Shown: one piece after another, positions 1-64,000 of the stretch
How positions within the stretch are numbered: the first letter of the stretch is position 1
How the letters are laid out: each line of letters opens with the position of its first letter
Notes under the pieces: generated by a model
Told to the model about the DNA's origin: nothing
Database searches by the model: none
What the model saw: the letters and a program-made list of their open reading frames with translations, nothing else
Assembly (NCBI GenBank): GCA_027452165.1
Contig: DAIDGX010000024.1
Location: 186,001-250,000, forward strand
DNA length: 64,000 bases
Direction: 5' to 3'
Origin: Vulcanimicrobiota bacterium
GTDB lineage: Bacteria > Vulcanimicrobiota > Vulcanimicrobiia > Vulcanimicrobiales > Vulcanimicrobiaceae
Made by a program: the position numbers and the translations under genes

Positions 1-196
1 GTTCGATCACGTCGAAACGGCAGGTTGCGCGCGTTCGCGCACGCGCGATCACCTCGGGCGTATGGTCCGGCGACCCATCGTTGACCAGCACCACCTCGTA
101 GCTCTCCGAGGGCACGGTCTGCTCGAAGCACGCATCGAGCACGCGCTCCAAGAGCGCGGCCCGGTTGTAAGTGCAGAGCTGAATCGTGGCACGCAT
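1..196 (-). CDS. Glycosyltransferase family 2, N-terminal part (runs off the window)
   Basis: Only the first 65 codons are present; the gene continues beyond base 1. The start is the ATG at 194-196, 9 bases after the stop of the preceding heptosyltransferase-like gene, so it is the next member of the same operon. The visible protein begins MRATIQLCTYNRAALLERVL and continues to VVLVNDGSPDHTPEV. That is the GT-A nucleotide-sugar fold entrance of GT2 enzymes: a beta strand, a TYNR turn, then the first acidic metal/sugar-nucleotide pocket residues in NDGS. Donor and acceptor cannot be told. Context suggests a role in LPS core or O-chain assembly at the cytoplasmic face. Confidence 0.8.
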   Translation of the reverse strand, partial: MRATIQLCTYNRAALLERVLDACFEQTVPSESYEVVLVNDGSPDHTPEVIARARTRATCRFDVIE

Positions 197-205
197 AGCG
201 CGCCC

Positions 206-1267
206 TCACTTCTCTGCGGCGCGCTTGAGTTCCGGGCGCCGCTCGAGAAGTCCCCGCGTCACGGCAACGATGCGCTCCACGTCGAGGTGTGCGATGCACG
301 CATAGTCGCGACACGTCTCCTTGGTGTCGCCTGGGTGGCAAGGGAAACCCGGACGCACGATCGCGGTGCGAACGCCCGCGGGTGCCCAGCGTTCGGGAAA
401 ATCGCTTTGAAACGGAAAGATGCCGACCGTTGGAGCACCCACCGCCGCTGCAACGTGCATCGACCCCGTCGTAATGCCGACAAAGCCTCGCGCTCGCGCC
501 GCAAGCGCGCCGAAGACGCCGATGCCTGCCGCGCCCGCAATGTCGTGAAAGGCCTCGTTCGGCACGTTCGCGTCATCCCGGGCCTCTCGAAGAATTGCGG
601 CGTTGATCGCAGCGTCGGCGGGTGTGCCACTGATGAGCACCGGAAGGCCGAACGCCGTGTGCAGCGCGCGGGCGAGGGCGGCCCACCCCTGCGTGGGCCA
701 AATGCCGCGCTTGGGGGCTTCGGCGTTGGTCGGATGGAGGATGATGTACCCGTCACGCGCCACGCCGAGCGAGGCAACAAGGGCGTCAGCTTCGCGCTCG
801 TCGTCGGGCGTCGGCACGAATCCCGGAATGCGGTCGTCTGTGTCGCACCCCAGTGCACGAGCGTAGTCGAGCTGGATGTCACCCCAATGCGAAGTGACGT
901 CACCCATCTCGCTGCGTACCACCACGCGTTTGGTAAACCGGAACGAATACAGACGGCGAGCCTGACCGACACGAACCGGAATTGCCGCGAGGTGCGCGAT
1001 CTTGGCCGTGCGCGCGGTTGCCCACGTTACCACGCACGCGTCGTACGCACGCCTGCGGAGCGTTGCGGCGAGCGCCGCCTCGTCGCCGCCATCATCCACG
1101 AGCACGCCGTTCAGATCGGGCACGCGTTCGAGCGCCGCGCGGTGCCCGGGCAGCGTCAACGCATCAACCGTTTCATACTTCGCGCGCAATGCACGGGCGA
1201 TCAGCGTCGAGACGAGCGAATCGCCTATGCCGCCGCCCGCACAGTAGAGCAGCGCGCGTCCGTTCAC
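206..1267 (-). CDS. GT9 family heptosyltransferase-like glycosyltransferase
   Basis: A 353-aa protein of the ADP-heptose:LPS heptosyltransferase family (GT9, GT-B fold). The N-terminus has a glycine-rich turn (CAGGGIGDSLVSTLIARAL) that matches the family's start (usually G.GDxxxxTP). The C-terminal half has the nucleotide-sugar site pattern FVGITTGSMHVAAAVGAPTV, where H and the following Ala/Gly-rich helix bind ADP-heptose, and a late C-x-C-like segment near residues 315-325. Its start overlaps the stop of the upstream GT2 gene by 4 bases. It sits downstream of gmhA/hldA/hldC, which make ADP-heptose, so a heptosyl donor is likely. The exact acceptor (lipid A-Kdo or a later core sugar) is unknown. 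Confidence 0.85.
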   Translation of the reverse strand: MNGRALLYCAGGGIGDSLVSTLIARALRAKYETVDALTLPGHRAALERVPDLNGVLVDDGGDEAALAATLRRRAYDACVVTWATARTAKIAHLAAIPVRVGQARRLYSFRFTKRVVVRSEMGDVTSHWGDIQLDYARALGCDTDDRIPGFVPTPDDEREADALVASLGVARDGYIILHPTNAEAPKRGIWPTQGWAALARALHTAFGLPVLISGTPADAAINAAILREARDDANVPNEAFHDIAGAAGIGVFGALAARARGFVGITTGSMHVAAAVGAPTVGIFPFQSDFPERWAPAGVRTAIVRPGFPCHPGDTKETCRDYACIAHLDVERIVAVTRGLLERRPELKRAAEK

Positions 1268-2139
1268 GCCTCGTCAAGCACCCGTACGAGTTCGCGTGTG
1301 TACATGCCGTCGAGGAACTGCGCGCGCGCGAAAGCGCGTATCGCGGCGGGCGCGTCGTCGCTCGTCGCCAAGCCGGCAAAAACGGCAAGCAGCGAGTCGG
1401 GCAACAGGTACTTCGCGCGCAGCAGGTTCAGCGCGTGCGCGCCCGTTGCCATACGCGCGCGCTGCGACGGCTGTTTTTCGAGAAAGCGGCGCGCCATGCG
1501 TGCCTTTTCCATCGCCTTGCGCGTCTCCACCTCGAGCGTGTTCTCGTTCGGCGGCTTGATGTGCCAGATGTAGGCGTCCCAGGCGAATTTCCAACGCATT
1601 CCCGCTTCGCGTAGCCGCACGCCGAGTTCGGTGTCTTCCCAGCCGTACAGGTGAAAATTCTCATCGAATCCGCCGACCGCGTCGAGTGCATGCTTGGGCA
1701 CGGAGACGTTGCACGTACAGAGGAACGCACGCGAGTAGTTCGCAGCGCTCGGCTTCGGGCGGTCGTCATAGCCGCCGACGTTGAGAATTGGGCCGTTCAC
1801 CACCAGGTTCGTGCTGGAGTGCGCCGCTTCGTGGGCGGCGAGAAAGCCCGGCGGAATCTGCACGTCGTCGTCCACGAACACGACGATAAACCCGCTCGCC
1901 GCGCGGATGCCGGCGTTGCGTGCCTTCCCGCGGTTCGGTTCGGGCTCGTACACGTAATGCACCGGATACGCCGTGCGCGCGGCTTGACGTTCGGTAACGG
2001 CTTTGGTGTCGTCGGTCGAACCGTTATCGACCACGATCACTTCGAAAGATGGCGCAGCTATCTGATGCTCGAGCGACGCAAGCGCGTGTTCCACGTACGA
2101 GGCGCGGTCTTTGGTGGCAATGACGATTGAGAGGCGCAT
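1264..2139 (-). CDS. Glycosyltransferase family 2 with galactosyltransferase-type C-terminal domain
   Basis: A 291-aa GT2 enzyme. It starts MRLSIVIATKDRASYVEHAL, followed by VVDNGSTDDT (sugar-nucleotide pocket), then the metal-binding FVDDDVQI (DxD-like, about residue 93) and the segment GGFDENFHLYGWEDTELGVR. That segment is characteristic of the C-terminal 'Glyco_transf_7C' galactosyltransferase motif, which carries the probable catalytic acid. No membrane segments are seen, so it is probably a cytoplasmic or peripheral enzyme. It lies between the LpxB-related gene (18-base gap) and the GT9 gene (4-base overlap), consistent with LPS or surface glycan synthesis. Substrate is unknown. Confidence 0.85.
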   Translation of the reverse strand: MRLSIVIATKDRASYVEHALASLEHQIAAPSFEVIVVDNGSTDDTKAVTERQAARTAYPVHYVYEPEPNRGKARNAGIRAASGFIVVFVDDDVQIPPGFLAAHEAAHSSTNLVVNGPILNVGGYDDRPKPSAANYSRAFLCTCNVSVPKHALDAVGGFDENFHLYGWEDTELGVRLREAGMRWKFAWDAYIWHIKPPNENTLEVETRKAMEKARMARRFLEKQPSQRARMATGAHALNLLRAKYLLPDSLLAVFAGLATSDDAPAAIRAFARAQFLDGMYTRELVRVLDEA

Positions 2140-2157
2140 GATGAAGGCGATACCGTT

Positions 2158-3372
2158 CTATAACCCGGCAAGTTCCACGAGCGATTCGGCCATACGGCCG
2201 GCGGCCCCCACGTGAGCGGCGTAGAGCGCCCGCAGGCGTTCGCGACTGCGCTCGAGCCAGGCGCCGTCGTCGAAACACTCGAGCGCGACCCGCGCGACAC
2301 GCCCGGGCGTAAGCGTGCCGTGCTCCTCGCGAATCAACGGAGCCTCGGCGTCGATGTTCGGCTGCGTGTGATACGTGAAGCGCTTGGAGATCGCCACCGC
2401 GAGCCCACGCTTGAGCGGTACGCCGACGAGCGGCACGCGATCCAGATAGGTGAGCGGGCCGTTGAACGTGATTTTCTCGGGCGCGTTCATCGGCGTGATC
2501 GCAAGCATCGGCACGCCGAGCGTCGCCACCTCGATGGTCTTTGTGCCGGGTAGCGTGACGACCAAACGCGCGCGCGTAGCGGCGGAAAGCGCGTTGTGCA
2601 GCACGGGAAAACGCAAACTACCGTCAGGCGTAGCGAGGTAGCGTTGCGCGCCCTCGATCAGGCGCCCACGCTGCGCGAACATGCGAGCGTCGCCGCCGCC
2701 CTCAATCGCGCGACGCACGTCATCGATCGGCGTGAACGGCGAGATACCGAAGGCAATCGGCATTCCCGGTCGCTCGCGCGCGATGTGCAGCGCCATCGTG
2801 AAGAAGAACGGGATCAGGTTCTCCACCTCGTTGCCGCGCGAGCCGGGCATCACGAGGATGCCGTCGTGCGGCGTACCCGGCTCGGGCGGCTGCTGGGCTT
2901 CGAGCAGCGCTCCGTCGATCGCGAGATTGCCTACCGTCGCGATCCGCTCGGGCGGCGTGCCCCACGCCTGCAACTGTTCGGCGTTCTTCGCATCCACCGC
3001 AAACGCACGCGCGATTCTTTGCCGATAGGCGCGCCGCGAGAATTTGTACGATGCAACGATCCCGCCAAGGCGCTTGTGCAGGCGCATCGCATGCATCAGA
3101 TCGCCGCCCAGATAGAGCACCTCATCCACGCGATCGGGCATTCCCGGAACGCGCCCGCCGAGCGCAACGCGCAGATACGTTTTCGGATCGTACACATGCG
3201 CTTGCGGAAAGAGCCGCCGGGCGAGATCGGCTTCGTATCCCGTAGCGTAGTCATCGGGCACGCAGAAGAGGTGGATATCGCAACCCGGATCGCGAGCATA
3301 GAGCGCGCGCGCCAACGGTCGAAACCAGCCGGCAACCTCGCCGGGCCCATTAGCGGTGATCGCGATACGCAT
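2158..3372 (-). CDS. Lipid-A-disaccharide synthase-related glycosyltransferase
   Basis: A 404-aa GT-B protein resembling the LpxB-related family found in cyanobacteria and other non-proteobacterial diderms. The N-terminus MRIAITANGPGEVAGWFRPL replaces the canonical LpxB GExSGD motif with GPGEVAGW. Mid-protein there is LVMPGSRGNEVENLIPFF, the LpxB-type PGSR-x-EV-x-x-L loop. Later comes VVTLPGTKTIEVATLGVPM, corresponding to the LpxB SGTxTLExxLxxxPM donor loop. It probably condenses UDP-GlcN-acyl sugars or transfers a related sugar in lipid A-like biosynthesis, but the changed N-terminal motif means the reaction is not certain. It lies 19 bases after hldC within the operon. Confidence 0.75.
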   Translation of the reverse strand: MRIAITANGPGEVAGWFRPLARALYARDPGCDIHLFCVPDDYATGYEADLARRLFPQAHVYDPKTYLRVALGGRVPGMPDRVDEVLYLGGDLMHAMRLHKRLGGIVASYKFSRRAYRQRIARAFAVDAKNAEQLQAWGTPPERIATVGNLAIDGALLEAQQPPEPGTPHDGILVMPGSRGNEVENLIPFFFTMALHIARERPGMPIAFGISPFTPIDDVRRAIEGGGDARMFAQRGRLIEGAQRYLATPDGSLRFPVLHNALSAATRARLVVTLPGTKTIEVATLGVPMLAITPMNAPEKITFNGPLTYLDRVPLVGVPLKRGLAVAISKRFTYHTQPNIDAEAPLIREEHGTLTPGRVARVALECFDDGAWLERSRERLRALYAAHVGAAGRMAESLVELAGL

Positions 3373-3391
3373 CGGCGTCGTGACGCTCCGG

Positions 3392-3889
3392 CTAGGCCGA
3401 GTAGCGCGCGATGATCTCCGCGATCACGTCGGTCGTGCTATGGCCGGCGACGTGCGGCGCAAGCCGTATCTCGCCACCGTGCGCAAGCACGATCGTGCGC
3501 TCGGGCAACTCGTCCTCGCGGTACTGCGAGCTCTTCACGTGCACGTCCGGACGCACGCGTTCGAGCGTCACCTCAGGCGTGCGTTCGCCGAAGCCAACGA
3601 CGACATCGACGCTGCGTAACGCGAGCAACAGTTTCGCGCGATCGTCAAATGGTACGATCGGGCGACGCGAACCTTTGAGCGAGCGCACCGACGCGTCGTT
3701 ATTCAACCCCACGACGAGCGCATCGCCCTGCGCACGCGCCCACGCGAGATACTCCACGTGACCCGCATGCAACACGTCGAAACAGCCGTTGGTGAAGACG
3801 ACGCGCTTCCCCGACGCGCGCAGCGACGCGCGCCATGCGGACGCCGCGTCGATATCGAGGAGTTTTCCGAAAAACTCAGCCGTGCTCAT
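3392..3889 (-). CDS. hldC: D-glycero-beta-D-manno-heptose 1-phosphate adenylyltransferase
   Basis: A 165-aa nucleotidyltransferase matching the C-terminal (RfaE domain II) half of HldE. It has the signature FTNGCFDVLHAGHVEYLAWA, in which HxGH binds ATP, followed by VGLNNDASVRSLKG and VKSSQYREDELPE. It transfers AMP to heptose-1-phosphate to yield ADP-heptose for LPS core. I chose the ATG at 3887-3889 (MSTAEFFGK); a longer in-frame extension reaches back into the kinase gene and has no homology-like content. The start overlaps the kinase stop by 14 bases. In E. coli both activities are fused as HldE; here they are separate adjacent genes, so gene symbols follow the split naming. Confidence 0.9.
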   Translation of the reverse strand: MSTAEFFGKLLDIDAASAWRASLRASGKRVVFTNGCFDVLHAGHVEYLAWARAQGDALVVGLNNDASVRSLKGSRRPIVPFDDRAKLLLALRSVDVVVGFGERTPEVTLERVRPDVHVKSSQYREDELPERTIVLAHGGEIRLAPHVAGHSTTDVIAEIIARYSA

Positions 3890-4859
3890 GTTCCACCAGT
3901 GCGAGAATCTCGTCGGCCGAAGCGGTCGCGGTGCCGAGCTTCTCGACCACGGCGCCCGCCGCAAAGTTCGCGAGTTGCATCGCGCGATCGATCGGCGCAC
4001 CCGCCGCGAGCGCAAGCGCCAGGACCGCGATCACCGTATCGCCGGCGCCGGAAACGTCGAAGACTTTTCGCGCGAACGACGGGATGTCCGAGCGCTCACC
4101 CTGGGCCCCAAAGAGCGACATGCCGGCTTCACCGCGCGTGATCACCACGTACCGGCAGCCAAGCTCGCTCAACAGCCTCGCACCGGCGCGTTCGAGCGAA
4201 TCGGCATCGCGAATGACGATGCCGCTGGCGGCGGAGGCCTCGTGCACGTTGGGCGCAACGCACGTGACGCCCGCGAAGAGCGCGACGTTTTGCGGCTTGG
4301 GATCGGCGAGCACGAGCGGGCAGGCGCCTGCGGCCTCGACGATTTCGCGCGAGAGCAAACCCTTTGCGTAATCGCTCAAGATCACCGCATCGGCCTTTGC
4401 CGCCGCCGCGCGCACGTATGCGGCGATGCGCGTGCGATCCGCAATTTCGAGCGGCGCGACACGCTCCCAGTCGGCGCGCACGACCTGCTGATTGTGCGCC
4501 ACGATGCGCGTCTTGCGCGTGGTCGGACGATCGCCTACGGAGAAGATGCCGCGATCGTCAACCATCTCATCGCGCAGCATGCGGCGCACCTCACCCGCGA
4601 AGGTATCGTCGCCGACGGCGCCCACGAAATCAACCTTGGCATCGAGCGCGCGTAGGTTGTTGGCCACGTTGCCGGCGCCGCCGAGCGTGAACGAATGATC
4701 GGTAACCGCCACCACGGGAACGGGCGCTTCGGGCGAGATGCGCGAGACGCTGCCCCAGATCCATTCGTCGATCATCAGGTCGCCAATGACGAGTATCGAG
4801 CGCCCGCGCATGCGCGAAAAGAGCGTGCGCGCGTCGGGCACCTGGAGCGCCGCGGTCAC
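3876..4859 (-). CDS. hldA: D-glycero-beta-D-manno-heptose-7-phosphate kinase (PfkB family)
   Basis: A 327-aa ribokinase/PfkB-family sugar kinase, the HldE domain I equivalent. Seen in order: ILVIGDLMIDEWIWGSVSRI (substrate-binding start), LGGAGNVANNLRAL (PfkB GG-x-x-N-x-A motif), a lid with ISPEAPVPVV, and FDVSGAGDTVIAVLALAL near residue 265, where GAGD holds the catalytic Asp and anion hole. It phosphorylates heptose-7-phosphate at C1. The start is GTG at 4857-4859, overlapping the gmhA stop by 4 bases (GTGA), which implies translational coupling. Confidence 0.92.
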   Translation of the reverse strand: MTAALQVPDARTLFSRMRGRSILVIGDLMIDEWIWGSVSRISPEAPVPVVAVTDHSFTLGGAGNVANNLRALDAKVDFVGAVGDDTFAGEVRRMLRDEMVDDRGIFSVGDRPTTRKTRIVAHNQQVVRADWERVAPLEIADRTRIAAYVRAAAAKADAVILSDYAKGLLSREIVEAAGACPLVLADPKPQNVALFAGVTCVAPNVHEASAASGIVIRDADSLERAGARLLSELGCRYVVITRGEAGMSLFGAQGERSDIPSFARKVFDVSGAGDTVIAVLALALAAGAPIDRAMQLANFAAGAVVEKLGTATASADEILALVEHEHG

Positions 4860-5452
4860 GTCAAGCCGCCCTCGAAGATGAGTTGCTGCTCGACCAGATC
4901 GCAGACGATGTGCGCCATCACTTGGTGCACTTCTTGCACGATCGCGGCGTAGCCGTCGGGACCGACCAGCGCGTGATCGCTGTACTGTAGCACCGTACCG
5001 CCGCCGTTGCCCGTGAACGCAATCGTCACCGCACCGCGTTTGCGCGCTTCTTCAAGCGCGAGCACGATATTCTTCGACGTGCCGCTCGTCGTCATCCCGA
5101 TCACGACGTCGCCTGCCTGCACGAAGGCTTGCACCTGACGCGAAAAGACACGGTCGTAGCCGTAGTCGTTGCCCACGCAGGTGAGCGTGGAGGTGTTCAC
5201 CGTGAGCGCTTCGCTGTTGAGCCCGGGGCGCTCGCGCAAATAGCGTCCCGAAAGTTCGGCGGCCATGTGCTGCGCTTCGGCGGCGCTACCGCCGTTGCCG
5301 CACCAGAAGACACGTTTCCCCGCGCGCAACGCCGTCACGATCGCCGCGGCGATCGCCTCCACCTGATCTTTGTAATGCGGAGCATCGAGCAGGTTGCGCC
5401 GGTCCGCAAGCAGCGCATCGAACGAACGCCGCGCGTGGTAATCGACCGTCAT
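4856..5452 (-). CDS. gmhA: Sedoheptulose-7-phosphate isomerase
   Basis: A 198-aa SIS-domain protein, first enzyme of ADP-heptose synthesis, converting sedoheptulose-7-phosphate to D-glycero-D-manno-heptose-7-phosphate. Visible motifs are FWCGNGGSAAEAQHMAAELS (SIS loop plus metal-ligand His and Glu), GNDYGYDRVF, and MTTSGTSKNIVLALEEARKR (phosphate-binding TSG-x-S). Near the C-terminus EVHQVMAHIVCDLVE supplies the second His set. I prefer the ATG at 5450-5452 (MTVDYHARR), 1 base from the accB stop; an upstream in-frame ATG at 5482 would overlap accB by 29 bases. Length is typical. Confidence 0.93.
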   Translation of the reverse strand: MTVDYHARRSFDALLADRRNLLDAPHYKDQVEAIAAAIVTALRAGKRVFWCGNGGSAAEAQHMAAELSGRYLRERPGLNSEALTVNTSTLTCVGNDYGYDRVFSRQVQAFVQAGDVVIGMTTSGTSKNIVLALEEARKRGAVTIAFTGNGGGTVLQYSDHALVGPDGYAAIVQEVHQVMAHIVCDLVEQQLIFEGGLT

Positions 5453-5453
5453 G

Positions 5454-5924
5454 TTATGGGGCGATCCAGAGCAGGTCTTCACCCTGCGAGACCAACTCGC
5501 CGTTCTCAGGAATGATGCGCAGTACCGTACCGCTGAAGTCGCTTTGAATCTCGTTGAACAACTTCATCGCCTCGAGGATGCACAGTACCGAGCCCGCTTC
5601 GACGCGATCACCGACGTTCACGAAGGCCTCGGCATCGGGCGACGGCGAGCGGTAAAACACACCGGTGAGCGGCGCGGTCACGCGCTTGGCGTTCGGGGGC
5701 GGGCCGCTCGGTGCAGCACCCTCAGCGGATGCTGCCGTGGCCGCGGCGGTCGCGTGGGCAGCCGGCGCGGCGCCCATCGGCGCGGCGACGATCTGCGCGC
5801 CCGCTTCGCGCCGGATGAGTTCGTAAATTGCGTCGCCGGCCTTGACCTTGATGCGGTCCAGGTCGTGCTCGTGCATGATCTCGAGCAGCGAGGCGATCGT
5901 CTCGGTTTCGTGTTCGTGTGCCAT
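5454..5924 (-). CDS. accB: Biotin carboxyl carrier protein of acetyl-CoA carboxylase
   Basis: A 156-aa BCCP. An N-terminal helical segment (about 1-40) is followed by an Ala/Pro-rich flexible linker (about 48-80) and a biotinyl domain from [20 protein letters not shown] to the end. The biotinylated Lys is in [12 protein letters not shown]; the usual EAMKM is EAMKL here, as in many bacteria. The protein carries carboxybiotin between biotin carboxylase and carboxyltransferase in fatty acid synthesis. accC, normally the partner gene, does not follow; gmhA does. The accB start directly abuts the hisS stop. Confidence 0.95.
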
Positions 5925-7199
5925 CTAAGATTGCTCTTCGCCGAGGGCAGCCGCAACGTCTCCCGCGCGGCCCAGGGGGATGCGCCGGTCGGTGCGCGCC
6001 TCCAAATCCCGCACCACGAGTTCACCCGCGGCCAGTTCGTCGCTGCCAAGGATCAGCGCGTACCGGGCGTTGTTGCGGTCGGCCATCTTCAGGTGCGCGA
6101 GGAGCTTGCGGTCGTCGTAGTCCATGAAGACCGGCTGCGCGAGCATCCGCCGCAGTTCGGTTACGAGCGGCACCAGCAGCGCACGTGCTTGGGTGCCAAG
6201 GCCGATCGCTTGCACGCCCGCGCGCGGCTGCTCGACCTCGCCGTGCAGCGCATCGAGCATCATCAAGAAGCGTTCGAGGCCGAGCGCGAAACCCACGGCC
6301 GGTGTAGGCGGACCGCCGAGCGAGGCCACGAGCCCATCGTAGCGCCCGCCGCCACAGACCGTCGATTGCGCGCCCAGTACGCATGAGATGATCTCGAAGA
6401 CCGTGCGGGTGTAGTAGTCGAGGCCGCGCACGATCTTCGGGTTCACAACGTAGGGAATACCGGCCGCGTCGAGGTATGCGCGCAACGCCGCAAAGTGCTC
6501 GCGACACGCATCACAGAGCACCGATTCAAACGTCGGCGCCGTTGTAACGAAAGCGTGGTCGCGCTCATCCTTGCTATCGAGGATGCGCAGCGGGTTCTTT
6601 TCCAATCGACGTTGCGAATCGGCCGAGAGTTCGTCTGCATGCGGACGAAAATGCGCGAGCAACGCTTCGCGGTAGCGCGGACGGCACACGTCGTCGCCGA
6701 TCGTGTTGACGTTCAGCACCGCGTCTTCGATGCCGTGGCTGCGCACGAGTTCCCACGCAAGGGCGATCACTTCGAAGTCCGCCTCGGGCCCCGCGTACCC
6801 CGTGCACTCGACGCCAAACTGATGCGCTTGCCGATAGCGCCCCTTCTGCGGACGCTCGTAGCGGAAGATCGGCCCAACGTAATACCAGCGCTGCGGTCCC
6901 TGCCCGAATAGCTTATGTTCGAGCGCGGCGCGCATCACCGGCGCCGTGAACTCCGGACGCAGCGTGATGCTGCGCTCGCCCTTGTCGAAAAAGGTGTACA
7001 TCTCTTTCTCGACGATGTCCGTGGTCTCGCCGACGCCACGCACGAAAAGCTCGGTCGATTCAAAGATCGGCGTTCGCATCTCGCCGTAGCCAAAACGGCG
7101 CGCGAGATCGTGGATACGCCGTTCGAGCGCAAGCCAGCGCGCCGAGGTTGGCGGCAGAATATCTTGTGTGCCGCGCGGTGCGGTGATGTGTGAGGACAT
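5925..7199 (-). CDS. hisS: Histidyl-tRNA synthetase
   Basis: A 424-aa class II aminoacyl-tRNA synthetase. Motifs: APRGTQDILPP at the N-terminus, the motif 2 region TLRPEFTAPVMRA and RYERPQKGRYRQAHQFGVEC, the histidine-specific VRGLDYYTRTVFEI, and the motif 3 region GGRYDGLVASLGGPPTPAVGFALGLER. The C-terminal anticodon-binding domain runs from about 330 to the end. I chose the ATG at 7197-7199 (MSSHITAPRG) because a GGAGAGG ribosome-binding site lies just upstream. It is the first gene of the operon running down to the glycosyltransferases. Confidence 0.96.
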   Translation of the reverse strand: MSSHITAPRGTQDILPPTSARWLALERRIHDLARRFGYGEMRTPIFESTELFVRGVGETTDIVEKEMYTFFDKGERSITLRPEFTAPVMRAALEHKLFGQGPQRWYYVGPIFRYERPQKGRYRQAHQFGVECTGYAGPEADFEVIALAWELVRSHGIEDAVLNVNTIGDDVCRPRYREALLAHFRPHADELSADSQRRLEKNPLRILDSKDERDHAFVTTAPTFESVLCDACREHFAALRAYLDAAGIPYVVNPKIVRGLDYYTRTVFEIISCVLGAQSTVCGGGRYDGLVASLGGPPTPAVGFALGLERFLMMLDALHGEVEQPRAGVQAIGLGTQARALLVPLVTELRRMLAQPVFMDYDDRKLLAHLKMADRNNARYALILGSDELAAGELVVRDLEARTDRRIPLGRAGDVAAALGEEQS

Positions 7200-7270
7200 G
7201 GGCCTCTCCCGGGTTCGCACGGCGCGTCCCTAATCCTAGATGCACGCGCACCAGGAGGGATGGACGCACG

Positions 7271-8398
7271 ATGCGCCCTGCGATCTACGTCACAGCCATC
7301 CTCGCACTCTGCGCGCTCGCGCCCGGAACGATGCGCCAGGTACTGGTGGCCGCGGCGAGCGTGCTGCTGGAAAGCCTGCCCTATCTCGCGGCGGCCGCTG
7401 CAGCGCGCCCGTTGCTCCGGTCCTGGGCTCCGCGGCTCTTCGCCTATGCCGGCTGCGGATGCGCACCGGGTCCGAGCGCGCGTTCGCTGCCCGCCGCTCT
7501 CGCCTGCGCGCTGCTCTTTAGCCCCTGGGCCGCGCTCGCACGGGTGGCCGCCGGCACGATTGCCGCGCGGATCCATCCGCCCGCCCCGGGGCACGAGCAT
7601 GCCGGTGACCTTGCGGCGGAGCTCGTGCGCCTGACGCCGAGCGCCCTCGTCGCGGCGGGAGTGCTCATCGCGGCTCCGTGGCTCGCCATCGCGCACTGGC
7701 CCGCACCTTGGCAAACGCTCGCCGGGGCGATCTTGGGCATCGGCTCCGGCCCATGCGCGCTCGGCACCGTCGCACTGGCCGCGACCTTGCGCACACAGGC
7801 GCCGCTCGCGGCCTACGCTGCGCTCGCTGCGGGCGGCACGATCGACCTGCGGGCCCTGGTGCGGTCGTCGCACCGGGACGAACACGGAGGAGCGCTTGCA
7901 TATCTCGCGCTCGCGGCCGCCTGCGCGGTGACCGCCGCCCTCCACGGCGCCTCGCTCGTGCATCCGCACTTTGCGCTGCCGCTCGCGCTCTGCGCCGTGA
8001 TGGCGCTCGCACACGTGCCACGTTCGCGCACGCCCGGGAGCATGGCGCCCACGCTGGTCGCGACGGCGCTGCTGATCGCGGTGGTAATCGGCGCCCCGAT
8101 GCCTGCCTATCACGCGAGCGAAACCACACTCGCCGATGCGTTCCCAGGCGAGCATCTCGATTTCACCGGCGTGTACCGCAACGACGCCTCGCACGGCACG
8201 CTCGTGCGCTATGCCATCACGTGCTGTCGCGCCGACGCGCATCCCGTCGCCGCGTTGCTGGCGCGACGTTTACCGTTGCATGACGGAACGTGGGTACAGG
8301 CACGCGGCGTGCTTGCACGGCGTGGCGATGCACTCGTCTTCGTCACGAGGCATGCGCAAGCGATCGCGCCGCCGCACGACCCTTTCGTGTACGAGTAA
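7271..8398 (+). CDS. Polytopic permease-like protein with DUF1980/YcgQ-like C-terminal domain
   Basis: A 375-aa protein preceded by an AGGAGG ribosome-binding site, with ATG at 7271. Residues 1-290 contain about eight hydrophobic segments. An early VLLESLPYLAAA helix and a GCGCAPGPSA motif at 61-70 resemble the E-x-LP and C-x-C-x-x-P landmarks of the DUF318/YcgR-type permeases. The C-terminal 90 residues are non-membrane and contain RYAITCCRADAHPV with vicinal Cys 318-319. This resembles the conserved CC-x-ADA-x-P core of the TIGR03943/DUF1980 (YcgQ) family, usually a separate gene next to the permease. Function of either family is uncertain (metal or thiol handling has been suggested). It is divergent from hisS. 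Assignment is by motif recall only. Confidence 0.6.
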   Translation: MRPAIYVTAILALCALAPGTMRQVLVAAASVLLESLPYLAAAAAARPLLRSWAPRLFAYAGCGCAPGPSARSLPAALACALLFSPWAALARVAAGTIAARIHPPAPGHEHAGDLAAELVRLTPSALVAAGVLIAAPWLAIAHWPAPWQTLAGAILGIGSGPCALGTVALAATLRTQAPLAAYAALAAGGTIDLRALVRSSHRDEHGGALAYLALAAACAVTAALHGASLVHPHFALPLALCAVMALAHVPRSRTPGSMAPTLVATALLIAVVIGAPMPAYHASETTLADAFPGEHLDFTGVYRNDASHGTLVRYAITCCRADAHPVAALLARRLPLHDGTWVQARGVLARRGDALVFVTRHAQAIAPPHDPFVYE

Positions 8399-8412
8399 AA
8401 CCGTCGAGCGCC

Positions 8413-8814
8413 TTACGAGAGGCCCGCGCGCCGGCGCGGCTCGAGCACCTCGATCGGGATGCCGTTCGGGTCTTCGACGAAGGCGATCGCGCGCGTTCCA
8501 CTCGGCGATTTGTACACGTCCTTGAGAACGTTCACGCCCTTGCTCTTGAGACCGGCGACGTACGGCTCGAGATCGCCGTCGGCTTCAATCGCCAGATGCT
8601 CGTAGCGATTTCCAAGCGCATACGGCGGATGCTCTTCGAGATCGTACACGAGCTCGATGTATGCGTTCCAGTCGTGCCCCACGAACGCCATGTCGGCGTT
8701 GCCCGGATAGTGGTGCGGCCCGTCGAGCAACCTCAACCCGAGCTTCTCGGTATAAAACGCGATCGACTCGTCCATGTCGTTGACGAAGATCGACGTGTGT
8801 AAAAAGCGCGGCAT
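8413..8814 (-). CDS. gloA: VOC-family glyoxalase I-like protein
   Basis: A 133-aa vicinal-oxygen-chelate protein of typical glyoxalase I length. It starts MPRFLHTSIFVNDMDESIAF and contains AYIELVYDLE, YEHLAIEADG and IPIEVLEPRR. These supply the His/Glu/His/Glu metal ligands in the expected order (first His about residue 6, last Glu about 123). Likely role: isomerising the hemithioacetal of methylglyoxal and a low-molecular-weight thiol to a lactoyl thioester. Whether this organism uses glutathione cannot be seen. It converges with the permease gene (14-base gap). Confidence 0.8.
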   Translation of the reverse strand: MPRFLHTSIFVNDMDESIAFYTEKLGLRLLDGPHHYPGNADMAFVGHDWNAYIELVYDLEEHPPYALGNRYEHLAIEADGDLEPYVAGLKSKGVNVLKDVYKSPSGTRAIAFVEDPNGIPIEVLEPRRRAGLS

Positions 8815-8913
8815 GTCATCTAACTCCCTTCAGTCGCCTACAACCAGACGTGCCGGCCAGGGGCCGGCGGAACCAGGACTCTGGAAATTGTGGCGCACCA
8901 ACCTTGTACTAGG

Positions 8914-8953
8914 GCATTGGAGCCGACTGCAACCGATGCGTCGGCTCCAATGC
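8914..8953. repeat. Strong inverted repeat (14-bp perfect stem)
   Basis: The arms GCATTGGAGCCGAC (8914-8927) and its exact complement (8940-8953) flank a 12-base loop. The site lies in the 193-base gene-free stretch between gloA and the secreted-protein gene to its right. There is no run of T on either side, so it is not a textbook intrinsic terminator. It may still end the minus-strand transcript or mark the edge of the lower-GC insertion. Nothing else recognisable is in 8815-9007. Confidence 0.7.
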
Positions 8954-9007
8954 TAACGATTCCCACAGATAGAACCAGACAACCGCTCAAAAACGCGGTT
9001 CCGCCGA

Positions 9008-9484
9008 CTAGCTTCCTTGGGGATACGATCCATTCCATACGTCACGAAAGCACGCATGAATCGTAAACGACTGGCCTCGGGCACGTGCGCTCACGAGATG
9101 CAAGCCATAAAGCGCCTTGGTGATCGATGCGTCGTTCAGTGGAATTGCACCGAGTGGAATATATCGATCCCAGGGCCCAACGTGGTAGGGGTTCCGAAAT
9201 ATCCGAGTTTTCTCAAACGGCATCAGGAGCAGATTATGCGTTATTTTTCCTGTTAGAATATACCCAACGAGCTTTGTCTCGTGGGCGAGGGTGAGCCAAT
9301 GAATATCTTCCAAAGGCTCCATATTGTATGTCGCAACCTGTCCTTTATACGTTGGTAGTCCTTGTCCAATAAACAACGGGCTTTGCCCTTGAACTGGGCA
9401 TGCTGATTTATAGTGCGCTGATGGAAGCGCAGATATCGGTTGTGCGCTCGCGATCGCGCCAAGGAGGAACAATGCGTGAAACAT
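9008..9484 (-). CDS. Secreted two-cysteine protein of unknown function
   Basis: A 158-aa protein starting at the ATG at 9482-9484 (MFHALFLLGAIASA), a clear signal peptide with a probable cleavage near ASA-QP. The mature part has a Cys close to its start (KSACPVQGQS), a central KLVGYILTGKITHN strand pair, and a terminal IHACFRDVWNGSYPQGS. I do not recognise a named family. The C-terminal ACF-x-x-x-WNGSYP is shared with the next gene upstream (ACFTSPWNGSYPG), so the two are paralogues. Base composition is visibly lower in GC than the flanking housekeeping genes, suggesting acquisition. Likely exported with one disulfide. Confidence 0.6.
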   Translation of the reverse strand: MFHALFLLGAIASAQPISALPSAHYKSACPVQGQSPLFIGQGLPTYKGQVATYNMEPLEDIHWLTLAHETKLVGYILTGKITHNLLLMPFEKTRIFRNPYHVGPWDRYIPLGAIPLNDASITKALYGLHLVSARARGQSFTIHACFRDVWNGSYPQGS

Positions 9485-9492
9485 GATAGCCT

Positions 9493-10305
9493 TTACCCCG
9501 GGTACGATCCGTTCCACGGGCTCGTGAAACAGGCTTTCTGCAATGTTGGCACAACGCCGTTCGTCGCAAATTTGACGAACGCGCTTAAAATCGAGCCGAC
9601 CTTGGATCCCTCTATGAAGGAGTCGGTCCCCACGGGAAGAGCGATCGATGAGTTTATCGATACACCTGCTCCGACACTTCCGGTCCCTACGAAGTACGCC
9701 AACCCGTTATTTCCGCTGCTCCCCCACGTTGTGTACACGTATCCAGCAACAAAAGTTCCTGAATCCACTTGGTACTCGTTCGTTATACGATTTGCATCAG
9801 TCGGTGCTAGGCCGGGGACTGGATGACCGATTTGCTCGGCGGCGTTCGTGCATTGATCGTTATATTGAGCGGGGCCGAGGACAGTGGCAACGGGTGTACC
9901 GCCGCCGCCACTGCCGCACTTACGTATCAGCGGTGACACGGCGCCACCGGGGCCCATAGCGATCGAGCACGGGTTTACGGGGGGTGGGTTGCTGCCACCG
10001 CCATCACCAGGGCCACCGCCGCCGGTCACGACGACGCAGGGACCGGTACAAATGTTCGGAGGCGTGCCAGAGGAATCCGGCGTCATGCGCCTCGGCGATG
10101 GCGAAGCGGCCGGCGCCGAGACGAGCGGCGCGGGCGAACTCGCAATGTCGCCTGCGGACGCACCGCCAAAGCGTGTCTGGGTGTTTGCAAGCCTTCCATG
10201 GTTCGGCGCAGTGAACATGGCGGGCATCATCCCCGCGCCCTGACTCGAACATGCGGCGAGGATGCTCCCCGCCACGGCCGCGCAGAGATATCTCTTGAGG
10301 AACAA
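9493..10305 (-). CDS. Lipoprotein, two-cysteine family, unknown function
   Basis: A 270-aa protein if started at the TTG at 10303-10305, which has a GGAG site 7 bases upstream and gives MFLKRYLCAAVAGSILAACS, a good lipoprotein signal with lipobox ILAAC. An ATG further upstream (10485) would run the gene back through the dispersed repeat and is less likely. After the lipid-modified Cys come about 110 residues of Pro/Gly/Ser-rich linker, then a domain with YNDQCTNAAEQIG, a FVAGYVYTTWG strand and the terminal ACFTSPWNGSYPG. It is paralogous to the adjacent secreted protein; 8 bases separate them. No function can be assigned. Confidence 0.6.
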   Translation of the reverse strand: MFLKRYLCAAVAGSILAACSSQGAGMMPAMFTAPNHGRLANTQTRFGGASAGDIASSPAPLVSAPAASPSPRRMTPDSSGTPPNICTGPCVVVTGGGGPGDGGGSNPPPVNPCSIAMGPGGAVSPLIRKCGSGGGGTPVATVLGPAQYNDQCTNAAEQIGHPVPGLAPTDANRITNEYQVDSGTFVAGYVYTTWGSSGNNGLAYFVGTGSVGAGVSINSSIALPVGTDSFIEGSKVGSILSAFVKFATNGVVPTLQKACFTSPWNGSYPG

Positions 10306-10385
10306 CAAAAAACTCCGTTCTTGACCGATCTGCAAGCTCCGGATATGGACGTGGCAATAGCGCGGCACGAAGCCACCGCCATCGA

Positions 10386-10550
10386 ACGTACTCGCCCACA
10401 CCTCGGGCATGAGACCACCTACGCGTATTGATCTCAACGATACGTGCTGTTGCACAATTGCGATAGGGTCACCTTCGGGCAACAATGCTCAAAAGGTCCT
10501 GGCACGTTGAGTGATCGTCACGGCCGAAGCATGCTTGCCCCGTGCTGCGA
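10386..10550. repeat. Dispersed repeat, copy A (longest copy)
   Basis: Bases 10386-10506 match 47090-47209 in inverted orientation with scattered mismatches (shared blocks include ACTCGCCCACACCTCGGGC and CAAAAGGTCCTGGC). Bases 10471-10550 match 37285-37363 in direct orientation. Copy A therefore spans the whole known repeat. It lies just upstream of the lipoprotein gene at 9493-10305, in the same relative orientation as copy C upstream of 47291. The rest of the 10306-10651 interval shows no gene I can support. Confidence 0.85.
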
Positions 10551-10651
10551 AAGTGTGCATGACAAGGTCCCGCTGCGTGAGCGCGGGCGGTGTGCCTTAG
10601 GCGCGCGGTTGATGTGCACGCCAATGATGGAAAAGCGTCGGCGCCAGTTCG

Positions 10652-12226
10652 TTAGTGTAAGAAGTAGCGATACGACGAGAAGACGAGCGCAACGCCGAGG
10701 TGATCGGCGGCGGCGATCACCTCGTCGTCGCGCACCGAACCGCCGGGAGCGATGATTGCGGTGCATCCACCTTCGACGGCGGCCTCGAGCCCATCGGCGA
10801 AGGGAAAGAATCCGTCGCTCGCGCACGCGGCGCCCTTGGCTGCATCGCCCGCGCGATGCGCCGCGATCTTCACCGCGCTCACGCGGTTGGTTTGGCCCGC
10901 GCAGATGCCACGCGTGGTTCCACCGCTTACGATTACGATGCCATTGGATTTCACATGGCGCACCACGTCCCAGGCGAACGCGAGATCGTGCCACTCCTGA
11001 GCGGTCGGTTGTCGCTTGGAGACCACGCGCCACTGCTCGAGCGGCGCTTCGGGATTGTCATCCTCGGCTAGCACGCCGCCAAGCGCACTGCGCACACGCA
11101 GTTCGCGCGCCAGGATATCCGGCAACCCAGGCGTGAACCGCATGATGCGCAGGTTCTTCTTTTTCTTCAACAAGGCGAGCGCGTCGTCGTCGAATGCGGG
11201 TGCAGCCACGATCTCAAGGAAAAACTTCGCGAGCGACTGCGCGGCCTCGAGGTCGATACGCCCATCCGTAGCCACGATTCCCCCGAACGCGGAAACAGGG
11301 TCGGCTTCGAGCGCGTCGTGGATTGCCTTACCGACGCTCGAACGCTGAGCGACCCCACACGGAACCGTATGCTTGACAACGGCAGCGCGCACGAAGCGGT
11401 CGCGTTCGCTGCCGAACTCGGCGCCAAGCGCGGCGCGTGATAGCAGACGCAACGTGCCGTCGAGATCGAGCAGGTTATTGTAAGAGAGCGCCTTGCCATG
11501 CAACTGCTCCGGCAAACGCTCGGGACGTTGCAGATAGAACGCGGCGCGGTTCTGCGGGTTCGTACCGTAGCGCAACCGCTGCGAGAGCGGCGCGGTGAGC
11601 GCGAGCGCGCCAGGCAATTCGCTCGGAAGATACTGTCCGGCCGAGCCGAGATAGTGCGAGATCGCAACGTCGTACTCGGCGGTTCGTTCGAACGCGGCGA
11701 TTGCAAAGTTGCGCCGCATCGTAGGAGGGATCGTTCCGCTGCGGAACGCCGCGAGGAACTCGTCGTACTGCGATGGATGAGTGAGAATCGCAACGTGTGC
11801 AAAATTCTTCGCCGCCGCGCGCAGCAGCGAGACGCCGCCGATGTCGATTTGCTCGATCGCCTCTTGCAGCGTTGTGCCTTCGCGCGCGACCGTCGCTTCA
11901 AACGGATAGAGGTTGACCACCACGGTCGTGATGGGAGCGATCGCGTACTTCTCGGCCTGCGAACAATGATCGGGATTGTCGCGGTCGTAGAGGATCGCGC
12001 CGAACACCTTCGGGTGCAGCGTCTTCACGCGGCCGTCGAAGAGCTCAGGAAATCCGGTCATCTCCCCGACGTCGTGCGCGGGAATACCGTGCTCGTCCAG
12101 GTGGCGCTTGGTGCCGCCGGTCGCATAGATCACGGTGCCTGCCTCGTGCAGGGCACGTGCGAGCTCAACCGCACCCGTCTTATCCGAGAGCGAAAACAGT
12201 GCGGCGGGTTTCGTGGTATCAGGCAA
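10652..12226 (-). CDS. purH: Bifunctional AICAR transformylase / IMP cyclohydrolase
   Basis: A 524-aa protein of typical PurH length; it catalyses the last two steps of IMP synthesis. The N-terminal MGS-like cyclohydrolase domain shows ALFSLSDKTGAVELARAL, ATGGTKRHLDEHG, GRVKTLHPKVFGAIL and IDIGGVSLLRAAAKN. The transformylase domain shows RYGTNPQNRAAFY, the catalytic K-H pair in VVKHTVPCGVA (the usual Asn before Pro is Val), SAFGGIVA, and GICAGQTNRVSAVKIA. The C-terminus ASDGFFPFADGL to SSYRYFLH is divergent from the usual TGxRHFxH. It starts with TTG at 12224-12226, overlapping the smc stop by 8 bases, so purine synthesis is coupled here to smc/rnc. Confidence 0.95.
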   Translation of the reverse strand: MPDTTKPAALFSLSDKTGAVELARALHEAGTVIYATGGTKRHLDEHGIPAHDVGEMTGFPELFDGRVKTLHPKVFGAILYDRDNPDHCSQAEKYAIAPITTVVVNLYPFEATVAREGTTLQEAIEQIDIGGVSLLRAAAKNFAHVAILTHPSQYDEFLAAFRSGTIPPTMRRNFAIAAFERTAEYDVAISHYLGSAGQYLPSELPGALALTAPLSQRLRYGTNPQNRAAFYLQRPERLPEQLHGKALSYNNLLDLDGTLRLLSRAALGAEFGSERDRFVRAAVVKHTVPCGVAQRSSVGKAIHDALEADPVSAFGGIVATDGRIDLEAAQSLAKFFLEIVAAPAFDDDALALLKKKKNLRIMRFTPGLPDILARELRVRSALGGVLAEDDNPEAPLEQWRVVSKRQPTAQEWHDLAFAWDVVRHVKSNGIVIVSGGTTRGICAGQTNRVSAVKIAAHRAGDAAKGAACASDGFFPFADGLEAAVEGGCTAIIAPGGSVRDDEVIAAADHLGVALVFSSYRYFLH

Positions 12227-15200
12227 GGGCGAGCTCCGGTTCGTGCGACTGCGTGAGCGATGCCGCGATCACCGTGCTCACGCCGGGCTCCTTCATCGTG
12301 ACGCCGTACATGCGGTCGGCAAGCTCCATCGTCTTCTTATTGTGGGTGACGATGATCATCTGCGCGTCGGTCGCAAGCTCACGCACCATGCTCGAGAAGC
12401 GATCGACGTTTGCGTCATCGAGCGCCGCATCGACCTCATCGAGCAGATAGAACGGCGACGGCTTCACCCGGATCAGCGCGAAGATCAGCGCCGCCGCCGT
12501 CATCGCGCGTTCGCCGCCCGAGAGCGTAGCCAGCGGCATCAGTTTCTTGCCCGGTGGCTGCACCGAGATTTCGATCCCCGTCTCCGAGAGATTCTCGGGA
12601 TTCGTTTGCCACATCTTTGCCGACCCGCCCGGGAAGAGCTTGGCATACATCTCGGTAAAGGCGCTTGAGACCTTTTCGAAGGTTTCGTTGAACTGCGCTT
12701 GCGACTGCGCCTCGATCTCCTTGATCGATTCGAGCAGCGTCTCGCGAGCTTTTGCGAGATCCTCCAATTGCGTGCGCAAGAACGTCTCCCGCTCGCCGAG
12801 CTCATCGCGCTCGGCTTCAGCGTTCAAATTGACGTTGGCGGAAAGGCGTGCCAGTTCTTCGCGCAAGCGAGGCAGCTCTTCCATGACCGCATCGGACTCA
12901 TCGCGGTAGCGCTCTTCGACATCCTTGCACTCGTCGTCCGTGGCGGGGTTCTGTGCGAACTGCGACACGAGCATGCCGAGTTCGGCCTCGATCTCGGCAA
13001 GACGCATGCGGTGGCGCTCGCCACCCGCAAGCGCCTCGCGTTCTTCGTTTTCGGCGGTGCGCAACTCGCCTTCAAGCGCGAGCAGCCGGTCCGCCGAGGC
13101 TTCGCGTTCGCGCCGGGCCACTTCCAGACGCGCGTCGAGATCGCGAACGCCCTCGCGCAAGCCGTCCACGTGCGCGTGCGCGGTGCGCGTCTGCTCGACA
13201 AGCGTACCGATCTCGGCCAACATTGCCTCGCGCGCGATCCGCGCGCGCTCGCTATTTGCATCGAGCATGCCCAAGCGCCCTTTGGCGGCGTCGCGCTCCG
13301 CGGTGATCGCGGCGACCCGTTCGCGCAGCTCGGCCGCATGGCGGCTCGCCTCGGTCTGCACGCGTTCGGCCTGCGCGATCTCTTCACGCGCGCGCGCCAA
13401 ATCTACCTCGAGGCGTTGACGCTCTTCGTCGCCCTGCATCGCTTCGCTCTCGGGCGCTTCGTGAGCGCGCTCGCGTTCGCGTGCTTCTCGCGCGCGCACG
13501 AGCAGATCTTCGACCCGTGCCTGTGCGCCGAGCACATCGCCGTTCATGCGCTCGAGATCGCTTGTAAGCGCCACCATCTCGGTGCGCAACTCCGCGATCT
13601 GCACCTCGATGCGTCCGAGCGCTTCCCGTGCCGCATCGCGCGCGGCGATCGCCGCTTCGGCGCGCGTGCCCGCAGCGTGGGCGGCGCGTTCGAGCGATTC
13701 GAGCTTCGCGCGCATCTCGGCGAGCGTCTCACGCAGCGTCTGCGCCTGCACGCGACGCGAGAGAATCGATTTCTCACGGCGAAAACGCCCGCCAGTAATC
13801 GCGCCGCCGCCCGCGATCTGCTCGCCGGAGAGCGTTACGACCGTATCGCGGAAGCCACGGCTGCGCACCAAGTGGATGCCGGTTTGCAGCGTATCGACGA
13901 TCAGCATGTTCCCCACGAGGAACCGCACCACGCCTTCGTACTGCTCCGAGGTGCGCACGAGCGCGTGCGCGTAGCCGATGACACCCGGGGTGCGCTCGAG
14001 CTCGGGCGTCATTTGCTTTGCATCGCGGTTTGCGAGCGTGTCGAGTGGAAGGAACGTGGCGCGTCCCTGCTCGCTACGGTTCAAGTACTCGATCGCGCGT
14101 TCGGCATCTTCCGAGGTGCGCGTGATGATATTCGAAAGGCGCGCGCCAAACGCCACGTCGAGCGCACGCGCGTAGCGTTCGTCGGTCGTGATCAGATTGG
14201 AAACGATGCCTTCGATACCGCGCAGTTCGCCGCGCTGCATAGCCTCGATCACGGCGCGCGTGCCCGGAACGTGGCCTTCGAGCGAGTTCTCGAGCTCTTC
14301 GATCGTGTGCAAACGCGATTCGGCGGCCTTGACCTCACCAGTCTGCTCGCGGTGCGCGGCAAGCGCGGTTGCGAGATCGCCTTGCGCCTGGCTCACCGCA
14401 ACCTCCGCGTCCTCCATGGCGCCGCGCGCAGCCAGCGCTTGGCCATCCAGCGCGGCGAGCTGCGCCTCGCGTTCCGTGTAACGCTGAGTCGCACCGCCGG
14501 CGGCAAGCTCCAACTGCGCCACCATCTCGCGTGCGGCGTGCGCCTCGGCGTCCAGACGCTCGGCTTCGGCGCGCAAGTTCTCGCCCTGAACGCGCCGCTC
14601 GGCTTTTTTGGCAGCGTACGTTGCGGCGGTTGCCTCAACTTCGCGCAAGCGCGTGAAGATCGCGTCGAGCTGCGCGCGCGTCTGCGAGAGCGTCTGCTGC
14701 GCCGCAAGTTCGCGCTCACGCGCGGCATCGACGTTGGTCGCAAGCGGTGCGAGGCGCTCTTCGAGGTCGCCGATCGTGGCGGCGAGCGATTCGCGCTCCG
14801 CTTGCACGCGCGCCGCGTCTTCCGAGGTCTGCGTCGATTGCGCTTCGAGCGCTTCGCGACGCGCGAGCGCGGCGGCGTAGTCAGCCTCGATCCGCGCGAG
14901 CTCGGCACGCTTGCCCTGCGACTGCGCGCGCAACTCATCGAGCGCGAGTTCTTGTTGGTATGCCCGCGTACGCAACTCGGCGAGGTTGGCGCCGTACTGC
15001 GCCACCTTCGCGGCGGCCAGGCCGCGAATCTCCTCTTGACGTTCGAGTTCGACGCGAAGCTGCTCCCGTTCGATGCGACGCGAATGGCTCGCACGCATGT
15101 ACGAGAGGATCTCGAGGTCGCGCACGCGCGCATGTACCTTGCGATAGCGTTTGGCACGGCGTACTTGCGTTTCGAGCTCGGGAATGCGGCGTTCGAGTTC

Positions 15201-15788
15201 GGCGATGAGATCGTTTACGCGAATCGCGTTCTGCTCGGTCTGCTCCAGACGCCGCATCGACTCGTGCTTGCGCGCAAGGAACTTGTTGATGCCGGCGGTC
15301 TCTTCGAAGAGGGCCCGGCGTTCGGTCGGCTTACTCGTGAGGATCGAATCGATCTGTCCCTGCGAAACAATCGAGTACGATCCCGGGCCGAGACCCGTGC
15401 CCATCAACAGTTCCACGATATCGCGCAAACGTACCTGATTGCGGTTGATGAAGTACTCGCTCTCGCCCGCGCGATAGGCGCGGCGCGTGATCTCCACCTC
15501 GCTGTACTCGGTCGCCAAACGGCCGTCGGCGTTGTCGAAGGTCATCGAGACCTCGGCGAGCCCGAGCGGTTTGCGCTTCTCGTTGCCCGCGAAGATGACG
15601 TCCTCGAGCTTGCCCGAGCGCAAGCTCTTGCTCGACGTTTCGCCGAGCACCCAGCGAAACGCATCGACCATGTTCGATTTGCCCGAGCCGTTGGGCCCGA
15701 CGATGGCGGTGATGCCGCCCGCGAAATCGAGGGTGGTCGGCTCGGCAAAGGTCTTGAACCCGAAGGACTTGATCTTCTTTAGCTTCAT
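12219..15788 (-). CDS. smc: Chromosome segregation ATPase SMC
   Basis: A 1189-aa protein, normal SMC length, starting at the ATG at 15786-15788 (MKLKKIKSFGFKTFAEPTTL). The N-terminal head has the Walker A IVGPNGSGKSNMVDAFRWVL and a Q-loop region VSQGQIDSIL. Coiled coils run from about 165 to 500 and 670 to 1000 around a hinge (about 510-660, SLEGHVPGTRAVIEAM to GAITGGRFRREKSIL). The C-terminal head has the ABC signature TLSGGERAMTAAALIFAL and the Walker B FYLLDEVDAALDDANVDRF. It compacts and segregates the chromosome as a dimer. Its start overlaps the rnc stop by 4 bases. ParB/parS, the usual SMC loaders, are encoded elsewhere in this window. Confidence 0.97.
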   Translation of the reverse strand: MKLKKIKSFGFKTFAEPTTLDFAGGITAIVGPNGSGKSNMVDAFRWVLGETSSKSLRSGKLEDVIFAGNEKRKPLGLAEVSMTFDNADGRLATEYSEVEITRRAYRAGESEYFINRNQVRLRDIVELLMGTGLGPGSYSIVSQGQIDSILTSKPTERRALFEETAGINKFLARKHESMRRLEQTEQNAIRVNDLIAELERRIPELETQVRRAKRYRKVHARVRDLEILSYMRASHSRRIEREQLRVELERQEEIRGLAAAKVAQYGANLAELRTRAYQQELALDELRAQSQGKRAELARIEADYAAALARREALEAQSTQTSEDAARVQAERESLAATIGDLEERLAPLATNVDAARERELAAQQTLSQTRAQLDAIFTRLREVEATAATYAAKKAERRVQGENLRAEAERLDAEAHAAREMVAQLELAAGGATQRYTEREAQLAALDGQALAARGAMEDAEVAVSQAQGDLATALAAHREQTGEVKAAESRLHTIEELENSLEGHVPGTRAVIEAMQRGELRGIEGIVSNLITTDERYARALDVAFGARLSNIITRTSEDAERAIEYLNRSEQGRATFLPLDTLANRDAKQMTPELERTPGVIGYAHALVRTSEQYEGVVRFLVGNMLIVDTLQTGIHLVRSRGFRDTVVTLSGEQIAGGGAITGGRFRREKSILSRRVQAQTLRETLAEMRAKLESLERAAHAAGTRAEAAIAARDAAREALGRIEVQIAELRTEMVALTSDLERMNGDVLGAQARVEDLLVRAREARERERAHEAPESEAMQGDEERQRLEVDLARAREEIAQAERVQTEASRHAAELRERVAAITAERDAAKGRLGMLDANSERARIAREAMLAEIGTLVEQTRTAHAHVDGLREGVRDLDARLEVARREREASADRLLALEGELRTAENEEREALAGGERHRMRLAEIEAELGMLVSQFAQNPATDDECKDVEERYRDESDAVMEELPRLREELARLSANVNLNAEAERDELGERETFLRTQLEDLAKARETLLESIKEIEAQSQAQFNETFEKVSSAFTEMYAKLFPGGSAKMWQTNPENLSETGIEISVQPPGKKLMPLATLSGGERAMTAAALIFALIRVKPSPFYLLDEVDAALDDANVDRFSSMVRELATDAQMIIVTHNKKTMELADRMYGVTMKEPGVSTVIAASLTQSHEPELALA

Positions 15789-16507
15789 TTCTTCCGGCGC
15801 TTCGAGCTGGACTCGGCAGCGAGTAGGGTGCGCAGGGCCGTCTCGGCGGCTGCTTGCTGGGCGGCTTTCTTCGAGGGACCGCTCCCGGTTCCCAACGTTT
15901 TTCCATCGACGATGACGCAGGAATCGAACTGCGGTGCCTGGGGTGTGCCGCGGTGCTCCTCGCGGTACGAGGGCGTGGCGGCGAGATGCTCTTGCGCGTA
16001 GTGCTGCAGACGGGTCTTTGCGTCGAGCAGGGCGTCGGGATCGTGGTCGAGGCGCTCCACGTGCTCGTCCAGCACGAATGCGCTCGCGCGCTCGAGTCCG
16101 TAACGCAGGGCGATCGCCGCAACGAACGCCTCGAACGCGTCGGCCAGGATCGAGGTATTGTTCGCGCCGTCCGCGTTGCGCATGCCCGCGCCGAGCTGGA
16201 CGACCTCGGAGAATCCCAGCCGGCGCGCCGATTCGGCAAGCTGGGCATCGTTTACGATCGCCGCTTTTCGGAGCGTGAGTCGGCCCTCGGGTTCTTCGGG
16301 GAAACGCCCGAAGAGCCACTGCGCGGTCACCATGCCGAGCACAGAATCGCCCAAAAACTCCAGGCGCTCGTTCGACGAGCCGCCATGCTCCTTGGCGTAA
16401 CTTTCGTGGACGAAGGCCTGCTCGACCAGCGCCAAATCGCCCGCGGCGCGAACGCCCGCAAGCCGAAGCAGCGCCCGCAGGCGCTTGCGATGTGCTTCAC
16501 CCGCCAT
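15785..16507 (-). CDS. rnc: Ribonuclease III
   Basis: A 240-aa protein. The RNase III domain carries the signature NERLEFLGDSVLGMV (catalytic Glu and Asp) and the second acidic site ILADAFEAFVAAIAL. A C-terminal dsRNA-binding domain begins at about 165 and ends GTGSGPSKKAAQQAAAETAL, followed by a basic KRRKK tail. It processes rRNA precursors and other double-stranded RNA. The rnc-smc order is conserved in many bacteria; fabF lies 11 bases upstream. Confidence 0.95.
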   Translation of the reverse strand: MAGEAHRKRLRALLRLAGVRAAGDLALVEQAFVHESYAKEHGGSSNERLEFLGDSVLGMVTAQWLFGRFPEEPEGRLTLRKAAIVNDAQLAESARRLGFSEVVQLGAGMRNADGANNTSILADAFEAFVAAIALRYGLERASAFVLDEHVERLDHDPDALLDAKTRLQHYAQEHLAATPSYREEHRGTPQAPQFDSCVIVDGKTLGTGSGPSKKAAQQAAAETALRTLLAAESSSKRRKK

Positions 16508-16518
16508 GGGTTCGCGGG

Positions 16519-17760
16519 TCAGCGAACCTTCCCGAAGACGATCACGCTATTGTGGCCGCCGAAACCGAACGAGTTGCTAAACGCCACCTTCACCTCGGCC
16601 TTGCGTGCCACGTTCGGCACGTAGTCGAGCGTGCAATCGGGATCGGGGAATTCGTAGTTGATTGTCGGCGGCATGATATCGTCATGCACCGTCATCACCG
16701 TTGCAACGCCCTCCAGGCCGCCGGCCGCACCGAGCGCATGCCCGTGCATCGATTTCGTCGAGCTCACCGCAAGTTTCGGATGCTCTCCGAAGACCTTTTG
16801 AATCGCTTGTGATTCGGCGGTATCACCGAGCGGGGTCGAGGTGCCGTGCGCATTGATGTACGACACATCCGCCGGCGTCACGTCCGCCGACGCAAGCGCG
16901 CGCCGGAGAGCAAGCATGACGCCGTTACCTTCAGGATCGGGCGCGACGATGTTGTATGCGTCGGCAGACTGACCGAAACCGAGTACCTCGCAGTAGATTT
17001 TCGCACCGCGAGCCGTGGCATGCTCGTATTCCTCGAACACGAGCACGCCCGCACCCTCGGCGAGCAAAAAGCCATCGCGCTGGGAATCGAACGGGCGCGA
17101 CGCGTGCGCCGGGTCGTCGTTGCGCGTGGTCATTGCCTTCATGGAACAAAAGCCGCCCACGGCCATCGGCGTGATCACCGCTTCCGAACCGCCGGCGATC
17201 ATCGCGATCGCTTCGCCGCTTGCGATGCGGTTGTATGCCGTTGCAAGCGCATCGTTCGCCGAAGCGCACGCGCTCGCAACCGAAAATGCGGGGCCGCGGA
17301 ATCCGTAGGTCATCGACACGTGCGCCGTCGCCGCGTTCGCCATGAGCATCGGGATAAAGAACGGCGAGGTTTTGCTCCAGGTGCCGCTCTGAATGGCCTT
17401 CTCCGATTCGAACCAGAACGTTTGAATGCCACCGATGCCGGTGCCGATCAGCACGCCTATGCGGTCCTTGAACGCTTGGTCGTCGGGCAGCTTCGCGTCC
17501 TCGATCGCTTCACGCGACGCGACGAACGCAAGTTGCGAGAAACGGTCCATGCGGCGCGCCTCTTTGCGCCCGATCAGCGCATCGGCGTCGAAGTCCTTCA
17601 CCTCGGCCGCAATGCGCGTTGTAAACTTGCTCGCATCGAACACGGTGATGGGGCCCGCGCCGGACTCGCCGGCCACCAAACGGCGCCAGAACTCGGGGGC
17701 GGTATTACCAAGGGGCGTCACGGCGCCGAGGCCCGTGACGACTACACGTCGCTTATCCAA
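16519..17760 (-). CDS. fabF: Beta-ketoacyl-ACP synthase II
   Basis: A 413-aa thiolase-fold condensing enzyme of fatty acid elongation. The nucleophile Cys is in FSVASACASANDALATA, and the two catalytic His are in YINAHGTSTPLGDTAE and KSMHGHALGAAGGLEG. The C-terminus SNSFGFGGHNSVIVF is typical. It begins with TTG at 17758-17760 (MDKRRVVVTGLGAVTPLG); no ATG or GTG is available in frame nearby. acpP, which often separates rnc and fabF, is absent. The preceding intergenic region is short and shared with the divergent gene at 17888. Confidence 0.96.
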   Translation of the reverse strand: MDKRRVVVTGLGAVTPLGNTAPEFWRRLVAGESGAGPITVFDASKFTTRIAAEVKDFDADALIGRKEARRMDRFSQLAFVASREAIEDAKLPDDQAFKDRIGVLIGTGIGGIQTFWFESEKAIQSGTWSKTSPFFIPMLMANAATAHVSMTYGFRGPAFSVASACASANDALATAYNRIASGEAIAMIAGGSEAVITPMAVGGFCSMKAMTTRNDDPAHASRPFDSQRDGFLLAEGAGVLVFEEYEHATARGAKIYCEVLGFGQSADAYNIVAPDPEGNGVMLALRRALASADVTPADVSYINAHGTSTPLGDTAESQAIQKVFGEHPKLAVSSTKSMHGHALGAAGGLEGVATVMTVHDDIMPPTINYEFPDPDCTLDYVPNVARKAEVKVAFSNSFGFGGHNSVIVFGKVR

Positions 17761-17887
17761 AACAGTCGCATGTTACGGCGCCCGACGCTTGGCGCCTTCC
17801 GGCATCACCTGGAGGCCCCCAGGGAACTTTGCAGCGCAGCCGTTCGTTGCCTAGCATACCAACTGCACCCTTATGAGGACGTCGTTT

Positions 17888-18406
17888 ATGACCAAACGGA
17901 GTGCCATCGCCGCTGCCCTGCTCGCCCTGCTCATGCCGATTGCGGCGATGGCGAGCCAGCGGATCCCTCCCGCGCCGACCTTTCCGGCTCCCGGAACCAT
18001 CACGAGCAACCCCGGGACCGGCAACCAAAACCTCGCGCCCTACCAAGGCGATACCCAAGGCTCGCTCAGTAGCCAGAACTGGTTTGCAGTCTCGAACTGG
18101 TACGCCTACTGCGGCAAGCACAGCAGCGCGAACGACGACCATGCGCCCAATGCGGTGACGGGCGCCGACGCGAACTGCCTGACCCTGCCGCCCGGCCTTC
18201 GCGGCCTGACCTCGTTTCGCGGCACCGTCGTGGGCGTCCGCGGCGACTACGTGGCGATCCGCCAAGGCACAGGCTCGCAGCTGTACGACGTAACCCAGGC
18301 CCGAAGCCACGGCACCGTACCGCACCGGCTCTATGCCTCTCGTAAGGTGACCGTGTACGGGCATCGCGATGACTCCGGCCGCTTCCACGTCGTCGCCATC
18401 AGATAG
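17888..18406 (+). CDS. Secreted protein of unknown function
   Basis: A 172-aa protein with ATG at 17888, preceded by GAGGA at 8-base spacing. An upstream in-frame start at 17873 would place the signal peptide further in. MTKRSAIAAALLALLMPIAA is a signal peptide with cleavage near AMA-SQ. The mature part has a Pro/Gly/Asn-rich 50-residue stretch, two Cys in a NWYAYCGKHSS and DANCLTLPPG context, then a small beta-rich segment SFRGTVVGVRGDYVAIRQG that reads like an OB-fold nucleic acid- or ligand-binding strand set. I do not recognise a named family. Probably periplasmic. Confidence 0.6.
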   Translation: MTKRSAIAAALLALLMPIAAMASQRIPPAPTFPAPGTITSNPGTGNQNLAPYQGDTQGSLSSQNWFAVSNWYAYCGKHSSANDDHAPNAVTGADANCLTLPPGLRGLTSFRGTVVGVRGDYVAIRQGTGSQLYDVTQARSHGTVPHRLYASRKVTVYGHRDDSGRFHVVAIR

Positions 18407-18441
18407 CGCGGGCGACGCAAATGGTACAATGGGGGTCACGT

Positions 18442-18804
18442 ATGAAGCCGTTCGTCGTGGCCCTCTTTCTTTTCGCCGCAACGCTGGCCGCGGCGGCCCC
18501 GACGCTTGCCGATCAGACGTTTTGGACGCTCACGGCTAAGCCGTCGCTCGCCCCCGCGCCCTCGCCCTGGCCGGTGACGATCAACGCGGAGTATTTGACG
18601 TACGCATGCCGCTACCGGGGGCGGCATACCTCGTGCTTCTGCGAACGTCCGGTGGCCTACGGCGTGCAGCCCCGCTGCTACGTTGGGCAACCGCCGCGTC
18701 CGCCCTATCCGCCCCCGCCCTCGCGCATCGTGCACCCGCAACGGCCACCGGTCGCGCCGCTGCCGCCCGTGCGGACCGCACCGCCGGTTCCAACCCATAC
18801 CTAA
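18442..18804 (+). CDS. Small secreted proline-rich protein
   Basis: A 120-aa protein starting at ATG 18442 ([20 protein letters not shown]), a signal peptide. The mature N-terminal region has four Cys in a short span ([18 protein letters not shown] and QPRCYVG), likely two disulfides. From about residue 78 the protein is a Pro-rich tail. A TACAAT hexamer lies 11 bases before the ATG, a possible -10 element with no clear -35. No known family was recognised. Confidence 0.5.
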
Positions 18805-18845
18805 CCCACCTCGGCCGGTGGAATCACCCCGTCGCATAAGGGTCC

Positions 18846-18874
18846 TTGCACGGGGTGCGGGGCTTTGCTATACT
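18846..18874 (+). promoter_or_regulatory. Sigma70-type promoter of rpmA (leaderless or nearly so)
   Basis: TTGCAC (18846-18851), a 17-base spacer, then TATACT (18869-18874). The rpmA ATG is at 18884, so the expected transcription start falls within about 3 bases of the start codon. No Shine-Dalgarno sequence fits in between. Confidence 0.75.
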
Positions 18875-18883
18875 CACCCGGCT

Positions 18884-19168
18884 ATGTTCCAGTTTGACCT
18901 GCAACTGTTCGCGTCCAAGAAGGGCGCCGGTTCGACCCGCAACGGTCGCGATTCGAACGCCCAGCGCCTCGGCGTGAAGCGCTTCGGTGGCGAGCGCGTG
19001 CTCGCGGGCAACATCCTCGTGCGCCAGCGCGGCACCAAGTTCTATCCGGGCGAGAACGTCGGCATCGGTAAAGATCACACGCTCTTCGCGCTCGTCGAAG
19101 GCACGGTCGAATTCTCCGAGCGCCGGAACAAGAAGCACGTCAACGTGCGCCCGGCCGCCGCTGCGTAG
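18884..19168 (+). CDS. rpmA: Ribosomal protein L27 with cleavable-type N-terminal extension
   Basis: A 94-aa protein. After a 10-residue extension [10 protein letters not shown] comes [20 protein letters not shown], the conserved L27 body whose N-terminal tail reaches the peptidyl transferase centre. The extension matches the Firmicutes form, in which L27 is cut after ...FFA by the cysteine protease Prp before assembly. rplU and prp, the usual neighbours upstream, are not adjacent; two unrelated secreted-protein genes are. An intrinsic terminator follows. Confidence 0.95.
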
Positions 19169-19193
19169 TCGCAGCGCGAACGACATTCGGACG

Positions 19194-19226
19194 GGGGGCC
19201 GCTCACGCGGCCCTCTTCCTTTTCTT
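19194..19226 (+). terminator. Intrinsic terminator after rpmA
   Basis: A 9-bp stem, arms 19194-19202 and 19207-19215 with loop TCAC and one G-T pair, followed by a T-rich tract (TTCCTTTTCTT). It lies between the rpmA stop and obg, so obg probably has its own promoter or depends on read-through. Confidence 0.75.
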
Positions 19227-19270
19227 GCCGAAGGTTCCCGGTCGGCATTCCCGCAACTACATCGAGTCAC

Positions 19271-20536
19271 GTGAAATTCATCGACGAAGCGACGATCACC
19301 GTCGCGGCAGGCGACGGCGGCAACGGCATCGTTGCATGGCGACGCGAGAAGTACATCCCGAAGGGCGGCCCTGCGGGCGGTGACGGCGGTCACGGCGGCG
19401 GCGTCTATCTCGAAGCGACGCCCGAGCTTTCGACGCTCGTCGAGTTTCGCTACAAGCGACAGTTTCACGCCGAAGCCGGCAAGGCCGGCGGGCAATCGAA
19501 CAAGTCTGGGCGCAGCGGCGACGACCTGACGATCCCCGTCCCGGTCGGCACGATCGTCTATCGCACGTTCGAGGGTAAAACCGAGCAGTTTCTCACCGAT
19601 CTTGCACAACCCGGCGATCGCGTGCTCGTCGCCAAAGGCGGCAAAGGCGGCCTCGGCAATCAGCATTTTGCCACGAGCACGCGCCAGGCGCCGCGGATCG
19701 CCTACAACGGCGAGCCGGGGGAGAAGTGCGGCGTCCGCTTGGAGTTGCGCCTGCTCGCCGATTGCGGTGTGATCGGGGTTCCGAACGCCGGCAAATCGAC
19801 GTTACTCTCGGTCGTCTCGGCGGCCCGCCCAAAGATCGCGGATTATCCGTTCACCACGATCGAGCCGCAGCTCGGCGTCGTGCGCGTGGGCGACGATGAA
19901 TCGTTCGTGATGGTCGATGTGCCCGGCTTGATCGAAGGCGCGCACGAAGGCGCGGGGCTGGGCGATCAGTTTCTGAAACACGTCGAGCGCACGCGCGCGC
20001 TCGTGCATCTGCTCGACGGCGCGAAATCACTCGATGAGATGCTGCACGACAAAACGACGATCGAACGCGAACTTGGTGCGTGGAACCCGAAGCTGCTCGA
20101 TAAGCCTACGCTCGTGGTCGTGAGCAAACTCGATCTTCCCGACGCGCAAGCGCGCTTGGCCGAACTTCGCGAACGCTTTCCCGACGCACGCGGCATCAGC
20201 TCTGCGACGCGGGAAGGCGTGCAAGACCTCGTGTATGCCGTGTGGCAAACGATCAAGGACGCGCCGCTCCCCGAAGTCGTCACGCCACCGCCCGCGCTCA
20301 TCGAGCTCGTGCCGCACGATGCGTTTACGATCTCGCGCGAACCCGACGGTACGTTTGTCATCGCCGGCGAACGCGTAGAGCGGCTCGTTGCGCTCACCAA
20401 TTTCGACTCCGACGAAGCGCTCGCGCGCTTCGAACGAACGCTCGCCAAGATGGGCGTGGAAAAGAAGCTACGCGAACTCGGTGCGGTCGATGGTGACACC
20501 GTGCGCATCGGCCACTACGAGTTCACCTATTCATGA
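19271..20536 (+). CDS. obg: Obg-family GTPase
   Basis: A 421-aa ribosome-assembly GTPase. The glycine-rich Obg fold (about 1-158, e.g. GDGGHGGGVYLEA and KGGKGGLGN) is followed by a G domain with G1 GVPNAGKSTLL, G2/switch PFTTIEPQLGVV, G3 DVPGL and G4 VSKLD. A C-terminal OCT domain lies at about 345-421. It takes part in 50S maturation and the stringent response. The start is GTG at 19271. The stop overlaps nadD by 4 bases. Confidence 0.96.
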   Translation: MKFIDEATITVAAGDGGNGIVAWRREKYIPKGGPAGGDGGHGGGVYLEATPELSTLVEFRYKRQFHAEAGKAGGQSNKSGRSGDDLTIPVPVGTIVYRTFEGKTEQFLTDLAQPGDRVLVAKGGKGGLGNQHFATSTRQAPRIAYNGEPGEKCGVRLELRLLADCGVIGVPNAGKSTLLSVVSAARPKIADYPFTTIEPQLGVVRVGDDESFVMVDVPGLIEGAHEGAGLGDQFLKHVERTRALVHLLDGAKSLDEMLHDKTTIERELGAWNPKLLDKPTLVVVSKLDLPDAQARLAELRERFPDARGISSATREGVQDLVYAVWQTIKDAPLPEVVTPPPALIELVPHDAFTISREPDGTFVIAGERVERLVALTNFDSDEALARFERTLAKMGVEKKLRELGAVDGDTVRIGHYEFTYS

Positions 20537-21144
20537 AGCTCGGCATCTTCGGCGGCACGTTCGACCCGATCCATAACGCGCATCTTTTCGTCGCGGAATC
20601 GGCGCGGTCGCTCGAATCGCTCGATCGCGTACTCTTCATTCCGACGAGCAACCAGCAGCACCGTGCGGACGCGCAGGTAAGCGCAGCGCATCGCTGCGCG
20701 ATGGTGCTCGGCGCGATCGCGAACAACCGTGGCTTCGCGCTCGACGAGACCGACTTACGTCCCGGATCGAGCGGCCTCACCGCCGATCTCGTGCCGCTGC
20801 TGCGCACGAAATATCCCAAAGCGCATCTTACCTTCATCATCGGTGCGGACTCACTTGCGAACTCGACGTGGCAGCGCTTCGACGAGGTGCTCGAGGGGCT
20901 CGATCGTTTCGTGATCGCGCCGCGCCCCGGCGTGCGCGCCGAAGCGCTCCAACGCGTGATCGCGGCGGTACCCAAGCACTTGCGCGAACGTGTCGCGACG
21001 CTCAACATGCCCGAGATTCCCGAATCGGCGACGCTGATTCGTACGCTGCTCTCGCAGGGACGAAGCGTACGCTATCTCGTACCGGAGCCGGTATGGCAGT
21101 ACATCGTCGCACACAAGCTCTACGGTCTCTCATCGCAGGCCTAG
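20533..21144 (+). CDS. nadD: Nicotinate-mononucleotide adenylyltransferase
   Basis: A 203-aa nucleotidyltransferase that makes deamido-NAD from NaMN and ATP. Landmarks: LGIFGGTFDPIHNAHLFVAE with HxGH-like HNAH, FIPTSNQQH, FIIGADSLANSTWQRFDEV, and the C-terminal ISSTxIR-equivalent ESATLIRTLLSQG. ATG at 20533 overlaps the obg stop (ATGA). The obg-nadD pair is widely conserved. rsfS, which often follows nadD, is not found; a DUF3465 lipoprotein gene overlaps the nadD 3' end by 52 bases instead. Confidence 0.95.
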   Translation: MKLGIFGGTFDPIHNAHLFVAESARSLESLDRVLFIPTSNQQHRADAQVSAAHRCAMVLGAIANNRGFALDETDLRPGSSGLTADLVPLLRTKYPKAHLTFIIGADSLANSTWQRFDEVLEGLDRFVIAPRPGVRAEALQRVIAAVPKHLRERVATLNMPEIPESATLIRTLLSQGRSVRYLVPEPVWQYIVAHKLYGLSSQA

Positions 21145-21527
21145 CGCTCGCGCTCACGGCCGCCTGCGCATCGCACGCCGAGAAGCCCGATAACGCGGCC
21201 GCCTGCAACGATTACGCCTCACAGAACAGTGGTGGCGAGGTCCTCGTTTCTGGGCACGTCGTCGCCCTGCTCGGCAGTCGCGAGGGTCGCAGCGGCGAGC
21301 ACGAAGGCTATCTCCTGAAACTCGACGGCAGTTGCGATCTGCTCTTGAAGGTCGAGACCAACACAAGCATCACCGGACCGATTCCGTTCGCTCGCAACGA
21401 GCCCGTGATCATCAAAGGCGTGTACGTGTACGACCCGCTTGGCGGGTTGATCCACTGGACGCATCACGATCCGAGCGGACGCCACATGAACGGCTACGTC
21501 ATCGCCGGGGGCAAGAGCTACCGGTGA
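21093..21527 (+). CDS. DUF3465-family lipoprotein
   Basis: A 144-aa protein from ATG 21093, out of frame with and overlapping the last 52 bases of nadD. An earlier start in this frame would be wholly inside nadD. The N-terminus MAVHRRTQALRSLIAGLAL then ALTAACAS is a lipoprotein signal. The mature domain has SGHVVALLG, the middle strand LLLKVETNT, and the diagnostic GGLIHWTHHDPSGRHMNGYV. This matches the DUF3465 family signature of an OB-like fold in which G-x-IHWTHHDP-x-GRH is strongly conserved. The molecular function of DUF3465 is not established. Maf follows with a 4-base overlap. Confidence 0.75.
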   Translation: MAVHRRTQALRSLIAGLALALTAACASHAEKPDNAAACNDYASQNSGGEVLVSGHVVALLGSREGRSGEHEGYLLKLDGSCDLLLKVETNTSITGPIPFARNEPVIIKGVYVYDPLGGLIHWTHHDPSGRHMNGYVIAGGKSYR

Positions 21528-22132
21528 GAATCCTGGACCGCGTCGTGCTGGCGAGCGCCTCGCCGCGCCGCCTGGAATTGCTGTGTGCCCTCGGGCTCGA
21601 CGTGGCCGTGGTTCCGAGCGGGTACGACGAGCCCGACGACCCCGCCGCAACACCGGCCGAGCTCGCCGCCCGGCACGCGCGCGCGAAGGCTCTTGACGTG
21701 CGCCGCACCCTCGGGGAGCAGGACGCACGCTTGATCGTGGCCGCCGATACCGTGGTCGATCGCGACGGCATCGCGCTCAACAAGCCGGCCGACCACGCCG
21801 ACGCGGCGCGGATGCTGCGCGCGCTCTCCGGCCGCGAGCACCTGGTGCATACGGCCTTTGCCCTTTCGTTGCCCGGACACGCCCCGATCGAGCGCTCCTC
21901 CTCGACGCGCGTGCGCTTCTATGCGCTCGAGGACGGCGAGATCGCCGACTACGTGGCGACCGGGGAGCCGATGGACAAAGCCGGCGCCTACGGCATCCAA
22001 GGACGCGCCGCGTCGCTCGTCGAGGCGATCGACGGCGATTTCTATACGGTCATGGGGTTCCCGCTCGCTCGTTTCGTTCGTACGCTGCGGGAGTTGGGAT
22101 TTTCGCTGCCGACCGCGAAGAAAACGCCGTAA
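21524..22132 (+). CDS. maf: Maf-family nucleoside triphosphate pyrophosphatase
   Basis: A 202-aa protein starting with GTG at 21524 (overlap GTGA with the DUF3465 gene). It shows LASASPRRLELL (phosphate loop SxSPRR), AADTVVDRDG (catalytic acidic), NKPADHADA and the C-terminal DKAGAYGIQGRAASLVEAI. Maf proteins hydrolyse modified or canonical dTTP/UTP to monophosphates. They are often found beside mreB/mreCD, as here. Confidence 0.93.
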   Translation: MRILDRVVLASASPRRLELLCALGLDVAVVPSGYDEPDDPAATPAELAARHARAKALDVRRTLGEQDARLIVAADTVVDRDGIALNKPADHADAARMLRALSGREHLVHTAFALSLPGHAPIERSSSTRVRFYALEDGEIADYVATGEPMDKAGAYGIQGRAASLVEAIDGDFYTVMGFPLARFVRTLRELGFSLPTAKKTP

Positions 22133-22156
22133 CGGCACAATCTTCGAGGGCACCAC

Positions 22157-22963
22157 ATCTTCACGTACCGCGACGAGCGCAAGCTCTTTGCGCTAATCAC
22201 CGTCATCATCGTAGCCGCGCTACTCGCACTCGTGCAGATTAGCGCGGAACGTTCTGGTACGCCGAGCCCGCTCACGACGGCCGGGCTCTCCACCCTGTCG
22301 TTCGTCGAGGGCGCGGCGACCGCCGCGATCGACGGCGTACGCGGCGCGGGCAACGCGGTGCTCTCGCTCCCACAACTCGAGCGCGAGAATGCGCACCTGC
22401 GCAACGAAAATACCTCGCTCCGCGCCGAAAACGAACGCCTGCACGAACTCGCCGCCCAGTACGCCGCCGAGGTCTCGGTGCGTCCCATCGTCGAGGCCAA
22501 TCCGCACGGCATCGAGGCGCGCGTCGTCGGATACCCGCCGGAGAACGAGTCACGTACGGTGACGATCGATCGCGGCGCGAGTGCTGGCGTGCACAAGGAC
22601 GAAGGCGTGCTAGCACACGGCGGCGTGGTGGGACGCGTGGTCGCGGTAACGCCGTTTTCGAGCCAAGTCGCGCTCGTGACCGATTACACCAGCCGCATTC
22701 CGGCGGTGACACGGCGCGGACGCTACTGGGGCATCGCACGTGGAAACCTCGCGAGCATTCGCATGGAATACATTCCGCAGGACGCCTCGCTCAAAGTTGG
22801 CGATGTGGTCGTCACCGGCGACGGCCGCTCGTTCCGCTCGGGAATTCCACTCGGCACGATCACCCAGATCGAACGCAGCGCCGCGAGCCTCTATCAAACT
22901 GCCATTCTGAAGCCTGCCGTCAATCTCGGCGCCCTCGATCGCGTTGTCGTTGTCCCGAAATAA
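22157..22963 (+). CDS. mreC: Rod shape-determining protein MreC (probable AUC start)
   Basis: A 268-aa inner-membrane protein of the elongation machinery. From the proposed start the N-terminus is cytoplasmic FTYRDERKL followed by a transmembrane helix (about 11-30, LITVIIVAALLALV). A short coiled coil with repeated ENAHLRNENTSLRAENERL follows at about 75-100, then two beta-barrel domains (RVVGYPPENESRTVTIDRG, GVVGRVVAVTPFSSQVALV). The frame from the maf stop contains no ATG, GTG or TTG until GTG 22232, which would delete the membrane helix. ATC at 22157 sits 6 bases after a GAGGG site and is the best start. Confidence 0.88.
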   Translation: MFTYRDERKLFALITVIIVAALLALVQISAERSGTPSPLTTAGLSTLSFVEGAATAAIDGVRGAGNAVLSLPQLERENAHLRNENTSLRAENERLHELAAQYAAEVSVRPIVEANPHGIEARVVGYPPENESRTVTIDRGASAGVHKDEGVLAHGGVVGRVVAVTPFSSQVALVTDYTSRIPAVTRRGRYWGIARGNLASIRMEYIPQDASLKVGDVVVTGDGRSFRSGIPLGTITQIERSAASLYQTAILKPAVNLGALDRVVVVPK

Positions 22964-23471
22964 ACCGCCGCTTACGCGCGCAAGCGTGCCGATGTGGTGG
23001 ATCGCGACCGCGGTACTTTTCTTCGCTCTCGTGTTGCAGACGACGGTGATGCACTACATCCAAGTGCGCGACACCGAACCGAGTCTCGTGCTCGTAGCGG
23101 TCGTGTGGTATGCGATGCGTGCCGACTTGCGTCAGGCGGCAATGTACGGCCTCGCAGCCGGACTGCTCGAAGACATTCTCGCAACGGGAACCGGAGGGGC
23201 GTGGACGATCTCCACGACCGTCTGTGCCATCGTAGCGAGCATCGCGTCGCGTGGCTTCTTCGCCGACTCGATTCCGATCGTCACGGCGCTGACCCTCGGC
23301 ACGACGCTGTTGCGCGAGTTGCTCTTCTGGATCGTGATGGGTCTCGAGGGCTATCCGAGCGGTCTTGCCGGCTTACATGCTCACGAGGCGCTCGTCAAGG
23401 CGCTTCTCAACGCGATCGTGATGATCACGGCGATGCTGGTCGTACGCCGCTTTAACGAGCGACTCGCCTAA
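22944..23471 (+). CDS. mreD: Rod shape-determining protein MreD
   Basis: A 175-aa membrane protein with five to six hydrophobic segments, e.g. WWIATAVLFFALVLQTTVM and AAMYGLAAGLLEDILATGTG; the GLLED-IL-x-x-x-x-G motif is typical of MreD. It starts at TTG 22944, overlapping the mreC end by 20 bases; ATG 22992 is an alternative but removes 16 residues. It bridges MreC and PBP2 in the elongasome. Confidence 0.88.
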   Translation: MSLSRNKPPLTRASVPMWWIATAVLFFALVLQTTVMHYIQVRDTEPSLVLVAVVWYAMRADLRQAAMYGLAAGLLEDILATGTGGAWTISTTVCAIVASIASRGFFADSIPIVTALTLGTTLLRELLFWIVMGLEGYPSGLAGLHAHEALVKALLNAIVMITAMLVVRRFNERLA

Positions 23472-23473
23472 TC

Positions 23474-25345
23474 GTGATCGACCGCCGCCGCCTGCCGCGC
23501 GCATCGTGGCAAAGGTCCCCATGGCGCATCGGCGCGTTCATCGCCGTGCTCGCTCTTGCGCTCGTGGCGCTCGTATGGCGGCTGGTTCAAGTACAAATCG
23601 TCAACGGCGCGGAGTACCGCGCGGCCGCGCAGGCTAACCAAGTGCGCGTGATCAAGGTGGCCGCACCGCGCGGCCTGATCGTCGATCGCTACGGCCATAC
23701 GATGGTGCGCAGTCGCCCGTCGTTCGTGGTGGCGCTGATTCCCTCCGAGGTTACCGACATCTCGAGCGAATTGCACACGCTCGCACAAACCCTCGATATA
23801 CCCTTCGCGTCACTCGATCATCACCTGCTGCATCATCGGGGCGTGAACTACCGCAACTTCGCCGAGGTGCAGACGTACGAGCCGTACGGGCCCGTGGTTC
23901 TCGCGCGCGATATTCCCGTCGCAAGCATTGCGCGAATCTCCGAGTTGATGAACGATCTTCCCGGCGTCGATCTCGAAGTGCAGCCGATTCGCGACTATCC
24001 GGGTGGCCCGATCGGCGCGTCGGTCTTCGGCTACGTCGGACAGATCACCGAGAACGAATACCAGCGCCTCAAGCACGAAGGCTACACGCCGAACGACGTG
24101 GTGGGCAAAGACGGCCTCGAGTACGTCTACGATCGCTATCTCCGCGGCGTGCCCGGCGGACAGCGCGTCGTCGTCGATGCAACCGGCGCCGTCGTGCCGG
24201 GCGTCAAGTTGCCCTCACGCCAGCCGATTCCGGGTGACACGCTCGTGACGAACATCGACTGGCATCTCGAGAAGATCGCGCAACTGGCGCTCCGCAACGG
24301 GATCGCACGATGGGCACACGGACGCAAGCTCGCGGGCGCCGTCGTGATCGAGGATCCGTGGAACGGCGCGATTTTGGCGATGGCAAGCGAGCCCGAGTTC
24401 GACCCCAATGCCTTCGCGAGCGATGATTACAAGCGCGTCGCAAAATATCTACTCGATCCCGCCGATCCGCTCTTCAACAACGCGATCGGCGCAGCGACGC
24501 CGACCGGTTCGACGTTCAAAATGGTGACCGGTACCGCCGCGATTACCGAAGGCGTGATCCGCCCGAATCAAGTGATCTACGACAGCGGCGAATGGGACTG
24601 CGGTGGCTACATCGCGCGCGATATTGTCTCCGGAGGGCTCGGGTACACGACCTTCGTTCCGGCGCTCGCCGCGTCATCGGACGGGTATTTCTATCAACTC
24701 TCGTGGCGGCTCGGGCGCAAGCGTTTGACGAAGTGGGCGCACCTTTTCGGTCTGGCGAAACGGTCCGGCATCGATCTTCCCGGTGAAAACCCGGGCAACT
24801 GGCCGACGCCCGCGTGGGAGCTTAAAACCTTCGGCGTGCCGATGGAGCCGAGCGAGGTATGCATGCTCGGCATCGGCCAAGGCGCCATGCAAGCCACACC
24901 ACTGCAGATCGACAACGTTGCATCGGCGGTCATCAACGGCGGCACGCTCTATCGCCCGGAGATCGCGCGAGAGATCGTCGCGCCGGACGGTCACGTGGTC
25001 AAAACCTTTCCACCGCACGTGATCCGTCAGATTCCAGGTACGCCGGCCGCGTTCGCCGCCGTGCGCGCAGGCATGGCCAAAGTCACCGATGCCGGCGGCA
25101 CGGCCTATGGCTTGCAGATCAAGGGCCTACCCTTCTCGGGCAAGACCGGTACCGCCGAGACCGGTATTAACGGATCGGGCGCCAACACGACGTGGTTCGT
25201 CGCGTGGGCACCGACGAATCATCCGAAGATTGCGATCGCCGTGTTCGTCGGACGTAGCGGCGGCTACGGCGCGAACGTGGCCGCGCCGATCGCTCGCGAC
25301 ATCATGGTGAAATACTTCAAGAAGAGCCCCGCGTACATTCAGTAA
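23474..25345 (+). CDS. mrdA: Penicillin-binding protein 2 (elongasome transpeptidase)
   Basis: A 623-aa class B PBP, GTG start at 23474, 2 bases after mreD. A single membrane anchor (about 18-38) precedes the pedestal domain with RGLIVDRYGHTMVRSRPSF. The transpeptidase domain has active-site Ser in TPTGSTFKMVTG (SxxK), the SxN-type AASSDGYFYQLSW, and KTG in FSGKTGTAETG. It cross-links peptidoglycan along the cell cylinder. rodA, the cognate glycosyltransferase gene, does not follow; the cluster ends in a convergent overlap with the next minus-strand gene. Confidence 0.95.
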   Translation: MIDRRRLPRASWQRSPWRIGAFIAVLALALVALVWRLVQVQIVNGAEYRAAAQANQVRVIKVAAPRGLIVDRYGHTMVRSRPSFVVALIPSEVTDISSELHTLAQTLDIPFASLDHHLLHHRGVNYRNFAEVQTYEPYGPVVLARDIPVASIARISELMNDLPGVDLEVQPIRDYPGGPIGASVFGYVGQITENEYQRLKHEGYTPNDVVGKDGLEYVYDRYLRGVPGGQRVVVDATGAVVPGVKLPSRQPIPGDTLVTNIDWHLEKIAQLALRNGIARWAHGRKLAGAVVIEDPWNGAILAMASEPEFDPNAFASDDYKRVAKYLLDPADPLFNNAIGAATPTGSTFKMVTGTAAITEGVIRPNQVIYDSGEWDCGGYIARDIVSGGLGYTTFVPALAASSDGYFYQLSWRLGRKRLTKWAHLFGLAKRSGIDLPGENPGNWPTPAWELKTFGVPMEPSEVCMLGIGQGAMQATPLQIDNVASAVINGGTLYRPEIAREIVAPDGHVVKTFPPHVIRQIPGTPAAFAAVRAGMAKVTDAGGTAYGLQIKGLPFSGKTGTAETGINGSGANTTWFVAWAPTNHPKIAIAVFVGRSGGYGANVAAPIARDIMVKYFKKSPAYIQ

Positions 25346-25632
25346 CCGCGGCTGCGAATCACCACGATCGCAGCGGCGGCGGCCTCGCGCAACTCCGCGT
25401 CGGGATCCCTTACGCATAACGTCTCGAGTTCGGCAATGCACCACGCGGCGCCGACGATCGCCAAACGCTCCACGTAATCCAAGCGCACCTCGAGCGGCAC
25501 ATCTGACACGCCTGGTATCGTCGCAGGTACTCGGCGCTGCCATCGTACGAGGAGCGTTCCCAGCGCAAAGAAGAGCGTGCCGACGCCGAAGACCCCGAGA
25601 AAAACGAGTGCGGCGGGGTTATTCGACAGCAA
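25339..25632 (-). CDS. Small membrane-anchored HEAT-like protein (module copy 2)
   Basis: A 97-aa protein if started at TTG 25632. An ATG 39 bases further upstream is possible but would lie inside the preceding gene and add a charged leader. The N-terminal AALVFLGVFGVGTLFFALGT is one membrane helix. The remaining 60 residues are helical, ending DPDAELREAAAAAIVVIRS, which reads as a single HEAT-like repeat. It resembles the 131-aa protein at 28901-29296 in layout (membrane helix, then DP-x-x-x-AAA helix pair) and occupies the same place after a DUF11 protein. It overlaps that gene's stop by 14 bases. Function is unknown. Confidence 0.6.
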   Translation of the reverse strand: MLSNNPAALVFLGVFGVGTLFFALGTLLVRWQRRVPATIPGVSDVPLEVRLDYVERLAIVGAAWCIAELETLCVRDPDAELREAAAAAIVVIRSRGY

Positions 25633-28600
25633 GATGCGCGGCGCCGCGCAACGCATCGAGCACGTGCGCAAGCGCTTCGTCGAGCGCGCGGTTCACGCTC
25701 GAGGTCAAGACGCGGTGGAACTCTTCCATCGGCAGCTCGTTCAGCACCGAGAAGATGTTGAGCAACTCCGCGCGATAGGTTTCGAGTTCATCGGAGCGGT
25801 GCCCATCGTGGTAGATCGTGGTGCCGAGCAGTTGCGCGTTCACGAGCCACGGTGCGACCGTACCGATCGGAGCGCTTTCCAGATCGGCGACGAGCGCCCG
25901 CACGACGTCGAGTTCGACGCCGCCGACGATCCGCACCACCTGGGCTGGCGGCGGTTCGGGCGACGCGGAAGGCGCAAAGGCCAGCTCATCGACGAGCGTG
26001 CGCAGAGCGTCGCGCCCTTCACGATCTTCGATATCCTTCCCGGTGATCGTGAGGCGCGGCATGCGCAGGCGTACGAAGAGCTTTTCGAGCGGAACGCGTA
26101 GTTGGCGCGTCGCCGTGGCAAAGGTCGCCGCAAGTTGCGCTGGAGCGCCGATCGCATGCTCCGGAAAAAGCATGCGCATCGCAAAAAGATGCTGCACCAA
26201 GCCCCCCGCGCTGTCGCTGCGCTCCAACATGCGAATGGTGTTGGCTAAACGTTCCGCCGTAAAATCGACGTAGAGTAACGGCGTCGAGATCTCGGCATGG
26301 GCTGTAGCTCCGGCGGCGGGCAGCTCGGGTTGCGCGGCCACGATTTCCGCGATCGCGCGCGGTGGCTCGGGCATTTGGGATGATGCCGGCGCTTCGAGCG
26401 ACACCTGTTCGGCGATCGGTTCGTCGAGGACCTCGCCTTGGGCCGCAGCCGGGAACAACCGGGCGATCGAGATCGGCGTTCCGGCCGCCGATTCGCTCAA
26501 ACTTGGCTCCGATTGCACGCGCACGGTCGGCGCGGCAACGGCGTGCGTGATGCCATCAGCCCACTCGAGCACCGCACGCGTATCCAGCGGCGTGCCTGCG
26601 GCGAGCGGCGCCATCACGATCATCTCCCAGCGCAGGCGTAATTCGACACCGGGATTCACGTCGGCGAGCGCAAGCCCGCGTGCCGACCATGCCTGCGACG
26701 TTCCCGCATCGTCGTTCACGTTCATCCCGTTCAACGTCGTGGACGACGGCACGTACACCGCGAGATTCGTCGGCACCACGCGTACGGTCAGACGATCGGC
26801 CGGGCCGTCGCCGTCGTTACGCATCCGCAGTTCGTAAAATAGGCGCTCGCCCGCGTTCACCGCGTCGGATGGGCTCGCGAAGAGCTGCGTGCTCTGGGCA
26901 AACTGCGCCTGCGCAAACGTTGGCACGCCGAGCGTGGCAAACTGCACCGGCGTGATACCGCGACCGTGCAGCCATCCGTCAAGCTGCAGCGTTCGCGCGC
27001 CACTCGTTCCCGCGAGCAAGCGCAACGTAATGCGCGCTTCGTGCGTGCTCTCCGCCGGTATCTCCGGCAAACCGAGGCCGTCGCGTTCGCGACGCGCGTC
27101 AACCGTACGTTCGATCGCAAGGTCGGGCGGAAGCGAAAGCGCCAGGTGGCCGTCGCGAAGCACGTCGCTACCCGAGTTGTGTACGCGTACGATCACATCG
27201 ACGGTACGATGCGGACGTAGCGGCTCGGTTGTTGCGAGTTCCCATGCGACGCTTTCGATATACGGGCGCGAGCGCACGACTATGGTCGAAGTGCCGAGAT
27301 CGATGGCGCCTTCGGCGCGTTCGAGCATCGCCGCGAGCGTCGCGTTCGAACGATCGGCAACGCGCGAGACGACGCGCGCGTGGACGGTAAAGATGCGTTC
27401 TTGATGCGGCTGCACCACGCCGAGTGCGATCGGTTCGCCGTATGCAAAGAGCTCGTCGCCCTCCCCGACGCGCACGTCGGTGAGTTGCAGCCCCGGTGCG
27501 ATGCGCAGCTTGACGTCCGACTCGGGTGCGGTGCCGTCGTTATACACGTGTATCGCGAAGGTCAACTCCTCGCGTGCGTGCGCCACGCCGCGGTCAGCTT
27601 CGACAAAATTGCGCGCGCGGCTAAAGCGCGGCGCGACCCGCACCGTGAGGCGCCGCGAGAACGAACGCTCCCCGGTCTTCCAGCGCAGCACAGCATCGAC
27701 GGGTAACGCGTTTTGCCCCGGTTCGGGCACCGCGACCGTCGCGGCGATCCCCACTTCCACCATGCGTCCCGCAGCAAGCGCGCCGAGCGTGAACGTGAGG
27801 CCCTCGATTGCGTCGTCGCCGACCGGCTGTCCATCGACGTGCGCGGAGCCCGGCGCGTAGATGAGCCCGTGCGGCAGCGTGAACGTTACCTGTACGCGCT
27901 CGGCGATTCCGGTGCCCACGTTGAGCGCGCGCACCACCATCGGCACGCGCATGCCGGGCGTCACCACCTCGTCGCATTGAAGGACGAACGCGGTCTCTTC
28001 GCCGGTAAAATCGACTGGGGACTGCACGACGATCTCGTCCGAAGCGATCTCGAATTCGCTGGTTTCGCGCGAGCCGACGCTTCCGCGCACGCATATACGC
28101 GTGCCATCCACGAGCGGAGAATCGATCGTTGCCTGGTACTCGACGAGCACCGACTGTCCGGGCGCGAGCCGTTCGCTCACAACCGCCGTGCGATCGTAAT
28201 CGAAAGCCTCGCCGTCAATGCCGGCGACAACGCGGCCGTCGATGCGCGCGCTGTGCGCGATGTAGGTGGTGTGTTCGGGAACGGGCAGCATCACGACCAC
28301 GTCGTGCGCGCTTGAGGATCCCGTGTTGCGCACCGTTGCACGCGCGGTCACCGCGTCGCCTGGCTTTGGTTGCGGCGGCGCGGTCAACGTCACGAGCGTC
28401 GCAGCATTGCGCAGCTCGGGGCGGCTGCGTACCGTGACGCGTTCAACGTTCGACGCGGTCAATTGCGTCTGATCGGTCACGAGCGCCGCTTGGAAGAGGA
28501 GTTGCGTCCCGTCCTCGATCGTATCGTTCACGCGAAACGTGCAGGTGATACGGCACGCGCCGTTTGGCTCGAGGTCGGCGACCGGTGCACCATGCGGTTC

Positions 28601-28858
28601 AACAAAAGCGGCGCCGTCGGGCAGCGGCGCGTCATCGACGAGATCGCCGCCGGTAACGTGCTCGACGCCCTGTGGGTGCGCACAGCGCACGCGCACACCG
28701 GTAGCCGCAGCGCCGCCGAGGTTCGAAAACGAGAAGTGCACGCGGATCGTATCGCCCGGCTGCGCGACGCGCGAGGGCTCCACGACGAGCGTGCGCAGCA
28801 CCTCGGGCAAAGCGGCAGAGCCGGGAGCGAACAGACCGGTCAGCGACGGCGAAGACAC
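25619..28858 (-). CDS. Giant DUF11/CARDB-like repeat protein (module copy 2)
   Basis: A 1079-aa protein with about six beta-sandwich repeats of 120-135 residues (1 to about 800). Each has the DUF11-type pattern 'N-x-G-x-x-x-A-x-x-V-x-V...LP-x-G-L-x-Y-x-x-G', e.g. SNLGGAAATGVRVRC, RNTGSSSAHDVVVMLPVP, LNVGTGIAERVQVTFTLPHG, RNDGDGPADRLTVRVVP. A Pro/Ala/Glu-rich linker (about 820-890) leads to a helical C-terminal domain starting YVDFTAERLANTIRMLERS and LVQHLFAMRMLFPE. No signal peptide or membrane helix is seen, which is odd because DUF11 proteins are usually extracellular. It is clearly paralogous to the 1070-aa protein at 29305. Function is unknown. Confidence 0.75.
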   Translation of the reverse strand: MSSPSLTGLFAPGSAALPEVLRTLVVEPSRVAQPGDTIRVHFSFSNLGGAAATGVRVRCAHPQGVEHVTGGDLVDDAPLPDGAAFVEPHGAPVADLEPNGACRITCTFRVNDTIEDGTQLLFQAALVTDQTQLTASNVERVTVRSRPELRNAATLVTLTAPPQPKPGDAVTARATVRNTGSSSAHDVVVMLPVPEHTTYIAHSARIDGRVVAGIDGEAFDYDRTAVVSERLAPGQSVLVEYQATIDSPLVDGTRICVRGSVGSRETSEFEIASDEIVVQSPVDFTGEETAFVLQCDEVVTPGMRVPMVVRALNVGTGIAERVQVTFTLPHGLIYAPGSAHVDGQPVGDDAIEGLTFTLGALAAGRMVEVGIAATVAVPEPGQNALPVDAVLRWKTGERSFSRRLTVRVAPRFSRARNFVEADRGVAHAREELTFAIHVYNDGTAPESDVKLRIAPGLQLTDVRVGEGDELFAYGEPIALGVVQPHQERIFTVHARVVSRVADRSNATLAAMLERAEGAIDLGTSTIVVRSRPYIESVAWELATTEPLRPHRTVDVIVRVHNSGSDVLRDGHLALSLPPDLAIERTVDARRERDGLGLPEIPAESTHEARITLRLLAGTSGARTLQLDGWLHGRGITPVQFATLGVPTFAQAQFAQSTQLFASPSDAVNAGERLFYELRMRNDGDGPADRLTVRVVPTNLAVYVPSSTTLNGMNVNDDAGTSQAWSARGLALADVNPGVELRLRWEMIVMAPLAAGTPLDTRAVLEWADGITHAVAAPTVRVQSEPSLSESAAGTPISIARLFPAAAQGEVLDEPIAEQVSLEAPASSQMPEPPRAIAEIVAAQPELPAAGATAHAEISTPLLYVDFTAERLANTIRMLERSDSAGGLVQHLFAMRMLFPEHAIGAPAQLAATFATATRQLRVPLEKLFVRLRMPRLTITGKDIEDREGRDALRTLVDELAFAPSASPEPPPAQVVRIVGGVELDVVRALVADLESAPIGTVAPWLVNAQLLGTTIYHDGHRSDELETYRAELLNIFSVLNELPMEEFHRVLTSSVNRALDEALAHVLDALRGAAHLAVE

Positions 28859-28900
28859 GAGCCTTCCTTTCCCTCTACACGGCGATGCAACCTCGGGCGC

Positions 28901-29296
28901 TCAGTCGAGCAGCGCGAGGATCTGCGCGATGCGGTCGGCGCGCGGGCCGGGGCGATCCGCGAGAAAGGCCTCGACGGACGCGCGGCGGCCGCTCGCCGCA
29001 AGGGCATGCGCAGCGGCAAGACAGACCGGCTCGGCAGGATCGCACAGCGCGTGTTCCAGCAGGTGCCGCGAACGCTCGTCGTCGAGTTTGGCCACGGCGA
29101 AGACGAGATCGCATCGCTGCGACTCCGAAAGCCCGGCGAACTCCTCGCCCGCCTCGCTCGCCCATGCAGCGCTCGGCGCAGGCGTCATCGCGGCTCGCTG
29201 CCCGTGAGCCGGCTCGGCGCGACGCGGTGCTAGGCGCGCGAACGCCCACAGTGCGACCCCGAGTACCAAGACTGCCAGGACAAAGATAGTGAACAT
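28901..29296 (-). CDS. Membrane-anchored HEAT-like protein (module copy 1)
   Basis: A 131-aa protein starting MFTIFVLAVLVLGVALWAFA, a single N-terminal membrane helix with a positively charged cytoplasmic flank (RLAPRRAEP). After an Ala-rich linker, residues 55-131 are helical with CDLVFAVAKLDDERSRHLLE and DPAEPVCLAAAHALAASGRR, like two HEAT/armadillo-type repeats. It lies 8 bases after the 1070-aa DUF11 gene and 42 bases before the next DUF11 gene, so it is the second member of a repeated two-gene module. Partner and function are unknown. Confidence 0.7.
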   Translation of the reverse strand: MFTIFVLAVLVLGVALWAFARLAPRRAEPAHGQRAAMTPAPSAAWASEAGEEFAGLSESQRCDLVFAVAKLDDERSRHLLEHALCDPAEPVCLAAAHALAASGRRASVEAFLADRPGPRADRIAQILALLD

Positions 29297-29304
29297 AGCG
29301 TTCG

Positions 29305-32300
29305 CTACCGGCTCGCGAGCAGCGACGTGCGCACCACGTCGAGCGCGGCATCGAGCCCTGGGTCACGCCGCCGTTGCAACTCGTCGAGGAACTCGGCCGC
29401 CTCCGTGTCGATCAGCCCATCGAGCTTCGCCACGAGCAGCCCACGATAATTCGCGAACTGCGGGCTCGCATCGGGTAGCAACCGCGCCATGATCGCCCAC
29501 GGAAGTGCCGTCGCCAGCTCGCACTCGCCCAAGCGATCGGTACGTTCGGCGAGTTCGCGCGCGTCGAAGCTGCCCCGCAGCGTGCACGCCGCACCCGGCA
29601 TCTCTGCCGGCGTTCCACGGACGCCGCTGACGTCGTGCAACAGACGTTCGAGCGTGGCGCGTAGCGATGGCGTCTCCACATCTCGCGGCGCGATCACCCG
29701 ATCGGGCACTTGGAGCTTGATGAAGAGCCGATCGGTTTCGTCCCGCAGCGCCTCGCGCATCGACGCCGTGGCACCAAGGTGCGTATCGCCGATCGCTTCG
29801 GGAAAGAAGGCGCGAATCGCAAACAGGTGCGTGACGAGCCCATCGAAACGCGCCTCGTCTAAGAAGCGTAACATGCGCGCGTAACGTTCGTGCGTGAAGC
29901 TGACCGATACGCCCACGTGCGACGCCGCGAGCACACCGTCGATCACGTCATCGACGAGCGCCGGCACGTCGGCCGAAGGCGACCACACGCGCGCCCCATC
30001 GGCGCCTCCGTTGACCGGCGTCGCGGGCGGCAACTCGACGAAGCGATCCTCGGTGAGCGCTTTGACGCCGCCGAACGACGGGCCAAGCATCCCGTCCAGG
30101 CCAAACGGAAGGCCGGGTATCGCATTTGCGAAGGCGGGTGTGGCGCGCACGTCGATCTCGTTGGAACGCACCTCGTCAACACGATCGCCGTCGTATGCCA
30201 CCTGAACCACACGAACGATCGTTGTGCCCGCGCCAAGATCGTTGTGGACGACGTCGCGCCAGCGAATCGTCGCTTCGACGCCGGGATCGACATCGTTGAG
30301 AACGATACCGCGATCGCTCGCAAGCGCCGTACGCGCTCCGACATCCCGAATCGGCACGTCGTTGACGGTGGTCGAGTTCGGCACGTAGATCAACGCATCT
30401 GGTTGCTCGCAGCGCAGATGCACGCGGCGCGCGGGGCCATCGCCGCCGTTACGCACGTGCAGTGTCCACTCGATCGCCTCGCCTGCATCGACCACGTCGC
30501 CGGGAACGCCGCGCAGCGTGCCCACGGTAAAATCGGGCTCCGCCGTCGTCGCGATCGTCAGACGCGTGAGCGGTACCGGCACCATCGCATCGGCGGTGAG
30601 CACACCGTCGAGCGTCACCGGATACTCTTTTGCCAGGCTTCGCAGCAGACGCAATCCCAAGCGCGCTTCGACGCTCGCGCCCGGCGCGATCTCGCCGAAG
30701 ACGAGCTTGGATTTCTCGCGCGTTGCGCCATCGACCATCTCCAAGCGCGCCTCCGGCGAGACGTAGAGCCGTACGCGCACGTTGTGCGCGGTATCGCTGC
30801 CCACGTTTGTCAGTCGCACGGTGACGTCGGCGAGTTGGTTGGGGCGTAACACCTCGTTGCTCTCGAGGTGGAGCCCCGAACTCGCGGGCGAGAAGGCCGG
30901 ATGCGAATCGACGCGCCACGTCACGTCGCCAAGCGGCGTCTCACCGAGCTCGCGCGAGTGCAGGCTCGCTCCGGCTCGCAGTTCGCTGCGATCGGGATAT
31001 GGTGCGCGCACGCGCGCGCGCAGAAGAAACCGGCGCTGCGCGTAAGCCTCGATGCTCCCAAGTTCGGCCGTGTCGCCGTCGAGGGTGACGCGCGCATTCC
31101 GTTCGTACAGGCGCACCTCTTCGAGCGCCGGATCGAGGCGCAGGTGGAGCACGAGGTCGGTGGCGGCGGCGCTACCGTCGTTGGCGAGCGAGATCGCGGC
31201 TTCGAGCTCTTCACCCGGACGCACGGTTTCGCCACCGGCGCGCGTCATCGCGTTGCGCCGCGCCGGTAACGCGGGCTCGGCATGCACCGCGATCGTCCGC
31301 TCGAAGCGCCGGCGCGCCCCCTCGTCGCCCGGCGGGTCCCAGGCGAGGGCGGCCGCAAGCGGCAGGGTCACACCGTCGGCAAGCGGCGTCGCGACCACCG
31401 CCTCGCATCGCAACTCGACGCGTTCGTCGGCATCGATCCGCCCGAGATCGAAGGCGAGTCCTTTCTTCGCTTCGCGCACCGGGCGCCCGTCGATCTGCGA
31501 TGCGCCGCGCACCGGAACCAGGGACTCGGGGAGCTCAAAGGTGGCGTGAACGCTCTCGGCCGCGGCGGTACCGGCATTGAAGGCGTGAAGCGTGATCGTA
31601 ACGCGCTGCCCAGGGCGCACGTCATGCGACGGCTCCGCGGTGAGGGTGGTGCGGTCGTCCGCAAAATCGGGCGTGGCATGCACCACGAGCGAAGCCGGCT
31701 CCAGGTCGAACGCGGGCGTCTCCTGCGAGGCGATGCACGCGCGCGCGACGACAGCGCTGCCGTCCTCGAGCGGTGAATCGATCCGCACGCGATAGACCAG
31801 CGTGACGCTCGCGCTCGCGGCGAGCGACTGCGCCACGATCGGGGCATAGAGGCGATCGAACGGCAAACCGTGCTCGCGTTCGACCTCGCGCCCGTTCACG
31901 CGAGCCGAGTTCGGCACGTAACTCGTGTGCTCCGGAATGGGCGCCACGACCACGACATCGCGCGCGCTCGACTCGCCCGCGTTGTGCAGGCGCACGGTGA
32001 TCACCGCCTCGGCGCCCGGGGCGGGCTCGGAACGCGGTTCGATCGCGATCGTGGTAAGGGCGTTGTGCAGGTGTGGGCGGCTGCGAGCGATGAGCCGGAC
32101 GACGTTCGAGCCGACCGGTGGGAGTTCGAACGAGGCGACGGCGGCTTGCAGCTCGACCGTCGTGCCGTTCTCGATGGCGCCCGCAACGCTGTACGCAATC
32201 TCGATGCGACGCTCTTCGCCGGGAGCCACGTCTCCGATATGGGCGCCGCTGCGCGCGAGCAACGGCGAGTTTCCCGTTTCGTCGTCGAGATCGACGCCGT

Positions 32301-32517
32301 CGAGTTGACCCGTCCCCACCAGATAGACAAGACCGTCGGGAAGATTGAAGCGCACGCGGACGCCCGATGCCGGAGCGCCGCCCTGATTACGAAACGTGAA
32401 CGTGGCGCGCACCGTCATTCCAGGTTCCAACTCGCGGTCGGGCGAAACGACGAGCGTTCGGAGGCCCTCCGGCAGCGTCGGTGCTCCTGGCGCGAATACT
32501 TCCGACAGGGTGCGCAT
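29305..32517 (-). CDS. Giant DUF11/CARDB-like repeat protein (module copy 1)
   Basis: A 1070-aa paralogue of the 1079-aa protein. The N-termini align closely (VFAPGAPTLPEGLRTLVV here against LFAPGSAALPEVLRTLVV). About six DUF11-like beta-sandwich repeats are visible, e.g. FRNQGGAPASGVRVRFNLPD, LHNAGESSARDVVVVAPIPE, FNAGTAAAESVHATFELPE, LTNVGSDTAHNVRVRLYVSP, RNGGDGPARRVHLRCEQPD. The helical C-terminal domain (about 850-1070) has SFTHERYARMLRFLDEARFD and GLVTHLFAIRAFFPE, matching its paralogue. No signal peptide. It is the first gene of the four-gene cluster; a 75-base region separates it from the divergent aminotransferase. Function is unknown. Confidence 0.75.
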   Translation of the reverse strand: MRTLSEVFAPGAPTLPEGLRTLVVSPDRELEPGMTVRATFTFRNQGGAPASGVRVRFNLPDGLVYLVGTGQLDGVDLDDETGNSPLLARSGAHIGDVAPGEERRIEIAYSVAGAIENGTTVELQAAVASFELPPVGSNVVRLIARSRPHLHNALTTIAIEPRSEPAPGAEAVITVRLHNAGESSARDVVVVAPIPEHTSYVPNSARVNGREVEREHGLPFDRLYAPIVAQSLAASASVTLVYRVRIDSPLEDGSAVVARACIASQETPAFDLEPASLVVHATPDFADDRTTLTAEPSHDVRPGQRVTITLHAFNAGTAAAESVHATFELPESLVPVRGASQIDGRPVREAKKGLAFDLGRIDADERVELRCEAVVATPLADGVTLPLAAALAWDPPGDEGARRRFERTIAVHAEPALPARRNAMTRAGGETVRPGEELEAAISLANDGSAAATDLVLHLRLDPALEEVRLYERNARVTLDGDTAELGSIEAYAQRRFLLRARVRAPYPDRSELRAGASLHSRELGETPLGDVTWRVDSHPAFSPASSGLHLESNEVLRPNQLADVTVRLTNVGSDTAHNVRVRLYVSPEARLEMVDGATREKSKLVFGEIAPGASVEARLGLRLLRSLAKEYPVTLDGVLTADAMVPVPLTRLTIATTAEPDFTVGTLRGVPGDVVDAGEAIEWTLHVRNGGDGPARRVHLRCEQPDALIYVPNSTTVNDVPIRDVGARTALASDRGIVLNDVDPGVEATIRWRDVVHNDLGAGTTIVRVVQVAYDGDRVDEVRSNEIDVRATPAFANAIPGLPFGLDGMLGPSFGGVKALTEDRFVELPPATPVNGGADGARVWSPSADVPALVDDVIDGVLAASHVGVSVSFTHERYARMLRFLDEARFDGLVTHLFAIRAFFPEAIGDTHLGATASMREALRDETDRLFIKLQVPDRVIAPRDVETPSLRATLERLLHDVSGVRGTPAEMPGAACTLRGSFDARELAERTDRLGECELATALPWAIMARLLPDASPQFANYRGLLVAKLDGLIDTEAAEFLDELQRRRDPGLDAALDVVRTSLLASR

Positions 32518-32592
32518 GCCGCGCAGTTCGAGCCGTCGCGAAGGCCCCCCTTGATCGACGTTTTCGGTTCTGAGTTATTAACGAGGTTTCCA

Positions 32593-33789
32593 ATGCTCGC
32601 TGTTCATGAGAATCGCATCGCCGACGCCGTCGGGCGTCTCGGCGCGGAGAATGCTTTCCAGGTCCTCGCTCGCGCGCGCGAGATCGAAGCGACCGGACGC
32701 CGCGTCGTCCACATGGAGATCGGCGAGCCCGATTTCGACACGCCGGAGCACATCAAACGAGCCGCGGTGGAGTCGATGATGGCGCACGACACGCATTACA
32801 CGCCCTCAGCCGGCATCGTGGAGCTTCGCGAGACCATTGCCGAGTACACGTCACGCCATCGCAAGCTCACCACGCCCTACACCGCTGCAAACGTCACCGT
32901 CTCGCCCGGCGCGAAGCCGATCATTTGGAACATCCTCTCGGCGATCTTGAACCCCGGCGACGACTTCATCTACTTCGACCCAGCCTACCCTGCGTACGGC
33001 TCGGCTTCGACGTACCTGCAGGCCAACGTCATTCGCATTCCGTTGCTCGAGTCGCGGAACTGGCGCATGGACCTCGACGAGCTCGCAAGCCGCGTGAGCG
33101 ACAAGACCAAAGCGGTGGTGATCAACTCCCCGCACAATCCTACCGGCGGCGTGCTGCAACGCGAAGATTTAGAGCGGATCGCCGAGCTCGCGCACAAGCA
33201 CGACTTCCTGGTGATCTCCGACGAGATCTACAGCCGCAACTTCTATCTCGAAAGCGACTTCGTCTCGATCGCATCACTACCGGGTATGCAAGAACGCACG
33301 ATCATCGTCGATGGTTTTTCGAAGGCCTATGCGATGACCGGGTGGCGCCTTGGCTATGCCATCATGCCGGAGAAGCTCTGCCAAACCGTGACGCTCTTCA
33401 ACAACAACACCTTCAGTTGCGTCGCGACGTTCGTGCAGAAGGCCGGCATCGCCGCGCTCACCGGCCCCGACGAACCGGTGCGCAAGATGAACGAAATTTT
33501 CCGCGAGCGGCGCGACCGTTTGGTGAGCGGGCTCAACGCGATTCCCGGCATGAGCTGCACGCTCCCCGATGGCGCATTTTACGCCTTTCCCAACGTGCAA
33601 CAGATCACGCACGACGACAAGGCGCTCGCGAGCTTCCTCTTGGAAGAGGGCGGCGTGGCGTGCGGCGGAGGCTCGTCGTTCGGTCCGGCGGGCAAGGGCT
33701 ATCTGCGCTTTAGCTACGCCGCGTCGCTTGACGACATCGATTACGCGCTCGCTCAGATTCGCGAGGTCATCCCGCGCTTCAAGGGATAA
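32593..33789 (+). CDS. Class I/II PLP-dependent aminotransferase (aspartate/aromatic type)
   Basis: A 398-aa fold-type I aminotransferase. ATG 32593 follows ACGAGG by 6 bases; a much longer open frame upstream is antisense to the DUF11 gene and not real. Motifs: VVHMEIGEPDFDTPEHIK near the N-terminus, VTVSPGAKPIIWNIL, INSPHNPTGGVL (Asn for PLP), ISDEIYSRNFY (Asp for pyridine N), and VDGFSKAYAMTGWRLGY with the Schiff-base Lys. The C-terminal Arg in GYLRFSYAASLDDI binds substrate carboxylate. Probably Asp, Ala or aromatic specificity; this cannot be resolved by reading. Confidence 0.88.
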   Translation: MLAVHENRIADAVGRLGAENAFQVLARAREIEATGRRVVHMEIGEPDFDTPEHIKRAAVESMMAHDTHYTPSAGIVELRETIAEYTSRHRKLTTPYTAANVTVSPGAKPIIWNILSAILNPGDDFIYFDPAYPAYGSASTYLQANVIRIPLLESRNWRMDLDELASRVSDKTKAVVINSPHNPTGGVLQREDLERIAELAHKHDFLVISDEIYSRNFYLESDFVSIASLPGMQERTIIVDGFSKAYAMTGWRLGYAIMPEKLCQTVTLFNNNTFSCVATFVQKAGIAALTGPDEPVRKMNEIFRERRDRLVSGLNAIPGMSCTLPDGAFYAFPNVQQITHDDKALASFLLEEGGVACGGGSSFGPAGKGYLRFSYAASLDDIDYALAQIREVIPRFKG

Positions 33790-33824
33790 CCGTCGGCACC
33801 TGGCAAGCGTAACCGGACAGGCCC

Positions 33825-34136
33825 TTAGCTCGGGTCCTGGGCGCGCGGGGCCTCGGCAGGAGGCGTGTTATAGACGATCACCTGCTGCGGCGCCGCGGGC
33901 TGCTCGTTCGAAAGCGCCCACACGAGCGAGACAACCCATCCGATTAACGACCACCCGAGCAGAAAATTCAGCGCGAGAATCGCTATTTTATTGCTCTTGT
34001 TGCGCACGAACGCGATGATCGTCGGGACGAAGTAAATGCCAATCGAAATAACGACGACCACCAGAATCGCAATACCGGCGAGCGATCCGCCAACCGCGCT
34101 GGCCGCAGCACTCGAGACCATGAGAATAGGCATCAT
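33825..34136 (-). CDS. Superinfection-immunity-family membrane protein
   Basis: A 103-aa protein with two membrane helices (about 15-37 and 55-75). The segment IYFVPTIIAFVRNKSNKIAI and then LNFLLGWSLIGWVVSLVWAL match the Pfam superinfection immunity family (Imm from T4 and its bacterial homologues). The pattern is Y-x-x-P-T-x-x-A-x-x-R-x-x-x-N and N-x-x-x-GWT-x-x-GW-x-x-x-L-x-W-A. Phage Imm blocks DNA injection; the cellular homologues are widespread with no established role. The C-terminal tail is Pro/Ala/Gln-rich. No phage genes lie nearby. Confidence 0.75.
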   Translation of the reverse strand: MMPILMVSSAAASAVGGSLAGIAILVVVVISIGIYFVPTIIAFVRNKSNKIAILALNFLLGWSLIGWVVSLVWALSNEQPAAPQQVIVYNTPPAEAPRAQDPS

Positions 34137-34216
34137 CTACTATCTCTCCTCCGAAGTGGTATGGTATGGGACCTTCGCTTTTCATCGACCATTAGGCAAG
34201 CAAGCGTGACCCGCCT

Positions 34217-35785
34217 TCAGCGCAGCGACCAGCGATAGGCATCCCACGTCTGCGTGCTCCCGTTGGGCGCGACTCCGTGCAGACGTGAAGTAAACGCATC
34301 ACCGGGCACACCATAGAACAGAAAGTCGCCCGGTACGTCGCGGACCAAGAGGCGCTCGATCGTCCGGAACGCAGCGAGGCGAATCGCGGGGTCGAAACTG
34401 TGCAACTGCGCGCGTTCCGCCGCGTCGATGCGCGGATCGCAGAGGCGTTCCATGTTCGCGCCTTCGGGCGGAATCGCCGAGCAACTGAAGCGCGACGAGT
34501 TATCGGGATCCTCGCCACCGTCGTACGGCATCACCGCGAGATCGAACTTCCCGCTCGCAAGCAGTCCGCCCATCGACGCAGGCGCACCGAAGAGCATGGG
34601 CGAGACGGTGCGCACGTTCGCGCGAACGCCGACCACGGCCAACATCGCCTGCACCTGCACCGCAATCGAGGACGCGGTGGGATTACCGGCCACCGCAAGC
34701 AACTCGAGCGGACGCTTCACCGCGGCGAGAGCACGCTTTGCCGCTGCCGGATCGTAGCGCTGCGCCCGAAGAGCCGGATCGTACGCAGGCGATCCGGGAT
34801 CCTCGTCGGCCGTCGCAACGGCTCCGAAGCCGAAGGTCGTGGTGCGCACGATCGTCGCCTTATCGATCGCCTCGGCGATGGCCCGGCGCACGCGCACGCT
34901 AGCGAGCGGCGAACGCTTGGTGTTCATCGCAAGCTCGTACACTACCGGCGCATGCGGCTCGATGACCGTAATACCCGGTATGCCTACGAGTTCGTGCATC
35001 GTCGCGAACGAGACGTAATCGGCAAAATCAATTTCATGTGTTCGCAACTCCATTTCGCGCGTCGCGTCATCGGGAATGAAGCGTACGATTAGCCGTGCGA
35101 TGCTCGGCTTGCCCAAAAAATAGTCGCGGTTTGCCGCATACTCGGCGTATTGCCCGCGCACGTAGCGCACGAGGCGATACGGACCCGTACCGACCGGAGC
35201 GGTGTCAAAGGCGCGATGATTCAAGTCCGGATAGCGTGCGAGCAGATGAGCCGGGAGGATACGCATCGGCGCATCGCTCTCGCCGAACACGGTCTCGACG
35301 AACGGCGCAAACGGCCTTTTCAGTTGGAAGACGACGGTGTGACGGTCCGGCGTCGCCACCCGCGCTACGTCGTCGTAACCACGTCGATCCCCAACGTCGT
35401 TGCGGGGGTTCATTACGGCATGCCACGTGAACGCGACGTCGCGACTCGTGAACGGCTTGCCATCCTGCCAACGCACGTCGCGGCGCAGGTGGTAGGTAAT
35501 CGTAAGACCATCGCGGCTGATTCCGCCGTTGGCGAGCGTAGGAACCGTAGCAGCAAGATCCGGCACCGGTCGTCCCTGCGCGTCGTTCGTTACGAGCAGA
35601 TCGAAGGCGAGCGCCGCGAGATCGTTATCGTACGGCGTCTGCGCGTAGAGCGGATCGAACGACGCGGGCTCGTTTCGTACCGCGATGCGCAAAACTTGCT
35701 TTGGTGATGCCCCCTCGTGTGAACAGGCGGCAAAGGCAAGCACCGCACCAAGCGAAACGAAGAAGTAGAGAAGCCGTCGTACCAT
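34217..35785 (-). CDS. ABC-type peptide-binding lipoprotein (SBP family 5), orphan
   Basis: A 522-aa extracytoplasmic solute-binding protein. ATG 35785 follows GAGG at 6 bases and gives MVRRLLYFFVSLGAVLAF then AACSHEG, a lipoprotein signal. Mature features typical of the OppA/DppA family: RIAVRNEPASFDPLYAQTPY, the family signature region TYHLRRDVRWQDGKPFTSRD, VGTGPYRLVRYVRGQY and VRRAIAEAIDKATIV. It presumably binds peptides or other oligomers in the periplasm for an ABC importer, but no permease or ATPase gene is adjacent. A paralogue lies at 51668-53233 and shares TLANGGISRDGLTITYHLRR. Confidence 0.88.
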   Translation of the reverse strand: MVRRLLYFFVSLGAVLAFAACSHEGASPKQVLRIAVRNEPASFDPLYAQTPYDNDLAALAFDLLVTNDAQGRPVPDLAATVPTLANGGISRDGLTITYHLRRDVRWQDGKPFTSRDVAFTWHAVMNPRNDVGDRRGYDDVARVATPDRHTVVFQLKRPFAPFVETVFGESDAPMRILPAHLLARYPDLNHRAFDTAPVGTGPYRLVRYVRGQYAEYAANRDYFLGKPSIARLIVRFIPDDATREMELRTHEIDFADYVSFATMHELVGIPGITVIEPHAPVVYELAMNTKRSPLASVRVRRAIAEAIDKATIVRTTTFGFGAVATADEDPGSPAYDPALRAQRYDPAAAKRALAAVKRPLELLAVAGNPTASSIAVQVQAMLAVVGVRANVRTVSPMLFGAPASMGGLLASGKFDLAVMPYDGGEDPDNSSRFSCSAIPPEGANMERLCDPRIDAAERAQLHSFDPAIRLAAFRTIERLLVRDVPGDFLFYGVPGDAFTSRLHGVAPNGSTQTWDAYRWSLR

Positions 35786-35984
35786 GTTTTGCCTCATTAC
35801 GAATGCCGACGCTCGCAACCTCTCGTCACCACACCTGCCGGCTCGACGTCAAAAATGATAAGGCGATGAGAAATTGGCGACAAGCGCGCGTTCCTCAGCG
35901 TGGCCTAATGATTGAGCAGTGGCGCCTGCGTACGCTTGGAGGGCACGGTTCGCCTGTGTCATCTGCAACGAGAGGATCATCGTC

Positions 35985-37160
35985 ATGCGCATCCCGCTAC
36001 TTTTCGCAGTCGTCGCTTCGCTTACACTCGCCGCATGCGGCGGAGGCGGTGCCGGATCAACCGGCGGCACGATTACACCACCGCTCCCCAGCGGTGGGAA
36101 CGGAACCTCCTCGACCCAACAGTCTCAATCAGAATCTGCGATTGAGACCGCCGACGCCGTCGGCTCACCGGTCAAAACGCTCACGAATTTCAACAGCAAT
36201 ACATCGGGCGTGATGCTCGTGTCGCGCTCGTCGTCCATGCAGGCGATCCCGCTTGCAAACGGCGTCTGCAACAACGGCGTGGAGTTCTTCGCGCCCGACA
36301 AGAACGGTGACCCGAATTCAACCGAATCGATCGTCTTTTACGATGCGGGGTGCACGCAGCCCGCGCGCGACACCGTTCGAATCTACGCGATCAGCGGCTC
36401 CTCGGAAACGGTCAACCGCACCCAGAAGCAATACGCGATCAACAACGCAACGCCGATCGCGCAGCGTACCACCACCCTTGCCTATACAAACGCCACCTTT
36501 GGCGGCAACGGCTATCCGATGACCGCGAACGGGTTCGATCGTTCCTCGACGAGCGAGCTCGACCTGAGCGGTGCAAAGACGATCGTGGGCGACGACGAAC
36601 TCGTGATGCTCCCAGCGTCGTCGGCGGGCGTAAATAGCTTCTGCGGCGACTCCGCCGGTTACAATGCAACCGGCATCGCCTCGCTCAACGAAACCTTCGG
36701 CTGGCAAGGTACCGTCACGAGCGGCACGCGCACCGTCAACAGCGACGGCTCGATCACCTGGAGCTCCACGCACGCGGCCACGTCGTACAAAGGGGCGATC
36801 GGTTCGCTCAGCGTGAGCATCGGCGCGCCGAACAGCGCTTGCCCGATCGGCACGCCCGAGTACAGCTTGAGCGGCGGCACGAGCGGTGGCACCTCGAACA
36901 TTCCCGTGACCGCGACGTTCTTACACGGCGTGCTCACGAATCTCACGATCGCAAACGCGACGCTCGCAAACGGCAACACGCTCAACGTGGTGACGAATAG
37001 CGGCGTCTCGCCCACGAGCAGCGGCTTCATCACCGGCAGCGTTTCGAACAACGGCACGCAGCTCTCCACCTTCGCCGTGGATACCTTCGGCGACGGAACC
37101 CTCACGGTAACGAGCAGCGGCGCACAGTATGTGATGCAAGACTGGCACGTCGTGAAGTAG
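35985..37160 (+). CDS. Large surface/periplasmic lipoprotein of unknown function
   Basis: A 391-aa protein. I chose ATG 35985 (MRIPLLFAVVASLTLAACGG) because GAGAGGATC precedes it and the lipobox LAAC follows directly; the longer open frame adds a non-signal leader. The mature protein begins with a Gly/Ser/Thr-rich linker and is then rich in Asn, Thr, Ser and Gly with alternating beta-strand pattern (e.g. GVCNNGVEFFAPDKNGDPNS, AGYNATGIASLNETFGWQG). It carries about five further Cys. No domain was recognised. A strong hairpin lies immediately downstream. Confidence 0.65.
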   Translation: MRIPLLFAVVASLTLAACGGGGAGSTGGTITPPLPSGGNGTSSTQQSQSESAIETADAVGSPVKTLTNFNSNTSGVMLVSRSSSMQAIPLANGVCNNGVEFFAPDKNGDPNSTESIVFYDAGCTQPARDTVRIYAISGSSETVNRTQKQYAINNATPIAQRTTTLAYTNATFGGNGYPMTANGFDRSSTSELDLSGAKTIVGDDELVMLPASSAGVNSFCGDSAGYNATGIASLNETFGWQGTVTSGTRTVNSDGSITWSSTHAATSYKGAIGSLSVSIGAPNSACPIGTPEYSLSGGTSGGTSNIPVTATFLHGVLTNLTIANATLANGNTLNVVTNSGVSPTSSGFITGSVSNNGTQLSTFAVDTFGDGTLTVTSSGAQYVMQDWHVVK

Positions 37161-37219
37161 CCTCACTGCTCCGTTCCGCAAACGCAGTGAGGGCCCGCTC
37201 GTTTGAGCGGGCCCTCACT
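37161..37219 (+). terminator. Terminator-like hairpin with a competing upstream arm
   Basis: A perfect 15-bp stem (37186-37200 with 37205-37219, loop GTTT; core GAGGGCCCGCTC) follows the lipoprotein stop. There is no clear T tract after it. Upstream, CCTCACTGC (37161-37169) is exactly complementary to 37184-37192, which overlaps the first terminator arm, so two alternative structures are mutually exclusive. The remaining gap to 37393 holds repeat copy B only. Confidence 0.7.
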
Positions 37220-37284
37220 TATGACGTCTCGCGACCATAAGCAGAAAGTGTCCGCGGAACCGGGCCCGGCTTCAACTCCACGCT

Positions 37285-37363
37285 ACCTTCGGGCAACGAT
37301 GGTCAAAAGGTCCTGGCACATTGCGTGATCGTTACGGCGCAGGTCCGTTTACCCGTGCTGCGA
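37285..37363. repeat. Dispersed repeat, copy B (partial)
   Basis: It matches 10471-10550 in direct orientation. ACCTTCGGGCAAC and then TCAAAAGGTCCTGGCAC are nearly identical, followed by TG-GTGATCGT-ACGGC and CGTGCTGCGA at the same spacing. The other half of copy A is missing here. It lies between the lipoprotein hairpin and the end of trpS. Confidence 0.8.
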
Positions 37364-37393
37364 ACGCGCGCCTACTATCTTCGACGCGAACGC

Positions 37394-38395
37394 TTAGAGC
37401 AAGCGCATCGCACGCTTCACGTCGGCGATCACCGCGCGAGCGATCTCACGCGTGCGCTCCGTTCCATCTGCGATGATACGCTCGACCTGCGCTGGATCGT
37501 TGCGATAGACGGCGAGACGCTCGCGCACCGGGCGCAGATACGCGTTCAGTTGTTCGGCAAAATCGGTCTTGTCCGCAACGCAGCCGAGTGCTCCTGAACG
37601 GCATTCCGTGGCGATAGCGTCCACTTTCAGCGGGTTGACGAATTTCCAAAGCGCAAAGACCGGGCACACCTCCGGGCGCCCGGGATCGCCCTTGCGCAAC
37701 TTTTGCGGATCGGTGATGAAGCTGCGCACCTTTTTCGTGGTCGTCTCTTCGTCGTCGGCGATCAGAATCGCATTGTTGTACGACTTCGACATTTTGCGCC
37801 CGTCGGTGCCGGGCACTTCAGCGAATTCGGTAAGCGTCGGCTGCGGTTCGACGAGCACGTCGTTCCCCTCGCCATACAAGAAGTTGAAGCGGCGCACCAC
37901 CTCGCGCCCGAACTCCAGATGCGCGACCTGATCGCGTCCCACGGGCACGCGTTCACCTCGCACCACCGCGATGTCGCAGAGCTGCAGCAGCGGATAGCCG
38001 AGAAATCCGTACGTCGCGATCTGCGCGCCGAGCGCGTCGATTTGCCCTTTATACGTGGGAACGCGTTCGAGCCACGATACCGGCGTGATCATCGAAAGCA
38101 GCGTGTGCAATTCGGCGATCTCCGGCACGCTCGATTGCAAAAAGATCGTCGCCTTTGCCGGATCGACGCCGGCAGCGAGCCACACCGCAACCATCTCGTT
38201 GCGCGCGTCGCGGATCGCCTGCGGGTCCTCGTATCCCGTGGTATAGGCGTGAAGATCGGCGATTTCGAAATAGGCATCCGCGGTGTCGCAGTAGGTGGCC
38301 CACTGCGTGAGCACGCCGACCAAGTGTCCTAGGTGCAGGCCGCCCGTCGGGCGCATGCCCGACATCACACGCGGTTTTACGGCAGTCGTCGTCAT
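37394..38395 (-). CDS. trpS: Tryptophanyl-tRNA synthetase
   Basis: A 333-aa class Ic synthetase. ATG 38395 gives MTTTAVKPRVMSGMRPTGGL. The HIGH-type motif is PTGGLHLGHLVGVL and the KMSKS loop is DGRKMSKSYNNAI; EIADLHAYTTGYEDPQ and PVGRDQVAHLEFGREVVRRF are also typical. It charges tRNA-Trp. The 5' region contains its own promoter, a 13-residue leader peptide with three Trp codons in a row, and a terminator about 40 bases before the start codon. That arrangement indicates transcription attenuation in response to charged tRNA-Trp. Confidence 0.96.
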   Translation of the reverse strand: MTTTAVKPRVMSGMRPTGGLHLGHLVGVLTQWATYCDTADAYFEIADLHAYTTGYEDPQAIRDARNEMVAVWLAAGVDPAKATIFLQSSVPEIAELHTLLSMITPVSWLERVPTYKGQIDALGAQIATYGFLGYPLLQLCDIAVVRGERVPVGRDQVAHLEFGREVVRRFNFLYGEGNDVLVEPQPTLTEFAEVPGTDGRKMSKSYNNAILIADDEETTTKKVRSFITDPQKLRKGDPGRPEVCPVFALWKFVNPLKVDAIATECRSGALGCVADKTDFAEQLNAYLRPVRERLAVYRNDPAQVERIIADGTERTREIARAVIADVKRAMRLL

Positions 38396-38430
38396 CTCGT
38401 CTTCGTTCGCTCTCTCGGTTGATGCTGAAA

Positions 38431-38460
38431 TACAAAACGCCACCGGAGGTTCCGGCGGCG
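38431..38460 (-). terminator. Attenuator terminator in the trpS leader
   Basis: On the minus strand CGCCGCCGGA (38460-38451) pairs with TCCGGTGGCG (38447-38438) around loop ACC, one G-T pair, followed by TTTTGTATTT. It lies inside the transcribed leader, after the promoter at 38546-38575 and before the trpS start. An upstream segment at 38495-38486 (CCGGAGGGTT) can pair with the loop and second arm (AACC plus TCCGG, one bulge), which would prevent the terminator. Confidence 0.8.
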
Positions 38461-38495
38461 TACGTGTTGCGCTACGGCACGGGCCAACCCTCCGG

Positions 38496-38537
38496 TCAAC
38501 GATCGGTTCGTGGCCACCACCATGCGTGCAGCGACAT
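38496..38537 (-). CDS. Trp-rich leader peptide of trpS
   Basis: A 13-residue open frame, MSLHAWWWPRTDR then TGA, read directly from the minus strand. The three adjacent TGG codons are extremely unlikely by chance in this position. The ATG is 8 bases after the -10 hexamer, so the transcript is leaderless or nearly so. A ribosome stalled at the Trp codons would cover the segment CCACGAACC (38513-38505). That segment can otherwise pair with GGTTGG (38489-38484), and blocking it frees the antiterminator. Confidence 0.85.
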   Translation of the reverse strand: MSLHAWWWPRTDR

Positions 38538-38545
38538 TACGCTGC

Positions 38546-38575
38546 ATCGTACCAACGATCGCGTTGCACGGTCAA
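38546..38575 (-). promoter_or_regulatory. Sigma70-type promoter for the trpS leader
   Basis: TTGACC (38575-38570), an 18-base spacer and TACGAT (38551-38546) on the minus strand, overlapping the last 4 bases of thiD. The predicted start is around 38539, next to the leader-peptide ATG. Confidence 0.75.
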
Positions 38576-39330
38576 TATGCGACGCGCAGGCCCGCGCGTT
38601 CGTGTGCCGAGCGTATCTTCTCGCGCACGAAGGCACGGGCGACACCGACGGCCTCGCGCAACGCATCGCCGCGCGCGAGCGCGCACGCAAGCGACGCCGC
38701 GAGCACGCAGCCCGTGCCGCGCATCGCAACCGCGAGGCGCTCACCGCCGAAGCATTCCACCCCGCCCGCATCCGCGAAGACATCGGTCGGTTCGCCGGAC
38801 AGATGGCCGCCTTTCAACAGGACCGCGCGCGCGCCGCCGGAGCGCAGCGTCATGGCGACCGCCTCGAGCTCATCGCGCGCGATCGCGGCACGACCGAGCA
38901 GGGACGCGGCTTCGTCGAGGTTGGGCGTGAGGATCACATGCGGTAGCGTCGCCAGCCGCTCGCGCAGCGCCGGCAGCACGTCGGCCGCCGCGAGCATGCC
39001 GCCGCGCGTCGCGCTCAGCACGGGATCCACGACCGCGGGCACGCGAGGACGCGCGGCGAGCGCGGCAGCGACAGCCAGCACGGTGCGCGCGTCGGGCAGC
39101 GCGCCGACGCGTACGGCGCCGATCGTCTCCCACGGCACGCTCGTGAGTTGCGCCTCGAATGTCTCCGGCGGCACCGCGTGCAACGCGTGCACACCCCGTG
39201 CATCCTGCGCGCTGACCGCCGCAACCGCGGTCATCACGTGGACGCCAAACTCGGCGCCGACGCGCACGTCCACGCCCGTACCCGCGATATTCCAGGGATG
39301 CGTGGTGCCGATGCTGAGGATGCTAGGCAC
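38572..39330 (-). CDS. thiD: Hydroxymethylpyrimidine (phosphate) kinase
   Basis: A 252-aa ribokinase-family enzyme that phosphorylates HMP and HMP-phosphate in thiamine synthesis. Motifs: a modified N-terminus SIGTTHPWNIAGTGVDVRV (the usual GSDSGGGAG is replaced), HVMTAVAAVSAQDARGVHA, VVDPVLSATRGGML, LTPNLDEAASLLG, VLLKGGHLSG and the anion-hole RGTGCVLAASLACALARG. It overlaps thiE by 8 bases. The changed first motif leaves specificity slightly open. Confidence 0.87.
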   Translation of the reverse strand: MPSILSIGTTHPWNIAGTGVDVRVGAEFGVHVMTAVAAVSAQDARGVHALHAVPPETFEAQLTSVPWETIGAVRVGALPDARTVLAVAAALAARPRVPAVVDPVLSATRGGMLAAADVLPALRERLATLPHVILTPNLDEAASLLGRAAIARDELEAVAMTLRSGGARAVLLKGGHLSGEPTDVFADAGGVECFGGERLAVAMRGTGCVLAASLACALARGDALREAVGVARAFVREKIRSAHERAGLRVAY

Positions 39331-39967
39331 GAAAGCCGCTCACGAGCTCGGCGGCGGCGGCGCGCGGATCGGGCGCGCTCGCGAGCGCCGAGATCACCGC
39401 TGCCATGGCGACGCCGCTCGCGCGAACGTCGGCCAGCTGCGCCGCACCGATACCGCCGATCGCCGCCACCGGCCGCGTTGCGGCCGACGCGACGCGCATC
39501 AGGCCCAGGATACCGATGGGCGATCCGGCGTCATCTTTCGAAGCGGTGGCATAGACCGCGCCGACGCCGTAGTAATCAACGTCCATGCGTTCGGCCGCAC
39601 GCACCTCGTCGATGGTGCCGCATGAAAGCCCGATCAGCGCGTCGGGCAGCGCCGCACGAACCGGCGTTACGTCGAGAAAGCCGTTATCGTCGGGCCCCAG
39701 ATGCACGCCGTCGCATGCAAAAGCGCGTGCGGCGCGCCAATCGTCGTTGACGATGAGCAGGGCGCCGGCATCGCCCGTAAGGATACGCAGCGCGCGCAGA
39801 CGATCGGCAACGATACCACGTTTGGCGCGATATTGCACGATCCGCACGCCCGCATCCAGCGCCGCGCTCGCGATGACGAGCGGATCGGGCGCGCCTTCGT
39901 TCACGATCGCGTAGATACCGTGCAGCAGCGCGGCGCGCGCTACGCGCGGGGCTTCATGCGACGCCAT
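39323..39967 (-). CDS. thiE: Thiamine-phosphate synthase
   Basis: A 214-aa TIM-barrel enzyme that joins HMP-pyrophosphate and thiazole phosphate. It shows IVQYRAKRG (pyrophosphate-binding, usual QxRxK), LLIVNDDWRAARAFACDGVHLGPDD, LIGLSCGTIDEVRAAERMDVDYYGVGAVYAT and VAAIGGIGAAQLADV. It overlaps the preceding small membrane-protein gene by 28 bases. No TPP riboswitch is visible in front; expression presumably comes from the cca-parA-parB transcript. Confidence 0.92.
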   Translation of the reverse strand: MASHEAPRVARAALLHGIYAIVNEGAPDPLVIASAALDAGVRIVQYRAKRGIVADRLRALRILTGDAGALLIVNDDWRAARAFACDGVHLGPDDNGFLDVTPVRAALPDALIGLSCGTIDEVRAAERMDVDYYGVGAVYATASKDDAGSPIGILGLMRVASAATRPVAAIGGIGAAQLADVRASGVAMAAVISALASAPDPRAAAAELVSGFRA

Positions 39968-40119
39968 AGCACGATGTTCGTCACCACATAGGCAACGAAG
40001 AGCGTGGCGATCCCGATCGCAAGCGGCTCATTATGCTGCTTGAGCGCCGTCGGCACGATCAGCATGAAACAGATGCCGCCGAACATCACGATCGTCATCA
40101 CGCGCGTAAAGTACATCAT
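39940..40119 (-). CDS. Small two-helix membrane protein (59 aa)
   Basis: An open frame from the ATG at 40117-40119 (overlapping the parB stop as ATGA) to TAG at 39942-39940. The protein reads MMYFTRVMTIVMFGGICFML, then a second helix GIATLFVAYVVTNIVL and a basic tail WRRMKPRA. Both helices are clearly hydrophobic and the frame is exactly coupled to its neighbours, so I regard it as a real gene. Function is unknown. Confidence 0.65.
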   Translation of the reverse strand: MMYFTRVMTIVMFGGICFMLIVPTALKQHNEPLAIGIATLFVAYVVTNIVLWRRMKPRA

Positions 40120-40997
40120 GGCCCGTCACCAAGCAGCAGATCGCCGAGGCGAATCAACTCCTTCTCGCTTGCGAAGCGCAACTCCAAGCGTCCGCCTTTG
40201 CCGCTACGCACGATCGCCACGTGCGTGCCATACCGTTCGCGCAGGCGCGCGGTGAAATCGGCCTCCTCCGGCGTGAGCTCGCGTGCGCTCGTCCGGGACG
40301 CGGCGGGAGGTGCGGACGTCCCGACGGCGCCGGTGAGACGCTCGAGTTCGCGTACGCTCAGCCCTTCGTTTGCGGCACGTTCCGCGAGGGCTCGCTGCTT
40401 TTCCGGCGGCGCCGCGAGCAGCGCGCGCGCATGGCCCGCACTCAAGCGCCCGTCGGCAACCATCACCTTGATCGCGTCGGGAAGCACGAGCAGACGCAAG
40501 GCGTTGGCAACGGCCGGGCGGCTCTTGCCTAGACGTTTCGCCACTTCTTCTTGCGTGAGCGCGTACTCATCGAGGAGGTGGCGCATGCCTTCGGCCTCTT
40601 CGAGCGGGTTCAAATTTTCGCGCTGCAAGTTTTCCACGATCGCGACTTCGAGCGAATCGCGGTCGTCGGAGTCGCGCACGATCGCGGGGATCGTGGCCCG
40701 CTGCAGCGCTGCGCTTGCGCGCCAGCGACGCTCCCCGGCCACCAGTTCGAACTTCTCGCCGCGTTTGCGCACGATGATCGGCACGAGCACGCCAAACTCG
40801 GCGATCGACGCCTTTAAATCGTCGAGCGCGCCCGGCTCGAATGTTTTGCGGGGCTGGAACGGATTCGGCGTGATCTGGGCGATCGCAATCTCGTGTAGTC
40901 CGTCGCGTTGCGGCGCATGCGGCGCGGTCGGCACGGGCGTGTCACCAAGGAGCGCGCCGAGACCCTTGCCGAGCCCACGTTTGGGCGGCTGGCTCAC
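40116..40997 (-). CDS. parB: Chromosome partitioning protein ParB
   Basis: A 293-aa ParB/Spo0J protein. Order: N-terminal KRGLGKGLGALLG (ParA-stimulating peptide), ITPNPFQPRKTFE, the CTPase C-motif FELVAGERRWRASAAL, the P-motif region VAIVENLQRENLNPLEEAEG, a helix-turn-helix ALTQEEVAKRLGKSRPAVAN that reads parS, and a C-terminal dimerisation domain. It spreads from parS as a CTP clamp and recruits SMC. Its start overlaps the parA stop by 4 bases. Confidence 0.95.
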   Translation of the reverse strand: MSQPPKRGLGKGLGALLGDTPVPTAPHAPQRDGLHEIAIAQITPNPFQPRKTFEPGALDDLKASIAEFGVLVPIIVRKRGEKFELVAGERRWRASAALQRATIPAIVRDSDDRDSLEVAIVENLQRENLNPLEEAEGMRHLLDEYALTQEEVAKRLGKSRPAVANALRLLVLPDAIKVMVADGRLSAGHARALLAAPPEKQRALAERAANEGLSVRELERLTGAVGTSAPPAASRTSARELTPEEADFTARLRERYGTHVAIVRSGKGGRLELRFASEKELIRLGDLLLGDGP

Positions 40998-41764
40998 GCG
41001 TGCACCCGCGTTTCAACGAGTTCTCGCGCAAGCGAAAGATAGGCTTGCGAGCCGCGGCTTTTCACGTCGAAGAGGATGACGGGCTTACCGAACGACGGTG
41101 CTTCGGAAAGACGCACGTTGCGCGGAATCTGCGTCTTGAACATCTGCTGCGGGAAGAAGCGTTCGAGTTCATCGAGTACCTCCATCGCCAAGCGCGTACG
41201 CCCGTCGAACATCGTTACGAGCACGCCGCTCACGTGCAGCGTCGGGTTGAGCGCCTCGCGCACGCGGCGGACCACGGCGGTGAGTTGCGAGAGCCCTTCG
41301 AGCGCGTAGTACTCAGCCTGCACCGGAATGATGATCTCTTCCGCGGCGGTGAGCGCATTGATCGTCAGCAATCCGAGCGACGGCGGGCAATCGATCAGCA
41401 CGAAATCATACCGGGCTGCGACCGGAACGACCGCTTGGCGCATGCGCGTTTCGCGCGAGAGCGCCGAGACGAGTTCGATCTCGGCGCCGGCGAGATTGAT
41501 GGTCGCGGGCACGAGCATGAGCTTTTCGAGTTCGGTGCGCTGCGCGACATCGTCAATCGTCGCTTCCTGCATGAGCACGTTATAGATGTCGCGTTGCAAC
41601 CCGTGCTTTTCGATGCCGAAGCCCGTGGTGGTATTGCCTTGGGGATCGCTGTCGATCACGAGGACACGCGAACCTTGCGCTGCGAGTGCAGCACCAAGGT
41701 TGACAGCCGTCGTGCTCTTGCCGACGCCGCCTTTTTGATTCACGAGGGCGATTATGCGACTCAA
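40994..41764 (-). CDS. parA: Chromosome partitioning ATPase ParA
   Basis: A 256-aa deviant Walker-type ATPase with IALVNQKGGVGKSTTAVNLG (Walker A KGGVGKST) and FVLIDCPPSLGLLTINAL (Walker A'/B region). I place the start at TTG 41764, giving MSRIIALVNQ and a 4-base overlap with the cca stop (TTGA). The longer open frame adds 14 residues inside cca. It forms a nucleoid-bound gradient that segregates ParB-parS. Confidence 0.95.
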   Translation of the reverse strand: MSRIIALVNQKGGVGKSTTAVNLGAALAAQGSRVLVIDSDPQGNTTTGFGIEKHGLQRDIYNVLMQEATIDDVAQRTELEKLMLVPATINLAGAEIELVSALSRETRMRQAVVPVAARYDFVLIDCPPSLGLLTINALTAAEEIIIPVQAEYYALEGLSQLTAVVRRVREALNPTLHVSGVLVTMFDGRTRLAMEVLDELERFFPQQMFKTQIPRNVRLSEAPSFGKPVILFDVKSRGSQAYLSLARELVETRVHA

Positions 41765-43182
41765 CCGTTGTTTCCGATGCGCGAAGCGACAGCGCTCGAC
41801 GCGCACGGCGTCTCGGCGAGATAGTCGTCCAGCAGTGCGAGGAGCGTCTCGCGCGTGTTACGCTCGGGTACCTCCGTGACCTGCTCCAAGAGCCAGGCGA
41901 GCGCGCGACCCACGCGCGCGTCGCCGCGATATCCGGCGGGCACGCTCGCATGCGCGACCATCGCCGCGATGACCTCCGCGCCGCCGATCGCAAGATCGCT
42001 CACCGCAAACGCGGGTTGTCGCGCCATCTCCGCCCACACGCGCTCCTCGAACCGCGCGTTTTCGTCGTTCCGCTTGGGCAACCCAGAGCCAGCTATGTCT
42101 GCCAAGCGCAAGGCGAACTGCCGCTCGAGCCGCGCCGGACCGATGCGGCGGATGAAGCGCCGCACCGCGGCGTCCGTGAGTTCGGGATCGCAGTTGTACA
42201 TATGATGGCGCACCAAATGCTCTACCGTCTCCACGGCCTCGCTCGGGAAGCGTAGGCGCGTCAGCATCTCATGCGCCATCGATGCCCCCACGAGCTCGTG
42301 GCGGTAAAAGTGCGGGCCGTCCTTGGTGCGCGGTTTTCCGACATCATGGAGCAACGCTGCGATCCGCACGATCGGATCGCCTGGGGAGGTCGCGTCGAGC
42401 GTGTGCAGATTGTGCTCCCACACGTCGTACGCGTGCCACTCGTTCTGCTCGACGCCCATCCCCTCGAGAAGTTCGGGCCAAATGTGGCGAAGCACCCCGG
42501 TCTCAGCCAACAGCCGAAGCCCAATCGAGGGGCGTGACGCCTGACCGAAGAGCTTCAGAAATTCATCGTAGATGCGCTCGGCCGCGACGGTGCGCACCAG
42601 CGGCGCCGAGGCGAGCATCGCATCGCGCGTCGCGTCGCTGAGCTCGTACCCAAAGCGCGCGGCGAACTGGGCCGCGCGCAGCATCCGCAACGGGTCCTCC
42701 TCGAACGATGCGGGCGTGAGGATATCGATGCGCCGCGCGCGGATATCGGGCTCGCCCTCGTACGGATCGACCAAATCGCCGCTCGGCAATGCCCGGGCGA
42801 TCATATTCATGCGGAAATCGCGGCGCGCGAGATCGTCAACCAGCGACACGTCGGGGCCGCTCTGCACGTCGAACTCGCGATGGCCATGCCCGGTCGAGCG
42901 CTCACGCCGCGGCAGGGCGACATCGACCGTGGCGCCGTCGATCGTCACCTTCAACACGGCGAAGGCGGCGCCGACCAAATCGACGCGCCCCAAGCGCGCG
43001 AGCCGGCTCTGCAATGCGTCGAGGGGCACCCCGGTGACAATGTAGTCGAGGTCCTTCACCGGCGCCTCCACCCCTTCGAACGAGGCGCGAAGCTCGTCGC
43101 GCACGCGACCGCCCACCGCAAAGAGCGATCCCGCCGGCAGCGCGTCCGCAAGCATTGCGTCGAATGGATGGGGGCGGTACAT
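41761..43182 (-). CDS. cca: tRNA nucleotidyltransferase / poly(A) polymerase family with HD domain
   Basis: A 473-aa class II nucleotidyltransferase. LFAVGGRVRDEL is the NTP-binding GG-x-VRD. KDLDYIVTG carries the catalytic DxD. RRDFRMNMIARAL and EDPLRMLRAAQFAARFGYEL are the RRDF and ED-x-x-R motifs of CCA-adding enzymes. An HD domain follows from about 240 (IAALLHDVGKPRTK). Whether it adds CCA or A tails cannot be resolved by eye. The start ATG is 9 bases from a TACCAT -10-like hexamer (43197-43192), so this transcript may be leaderless. It leads the cca-parA-parB-thiE-thiD operon. Confidence 0.88.
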   Translation of the reverse strand: MYRPHPFDAMLADALPAGSLFAVGGRVRDELRASFEGVEAPVKDLDYIVTGVPLDALQSRLARLGRVDLVGAAFAVLKVTIDGATVDVALPRRERSTGHGHREFDVQSGPDVSLVDDLARRDFRMNMIARALPSGDLVDPYEGEPDIRARRIDILTPASFEEDPLRMLRAAQFAARFGYELSDATRDAMLASAPLVRTVAAERIYDEFLKLFGQASRPSIGLRLLAETGVLRHIWPELLEGMGVEQNEWHAYDVWEHNLHTLDATSPGDPIVRIAALLHDVGKPRTKDGPHFYRHELVGASMAHEMLTRLRFPSEAVETVEHLVRHHMYNCDPELTDAAVRRFIRRIGPARLERQFALRLADIAGSGLPKRNDENARFEERVWAEMARQPAFAVSDLAIGGAEVIAAMVAHASVPAGYRGDARVGRALAWLLEQVTEVPERNTRETLLALLDDYLAETPCASSAVASRIGNNG

Positions 43183-43224
43183 CAGGACTCTATGGTATCA
43201 GCCTCTTCCAAGCCCAATCGTGGA

Positions 43225-43240
43225 TGTTTAACGTGAAACA
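43225..43240. other. parS: parS centromere-like site
   Basis: TGTTTAACGTGAAACA matches the 16-bp Bacillus-type parS consensus TGTTNCACGTGAAACA at every base except one (A instead of C at position 6). It lies 42 bases upstream of cca in the parAB operon and about 13-15 kb from the proposed origin. It was the only site of this quality that I noticed in the window. Confidence 0.85.
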
Positions 43241-43314
43241 TTCGCGCCGGAGGGACAACGGGATCAGAGCAAGCAAGAGGCGGTCCGCGCCCGCGTCCGG
43301 AATCGACCTCATAG

Positions 43315-44010
43315 ATGAAGATCGGCCTGAGTTATGACGAGGGCTCGCCAAAGTATCGCCTCTATACGGGGGCGCTACTCGCCGCTGCCGAGCGCGTGAA
43401 TATCGACGTGAGCGTTTTTTGGCTCGCAGGCTCCGGACGCGACCTCGACGGCAACACGCTCGAGACGATCGACGGCCTCATCCTCACCGGCGGTGCCGAT
43501 GTAGAGCCAGCGCGCTACGGCTTCGCCGATCCCAACCACCTCTGCCGCACCGTGACCGGACGGGATGACGCCGAGCTCTGGATTCTGCGGCGTGCCATGC
43601 AACGTCGGCTCCCAACCCTCGCGATCTGCCGCGGCATGCAGCTCTTGAATGTCGCCCAGGGCGGCACCCTCGTTCCCGATCTTCCGCAGGGCGCCACCCA
43701 CGCGTTGACCGATAGCGAGCGTCACGTCGTCAACATCGAGCCCGACTCGGCGCTCGCGCTCCTCACGGGCAAGACTGCCGGCGAGGTCACCTCGTCACAC
43801 CATCAGGCCGTGGAGCACGTTGGGACCGATCTTCGGGTATGCGCTCGCCACGCCGACGGGACGGCCGAGGCGATCGAATGGCAACATCCGATGCGCAAAC
43901 CGTGGCTCGTGGCGGTGCAGTGGCACCCCGAACGCATGGGACCCGACGAGCCGCTCGCCAACACGCTTTATAAAGGCTTCTTGGAGGCGGTCGCCGCCTC
44001 GCACGGGTAA
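43315..44010 (+). CDS. Class I glutamine amidotransferase-like hydrolase (gamma-glutamyl-GABA hydrolase type)
   Basis: A 231-aa peptidase C26 family protein. DGLILTGGADVEPARYG is the family's GG-x-D-x-x-P oxyanion region, the nucleophile Cys is in LAICRGMQLLNVAQGGTL, and the catalytic His and Glu are in LVAVQWHPERMG. HQAVEHVG matches the substrate-specificity loop of PuuD-type enzymes. Likely hydrolyses gamma-glutamyl amides in the cytoplasm. It is not tied to a polyamine operon here, so the physiological substrate is unknown. Confidence 0.82.
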   Translation: MKIGLSYDEGSPKYRLYTGALLAAAERVNIDVSVFWLAGSGRDLDGNTLETIDGLILTGGADVEPARYGFADPNHLCRTVTGRDDAELWILRRAMQRRLPTLAICRGMQLLNVAQGGTLVPDLPQGATHALTDSERHVVNIEPDSALALLTGKTAGEVTSSHHQAVEHVGTDLRVCARHADGTAEAIEWQHPMRKPWLVAVQWHPERMGPDEPLANTLYKGFLEAVAASHG

Positions 44011-44019
44011 ACAACTCGC

Positions 44020-44514
44020 ATGCCGCAGCTCATTTCGCCCTTTCTCTGGTTCGAAGGCGAGGCCGAAGCGGCCGCCGCGTTCTACGTCGGGCTCTTCCCG
44101 AATTCGACGGTCACCTCGGTCAGGCGCTACGGCGAAGCTGGACCGCTACCGGCTGGCACCGCGATGATGGTCGAGTTCACGCTCGACGGTCAAGAGTTCA
44201 TGGCCCTCAACGGCAGCATGACGGGTGCCCAACCGGCCGCGGCGCCAACGCCGGGGTCGATCGCTCTCTATGTGGACTGCCCTACGCAAAGCGAGGTCGA
44301 TCGTTTGTGGGCGGCGCTCTGCGAGGGTGGACGGGCGCTCCCATGCGGCTGGGTTACCGATCGCTTCGGCGTCACCTGGAACATCGTTCCCTCGGGGCTC
44401 GGCGCGGTGATCGGCGGTCCGGATCCGGAGCGCGCCGAGCGCGCCATGCGCGCGATGCTCACCATGCAGAAGCTCGATATCGAGGAGCTCCGGCGCGTGT
44501 ACGCCGCCGACTAG
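44020..44514 (+). CDS. VOC-family PhnB-like protein
   Basis: A 164-aa protein with the PhnB/'3-demethylubiquinone methyltransferase' type VOC fold. It starts ISPFLWFEGEAEAAAAFYVG, with VEFTLDGQEFMALNGSM in the middle and CGWVTDRFGVTWNIVPS, the DRFG-x-x-W motif of this group. Despite the family's names most members are small-molecule-binding proteins of unknown activity. It lies 9 bases after the amidotransferase gene and its stop overlaps the convergent rsmG stop by 4 bases. Confidence 0.8.
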   Translation: MPQLISPFLWFEGEAEAAAAFYVGLFPNSTVTSVRRYGEAGPLPAGTAMMVEFTLDGQEFMALNGSMTGAQPAAAPTPGSIALYVDCPTQSEVDRLWAALCEGGRALPCGWVTDRFGVTWNIVPSGLGAVIGGPDPERAERAMRAMLTMQKLDIEELRRVYAAD

Positions 44515-45188
44515 GAGGTCACGCAGAGCGGGCGCTTCTCGGGAATGCCGATCCGCCGCGGAAAACGCGACGGGGTCGGCGCGATCTTTCGCAGGACGAT
44601 CACGCGCCGCTCGCCGTCGAGCTGCTCTTCGCGCTCAACCTGGCCGCCCAACATCAGGGCCGCATCGGCAAGCGCATGACGTTCGCGTTCGTCCATCGTG
44701 CCGCGCTGCAAGATCGCGGCGCCACCCACCGCGAGAAAGGGCAGCAGCAGCTCGGCAACCGTCGGTGCGCTCGAAACCGCCCGAGCCGTCCCGCTGACGA
44801 AGCGCTCGCGCAAGCGCTCGTGATGCGCGGCCACCTCGGCACGCTCGGCCACAACCTCGCCTGCCAGGGCCAGCGTATCGAGCATCTCGGCGAGGAAGCG
44901 CGCTTTCTTCTGCGTCGTCTCGACGAGCGTTACCGGGATTCCGGTGGCGAGCGCAAGCGGAATCGCCGGCAGGCCGCCTCCAGAACCAATATCCACGAGC
45001 GGCGCACGCACGTTTGGCGCGATGGTCAGGCTATCCAGCAGATGCGGTGCCAGCTCTACTGCACTCTTCGCCCCGGTCAGGTTGAAGCGCTGGTTCGCCT
45101 CGAGCAGCAACGCGCCATAACGCGCGAGCCGATCGCGCAGCTCCGGCGGCACGCCGCCCGCCTCCAGCAACGCCGTCAGCTCGCTCAC
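44511..45188 (-). CDS. rsmG: 16S rRNA (guanine-527-N7)-methyltransferase
   Basis: A 225-aa Rossmann methyltransferase. [20 protein letters not shown] is the family-specific N-terminal motif, and [19 protein letters not shown] is the SAM-binding motif [21 protein letters not shown] and [20 protein letters not shown] follow; the usual SRA is in TARAVS. It methylates G527 of 16S rRNA. The start overlaps the mnmG stop by 4 bases, the classical gidA-gidB pair. Confidence 0.94.
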
Positions 45189-47050
45189 GCACGCACCCCC
45201 TGACGCTCGCGATGCACGAAGAGGCCCAGGATCGCCACGTCGGCCGGCGTCACCCCCGGAATGCGACTCGCCGCGCCCAGCGTCGCGGGGCGTTGCGCGT
45301 GCAGCTTCTCGCGAGCCTCGTGCGAGAGTGCCGCAATTTCGGCGTAGTCAATGTTGGCCGGAATGGTCACGCGCTCGGATTTCGCCGCCTTCTCGATGGC
45401 AAGCTGCTGGCGCCGCACATACCCCTCCAGCTTCACCTCGATGGCCGCACGCTCGCCGAGCGCCGGCTCGAGCGGCGGCACGAAGCGGTCTGCAATATCA
45501 CCAAACTCTAGCGTCGGGCGACGCAGTGCGTCGGCGAGCGTGGCGCCCGCATCGAAGCGCTGATCGCCGATCGTGCCTGCGCCAACACGCGTCTTCTCCG
45601 CGCGCGCAATCGCCTCGCGCAGTGCCGCCTGACGCTCCTCGAACGCCTGCCATGCGTCGTCGTCGATCAAACCCATCGCACGCCCCACCGGGGTCAGGCG
45701 TGTATCCGCGTTGTCGTGCCGCAGCACCACACGATGCTCTGCGCGTGACGTCAGCATGCGATACGGTTCATCGACGCCCTTGGTAACGAGATCGTCGATC
45801 AACACGCCGATGTAGGCATCGCTGCGCGCAAGTCGCAACGCTTCGCGATTTTGCGCGGCGCGCGCTGCGTTGATGCCAGCAATCAATCCTTGGGCCGCCG
45901 CCTCCTCGTAGCCCGACGTGCCGTTGAGTTGTCCGCAATGATACAAGCCTGCAACGCGGCGCGTTTCGAGCGTGTCGCGCAACTCCGTCGGCGGCACCAT
46001 GTCGTACTCCACCGCATATCCCGCGCGCAACATCACGCACCGCTCCAAACCCGGGAGCGTGCGCAACATCTCGAGTTGCACCTCCGCCGGTAACGACGTG
46101 GAGAATCCGCCCACATACAGCGTCGGTTCATCCCATCCCTCGGGTTCGATGAACAACTGATGCGACGGATTGTGCGCGAATTTGATGACTTTGTCTTCGA
46201 TCGACGGACAATAGCGTGGCCCGATGCCTTCGATCAGATCGAGCCCGTAAAGCGGCGAACGATGCAGGTTCTCGCGCACGAGGTCGTGCGTGCGCGCGTT
46301 CGTCTCCGTGATATAGCACGGCACTTGCGGGCCCGCAAAGCGCGCTTCGCTGCGATACGAAAAGAGTAGCGGAACATCGCTCGCCGCCTGCAGCTGCATC
46401 GCATCGTAATCGACGCTTGCGCGATCGATGCGCGGTGGCGTTCCCGTCTTCAGGCGACGCATCGGAAATCCGAGCGCACGCAGTGCATGCGACAAGCCAA
46501 TGGCGGGCGCTTCGCCGAAACGCCCTTCGGCTTGCACCACGTCACCGCGAAACGTCTTGCCGCCAAGAAAGGTGCCGGTCGCGAGTACGATGCGTCTCGC
46601 AAAGTAGCGCGTACCGTCAGCGCAGATCACGCCACGCACCGCGCCCGCGTCCACCATGAGCCCCTCGACGAGCCCCTGCACGATCGTGAGGCCGGGCTGT
46701 GCCCGCAGCGTGGCGATCGCCAAGCGCGCATACGACGGCTTGTCCATCTGCTGCCGCAACGCTCGGACCGCGGGGCCCTTGGACTCGTTCAGAAAGCGCG
46801 CGTGCAAGCTGCATTGGTCGGCAAGCATGCCCATCGCCCCGCCGAGCGCGTCGATCTCGCGCACCAACTGCCCCTTCGCGCTACCGCCGATCGACGGGTT
46901 GCACGGCAGGGTGCAAATCCTCTCGGGCTCCCCGGTCACGAGCAAGGTCGGCACGCCAAGGCGAGCGGAAGCAAGGGCCGCTTCCACCCCGGCATGACCG
47001 CCCCCAACGACGATCACCCCCGCGTCGTCGCTTCGTACCGCATCCTTCAC
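45185..47050 (-). CDS. mnmG: tRNA uridine-34 5-carboxymethylaminomethyl modification enzyme MnmG
   Basis: A 621-aa FAD protein. The Rossmann FAD motif is [20 protein letters not shown], followed by [60 protein letters not shown] and the C-terminal helical domain ([20 protein letters not shown]). With MnmE it builds the cmnm5 group on U34 of certain tRNAs. GTG start at 47048-47050 lies 8 bases from a TATAGT hexamer, so the mRNA is probably leaderless. Confidence 0.97.
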
Positions 47051-47058
47051 GACCCGTA

Positions 47059-47087
47059 ACTATAGCACACGCGCACGGTGCTCCGCA
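47059..47087 (-). promoter_or_regulatory. Extended -10 promoter of mnmG
   Basis: TATAGT (47064-47059) preceded by TGC forms an extended -10; a weak -35 TGCGGA (47087-47082) lies 17 bases away. The mnmG GTG begins 8 bases downstream, with no room for a normal ribosome-binding site. Confidence 0.6.
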
Positions 47088-47089
47088 GC

Positions 47090-47209
47090 GCCAGGACCTT
47101 TTGACCATCGCTGCCAGAAGGTGACGTAATCGCAATTGCGCAACGGTATGCATCGTTGAGATCATCACGCCTAGCGGTGGTCTCATGCCCGAGGTGTGGG
47201 CGAGTACGT
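47090..47209. repeat. Dispersed repeat, copy C (inverted relative to copy A)
   Basis: It is the reverse complement of 10386-10506 with scattered differences; the longest shared blocks are TGGTCTCATGCCCGAGGTGT and CCAGGACCTTTTGA. It lies 82 bases upstream of the hypothetical gene at 47291, in the same orientation relative to that gene as copy A has to the lipoprotein gene at 9493-10305. A weaker partial match (TGCCAGGACCTT and flanks) is at about 49618-49645. Confidence 0.85.
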
Positions 47210-47290
47210 AAAGCTACCAAGCGGGGTTCATCAGGTCAACTGCTGGCCGTCTGATCCTGTTCATCCTGAATTCGCGGCGTAGGGGGAAAC

Positions 47291-47680
47291 ATGATGCACC
47301 ACTATCCACAGTACGCGCTTTTTCGCAGAATGCCGGACTTTGCGCGGTGTGCCGGCTCGACGCTTGACGTCGGGGCGCCTGTTGCAGCGCCTCCGCATGA
47401 AACGGGAGCCTACGTCGTCTCGATCGGCGAGATCGTCGATCGGAGCGAAAACGTGCTGGGTTGGATATACCTCGTCGATGAACACGGCGTGCGCTCCAGA
47501 GTCGTGAACCTGCGAAAGGGCGCGACGAAAGAAGAGCTTCGTGCGGGCGGGCTCCGCATCGGAACGGGCGATTCGGTGTCGTCTTTTGCGACGCTCGGTA
47601 AGGTGTGGCCGTGGCGCACGCTTCATGCGGTCCCCTGTCGCGATATGCAAATTCCGAAAGCGTCGCAAGGGGTGGGCTGA
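47291..47680 (+). CDS. Hypothetical two-cysteine protein
   Basis: A 129-aa protein, ATG 47291 preceded by AGGGGG. It begins MMHHYPQYALFRRMPDFARC without a clear signal peptide, possibly N-terminally truncated. The body reads FARCAGSTLDVG, a strand pair SENVLGWIYLVDEHG, then HAVPCRDMQ near the C-terminus. Two Cys at similar places and the NVLG-[WY]-[IV] strand recall the proteins at 47682 and 50398 and, more distantly, those at 9008 and 9493. Function is unknown. It is followed by the next gene after 1 base. Confidence 0.5.
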   Translation: MMHHYPQYALFRRMPDFARCAGSTLDVGAPVAAPPHETGAYVVSIGEIVDRSENVLGWIYLVDEHGVRSRVVNLRKGATKEELRAGGLRIGTGDSVSSFATLGKVWPWRTLHAVPCRDMQIPKASQGVG

Positions 47681-47681
47681 C

Positions 47682-48014
47682 ATGATTACACTCGTTGCAC
47701 TACACGCGATGTTGACGCGCATACATGCACCCGACAGCGCCCGGTGCCCCGGATCGCAGTACGGCGTTCTGGATAACATCGCGCCGCGCCCTCATCCTGA
47801 TGTCCTGTCCGAGGGACGGTTGGACGAAGAAGGCAGCAATGTCGGAACGATCTATCTGGCCAGCAATGACAAGCTGTACATCGTAGCCTATAAAACCATG
47901 AGAGCGCCCCGCCAGCGCTATTTTCACGCTATAGCCGGCAGGTTTCCGTATTCGCCGATGGTTCTTCTACGTGTCGCGATTCCGGATGGCATGAACGTCA
48001 CACCCTGCTCCTAG
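47682..48014 (+). CDS. Hypothetical two-cysteine protein
   Basis: A 110-aa protein, ATG 47682 directly after the previous stop. MITLVALHAMLTRIHAP is a weak signal-like start; then DSARCPGSQYGVLDN, a central VGTIYLASNDKLYIVAYK and a terminal NVTPCS. The layout (early C-x-GS, central GTIY-type strand, terminal Cys) resembles its neighbour. No family was recognised. The following interval 48015-48219 contains nothing I can support. Confidence 0.5.
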   Translation: MITLVALHAMLTRIHAPDSARCPGSQYGVLDNIAPRPHPDVLSEGRLDEEGSNVGTIYLASNDKLYIVAYKTMRAPRQRYFHAIAGRFPYSPMVLLRVAIPDGMNVTPCS

Positions 48015-48219
48015 CGGACGGTTAAGCTACATGCTTCGGCGTCGTTGTCGATGCGCTCGGCGCGCAGATCGCCACGTACGAAGTTACGCCGAGTATCCAT
48101 ATTTTCAATGCAACGTGCCATACGGGCACTTCCGCGCGGGCTCAGACCTCCGGGAACAACATGGCTGTGCAAACTCGTAACAACCGGTAGCGGGCCGGGG
48201 CATGCAGCTTGAGTCCCGC

Positions 48220-49578
48220 CTACTTCCCGATACAAAAGCGCGCGAAGACGCCGGTCACGATGTCCTCCGCGGCAATATCTCCGCTGACGTGTCCGAGCGC
48301 GGCGAACGCGTTCTGAAGATCGCCCACGATCAAATCCATCGGCTGCCCGCTCGTTAGCGTCTCCCGTGCTGCGGCGAGCGACGCGAGCGCCGCATTGACG
48401 GCGTCGAACTCGCGCAGGCTTGCGAGATGCGGGCGTTCCAGGTCGGGCACGTCGCCGCCCCACCCGACGCGAGCGAGCTCGCTGCGCAACTCACGCAGCG
48501 TGGCGGCGTCTCGCACGGAGCCCAGTATGGCTCCCGCCACGTTTGCCTCGCGCGCTCCGGCATCGCCGAGATCGGCTTTGTTGAAGATAACGACGCGTGC
48601 ACGGTCGGACGTATCGTCGAGCAATGTTCGTGCTTCGGGTGAAAGCGGGCGTGACCCATCGAGCACCACGAGCGCAACCCGCGCGGCCGCGAGCGCGCGA
48701 TGCGTGCGTTCGATGCCCGCGGCTTCCAGGCGATCCGCATGTGCGCGAATGCCCGCGGTGTCAATGATGCGCACCCGCACGCCGTCGATCGTGATCGACT
48801 CCTCGATCGTATCGCGTGTGGTGCCGGCGATCTCACTCACGAGCGCCCGCTCTTCGCCGAGCAATGCGTTGAGTAGCGACGACTTCCCGGCGTTCGGCGG
48901 CCCTACGATCGCGACGGTGATACCGTCGCGGACGAGCCGTCCCACCTCGCCATCATGTCGCAACGCCTCCAACTCCGCGATCGCGCTGCGCAACGCCGCA
49001 TCGACGCGCGCGCGATCGGGCTCTGGCACCTCTTCGGGGAAGTCGATCGCACCGCTGCACTCTTCGACGATCGCGGTGATGCCGTCGCGCAGCGCGCGCA
49101 CGCGCGTTGCAAGGCCACCGCCAAGGTTCGCGAGCGCCGCGCGTGCCGCCGAGCGCGTCTCCGCGTCGATCAGATCGGCCACGGCGGACGCCGCGTGTAC
49201 ATCGAGCTTGCCGTTCAAGAACGCGCGCTGGGTGAACTCGCCCGGCTCCGCCAGACGCGCGCCGAGCGCGAGCAATGCGCGCAGCACCTCCCGTGCAACG
49301 ACGGGTGATCCGTGCACGTGCAATTCGAGCGTGTCTTCGCCGGTGTAGCTATGCGGCGCGGGAGCAAAGAGCACGATCGCATCATCGAGCGCCACACCAC
49401 GCTCGTCCACGATCCGCGTATGATGCGCGTGGCGCGGACGCAGCCGAACCCCCGGCGCAACTCGTGCCGCCAACGCACGCACCTGTGCACCGCTTGCGCG
49501 CACGATCGCAATCGCGCCACGCCCCGGTGGCGTCGCGATCGCCGCGATCGTCTCACCCGTAACGCGCTCCTCTGTCAC
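48220..49578 (-). CDS. mnmE: tRNA modification GTPase MnmE
   Basis: A 452-aa protein. The N-terminal tetrahydrofolate-binding domain shows IAAIATPPGRGAIAIVRASG and GEFTQRAFLNGKLD. A helical domain encloses a G domain: G1 IVGPPNAGKSSLLNALLG, G2 GTTRDTIEE, G3 DTAGIR, G4 FNKADL. The C-terminus ends FARFCIGK, with the conserved C-x-GK motif. It works with MnmG on U34 of tRNA. GTG start at 49578 with GGAG just upstream. In the usual order it sits directly between khpB and mnmG; here accessory DNA lies on both sides. Confidence 0.96.
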   Translation of the reverse strand: MTEERVTGETIAAIATPPGRGAIAIVRASGAQVRALAARVAPGVRLRPRHAHHTRIVDERGVALDDAIVLFAPAPHSYTGEDTLELHVHGSPVVAREVLRALLALGARLAEPGEFTQRAFLNGKLDVHAASAVADLIDAETRSAARAALANLGGGLATRVRALRDGITAIVEECSGAIDFPEEVPEPDRARVDAALRSAIAELEALRHDGEVGRLVRDGITVAIVGPPNAGKSSLLNALLGEERALVSEIAGTTRDTIEESITIDGVRVRIIDTAGIRAHADRLEAAGIERTHRALAAARVALVVLDGSRPLSPEARTLLDDTSDRARVVIFNKADLGDAGAREANVAGAILGSVRDAATLRELRSELARVGWGGDVPDLERPHLASLREFDAVNAALASLAAARETLTSGQPMDLIVGDLQNAFAALGHVSGDIAAEDIVTGVFARFCIGK

Positions 49579-49621
49579 AGCACTCCGCGACCTCCAGTAC
49601 TCGACGCTTCGCTACCCGCGA

Positions 49622-49885
49622 TTACTGCCACTGCCAGGACCTTCGCGCCACGTTTGCTTCGACGATTTCCAAACAACGTTGCGAAAGGCGTGGCGGCTGA
49701 AACCCAGCGTCATCATGAACAGACGCGGCTTGCGGTGTTGCGACAGAGGCAATTCCACCACCGCCCAGCATGCCGGCGCCAGCGCCAACGCTCGGCGCAG
49801 TACCAGCGCCGCCGCCAAGGCCCATGTTCTTCATGAACACGGAGCCAATCCCGCTGCCCTTGCCGCCCATGAACATCTCAAACAA
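49622..49885 (-). CDS. Possible small glycine-rich protein (doubtful)
   Basis: An 87-aa open frame starting MFEMFMGGKGSGIGSVFMKN, with a Gly/Ala-rich middle and ending ANVARRSWQWQ. It could be a gene fragment beside the IS remnant; the reading has no family match I recognise, and its last codons overlap a degenerate match to the dispersed repeat. Apart from this frame, 49579-49899 shows no other convincing gene. Confidence 0.3.
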   Translation of the reverse strand: MFEMFMGGKGSGIGSVFMKNMGLGGGAGTAPSVGAGAGMLGGGGIASVATPQAASVHDDAGFQPPRLSQRCLEIVEANVARRSWQWQ

Positions 49886-49899
49886 CGCGCTCTTGAGGA

Positions 49900-50226
49900 A
49901 CGCTTGTTCAATGCCTGAGCGGTCGCGGACTACGCGGCGTCAAACTGGCCGAGAACGAGGTGTTCGCGTACATGGACTTCCTGAAAGCCCATCGCAAGCA
50001 GATCGCTTCGACAAAACCGCTCGAACCGATTAACGCCGAGATCAAGCGACGTACCGATGTCGTTGGCATCTTTCCGAACGATGGCGCAATCGTGCGTCTC
50101 GTCGGCGCGCTGCTGCTGGAACAGAATGATGAATGGCAGCTACAGCGGCGCTACATGCAGCTCGAAGGGCTCAGCGCCGTCAGCGATAATCAACCCGCCA
50201 AGCTCTCCGCCGTCATCAACGGCTGA
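49900..50226 (+). pseudogene. IS256-family transposase, C-terminal remnant
   Basis: This frame has a stop at 49894 and no proper start. It encodes LSGRGLRGVKLAENEVFAYM, then KAHRKQIASTKPLEPINAEI, IKRRTDVVGIFPNDGAIVRL and GALLLEQNDEWQLQRRYMQL. These are the hallmark C-terminal segments of IS256/mutator transposases, including the last catalytic Glu region around NPLERLN-x-EIKRR (here KPLEPINAEIKRR). The DDE core's first two acidic residues are missing. Ends at TGA 50226. Confidence 0.85.
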
Positions 50227-50397
50227 GCGCCACCCTCGCCGACTCACCGCTCGTACACCTCGCGAGCGACATGATCGCCGTCTATCTCTACATATGCTCG
50301 TATATGAGCACGCAACGCTCCTCGCGCCCGACCATTAAGCGCGCACATGCTCGCGGCTAGGACACGCGGGTTTCAACGAGGCGCACGACAGCACGTG

Positions 50398-50760
50398 CTA
50401 GAGCTTTAAGTCACGTTGAAAACAACCGTCGTAGATGATATCCGCGCCAAGAAATCGCCCAATATCCTTGGGATCGATTCTCTCATATCTGACCGCGAGC
50501 AGATCCTCGTACCACAACGATCCGTCCCGAGCTCGAACGACGTACCCGAGCACGTTTTTTTCTCCGCGCCTCTTGATGGCCCATATGTTGACGGCGGTAG
50601 AACCCCGACCACTGCCAAAGACATTGGAGGTTCCCAGGGCCGTCGTTGACCCGTCGCAATGCGCTCCCGGCGTGGGCCCGAGAATTCCAGGCCTCAAACG
50701 ATCATCGAGCTGCTGAAAAAGTGGTGCGATCGTGGCGAAAAGAGCGAAGGCTTGCAGCAT
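50398..50760 (-). CDS. Hypothetical two-cysteine protein, possibly secreted
   Basis: A 120-aa protein. MLQAFALFATIAPLFQQ is a weak signal-like start. The rest has PTPGAHCDGSTTALGTS, a central KNVLGYVVRARDGSLWYEDL and a terminal IIYDGCFQRDLKL. The C-x-GS, NVLGY-V and late Cys positions match the neighbours at 47291 and 47682. It lies between the two IS256 fragments, so it may have travelled with them. No function can be given. Confidence 0.5.
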   Translation of the reverse strand: MLQAFALFATIAPLFQQLDDRLRPGILGPTPGAHCDGSTTALGTSNVFGSGRGSTAVNIWAIKRRGEKNVLGYVVRARDGSLWYEDLLAVRYERIDPKDIGRFLGADIIYDGCFQRDLKL

Positions 50761-50874
50761 GTAACGAAACTATCCCTGCTCGGCAGTTGGCAATGCCCGG
50801 ATAAGCGTGTAGAACGGTCGTCCTGCTGCCCGTCGAGGTCGCAGGCGGCCATCGGGCCAACTCTTGTGATTGTA

Positions 50875-51330
50875 ATGAGTAAACGCAAGAGAAAGGACCC
50901 GATGACCATCCCGAACCTTACGCACGAGCAGCGCTTGGCCCTGGCCGACCTGCTTAGCAACAAAGACGTCGACGTGCTGCGCGAGATGCTCGCGACCGTG
51001 TACGACGCGGCCATCAAGGCGCAACTTGAGCAGCACATCGGCGTCGGACACTACGAGCGCGGCGACGAGCGGCAAGATCGCCGCAATGGCAGCAGGATCC
51101 GCGGTCTCAATACCCGAGCCGGAAGTATCGAGCTGGAGATCCCGCGCTCGCGCGAAACACCGTTTCGACCGACCGTCATCGAGCAGTTTCGGCGCAGCGA
51201 ACGAGCGTTGGTTTCGGTCATTCAAGAGGCATTCACCGGCGGTATCAGTACGCGCAAGATGGAGGACGTGCTTGCGGCGATGGGGGTAGAGCACCTGAGC
51301 AAGTCGCAGATCAGTGACGTAGTATGTCAC
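50875..51330 (+). pseudogene. IS256-family transposase, N-terminal remnant
   Basis: From ATG 50875 the frame reads MSKRKRKDPMTIPNLTHEQR, DVDVLREMLATVYDAAIKAQ, GVGHYERGDERQDRRNGSRI, GSIELEIPRSRETPFRPTVI and FTGGISTRKMEDVLAAMGVE, ending LSKSQISDV. This is the N-terminal third of an IS256/mutator transposase. After about 51326 homology stops and the frame runs on to 51438 as unrelated sequence; the whole DDE catalytic domain is missing. It lies downstream of a C-terminal fragment, so the two pieces are in the wrong order to be one interrupted gene. Confidence 0.85.
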
Positions 51331-51430
51331 CGGCATAGACCGCTCGGGAAAAACATCGCGGGCGTGCGGTTAAACAACGCCCTTAATCAATATTATGGGG
51401 CGCAGGATCGCCTCCAGCAATTCAGCTGCC

Positions 51431-51664
51431 ATGATTAGAGTTCTTCCCTTGCTAATCGAGGCAAATTTTGTGTGGTTGTGGCGCAACCGGATTTATGGGC
51501 CCATTTCCACGCTGTTCTTTGGATTGTGGGCGATCGCGATGCTCATTCAACCGCATAATCGCCTTGTGGTTTACTACATGGCGCCCATCGCTTTCTTTCT
51601 TGTGCTGATCGACACCGCGCGACTCTTCGCACGAGGCTTTGCGCCAAGAACGGGCTGGTGGTAA
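51431..51664 (+). CDS. Small hydrophobic membrane protein
   Basis: A 77-aa frame from ATG 51431: MIRVLPLLIEANFVWLWRNR, then two hydrophobic segments YGPISTLFFGLWAIAMLI and VVYYMAPIAFFLVLIDTA, and a basic tail. Starting inside the IS remnant's run-on frame and convergent with the next gene, it has no recognised family. Codon use and hydrophobic layout favour a real gene, but not strongly. Confidence 0.4.
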   Translation: MIRVLPLLIEANFVWLWRNRIYGPISTLFFGLWAIAMLIQPHNRLVVYYMAPIAFFLVLIDTARLFARGFAPRTGWW

Positions 51665-51667
51665 AGC

Positions 51668-53233
51668 CTACCGTAAGCTCCAATCCTGCGTCTGCGAGAA
51701 GTCGTAAAGCATGTTCGGGTGAAAGCCTCGGAGCGATGGATTGCGCGCAGCGAACTCGGTGACGTACACGAGGTTCACCACGGGAAGCTGCGCGCGCATG
51801 CGCGCCTGCATCGTTGCAAACGCGCGCGCTCGCGCTGCGGCGGTTCGGGCGCGCTGTTGCGCGTCGTAGGCCGCATCGTAACGCGCGTCGCACCAGCGTG
51901 CGAGGTTCGGCCCGTTCGGCGCGCGATTCACGCACGTCCACACCTCCGAAGCCTCGGGGTCGAGCCCGCCGATCCATCCGCCCACATCGATATCGAAACG
52001 CCCGCCGTAGTAGATCCCGCCCGCCGCGGCCGGCCCATACAGAAGGCTCGGCGCGTAGCCGCGTAATCGGGCGGGAATGCCCGCGCTCGTCAACTCGGCT
52101 TGCACCATCGTCGCGATCGTGCGCGTGGTCGCATCGGCGCCGTTGAACACGATGACGAGCGGCGTCATCGGGCCGTGTGCGGCGGCGAGCGCGCGCGCTT
52201 CTACCGGATCGTGCGCAATCGCCGGGATCGACGCGTCGTGCTCGGGGAACAGCGGCGGAATCTCCGTCGTCGCAACCTGGGCGTGTCCAAAAAATGCCGC
52301 GCGCGCGATCGCGCTAGTATCCACCGCCGCGGCGACCGCGCGGCGCACCCGCAGATCGCGCATTGCCCCGCGCTGCGTCTGCAACTCCAATTGATCGGTT
52401 TGGTTGCGCGGGATCGTCACCAGCGCGAGGCTGCGGTCAGCGCGCACCTCGGCTACTTGCGGATAGGTGATGTCGGCCAGGTCGATCGCATGCGCACGCA
52501 TCGCCACGAGCGCCGCGTTCTGATCGGGCATGATCTTCATCACGATGCGCTCGAGCTTGGGATGCTGCCACGAGTACGGGTTGCGTTCGAGCACCACGTC
52601 GTCGCCGCGTCTCCACGACGTCACGCGAAACGGGCCCGTGCCAAACGGATGCTGGTTCCATGCGGCGTGCATGAGATCGGTATCGCCGTGAAACGCATGC
52701 GCGGGCAGGATCCCGTAGATGTAATCCGACTCGGCGAAAAGTTCGCGTACCGCGCCCGCCCACGGCGATTTGAGACGGATGCGTACCGTGTATGGACCGG
52801 GGGTGGTGAGCGACGCGATGCGCTGATACGGCGCGATCTCGGTGACGGGATTGCGCGGATCGAGAATCGCGTGGTAGGTGAACGCCACATCCTTCGACGT
52901 GAACGCAACGCCGTCGGCGAACCGCACGCCGCGGCGCAGATGGTACGTGATCGTGAGCCCATCGCGCGAGATGCCGCCGTTTGCAAGCGTGGGAATCACG
53001 GTGACGAGCAGCGCCTTCGGCCGATCGTCGCGTCCGACCGCAACGAGCGGTTGGCAGTAGATTTGCGTGAGGTCGATCAGGCGCTGCGAGAACGCAAAGA
53101 GCGGGTTCAGCGTCCAGATGTCGCCGCGAAAGGCGAAGCGTACCACGCCCGGCGTGCCCCACCGCGCGCCGGCACGCGAGCATCCGGCAACGGCGAGAAC
53201 GAGAAGCGCGATCGCGACCTTACGAAGCAGCAC
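51668..53233 (-). CDS. ABC-type peptide-binding lipoprotein (SBP family 5), orphan
   Basis: A 521-aa protein if started at GTG 53233, which gives MLLRKVAIALLVLAVAGCSR, a lipoprotein signal with lipobox VAGC. ATG 53287 would add 18 residues overlapping the upstream gene further. Family features: FRGDIWTLNPLFAFSQRL, TYHLRRGVRFADGVAFTSKD, FGTGPFRVTSWRRGDD, VRRAVAAAVDTSAIARAAFF. It presumably delivers oligopeptides or similar ligands to an ABC importer, yet none is encoded nearby. Paralogue of 34217-35785; the segment TLANGGISRDGLTITYHLRR is identical in both. Confidence 0.87.
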   Translation of the reverse strand: MLLRKVAIALLVLAVAGCSRAGARWGTPGVVRFAFRGDIWTLNPLFAFSQRLIDLTQIYCQPLVAVGRDDRPKALLVTVIPTLANGGISRDGLTITYHLRRGVRFADGVAFTSKDVAFTYHAILDPRNPVTEIAPYQRIASLTTPGPYTVRIRLKSPWAGAVRELFAESDYIYGILPAHAFHGDTDLMHAAWNQHPFGTGPFRVTSWRRGDDVVLERNPYSWQHPKLERIVMKIMPDQNAALVAMRAHAIDLADITYPQVAEVRADRSLALVTIPRNQTDQLELQTQRGAMRDLRVRRAVAAAVDTSAIARAAFFGHAQVATTEIPPLFPEHDASIPAIAHDPVEARALAAAHGPMTPLVIVFNGADATTRTIATMVQAELTSAGIPARLRGYAPSLLYGPAAAGGIYYGGRFDIDVGGWIGGLDPEASEVWTCVNRAPNGPNLARWCDARYDAAYDAQQRARTAAARARAFATMQARMRAQLPVVNLVYVTEFAARNPSLRGFHPNMLYDFSQTQDWSLR

Positions 53234-53660
53234 CTTGGCGGAATCGTTCAACCGCCTCGGAGAGTCCTTGCGGATCATCGGTTCCAAGGGTCACGCGACC
53301 GCCGTCGAGCTTTTCGAACGCGACGCCCTGGAAGCCCGAGACGTTCCACAACCACCCGTGCCAGATCGTCCAGTGAATCCCGATCCCCTCGAGCAAGCTC
53401 GTCTGCGTCGGAGCGGCACGTGCGATCTCTCCGAGCGCCAGCGATCCGCCCGGGAATCCCCACCCGAACGACCAATGCACGCCCGCCTCATCGACTCCGG
53501 TGGTAAGGCGCCCGAAGATCGTAAACACGAGCGCCACGACGGCGACGCCGACGAGCGCGGCCGGCCCGCGCCAGAGGTCGGCATACAGATAGAACGCGAG
53601 GAGCGCGCCGCCCGCGAGATAGAGCCAGAGCGCGTGCTGCACATGACGATACGGTTGCAT
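53220..53660 (-). CDS. Two-helix membrane protein with bacterial PH-like domain
   Basis: A 146-aa protein. Two membrane helices lie at about 10-28 and 33-50 (LWLYLAGGALLAFYLYADLW, AALVGVAVVALVFTIFG). The rest is a soluble domain ending GWLWNVSGFQGVAFEKLDGG and VTLGTDDPQGLSEAVERF. That ending matches the bacterial pleckstrin-homology-like pattern where a G-x-x-A-V-x-v-x-L-x-dG-R-v-x-x-GT-ddP-x-x-L helix closes the barrel. Function is unknown. Its stop overlaps the start of the peptide-binding lipoprotein gene. Confidence 0.6.
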   Translation of the reverse strand: MQPYRHVQHALWLYLAGGALLAFYLYADLWRGPAALVGVAVVALVFTIFGRLTTGVDEAGVHWSFGWGFPGGSLALGEIARAAPTQTSLLEGIGIHWTIWHGWLWNVSGFQGVAFEKLDGGRVTLGTDDPQGLSEAVERFRQGAAS

Positions 53661-53713
53661 ACACGCGCTGCTACCACGAAAAACGGCGCCTGTTACAGCG
53701 CCGTTCGCGGTGT

Positions 53714-54379
53714 TTATGCCGGGTACACGACCAGGCGGCGTTCGGGCTCTTCGCCCTCGGACTCGGTGCGTACACGTTCGTCCTCGGAGAGGGTGATGTG
53801 GATGATCTTGCGCTCCGACGGTAGCATCGGCTCCAGACGCTGCGGCTTCTGGTCGCGGACGCAGCGCTCGAGCGTCGCATACGCGAGCTCTTTCAACTGG
53901 TCGGCGCGCCGGGCACGATAGCCCTCGGCGTCGATCGTGTAGTACTTACGGTTGCTGCGATTGCCCGCGTTGATCATGTTGTTGAAGATGAGGTTGATCG
54001 CTTCGAGCGTGTTGCCGTGACGGCCGATCAGCATCGCGAGATCGGGTCCGGTTACTTCGAGATACTCGCCCTCAGGTCGCGGGATGTAGTGAATCTCCGC
54101 GGGCTGGACGCCCATGCGTGCCAGCAGATCGGCGAGTAGATCGCGCGCGGGCTTGGCCGAATCCGGCAACGCGTGGCTGGTGTCGCTCGGCCCGCGATGC
54201 GGATGATATCCGCCACCGCCATATCCACCGCGTCGGCCATATCCACCGCCGCCACCACGGCGACCACCGCCGCCGCGACTCCCGCCGCCTTCGCGCGGCG
54301 CGCCGCCCTTGCCGGGAATCTGCCGGTCGCGAATGTTGGCCGGCTGTTCTTCGAATTCGAAATCGTCTTCGTACAGCAT
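53714..54379 (-). CDS. khpB: KhpB/Jag-type RNA-binding protein with RGG-like N-terminus
   Basis: A 221-aa protein. The C-terminal two-thirds hold a KH-II domain (ARDLLADLLARMGVQPAEIH, GPDLAMLIGRHGNTLEAINL) and an R3H domain (RADQLKELAYATLERCVRDQ, LPSERKIIHITLSEDERVRT), as in KhpB. Instead of the usual Jag_N domain, the first 65 residues are acidic and then Gly/Arg/Tyr-rich (GGSRGGGGRRGGGGGYGRRG), resembling an RGG box. KhpB binds RNA with KhpA and affects elongasome activity in Gram-positives. It immediately follows yidC. Confidence 0.88.
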   Translation of the reverse strand: MLYEDDFEFEEQPANIRDRQIPGKGGAPREGGGSRGGGGRRGGGGGYGRRGGYGGGGYHPHRGPSDTSHALPDSAKPARDLLADLLARMGVQPAEIHYIPRPEGEYLEVTGPDLAMLIGRHGNTLEAINLIFNNMINAGNRSNRKYYTIDAEGYRARRADQLKELAYATLERCVRDQKPQRLEPMLPSERKIIHITLSEDERVRTESEGEEPERRLVVYPA

Positions 54380-55230
54380 TACGATTGAGCGCCTTTCGTC
54401 TTTTTCTTCACCTTGTAGGTCTTCGCCACGCCGTTTGCCTTCGGCAGTTTTTTCTTCGCCGGCTTTGGCTCGTCGTCGGGCACGTTCTCGACGATTGCGT
54501 GTTCGCTATCGATCGCCGAAAGCGGCGTATGATAGCGGCGCAACAGATAGAACTGTTGACCCATCGTGAAGAGGTTGTAGGAAAGCCAGTACAACACCAT
54601 CGCCGACGGCCACTGCGCACGGAAACCGAAGAAGCCGATCATCACGGGCGAGAGCACTTGCATCATCTTGAGCTGCTGCGCTTGCGCCGGATCGGTGGGC
54701 GGCATGGTGGTAAAACGCATCGAGATGTACTGTGAGACCATATAGATCAAGATCAACAGCACGTCGGGTTGTGCGAGACTCGATGCAAAGAACGGAACGT
54801 TGAACAGGTGGAAGGTGTGCGCCGAAATCACCGACCCGATCCACAAAAACGGCACGTTGAAGATCTCTTTGTGCGAGATAACGGCCCAATAGACGCTAAA
54901 AAGAATCGGCAGTTGAATGAGCGTGGGCCAGCAACCGGAGAGCGGGTTGACCCCTTCGCTCTTGTAGAGCGCCATCGTTTCCGCTTGCATTTTTTGCGGA
55001 TCGCTCTTGTAGCGCTCTTGCAGCTTTTTGATCTTCGGCGCAATCTTCTGCATGCCGAGCATCGATTTGAACTGCGCGGTGTTGAGCTTCCAGAACGTGA
55101 GGCGAATCAAGCCTGCCAAGATGACGAGCGCGAGGCCCGCGTTGTGCACCACGCTGGTGATGCGAAGGATGGCCCACGAGAGCGCGTTGACGATCGGGTC
55201 GAGCCAGCTAGCGGCGATTACGAGGTGCAA
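54379..55230 (-). CDS. yidC: Membrane protein insertase YidC
   Basis: A 283-aa Oxa1/YidC protein of the short type without the large periplasmic domain. It has LGMQKIAPKIKKLQERYKSD in the cytoplasmic loop, GVNPLSGCWPTLIQLPILFS with the following helices, and about five membrane helices in all. The C-terminal tail is strongly basic (KKKLPKANGVAKTYKVKKKT), suited to ribosome binding. It inserts membrane proteins alone or with Sec. 10 bases separate it from yidD. Confidence 0.95.
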   Translation of the reverse strand: MHLVIAASWLDPIVNALSWAILRITSVVHNAGLALVILAGLIRLTFWKLNTAQFKSMLGMQKIAPKIKKLQERYKSDPQKMQAETMALYKSEGVNPLSGCWPTLIQLPILFSVYWAVISHKEIFNVPFLWIGSVISAHTFHLFNVPFFASSLAQPDVLLILIYMVSQYISMRFTTMPPTDPAQAQQLKMMQVLSPVMIGFFGFRAQWPSAMVLYWLSYNLFTMGQQFYLLRRYHTPLSAIDSEHAIVENVPDDEPKPAKKKLPKANGVAKTYKVKKKTKGAQS

Positions 55231-55240
55231 CGGTTACCTT

Positions 55241-55468
55241 TCAGCGATGTGGTGTCGGCTCGGGAACGAGATCGACGCCGCCGGGATGCCCGGGGTGGCA
55301 ACGAACGAGCCGGGCGAGCGCAAGCCATCCGCCGCGAACCGCCCCGTGTTTCTCGATCGATTCGAGCGCGTACTGCGAGCAGCTCGGGTAAAACCGGCAA
55401 TGCGGCCCGAGCAGCGGGGAGATCGTCTTCTGATAAAGACGAATCGGCAGCGTGAGGAGAACGCGCAT
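55241..55468 (-). CDS. yidD: Membrane protein insertion efficiency factor YidD
   Basis: A 75-aa protein with the near-invariant core [20 protein letters not shown] and [20 protein letters not shown], then [12 protein letters not shown]. An N-terminal amphipathic helix associates with the membrane. It lies in its usual place between rnpA (6-base gap) and yidC. Confidence 0.95.
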
Positions 55469-55474
55469 CGTGCC

Positions 55475-55792
55475 CTACCCGAGCGCCCGCTCGAGTTCGT
55501 GCCGCAGATCCGCAAAACTCGCCTCGGCGGCCGACGGCCGCGCGATCACGAGCACGCGCATGCGGCGCCCCGCGAGCGCCTGCTGTAAAATCGCCGCCAC
55601 GCGGCGGCGAACGAGATTCCGGATCACCGCCTTGCCCACGGGCTTACCCACCGTGATGCCGGCGACAGCCATGCGATCGCGCTCGAGTGCGTCGGCGCGA
55701 AAGACCGTCAGCGCAGGCGACGCGATCCGCCGCCCGCGCTGACGCAGGCGGGCAAAGTCCGCACTACGGCGCAGGCTGGCGAACGAACGCAT
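55475..55792 (-). CDS. rnpA: Ribonuclease P protein component
   Basis: A 105-aa basic protein from ATG 55792 (MRSFASLRRSADFARLRQRG). The signature motif is VGKAVIRNLVRRRVAAILQQ, matching the family's K-x-x-x-RN-x-x-[KR]R. It binds the catalytic RNase P RNA (not in this window) for tRNA 5' maturation. A longer frame reaches into rpmH and is not needed. It lies 1 base from the rpmH stop. Confidence 0.93.
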   Translation of the reverse strand: MRSFASLRRSADFARLRQRGRRIASPALTVFRADALERDRMAVAGITVGKPVGKAVIRNLVRRRVAAILQQALAGRRMRVLVIARPSAAEASFADLRHELERALG

Positions 55793-55793
55793 C

Positions 55794-55928
55794 TCAGGCG
55801 CTGAGGCGGTGACGGCCCTTCTTGCGCCGGCGCGCAAGTACGGCGCGCCCGTTTTTCGTGCTCATGCGCTCGAGAAATCCATGCACGCGCTTACGGCGGC
55901 GGTTGTGCGGCTGGAACGTCCGCTTCAT
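55794..55928 (-). CDS. rpmH: Ribosomal protein L34
   Basis: A 44-aa protein [20 protein letters not shown] continuing [20 protein letters not shown], the standard L34. ATG 55928 is preceded by AGGAGAG. It is the first gene of rpmH-rnpA-yidD-yidC-khpB. The transcript starts at the promoter at 55988-56017 and passes an intrinsic terminator in the leader. Confidence 0.97.
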
Positions 55929-55950
55929 AACTAGCTCAACTCTCCTAGGT

Positions 55951-55975
55951 AAAAATGGCCGCCAAACCTGGCGGC
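55951..55975 (-). terminator. Intrinsic terminator inside the rpmH leader (candidate attenuator)
   Basis: On the minus strand GCCGCCA (55975-55969 side) pairs with TGGCGGC (to 55958) around a GGTT loop, followed by CA and five T (55955-55951). It lies between the predicted start site (about 55981) and the rpmH ribosome-binding site. The gene on the other side of the promoter runs in the opposite direction, so this hairpin does not end an upstream minus-strand gene. Confidence 0.75.
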
Positions 55976-55987
55976 GCACAGCGCTTT

Positions 55988-56017
55988 AGTATAGGGGTCG
56001 GGCCACCCCCGCGTCAA
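55988..56017 (-). promoter_or_regulatory. Sigma70-type promoter of the rpmH operon
   Basis: TTGACG (56017-56012), an 18-base spacer and TATACT (55993-55988) on the minus strand. This is the strongest promoter match noticed in the window, fitting a ribosomal protein operon beside the origin. Confidence 0.85.
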
Positions 56018-56073
56018 GGCGAAATGCAGCCGGGAGGGGGAACCGGTTACGCTCCACCGTATGCTCGCTCGCT

Positions 56074-56517
56074 ATGAACGCATCTCAACGGTTCGGACCA
56101 TACCTCGCGGCGGCGCTCCTTGCCGCCCTGGGCCTCGCCCGCTGCGGTGGCGCGGCCACCTCGGCCCCGGCCGGATGCCCAACCTTGATGCCCGGCGCCG
56201 GGACACCCACGATCCCGCCCGCGCTCGTCTACCCGATCCCGGGGGCCACCGGCGTCCCCGACGGCAACTTCACCTTGGTGGCCGCCTACGTGCCGCCCGG
56301 GGGAACCATCGCCCTCTCGAGCGGAGCGGCCCTGGCTGCGGCAGCCGTGCCGAGTCCACTGCCCTCGCCCTACGCCTCCCCCGCGCCGAACGCCACGGCG
56401 ATGAGCGGATTCGCCGTCGGCGCGCTCGCACCGAGTACCAGTTTTACCGTAGCGCTCAGCGTTCCAGGCGCCTGCCCGGCGACCGTCCAGCTCGGCCAAT
56501 TTACGACCCATTCGTGA
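56074..56517 (+). CDS. Small secreted protein with Ig-like beta domain
   Basis: A 147-aa protein, MNASQRFGPYLAAALLAALG then LARCGG, a signal peptide with a possible lipobox-like LARC. The mature part is Pro/Ala/Gly-rich with a repeated beta pattern (GATGVPDGNFTLVAAYVPPG and SFTVALSVPGACPATVQLG), like a bacterial Ig-like domain. It sits between the rpmH promoter and the first DnaA-box cluster. Function is unknown. Confidence 0.55.
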   Translation: MNASQRFGPYLAAALLAALGLARCGGAATSAPAGCPTLMPGAGTPTIPPALVYPIPGATGVPDGNFTLVAAYVPPGGTIALSSGAALAAAAVPSPLPSPYASPAPNATAMSGFAVGALAPSTSFTVALSVPGACPATVQLGQFTTHS

Positions 56518-56519
56518 GG

Positions 56520-56715
56520 CCCATCCACACCTGTGGATGGGGCTGTGGATTGCGGCCTTCTCGGCCATGTTGCAAACGATGCGTTTCGCCCGTCGTATCG
56601 GGCTTTTTCCCGCATGTCAAGGGTCGTTCGAACCACCGGACCCGTGCGGCGGAAAGGCCCGAAAATACGTTCCAATCGGCCTGTGGATAAGTGGATAAAT
56701 TCGTGGATCAAATCC
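56520..56715. other. oriC, DnaA-box cluster upstream of dnaA
   Basis: This part of the 319-base gap before dnaA holds a consensus box TGTGGATAA (56682-56690), AGTGGATAA directly after it, CGTGGATCA (56702-56710), and TGTGGATGG and TGTGGATTG at 56532-56540 and 56544-56552, plus CATCCACAC at 56522-56530 on the other strand. Five or more near-consensus boxes within 200 bases next to dnaA indicate an origin or dnaA autoregulatory region. Confidence 0.8.
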
Positions 56716-56836
56716 GCAGGAGCGCCGCTTGATTAAGCCAACCGAGACCGACCTCACCGGCCACGAGGAGGCGACGCGGGTGCCTCTCCGGGTGGTTCGG
56801 CTACTGGCTTTTTGACCCGGCAAAGGACGCATCAGG

Positions 56837-58216
56837 ATGGCGCTTGCGGTTGGAGACTCCGACGTCGCTCAAGAGCTTTGGCAATCGGCTCTCGAGGCGC
56901 TTGCGGGCGCGTTTTCCAAGCCCGTGTACGAGATGTGGATCAAGCCGATGCGGCTCGCCTCGATGAACGAGAACGAGATGTTGCTCACGGTTCATAGCAA
57001 CTTTGCCCGCGAGTGGGTCGAAACGCGTTTGAAAACCCAGATCACCGAAGTTCTCAGCGAGATGTTCGGTACCACGCTCGACCTGCGATTCATCGTGGCC
57101 GAAGGGACCGAACAACCGGCCACCGGCGGTGCCTCCACGGCGGCTCCCGTTGCCGTTACAAGCCCCGTGCGCCCGCCCGACGAACTGCGCAGCTCGACGC
57201 TCAATGCCCGTTATACCTTCGAAGAGTTCGTCGTCGGCAACTCCAACCGGTTCGCCCATGCCGCCGCACAAGCGGTCGCCTGCGCCCCGGCGCGCGCGTA
57301 CAACCCCCTGTTCCTCTACGGCGGTGTCGGATTGGGGAAGACGCACTTGATGCACGCGATCGGACACCGCGTCATCCAAGACAACCCGAACGCGAACGTG
57401 GTGTACCTCACGTGTGAGAAGTTCACGAACGAGTTCATCATCGCGTTGCAGAATAACCGAACGCCTGAGTTCCGCAATCGCTACCGGCAAGTCGATGTGC
57501 TTTTGATCGATGACATTCAATTTCTGGCCGGCAAAGAGACGACACAAGAAGAATTCTTCCACACCTTCAACACGCTCCACGAATCGGGCCGCCAGCTGAT
57601 CATCAGCTCCGATCGCCCGCCAAAAGAGATCCAAACTCTGGAATCGCGGCTGCGCTCGCGTTTTGAATGGGGCCTCTTGACCGATATCCAAGCCCCCGAT
57701 ATCGAAACGCGTGAAGCGATCCTGCGCAAGAAGGCTGAGAGCGAAAAGATCCCCGTTCCCGACGAAGTAACGTCCTTCGTCGCGAAGGTGATTCCGTCAA
57801 ACATCCGCGAGCTCGAGGGCGCATTGATTCGCGTCGTTGCGTACGCCTCGCTGACGAAGTCGCCGATTACGCTCGACCTTGCCGCCGAAGTGCTCAAGAG
57901 CGCCGTCGCCAACGCCCCGCTCCAGCGCATAACGATCGGCAAGATCAAGGAGACCGTCGCGAGCGCCCACGGGCTTACCGTCAAAGAGATGGACAACGGC
58001 CGGCGCGATCAACGCCTGGCGGCTCCGCGGCAGATCGCCATGTTCATCGCGACGGAGCTTACGAACTACTCGCTGCCGCAGATTGCGCGGGACTTCGGAA
58101 AGAAGGACCACACGACGGTTATGTACGCGCGAGATAAGATCAAGGATCAGATGCAACGCGACGAGGCCTACCGCAACAAGATCCGGCAACTGATCGCGTT
58201 GTGCCAAAACCCGTAA
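56837..58216 (+). CDS. dnaA: Chromosomal replication initiator DnaA
   Basis: A 459-aa AAA+ protein. Domain I is at about 1-85 and a short linker at 95-115. The AAA+ core begins NARYTFEEFVVGNSNRFAHA, with Walker A GGVGLGKTHLMHAIGHRV and Walker B VDVLLIDDIQFLAGKE. The C-terminal DNA-binding domain ends RDFGKKDHTTVMYARDKI, containing the D-H-T-T-V signature. ATG 56837 has AAGGA about 10 bases upstream. It binds boxes on both sides of its own gene. Confidence 0.97.
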   Translation: MALAVGDSDVAQELWQSALEALAGAFSKPVYEMWIKPMRLASMNENEMLLTVHSNFAREWVETRLKTQITEVLSEMFGTTLDLRFIVAEGTEQPATGGASTAAPVAVTSPVRPPDELRSSTLNARYTFEEFVVGNSNRFAHAAAQAVACAPARAYNPLFLYGGVGLGKTHLMHAIGHRVIQDNPNANVVYLTCEKFTNEFIIALQNNRTPEFRNRYRQVDVLLIDDIQFLAGKETTQEEFFHTFNTLHESGRQLIISSDRPPKEIQTLESRLRSRFEWGLLTDIQAPDIETREAILRKKAESEKIPVPDEVTSFVAKVIPSNIRELEGALIRVVAYASLTKSPITLDLAAEVLKSAVANAPLQRITIGKIKETVASAHGLTVKEMDNGRRDQRLAAPRQIAMFIATELTNYSLPQIARDFGKKDHTTVMYARDKIKDQMQRDEAYRNKIRQLIALCQNP

Positions 58217-58329
58217 CATCCCCGGGACCAGAGACCTCGGCGGCGTAACGGCTCGGAGTGCTTCCGGGCCGTTCGTCGTCTCCGGGCGTCATCCACCAAT
58301 ACACACGCTCCACGAACAAGGTCGGGCCT

Positions 58330-58500
58330 TCGCGCGTGGATAACTGCACGGGGGCTCGAAACGGTGGAAGTGTGTATCGGGCACCCGCGATCATCCACAA
58401 CTTATTCCCGGCGCAAACCCGCATGGGAACTAGCAAAAGTGGACTTATCCGCGGAATACACCGCCTTACTACTGTTACGACTCTTTATTTAAATACTTAC
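58330..58500. other. oriC, DnaA boxes, DnaA-trios and AT-rich unwinding region
   Basis: Between dnaA and dnaN are CGTGGATAA (about 58336-58344), TCATCCACA (about 58390-58398) and TTATCCGCG (58445-58453). Then comes a GC-rich spacer, TTA-CTA-CTG-TTA (58466-58477), which fits the DnaA-trio pattern on the complementary strand, and finally an AT-rich tract TTTATTTAAATACTTA (58484-58499). This is the order described for the basal unwinding system of Bacillus subtilis. The remainder of the 58217-58535 gap shows no gene. Confidence 0.75.
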
Positions 58501-58535
58501 CCGGAAACGACGAGCGCCAGGAATCGGTGGAATCA

Positions 58536-59651
58536 ATGAAGTTCACCTGTAATACAAAAGAAATCGCGACGGCCGTCGGTGCGGCGAGCAAAGTGGTTAA
58601 CGCTCACACAACGGTGCCGATTCTCTCAAACGTGCTGCTGCAAGCCGAGGACGGTAAGATATCGGTGCGCGCGACCGACCTCGAGCTCACCCTCGAGCAC
58701 GCCTTCCCTGCGGAGATCGCCGAGGGCGGTTCGGTAACCGTTCCGGCTAAGCTCTTCTCGAGCTACCTCGGAAACTTGCCCGCGGGGCTCTTGGAGCTCA
58801 CCGGCACGGCGACGCGTGCCTCGGTGAAGTGCGAACGCAGCAACTACGATTTCCACGCGCTTCCGGCCGACGAGTACCCGCCGCTGCCATCGGCGACCGT
58901 CGGTTCGTCGTTTACGATCGGCGCTAAGCGCCTGCGTGAAGGCATCGACGCAACGATCTTCGCCGCCTCGAACGAAGAGGCGCGCGGCGCGGTGCTCATG
59001 GGTACGTTGCTCGAGATCGAGAACAACGCGTTAACGATGGTTGCGACCGACGGCTACCGTCTGGCGAAGTACCAAACGACGCTCGACGAGGGTATCAACG
59101 GCGTCGAGAAATACATCATTCCGTCGCGCGCCCTCGCGGAAGCCGCGCGTAACCTCGGTGGCGCCGAGTCGATTACGGTTCGTGCCCTCGGCGCGCAGAG
59201 TAACCAACTTCAGCTCACCTCGGCGGACACAACGATCACCGTACGTCTGGTCGATGGACAATATCCGAATTACGGTCAGGTGATCCCGGCTAGGTTCGAT
59301 CGTTCGGTAACGGTGAACACGCAGGCGCTGATCGGAAGCCTCCGCCGCGCCGAGCTCGTCGCCGGCGATCGCGCGAGCATGGTAAAGCTCGCTGTTTCGA
59401 ACCAAACGCTGATCGTCACCGCATCGAGCGACGTTTCGGGTAACGCTTACGAGGAACTCGAAGTCGAACAGATGGGGGACGATCTCACGATCGCCTTCAA
59501 CGCGCGCTACCTGGTCGAGATTCTCAACCACGTTAAGAGCGCCCAGACCGCAATCGAATTCCTCGGCCCGCTCTCACCCGCTGCAATCCGGCCGATCGAA
59601 CCCCCCGAAGGCGGCCAGCAACTGTACGTGCTCATGCCGCTGCGTCAGTAG
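58536..59651 (+). CDS. dnaN: DNA polymerase III beta sliding clamp
   Basis: A 371-aa protein from ATG 58536 (MKFTCNTKEIATAVGAASKV). Three clamp domains of about 120 residues follow. NAHTTVPILSNVLLQAEDGK and ATDLELTLEHAFPAEI mark the first, VATDGYRLAKYQTTLDEGIN the second, and the C-terminus ends GGQQLYVLMPLRQ (the usual YVVMPMR). A GTG 9 bases upstream is a possible alternative start. It tethers polymerases to DNA. Confidence 0.97.
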   Translation: MKFTCNTKEIATAVGAASKVVNAHTTVPILSNVLLQAEDGKISVRATDLELTLEHAFPAEIAEGGSVTVPAKLFSSYLGNLPAGLLELTGTATRASVKCERSNYDFHALPADEYPPLPSATVGSSFTIGAKRLREGIDATIFAASNEEARGAVLMGTLLEIENNALTMVATDGYRLAKYQTTLDEGINGVEKYIIPSRALAEAARNLGGAESITVRALGAQSNQLQLTSADTTITVRLVDGQYPNYGQVIPARFDRSVTVNTQALIGSLRRAELVAGDRASMVKLAVSNQTLIVTASSDVSGNAYEELEVEQMGDDLTIAFNARYLVEILNHVKSAQTAIEFLGPLSPAAIRPIEPPEGGQQLYVLMPLRQ

Positions 59652-59691
59652 CAACGCACCTGCCGTATCGCGCGATCGTGCGGCACTACAT

Positions 59692-60795
59692 ATGCAACTG
59701 ACGCGCGTTGCGCTTTCGAACTTTCGGAATTATGCGGAGCTGGATCTCGAGCCGGCGGCGGGGCTCAACGTATTCGTGGGGCAGAACGCGCAAGGCAAGA
59801 GCAACTTGCTCGAAGCGATTGCGATGCTCGGTACGGGGAAATCGTTCCGCACGAATCGTGACGCCGATCTGGTACGCGAGAGTATGGAGTTGGCGGTCGT
59901 GCGCGGCGACGCACGCATCCGCGCGGGGATCGTGCATCTCGGATGTACCGTTACAAAAAGCGCTCGGGCAACGCGTAAAACCTACACGTTAAACGGGGAA
60001 GGCGTGCGCTACGCGCGCTTCCTCGGAAGCATTCGTGTCGTCACGTTCGTTCCGGCCGATCTGCAACTGGTCGGCGGGCCCCCGTCGCTACGCCGCTCGC
60101 TCGTCAACATTGCACTTGCGCAAGAAGATCGCACCTATTTTCACGAGCTCGCGCGCTATCAAAAGGCCCTACAGCAAAAAGCGGCGATGCTGCGTGGAAC
60201 CGTCAGCTACGATCCCGACTTGCTTGCGATCTACGATCACACCCTGGTTGAGGCGGGGACGGCGGTAATGTTGGCCCGCAACCACTTCATCGCGGAGCTC
60301 CAGCGCGAAGCCGAGCGCACCCACGCGCAGTGGACCAACGGCGTCGAGCGCCTCGAGGTGCGCTACGCACCGAACGTGCCCTTTGAGGTTCCGACAACCG
60401 AGGCGGTGGCGGGGGCGTTCGCCGAGCGGCTTCGCCAGGTGGCCGAGGCCGAGCGACTGCGCCGTACCACGCTTGCCGGACCCCACCGCGACGACCTCGC
60501 TCTCAGCCTCGACGGGAGCGCGCTTGCCGCCTATGGGTCGCAGGGGCAGCAGCGGACGGCGGTGCTGGCGCTCAAGGTTGCCGAATACGCCGTCATGCGC
60601 GATCGCTCGAATGAGGCTCCGCTCTTGCTGCTCGACGACGTTCTCTCGGAACTCGACCGGGAGCGCGCCGCCGCGTTCCTTGCGGGTATCGGCGATTACG
60701 AGCAGGCATTCGTCACCACCACCCAGCTGCCCGAGGGGCTGCCGGGCGCGTCGAGCGTCTTCGAGATCGCCCGCGCGACGGTGCGCGCATGCTGA
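59692..60795 (+). CDS. recF: DNA replication and repair protein RecF
   Basis: A 367-aa SMC-like ATPase. N-terminal LTRVALSNFRNYAELDLEPA and Walker A VGQNAQGKSNLLEAIAMLG; later RRTTLAGPHRDDLALSLDG, SQGQQRTAVLALKVAEYAVM (ABC signature) and LLLLDDVLSELDRERAAAFL (Walker B and D-loop). It loads RecA at gaps with RecO/RecR. ATG 59692 is 40 bases after dnaN. Confidence 0.95.
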   Translation: MQLTRVALSNFRNYAELDLEPAAGLNVFVGQNAQGKSNLLEAIAMLGTGKSFRTNRDADLVRESMELAVVRGDARIRAGIVHLGCTVTKSARATRKTYTLNGEGVRYARFLGSIRVVTFVPADLQLVGGPPSLRRSLVNIALAQEDRTYFHELARYQKALQQKAAMLRGTVSYDPDLLAIYDHTLVEAGTAVMLARNHFIAELQREAERTHAQWTNGVERLEVRYAPNVPFEVPTTEAVAGAFAERLRQVAEAERLRRTTLAGPHRDDLALSLDGSALAAYGSQGQQRTAVLALKVAEYAVMRDRSNEAPLLLLDDVLSELDRERAAAFLAGIGDYEQAFVTTTQLPEGLPGASSVFEIARATVRAC

Positions 60796-61649
60796 GGCTC
60801 GGTCAGGCGCTTGGTGCCTGGAGCCCTGGCGACGGAGGCTCCGGCCCAACCGAACCGATCGTGCTGCTCGGTGCGGCCTGGGCCGAACTCGCGGGCGAGA
60901 GCCTGGCCGCGCACTCACACCCCGGCAAGCTCGAGGGCGACACCCTGCTCGTCACCACCAGCTCGAGCGCGTGGAGCCAGCAGCTCAGCTTTCTCACCGA
61001 GCCGATCCTGGCCGCAATCAACGCCCGGCTGCCGCATGCTGGGATCGCGAAGCTGCGCTTTCGCATCGGCAAACTGCCGCAGCGCGGGCGCTCCGCGCGG
61101 GGCGGACGGGCCGCGGCACCACGTCGAGACGATACCATCGACCCGCGGCCGCCGGTGCGCGACGCCGGCGAAGCGCTCGCGCGCTTTCGGGGCGACGTGG
61201 CGATCGCTGAGCGGGCAAAACGCGAGCGCGGGTGGAAAGAATGCACCGGGTGCTCCGCATTGATCGCGCCCGCTTCCGGACCCGTCTGCGTTTCGTGCGC
61301 GGTCGCCCGGGATCAGGAGCGCGAACGGCTCGTGTCCCGGTTGCTTTTTGAAGCGCCGTGGCTCGGGTATGCGGGCACGGTCTCGCTGGTCGAGGATCTG
61401 GATCGCGATACGTACGAATCGATCCGCTTGCGTCTGCTCGGGCGCTGGTGGGTACGTTTGAACCGTGTGCGCGCCGCCGGTCGCCTCTCCCGCGACGAGT
61501 CGGAACGGTTGATCGCGAGCTCGTACGTCGTGCTCAAGAGCGAACTTCCGCCCGAGCGGGTAAGCCCCGCGACGATACGCAACGTGCTCGGCGACGAACT
61601 GCACGAACTTCTTTACGGTAGGTCAGAACACAACAACGATGTCCAATAA
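60789..61649 (+). CDS. DciA/DUF721-type protein with zinc-finger extension
   Basis: A 286-aa protein. Residues about 25-100 look like the DciA domain (AAWAELAGESLAAHSHPGKL, VTTSSSAWSQQLSFLTEPIL, AKLRFRIGKLP), the replicative-helicase loader found in the recF-gyrB interval. Unlike typical DciA (about 100-180 aa), it continues through an Arg-rich linker to CTGCSALIAPASGPVCVSC (about 157-175), a C-x2-C...C-x2-C zinc-finger pattern. It ends in a helical domain with SIRLRLLGRWWVRLNRVRAA. It overlaps recF by 7 bases and gyrB by 11. Confidence 0.75.
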   Translation: MLRLGQALGAWSPGDGGSGPTEPIVLLGAAWAELAGESLAAHSHPGKLEGDTLLVTTSSSAWSQQLSFLTEPILAAINARLPHAGIAKLRFRIGKLPQRGRSARGGRAAAPRRDDTIDPRPPVRDAGEALARFRGDVAIAERAKRERGWKECTGCSALIAPASGPVCVSCAVARDQERERLVSRLLFEAPWLGYAGTVSLVEDLDRDTYESIRLRLLGRWWVRLNRVRAAGRLSRDESERLIASSYVVLKSELPPERVSPATIRNVLGDELHELLYGRSEHNNDVQ

Positions 61650-63537
61650 TTACACGGGCGAACAGATCGAGGTCCTCAAGGGTCTCGAAGCCGTGCGGAA
61701 ACGCCCGGGCATGTATATCGGCAACACCGCGGAGCGCGGGTTGCATCAACTCGTGTACGAAGCCGTCGATAACGCCGTCGATGAAGCGCTCGCGGGTTAC
61801 GCTGAAAACGTCAAGGTGACGATCTACAAGGACAACTCGTGTTCGGTCGAAGACGACGGGCGCGGTATTCCGGTGGACATGCACGCCGAAGAGAAGCTTC
61901 CCGCGGTCGAGGTCGTGATGACGATCCTGCACGCCGGCGGTAAATTCGGGAAGGGCGGCTACAAAGTTTCAGGTGGCCTGCACGGCGTGGGCATCTCGGT
62001 CGTCAACGCGCTCTCGGAGTGGATGGTGACGCGGATCAAGCGCGACGGTGCGATCTACGAGATGCGCTTCGAGCGCGGCATCACCGCGCAAAAGCTCAAG
62101 AAGGTCGGTAAGACCGATGCGACGGGAACCTTCCAGCATTGGAAGCCCGATCCCGAGATGTTCGAAACGCTCGATCTGCATTGGGATATTCTTCAAAAAC
62201 GCCTGCGCGAACTCGCCTTTTTAAACCGTGGGCTTTCGATCACGCTGCGCGACGAGCGTCCCGACGAACCGCGCGAGCGCACGTATAAGTTCGACGGCGG
62301 CATCGTTTCGTTCGTCGAGTGGTTGAACGAGAAGAAGGACGCGCTGCATCCCATCATCTCGACGCACTCGGAGCGCGAGGGCGTCGATGTCGAGGTGGCG
62401 ATGGCGTGGACCGACACCTATTCCGAGCAGATTTTCAGCTACGCGAACAACATCAACACGATCGAAGGCGGCATGCATCTGCAAGGCTTCCGTCAAGCGG
62501 TCACGCAAGCGGTCAATGGCTACGCAAAGAAGCGCGGCATGCTCAAAGAGTCCGATGGCTCGCTCTCGACCGACGATATCGTCGAAGGGCTCACGGCCGT
62601 CGTCTCGGTGAAGCTGCAAGAGCCGCAATTCGAAGGCCAGACCAAAACCAAGCTCGGTAACGCGCGCGTGCGCTCGATCGTGTATGGCTTGGTCAACGAA
62701 CGTCTCGAGTTTTTCTTCGAAGAGAATCCGAAGAGCGCGCGCGCGATCATCGAAAAAACGATGCAGGCGCAGCGGGCGCGCGAGGCCGCCAAGAAAGCGC
62801 GCGATCTTTCGCGTCGTAAGAACGCCCTCGAGGGCTCGGGCCTTCCCGGCAAGCTCGTCGATTGCAAGAACACCGATCCCAAAGAGAGCGAGATCTTTCT
62901 CGTCGAAGGTGATTCGGCCGGCGGCACCGCGAAGGGCGGACGAGACCCGAACACGCAAGCGATTCTGCCGCTACGCGGTAAGATCTTGAACGTCGAGAAG
63001 GCGCGTTTGGACAAGGTGCTCTCGAACGAAGAGATTCGAACGATGATCACGGCGCTTGGAACCGGCTTTGGCGACGAGTTCGATCTAGCGAAGCTGCGGT
63101 ATCACAAGATCATCATCATGACCGACGCCGACGTGGATGGATCGCACATCCGCACGTTGCTCCTGACGTTCTTCTATCGTCAGATGCGCCCGCTCGTCGA
63201 TGAAGGTCACGTCTTCATCGCCCAGCCGCCGCTCTACGGCATCAAGAAGGGCAAGAAGCAGTGGTGGGCCTTCAGTGAGGCCGATCTGAAGAACGTGCTC
63301 GGCGAGAGCGATCCCAAAGAGTTCACCATCCAGCAGTACAAAGGCTTGGGCGAGATGGATGCCGAGCAGCTGGCGGAGACGACGATGGAGGTCGGTAACC
63401 GGCGTCTGAAACGCATTACGATCGAAGACACGGTCGAAGCCGAACAGATCTTCACCGATCTGATGGGCGACAAAGTCGAACCGCGCAAGCAGTACATCTT
63501 CGACTACGCTCGCTCGGTAAAGAACCTCGACCTCTAA
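61639..63537 (+). CDS. gyrB: DNA gyrase subunit B
   Basis: A 632-aa GHKL ATPase and TOPRIM subunit. VRKRPGMYIGNTAERGLHQL and YEAVDNAVDEALAGYAENVK, SVEDDGRGIPVDMHAEEKLP (ATP site), VSGGLHGVGISVVNALSEWM, FLVEGDSAGGTAKGGRDPNT (TOPRIM Glu), LPLRGKILNVEKA, and IIIMTDADVDGSHIRTLLLT (DxD metal site). It introduces negative supercoils with GyrA. ATG 61639 overlaps the previous gene. gyrA is not in the window. Confidence 0.97.
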   Translation: MSNNYTGEQIEVLKGLEAVRKRPGMYIGNTAERGLHQLVYEAVDNAVDEALAGYAENVKVTIYKDNSCSVEDDGRGIPVDMHAEEKLPAVEVVMTILHAGGKFGKGGYKVSGGLHGVGISVVNALSEWMVTRIKRDGAIYEMRFERGITAQKLKKVGKTDATGTFQHWKPDPEMFETLDLHWDILQKRLRELAFLNRGLSITLRDERPDEPRERTYKFDGGIVSFVEWLNEKKDALHPIISTHSEREGVDVEVAMAWTDTYSEQIFSYANNINTIEGGMHLQGFRQAVTQAVNGYAKKRGMLKESDGSLSTDDIVEGLTAVVSVKLQEPQFEGQTKTKLGNARVRSIVYGLVNERLEFFFEENPKSARAIIEKTMQAQRAREAAKKARDLSRRKNALEGSGLPGKLVDCKNTDPKESEIFLVEGDSAGGTAKGGRDPNTQAILPLRGKILNVEKARLDKVLSNEEIRTMITALGTGFGDEFDLAKLRYHKIIIMTDADVDGSHIRTLLLTFFYRQMRPLVDEGHVFIAQPPLYGIKKGKKQWWAFSEADLKNVLGESDPKEFTIQQYKGLGEMDAEQLAETTMEVGNRRLKRITIEDTVEAEQIFTDLMGDKVEPRKQYIFDYARSVKNLDL

Positions 63538-63586
63538 CCGCGCTCCGCGGGGAGGCCCGCGCCTGCGATGCGGGTATTAAGAGAAC

Positions 63587-64000
63587 GTGCGCAGGCGCTT
63601 GGGCTTTGCCGCGGTGGCGGTCGCCGTCGTCCTGATGGGGCTCCTCGTGCCGAACCGCCACGCGGTGCTCGGTTACGTGCTGCCGCGGGCGATCGGCGCA
63701 GCGACCGGCTACAAGGTGTCGATCGGCGCGTTTCATTTCGGCACCACGCACGGCGCGCTGATCGACCTGCGCGCCAGCAGGGACGGCGTGCCGGTGCTCG
63801 CGGTGCGCCGGATCGACGTGTGGTACGACGCGCGCGATCTCTTGCCCGGCAGCCATCATCGCTACGGGGTGCGGGCGATCGCGATCGACGCGCCCTCGCT
63901 CACCCTCGTGCGCGACAAGAATGACAACTACAACGTCGCGTTGCCGGCTGCTTCATCCGGTCCGCAGGCGCCGTCGCCGCCGAATCACGTACCGCTCGCG
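63587..64000 (+). CDS. AsmA/TamB-like envelope protein, N-terminal part (runs off the window)
   Basis: Only 138 codons are seen, from GTG 63587. The N-terminus MRRRLGFAAVAVAVVLMGLL is a signal anchor. It is followed by GYVLPRAIGAATGYKVSIGA and VLAVRRIDVWYDARDLLPGS, then IAIDAPSLTLVRDKNDNYNV. This is the AsmA/TamB/YhdP-type start: a membrane anchor, 'A-x-x-x-G-Y-x-v-x-i', then beta strands describing 'P-x-l-x-l-x-r-d-x-x-g-x-x-N'. Such proteins form long grooves that move lipids or outer-membrane proteins between membranes. The family is inferred from pattern only. Confidence 0.55.
   Translation, partial: MRRRLGFAAVAVAVVLMGLLVPNRHAVLGYVLPRAIGAATGYKVSIGAFHFGTTHGALIDLRASRDGVPVLAVRRIDVWYDARDLLPGSHHRYGVRAIAIDAPSLTLVRDKNDNYNVALPAASSGPQAPSPPNHVPLA

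Follow-up and report, generated by a model that had tools for sequence, protein, structure and literature searches.

The 64,000-nucleotide stretch analysed here, referred to as the window, covers positions 186001-250000 of contig 24 (C24) in a 2.64-Mb genome and contains five open reading frames, p1 to p5, which raise the question whether proteins of such different sequence form one family and what the genes around them have in common. The p1 (9008-9505) and p2 (9493-10305) genes are located on the reverse strand, p3 (47291-47680) and p4 (47682-48014) on the forward strand and p5 (50398-50760) again on the reverse strand. All five frames are present, and each deduced protein contains the early cysteine, the central G[YWT][IV] strand and the late cysteine that the original prediction had described, as well as, in p1 and p2, the common motif ACF-x3-WNGSYP. 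The accompanying description as small proteins is wrong for p2, a lipoprotein of 270 amino acids, and the signal-like starts ascribed to most members were recovered in p1, p2 and p5, weakly in p4 and not in p3. The location in islands of lower G+C content holds, with 54.2% at 9-10 kb, 59.2% at 47-48 kb and 58.2% at 50-51 kb compared with approximately 65% in the surrounding DNA. As for the insertion sequence fragments said to flank one member, a fragment of a Mutator-family transposase (50860-51438, forward strand; Pfam PF00872, E 8e-35) adjoins p5 on one side.

Pairwise comparisons within a database of the five proteins linked p3 to p4 (E 2e-5), p1 to p2 (E 5e-4, by the C-terminal motif only) and p3 to p5 (E 0.03), with no link from p1 or p2 to p3, p4 or p5. 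Searches with single proteins were too weak, p2 yielding hits in 15 of 78 genomes at E ≤1 that were mostly chance frames, and p1 in 10 of 78 genomes with nothing convincing besides p1 itself; profiles were therefore needed. Profiles that include the relatives connect all five proteins, as had been supposed. When each member was removed from the profile together with everything at least 40% identical to it and compared with 200 shuffles per member, the five proteins scored 12.6 (p1), 31.4 (p2), 50.8 (p3), 36.8 (p4) and 36.4 bits (p5), the shuffles reaching at most 8.0 bits. The weakest of the five is p1, with an E value of 0.033 for 3000 sequences and shuffles of its own of up to 4.0 bits. Altogether, 58 of 59 members exceeded all 200 shuffles, the 59th (Cp3) having been wrongly trimmed.

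Of 388 genomes, 16 contained matches (E ≤0.01) to A2, a profile built from p3-like proteins, 15 of these genomes belonging to the same GTDB family as the source genome; A6, a profile built from lipoprotein tips, gave matches in 19, of which 18 are in that family. Together, the two profiles detected 24 genomes of the family at E ≤0.01, some of them weakly, the family comprising 99 genomes that are possibly not all contained in the 388. The matches outside the family, G381 and G343, are candidates for chance, a few such hits being expected from 388 genomes at E 0.01. The proposal of a lineage-specific secreted family is thus upheld with respect to the lineage, since the profiles join the five proteins and their matches are almost confined to one GTDB family, and with respect to secretion for many members, though not for those of the p3 type. 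Searches of the five proteins against Pfam, PADLOC, NCBIfam and PHROG named none of them, the exception being a PHROG without assigned function that matched p3 (E 0.035), and PADLOC and NCBIfam gave no matches for ten proteins. Structure prediction with AlphaFold2, bearing on a common fold and disulfide, reached a pLDDT of 66 for p3 and of 41 for an A-type tip, the latter from six sequences only, and a Foldseek search with the p3 model found no PDB match at E <1, the best hits (E 1.0) being unrelated kinases. Among viral contigs, 31 stretches fit the search pattern and none encodes a relative, so that the idea of a phage-borne family lost ground.

A comparison of gene contexts shows that the two-cysteine domain occupies two places, namely the C-terminal tip of a lipoprotein (type A) and a small partner protein encoded directly downstream (type B). 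The A6 profile retrieved B-type proteins that are absent from its alignment, with E values of 6e-5 to 4e-4. The proteins p1 to p5 belong to one fast-evolving family, which is half of a larger system and in which both types share one domain. The A-type lipoproteins, consisting of a lipobox, a linker rich in glycine, proline and cysteine and the two-cysteine tip, include p2 and the proteins of G001, G015 (two or three loci), G086, G106 (two), G087, G096, G114, G104, G022, G085, G116, G101 (two) and G082, along with Cp1, which is encoded by the copy at C24:178 kb. A lipobox with a hydrophobic core was detected by script in 13 of 21 lipoproteins; four of the other eight (p2, C8a, G114 and the Cp1 leader) contain LAAC by eye, below the hydrophobicity threshold of the script, and the remaining four (G096, G106a, G022 and G082) have no usable N-terminus for this check. 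In the window, p2 starts with TTG, carries the LAAC lipobox and the linker and ends in an A-type tip (GPAQYNDQC...WNGSYPG; 9493-9876, reverse strand) that was delimited by the A6 alignment and the comparison of tip boundaries. A relative of p2 is encoded in G001 (E 2.1e-9).

All 18 A-type lipoproteins with enough sequence are followed directly by a gene for a two-cysteine partner, whereas the contig of the 19th, G085, ends 199 nt after the tip. Thirteen of these partners are profile matches; p1 and the partners of G001, G106b, G101b and G082 were first recognised by eye, and these five pass the leave-out test with 12.6 to 27.3 bits against at most 5.7 for shuffles. The genes of lipoprotein and partner overlap or nearly touch, as at L127, where the lipoprotein gene ends at 756 and the partner gene starts at 753. 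Within the window, p1 is the secreted B-type partner of p2; an alternative ATG at 9484, 8 nt past the p2 stop codon, is possible, and p1 shares 29.6% identity over 162 amino acids with the partner at the same position in G001. The p3, p4 and p5 proteins resemble B-type partners without a lipoprotein gene of their own. A DNA copy of p3 that is 88% identical was found at C4 of the same genome, and p5 matched the partner of G101b (E 3e-7) and G079c (E 2e-6) by blastp. Many partners carry a signal, and most B-type partners are predicted to be secreted; a clear signal is absent from p3, C4, C5 and the partners of G015a, G015b and G114. A hydrophobic stretch, often rich in glycine, is stronger in the tip than in the partner in 17 of 18 pairs, a comparison confounded by the greater length of the tips, and suggests that the tips might act on membranes.

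The dispersed repeat that had been reported beside two members was found in one copy upstream of p2 and in one upstream of p3, and it represents a 5' module shared by these genes, composed of an upstream region and a lipoprotein signal. At p2, the module (10220-10517, reverse strand) comprises approximately 200 nt of upstream region and the start of the lipoprotein signal; over 235-300 nt it shares 87-90% identity with the copies that the genome carries at C8, C24:178 kb and C5. It was found at six places in the source genome and not in ten relatives. The copies at p2, C8 and C24:178 kb measure approximately 285-300 nt at 87-91% identity and span the upstream DNA and the signal LFLKRYLCAAVAGS[IM]LAACSS, the copy at C5 measures 235 nt, and the copy upstream of p3 (47090-47209, forward strand) consists of the first 120 nt only, which are 93-96% identical to the copies at C5, C8 and C24:178 kb. 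A fragment at 37285-37338 on the reverse strand contains only the module beginning, with a terminator-like GAGCGGGCCCTCAC hairpin approximately 100 nt further on; it is possibly the scar of a lost cassette. An Rfam search of the module loci revealed no known RNA element for the module; the sole match was an unrelated TPP riboswitch (L059:4874-4980, reverse strand, 58.2 bits) near the C5 copy.

The sequence that follows the module varies from copy to copy. It encodes the tip of p2 in the window, a tip of the CHAP-like kind at C8 and, in another frame, an A-type tip at C24:178 kb; C5 and p3 have a partner-type gene in this position. The lipoprotein C8a is identical to p2 in 28 of the 30 N-terminal residues and ends in a different tip. 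Moreover, at C8 the CHAP-like tip is followed by the remnant of another lipoprotein, and the 95 nt that directly follow the module at C24:178 kb are located (96% identical) approximately 1.2 kb further on, beyond the gene for the CHAP-like protein and that for a small secreted protein, as expected from the insertion of a new tip before the old one. In the copy at C24:178 kb (L084:5785-5884) the signal and the tip lie in different frames owing to a 1-nt difference from C8 in a short G/C run, which reflects decay, phase variation or an assembly error. The original prediction had not recognised p2 as a lipoprotein whose tip can be exchanged, p1 as the partner co-inherited with p2, or the repeat as the 5' end common to such genes.

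The exchange of tips is also visible between genomes. The tandem lipoproteins G101a and G101b are identical in 168 of 183 residues of their N-regions and carry unrelated tips; the N-regions of G022 and G085 agree to 78%, again with tips that are unrelated, and in G106b and G096 a conserved N-region is likewise joined to unrelated or strongly divergent tips, these pairs being taken from the best 28 of all N-region comparisons. The reverse pattern was observed for G086 and G106a, the tips of which are identical in 120 of 129 residues, with 32% identity in the N-region. At the DNA level, the G101 genes are homologous over 630 nt (91%) up to a point 14-20 nt short of the tip, and G085 and G022 over 503 nt (83%) up to a point 12-15 nt short of it; the block shared by G106 and G086 (819 nt, 85%) opens 21 nt ahead of the tip and closes 11 nt past the partner gene. 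With the pairs L125/L126 and L163/L165, five locus pairs in all show a break of homology 7-37 nt from the tip.

The similarity of tips closely follows that of their partners (Mantel r 0.88, p 1e-4, 18 pairs; r 0.80 without the near-identical G106a). The N-region, which served as a control for shared ancestry, correlates neither with the tip (r 0.01, p 0.31) nor with the partner (r 0.01, p 0.31) in the 16 pairs that remain after omission of G015c and G082, for which no reliable N-region is available. Tips are also more similar to their own partner than to the partners of others (p 5e-5, 18 pairs), with the own partner ranking first for just 3 of 18 tips, and tip and partner have pair-specific motifs in common, such as GENVPxxTxD in G101, G022 and G116. 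The tip and the downstream gene are thus inherited as one cassette, and the signal and linker are exchanged independently; this modular structure and co-inheritance can be regarded as very well founded.

At certain fixed sites between genes, cassettes have been acquired, lost or displaced. The gap between purH and the glyoxalase gene, which harbours p2 and p1, measures 1835 bp in the source genome, 70 bp in G001 and 861 bp with unrelated genes in G002, and the insert at 9-10 kb is absent from the sister genomes. Likewise, the mnmG-mnmE gap is 1111 bp long in the window, where it contains p3 and p4, and measures 519 or 1374 bp with different contents in G001 and G002, and the spot between pnp and ggt is occupied by different gene sets in G078 and G106. 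In G106, a cassette of lipoprotein and partner genes lies between 126-bp direct repeats (98%), each corresponding to the 5'-terminal part of an ABC-F gene, as if the insertion had duplicated the start of this gene; G091 contains one copy of the repeat and no cassette (L126:4199-4324 and 7191-7316; L123:2684-2811). Displaced or orphan modules are represented by the remnant at C8 and by p3-p4, C4 and p5, which lack a lipoprotein gene. A 16-nt stretch, CTCCTAGCGGACGGTT, is common to the end of p4 (window positions 48008-48023) and to L084:4486-4501 between two partner genes of the C24:178-kb cluster and is possibly another recombination boundary.

An activity can be recognised for one kind of tip only, the CHAP-like tip, a predicted peptidoglycan hydrolase, which in C8a stands behind the same signal and 5' module as p2. 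A lipoprotein of G078 (L131:5615-6448) matched the Pfam families CHAP (E 0.003, 18.4 bits, cut-off 26) and NLPC_P60 (E 0.016, 15.6 bits, cut-off 23) as well as a PHROG endolysin (E 1.9e-4, without curated threshold). C8a itself has no Pfam match; it is 26% identical to the G078 protein and has the Cys, GDIV and His stretches in common with it. A third CHAP-like lipoprotein is encoded in G091, and a CHAP-like profile matched 4 of the 99 family genomes, one of them weakly. A phmmer search of two CHAP-like lipoproteins against PDB sequences found nothing for one and a single chance match for the other. No nuclease family was recognised among the tips in Pfam, NCBIfam or PHROGs.

The tips thus appear to be of at least two kinds, one a two-cysteine domain that shares homology with its partner, the other a CHAP-like peptidoglycan hydrolase. 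Since a predicted hydrolase and a two-cysteine domain are mounted on the same signal and linker and each is followed by a small secreted protein, the simplest reading is an effector with its immunity protein. Accordingly, a polymorphic lipoprotein effector with a cognate immunity protein may be the best explanation, to which we assign a probability of roughly 0.6. The lipid anchor would place the tip at the outer membrane, from which it could reach the envelope of a neighbouring cell on contact or by vesicles and act there, the CHAP tip on peptidoglycan and the two-cysteine tip on the envelope. The mostly secreted partner would bind the matching tip in the envelope of the producer and thereby confer protection. 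The p2/p1 pair would represent a complete cassette. The orphan partners p3, p4 and p5 and the copies at C4 and C5 would be either remnants of other cassettes or genes retained for protection against them. Several points speak against an effector with immunity protein: the two-cysteine tip is not known to be toxic and is named by none of Pfam, PADLOC, NCBIfam and PHROGs, CHAP-like tips are rare (three clear cases in 99 genomes) and score below the curated Pfam cut-offs, it is unusual for a tip to share homology with the cognate immunity protein, and the two genes that follow the CHAP tips resemble each other so weakly (E 0.04) that the likeness does not count as homology. The partners without signal (p3-type, G114 and G015b) also fit poorly with a single periplasmic site of action.

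The homology of tip and partner and their pair-specific motifs would suit a heterodimer devoted to variable surface recognition, in which the tip is a binding or adhesion domain (for kin recognition, as a phage-receptor decoy or in superinfection exclusion) and the partner a soluble co-receptor, a chaperone or a further subunit with the same fold; toxicity would play no part. Lipoproteins with changing tips would also fit an escape from phages, and the signals on many partners are in agreement with such a role; this reading is nevertheless doubtful, as the same module carries a CHAP-like hydrolase tip, the arrays of partners without a lipoprotein (p3-p4, C4 and p5) are better suited to immunity and the viral contigs encode no relative.

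An ordinary expansion of secreted proteins duplicated by recombination, the tandem layout reflecting nothing but tandem duplication, could draw on the 88% identical DNA copies p3 and C4 and on a 1.2-kb tandem duplication in G106. It is quite improbable, because it leaves unexplained why homology blocks end at the tip boundary in both directions, why the linkage of lipoprotein and partner is complete in 18 of 18 cases and why N-regions are uncorrelated with tips. CHAP/NlpC lipoproteins that serve wall growth are common, and a co-encoded inhibitor would fit a system for wall remodelling or self-lysis in which both kinds of tips act on the wall of the producer and the partners are regulatory inhibitors. 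The patchy presence in 24 family genomes at E ≤0.01, the hypervariable tips and the empty sites are unlike a housekeeping role and make this explanation highly improbable.

Within the effector-immunity reading, a more specific scenario can be put forward tentatively, namely a contact-dependent lipoprotein toxin of Eremiobacterota in which the antidote evolved from the tip of the weapon. The additional glycine-rich hydrophobic stretch of the tip would attack envelopes, the partner, with the same fold but devoid of this stretch, would block it by forming a heterodimer, and one outer-membrane lipoprotein chassis would accommodate either this kind of tip or a peptidoglycan hydrolase, exchanged by recombination close to the cysteine-rich stretch that precedes the tip. 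For a cultured member of the Eremiobacterota, a Gram-negative envelope with an outer membrane is described in the part of PMC9758169 considered here, so that lipoproteins of the usual diderm type make sense.

Examples of polymorphic toxin systems are Rhs and CDI. The cassettes resemble such systems, as outlined in the relevant section of PMC3482391, in the conserved trafficking end, the exchangeable C-terminal domain, the adjacent immunity-type gene and the displaced or orphan modules. They differ from polymorphic toxin systems in general in that no pretoxin element of the VENN, HINT or Rhs type was recognised and recombination occurs near the cysteine-rich stretch before the tip. The nearest model is the SitA/SitI system of myxobacteria, to which the cassettes are compared by analogy and not assigned, as no nuclease tip was found. 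Common to both, according to the sections consulted of PMC5562445 and PMC8546572, are the lipobox, homologous N-regions with unrelated C-terminal domains, a disordered stretch after the lipobox, a downstream cognate gene and mobile elements nearby. In these accounts, SitA tips are mainly cytoplasmic nucleases behind an escort domain of approximately 375 amino acids, in place of which a short Cys/Gly/Pro-rich linker is present here, and SitA delivery needs TraAB (PMC5562445, PMC8546572). Unlike SitA/SitI as portrayed there, the tip is homologous to the partner, most partners have signals and the phylum is a different one. The lipobox effectors APD1 and APD2 of Amoebophilus asiaticus likewise combine a signal peptide and lipobox with a conserved N-terminus and extremely polymorphic C-termini; they are predicted to act against a eukaryotic host, and a tip-homologous partner is not described for them in the passages used from PMC3482391. 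The contact-dependent glycine-zipper bacteriocin Cdz of Caulobacter is also associated with the outer membrane and provided with a dedicated immunity protein, and the glycine-rich hydrophobic stretch of the A-type tips may add to this likeness by features, although Cdz consists of type I secreted small peptides and not of lipoproteins (PMC5380434, in the sections consulted).

No report of polymorphic toxins in Eremiobacterota was found in the open-access PMC literature, and in the cited parts of PMC5562445, PMC8546572 and PMC3482391 lipoprotein polymorphic toxins are described for myxobacteria (TraAB-dependent) and Amoebophilus (host-directed). If the effector-immunity reading is correct, a second free-living phylum would possess the lipoprotein plan, combined with a different linker, different tips and a partner related to the tip, which would mean that the plan arose more than once, and the question of delivery could be tested in a phylum from which an isolate is now available. 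Moreover, two unannotated protein families would receive a name and a partner rule, and the low-GC accessory patches between the housekeeping genes of these genomes would be explained by cassettes.

Some other small genes were noticed as well. At the position of p2 and p1, the G002 genome (L180:4657-5351) contains two different small open reading frames, one of which resembles a RelE/HigB-type toxin by eye. The pnp-ggt patch of G078 encodes two paralogous secreted peptides of 60-63 amino acids that contain cysteine and are of bacteriocin-like size (L131:11788-11979 and 12053-12235). In the tandem duplication of G106, a second unannotated family of secreted proteins (176 and 172 amino acids; L128:7340-7870 and 8578-9096) alternates with p3-type genes.

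Follow-up and report, generated by a model that had tools for sequence, protein, structure and literature searches.

Two giant DUF11-repeat proteins, A and B, are each encoded beside a small membrane protein, S1 and S2, and comparison across the phylum indicates that giant and small gene form a near-obligate two-gene unit and that B, in gene content, accompanies flagella. The four genes lie within a stretch of 64,000 nucleotides, positions 186001-250000 of contig C24 of a Vulcanimicrobiota genome, referred to here as the window; in our labels its genome is G000, with G for genomes, L for loci, f for families and g for genera. We tentatively favour a reading in which each pair is a membrane-tethered cytoplasmic scaffold unit, derived from a flagellar accessory module, B working with the flagellum and A being independent of flagella.

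Gene order and paralogy of the giants

The module and its flanking genes occupy the following positions of the window:

23474-25345, plus strand: PBP2 (mrdA-type) gene, convergent with the module; it follows mreC and mreD and is kept beside the module in most of family f1
25339-25656, minus strand: S2, about 105 aa, membrane helix and short HEAT-like part; likely ATG start at 25656
25619-28858, minus strand: giant B, 1079 aa, GTG start, paralogue of A with the same architecture
25622-26287, minus strand: C-terminal domain (CTD) of B, residues 858-1079; model with pLDDT 95.2 and pTM 0.91
28901-29296, minus strand: S1, 131 aa, one N-terminal membrane helix followed by HEAT-like helical hairpins, predicted N-out/C-in
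29305-32517, minus strand: giant A, 1070 aa, about six DUF11/Ig-like repeats and CTD, no signal peptide; 50 orthologues in one clade
29308-29922, minus strand: CTD of A, as matched by the CTD profile
32593-33789, plus strand: aspartate-aminotransferase-type gene, divergent from A; conserved neighbour

On the minus strand A is followed after 8 nt by S1 and S1 after 42 nt by B, and S2 overlaps the 3′ end of B. Order, strand, spacing and the sizes of A, S1 and B are as described in the first-pass annotation, which had been made from the sequence alone. The 97 aa that it assigned to S2 are to be corrected: the frame is open back to a TTG at 25671, and the N-terminal MRCAAPR, read from the ATG at 25656, is common to the window and G002, which makes this ATG the most likely start and gives a protein of 105 aa. 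The dN/dS ratios are 0.14-0.23 for A and B and 0.23-0.32 for S1, each against three relatives, and 0.35-0.40 for S2 against the two relatives in which it was found; all four are under purifying selection and are therefore real genes. The window belongs to Eremiobacterota; the closest named relatives are MAGs, one of them labelled Candidatus Eremiobacterota.

A and B align end to end with 34% identity, and DUF11 (PF01345) scores 109.7 bits in A and 86.8 bits in B, both above the Pfam gathering cutoff of 24.6, in agreement with the shared N-terminus and repeat architecture proposed earlier; the C-terminal motif common to both is likewise real and belongs to a conserved domain. When 98 giants were placed in a tree, 50 A proteins and 19 B proteins each grouped in a single, fully supported clade, and the duplication is therefore older than the radiation of the family. 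Hence the module is duplicated, as first read, although a simple duplication within the genus of the window is rejected since A and B are both old clades.

DUF11 proteins are usually extracellular, and the repeats are read as a sign of surface location. A and B have the same Ig-like repeats as the extracellular families (PF01345, TIGR01451), above curated cutoffs, but they differ from them in having neither signal peptide nor surface anchor, in ending in a new CTD and in their near-obligate membrane partner. A hydropathy scan, used in place of a trained predictor, detects no hydrophobic segment right at the N-terminus in any of the 98 giants, which bears out the lack of signal peptides noticed in A and B. 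In the same genome, five consecutive ORFs with hydrophobic leaders, including its other Pfam-detected DUF11 proteins, are found at 6110-17341 of L144 (G000:C6), and by these leaders the run is an ordinary secreted DUF11 array. Despite the reputation of its repeats, the whole family of the giants appears to work inside the cell.

The C-terminal domain and its membrane partner

The CTD comprises about 220 aa, with invariant H33, P42, P77, D85, E87, R92, Y171 and F190 (numbering of the B domain), and the model of the B domain is built of two similar alpha/beta halves. Its profile matches 76 of the 149 genomes of the phylum, all of them within the order of the window. No family match was obtained in Pfam, NCBIfam or PADLOC, nor among PDB sequences. 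In fold searches of the model against the PDB, the best Foldseek E value was 0.34, with none at or below 0.001, and the best VIA hit had a Z of 5.2 and was not convincing; these negatives record an absence of match and are no proof of a new fold. The CTD is thus a confidently modelled domain with neither a sequence family nor a convincing solved relative. The anti-phage defence models of PADLOC matched none of A, S1, B and S2.

S1 and S2 show no similarity in pairwise comparison. However, iterated profiles seeded with either converge on the same set, with 104 ORFs in common, and the two are therefore members of one family, characterized by a single N-terminal helix and a HEAT-like part after it. 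The helix predicted in the first-pass annotation stands; HEAT, in turn, is only suggested, as both proteins score under the Pfam gathering cutoff (19.6 bits against 27.7 for S1 and 16.9 against 23.5 for S2). The modelled part forms three helical hairpins at high pLDDT, which may correspond to those of HEAT/PBS-lyase repeats (PF13646, PF02985), and its best HEAT-like Foldseek matches are not significant. Unlike the HEAT families, S falls below the curated cutoff, is joined to a single membrane helix and is encoded beside a CTD gene. The 20 residues after the helix contain on average 2.9 K/R, against 1.0 in the 10 residues before it, and from this charge bias the HEAT-like part is predicted to be cytoplasmic.

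A TM-HEAT-like gene lies directly 3′ of the CTD gene, on the same strand, in 103 of 121 cases, with a median gap of −2 nt. Among the remaining 18 CTD ORFs, six run to the end of the fetched stretch, and of the 12 left, eight carry the anchor in front of the CTD in a single ORF, as a natural fusion. These eight S1-CTD fusions all come from genus g25, where anchor and CTD make one polypeptide in 10 of 10 genomes. In genus g19 the order is A, S1, a CTD-only gene and S2. B has thus been left without its DUF11 part in both genera, and the CTD remains with the anchor in each, which indicates that CTD plus anchor is the unit always kept; their pairing is close to absolute. With the small gene adjoining the giant in nearly every genome and the CTD in no known family, the proposal of an undescribed paired system holds. 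When a g25 fusion was modelled, both domains were well predicted, but the model, with disordered linkers and a pTM of 0.60, does not show them docked, and the fold search with this model (Foldseek/PDB) gave no convincing relative. A giant at L060 (G031:C254) begins with a membrane helix of its own, after which comes an arginine-rich stretch, in line with the predicted topology; it gives no CTD match and looks as if anchor and rod had been joined.

B, flagella and the neighbourhood of the module

Flagellated status was scored across the phylum by FliG and flagellin, and B was counted in genomes with a readable A locus where its presence can be judged. B occurs in 27 of 27 flagellated genomes, in 18 as a full gene and in nine as the S1-CTD fusion, and an intact B in none of 19 non-flagellated genomes, six of which keep a CTD-only relic; the non-flagellated genus g19 is among those retaining it. 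Counted by genus, B is present in 12 of 12 flagellated and 0 of 7 non-flagellated genera (Fisher p 2e-5, uncorrected for kinship). On the tree of A each trait changes six times, and four of four independent contrasts on supported branches are concordant (sign test p 0.125), four being too few to reach significance. A is present with and without flagella, and its retention in the 19 non-flagellated genomes makes it, as far as gene content tells, an internal control from the same family and the same gene run; since A is kept where B is lost, the loss is specific to B. Nor does the absence of B at loci such as L051 and L097 reflect an assembly gap, because these loci are intact. Exceptions exist: G031 is flagellated and has no giant at this locus, and the flagellated G003, G030 and G099, all three incomplete genomes, give no CTD match. 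The cultured member Vulcanimicrobium alpinum WC8-2 has no flagella and moves by type IV pili (PMC9758169).

The order aminotransferase - A - S1 - B - S2 - PBP2 - mreD - mreC is syntenic and is kept, with or without B - S2, across most of family f1, and in most genomes the neighbours of the giants are PBP2, mreD and mreC, with no flagellar genes. Such constancy, together with an anchor that would place the pair at the inner membrane, could be explained if the pair were the cytoplasmic scaffold of the neighbouring MreC/MreD/PBP2 machinery of cell-wall elongation. This is improbable on several grounds. The module is convergent with PBP2, so that the two are not one operon; in family f2 the single giant with its anchor adjoins the flagellin gene instead; other giant paralogues are far from mre genes, and the tracking of flagella by B would be left unexplained. 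Genus g9 adds a further case: in its flagellated members the space between the aminotransferase and PBP2 genes holds a giant (L081, L085, L087), whereas in the non-flagellated G010 only about 3.3 kb separate mreB from the aminotransferase gene, the length of mreC, mreD and PBP2, leaving no room for a giant, and the A-type pair of this genome is located elsewhere.

Just past the flagellin that adjoins the f2 giant, a protein of about 1080 aa with an N-terminal hydrophobic leader is encoded (L062 8024-11269, L063 and L065). In genus g9, near CRP-like and PriA-like genes, lies a third, rapidly evolving set of giant-anchor pairs (L083, L084, L086, L089, L092, L095), and at L070 4579-10892 (G038:C76) a very divergent giant with its anchor is accompanied in its gene run by GGDEF-like, HD-domain and secretin genes.

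A paralogue in flagellar gene clusters and the proposed role

A flagellar cluster with FlgK, FlgL, FliW, flagellin, glycosyltransferases, FliD and FliS also encodes an ExeA-like AAA ATPase and a protein of about 490 aa, which has an N-terminal SADMRLLELQR motif, one DUF11 repeat, a proline-rich linker, a CTD-like C-terminus and no signal peptide. Pfam confirms FliS, FliD, FliW and AAA_22; the genes that we take to be FlgK, FlgL and glycosyltransferases were named by reading their sequences, and the ATPase is presumably ExeA-like, judging from the AAA_22 match and its N-terminal sequence. Between the CTD of the paralogue and the one in A and B, hhalign finds 197 colinear columns with a probability of 88.6% and an E value of 2.6e-6; most of the 33 flagellar-cluster members outscore the best of 660 shuffled controls in this comparison, and the domains are homologous. 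Strong full-length matches were found in genomes with flagellin or FliG. The genome of the window has its own copy at C9:80459-81946; in L149 the paralogue-ATPase pair covers 17457-18947 and 18947-19894. We suspect that the two make up a flagellar accessory module of the phylum that has so far gone undescribed.

CTD homologues stand inside flagellar clusters in three families, f1, f2 and f11. The f11 cluster (G067, L180 6820-12132) contains FlhA, a sigma factor, a FliK-type protein, a CTD-like protein, an ExeA-like ATPase, a DUF11 giant of 1141 aa, FliS and FliD, and a similar gene set with a FlhB-C-like protein is present in family f5. A leucine-rich N-terminal motif in common was noticed in L180 6820-12132 (NKILLLLKQGKRE, NRLLQLLKRGDR). 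The paralogue adjoins its AAA_22 ATPase as in the ExeA-ExeB and GspA-GspB systems; unlike these, the A/B locus has no ExeA-like ATPase. No TM-HEAT anchor was found in the flagellar-cluster loci with the S1 profile.

Flagellar neighbours of the family beside FliS, FliD and FlhA, and the usual location of DUF11 proteins outside the cell, would also suit export of the giants to the surface or into appendages independently of a Sec signal, for instance via the flagellar type III apparatus. Such export is decidedly improbable: A is kept in 19 genomes that have no flagella, the partner is predicted C-in, the L060 giant continues from its membrane helix into an arginine-rich stretch, and the DUF11 array of the same genome has the hydrophobic leaders that A and B lack. 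Unlikely, too, is a lineage-specific pair that would serve membrane organisation in general or sensing, the link of B to flagella reflecting only the loss of many genes in non-motile lineages. This reading accords with the independence of A from flagella, with the small number of supported contrasts and with the location of some distant copies near PAS/SpoIIE phosphatase, GGDEF or HD-domain genes, but it has to face the specificity of the loss of B and the CTD homologues within the flagellar clusters of three families.

Returning to the membrane-tethered scaffold, we propose a model in which each giant and its small partner would act as one working unit. The giant would lie in the cytoplasm, its roughly six Ig-like DUF11 repeats forming a rod with the new alpha/beta CTD at the end, and the partner would be a single-span membrane protein whose cytoplasmic HEAT-like domain would bind the CTD, tethering the rod to the inner membrane; the rod, reaching along or away from that membrane, would hold other proteins. 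The unit would be a duplicated and relocated derivative of the Eremiobacterota flagellar-cluster module, that is, of the DUF11-CTD protein encoded beside the ExeA-like ATPase. B, as a scaffold, would help to assemble, place or control the flagellum, and A would have a related membrane-organising role for which flagella are not needed. A scaffold at the membrane, already suggested by the first reading, is plausible, and the giant-anchor family may contribute to the building or control of flagella in these bacteria. A wider reading, possible but rather doubtful, is that Eremiobacterota have a cytoplasmic system for building, positioning or regulating the flagellum, in which Ig-like rods with a new CTD fold are served by the ExeA-like AAA ATPase of the flagellar cluster and fixed to the membrane by HEAT-like anchors of their own. 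If the flagellar link is true, a whole phylum would have a flagellar accessory module that model organisms lack. No paper was found linking DUF11 to bacterial flagella or describing these genes, and no family, fold or paper found describes the CTD, the giant-anchor pair or the flagellar DUF11/ExeA-like module; both the family and the pairing are new.

Elsewhere in the window, between 53700 and 63540, the ORFs, identified by reading their sequences only, comprise yidC, rnpA and rpmH on one strand and dnaA, dnaN, recF and gyrB on the other, an arrangement that places a replication origin probably near 56 kb.
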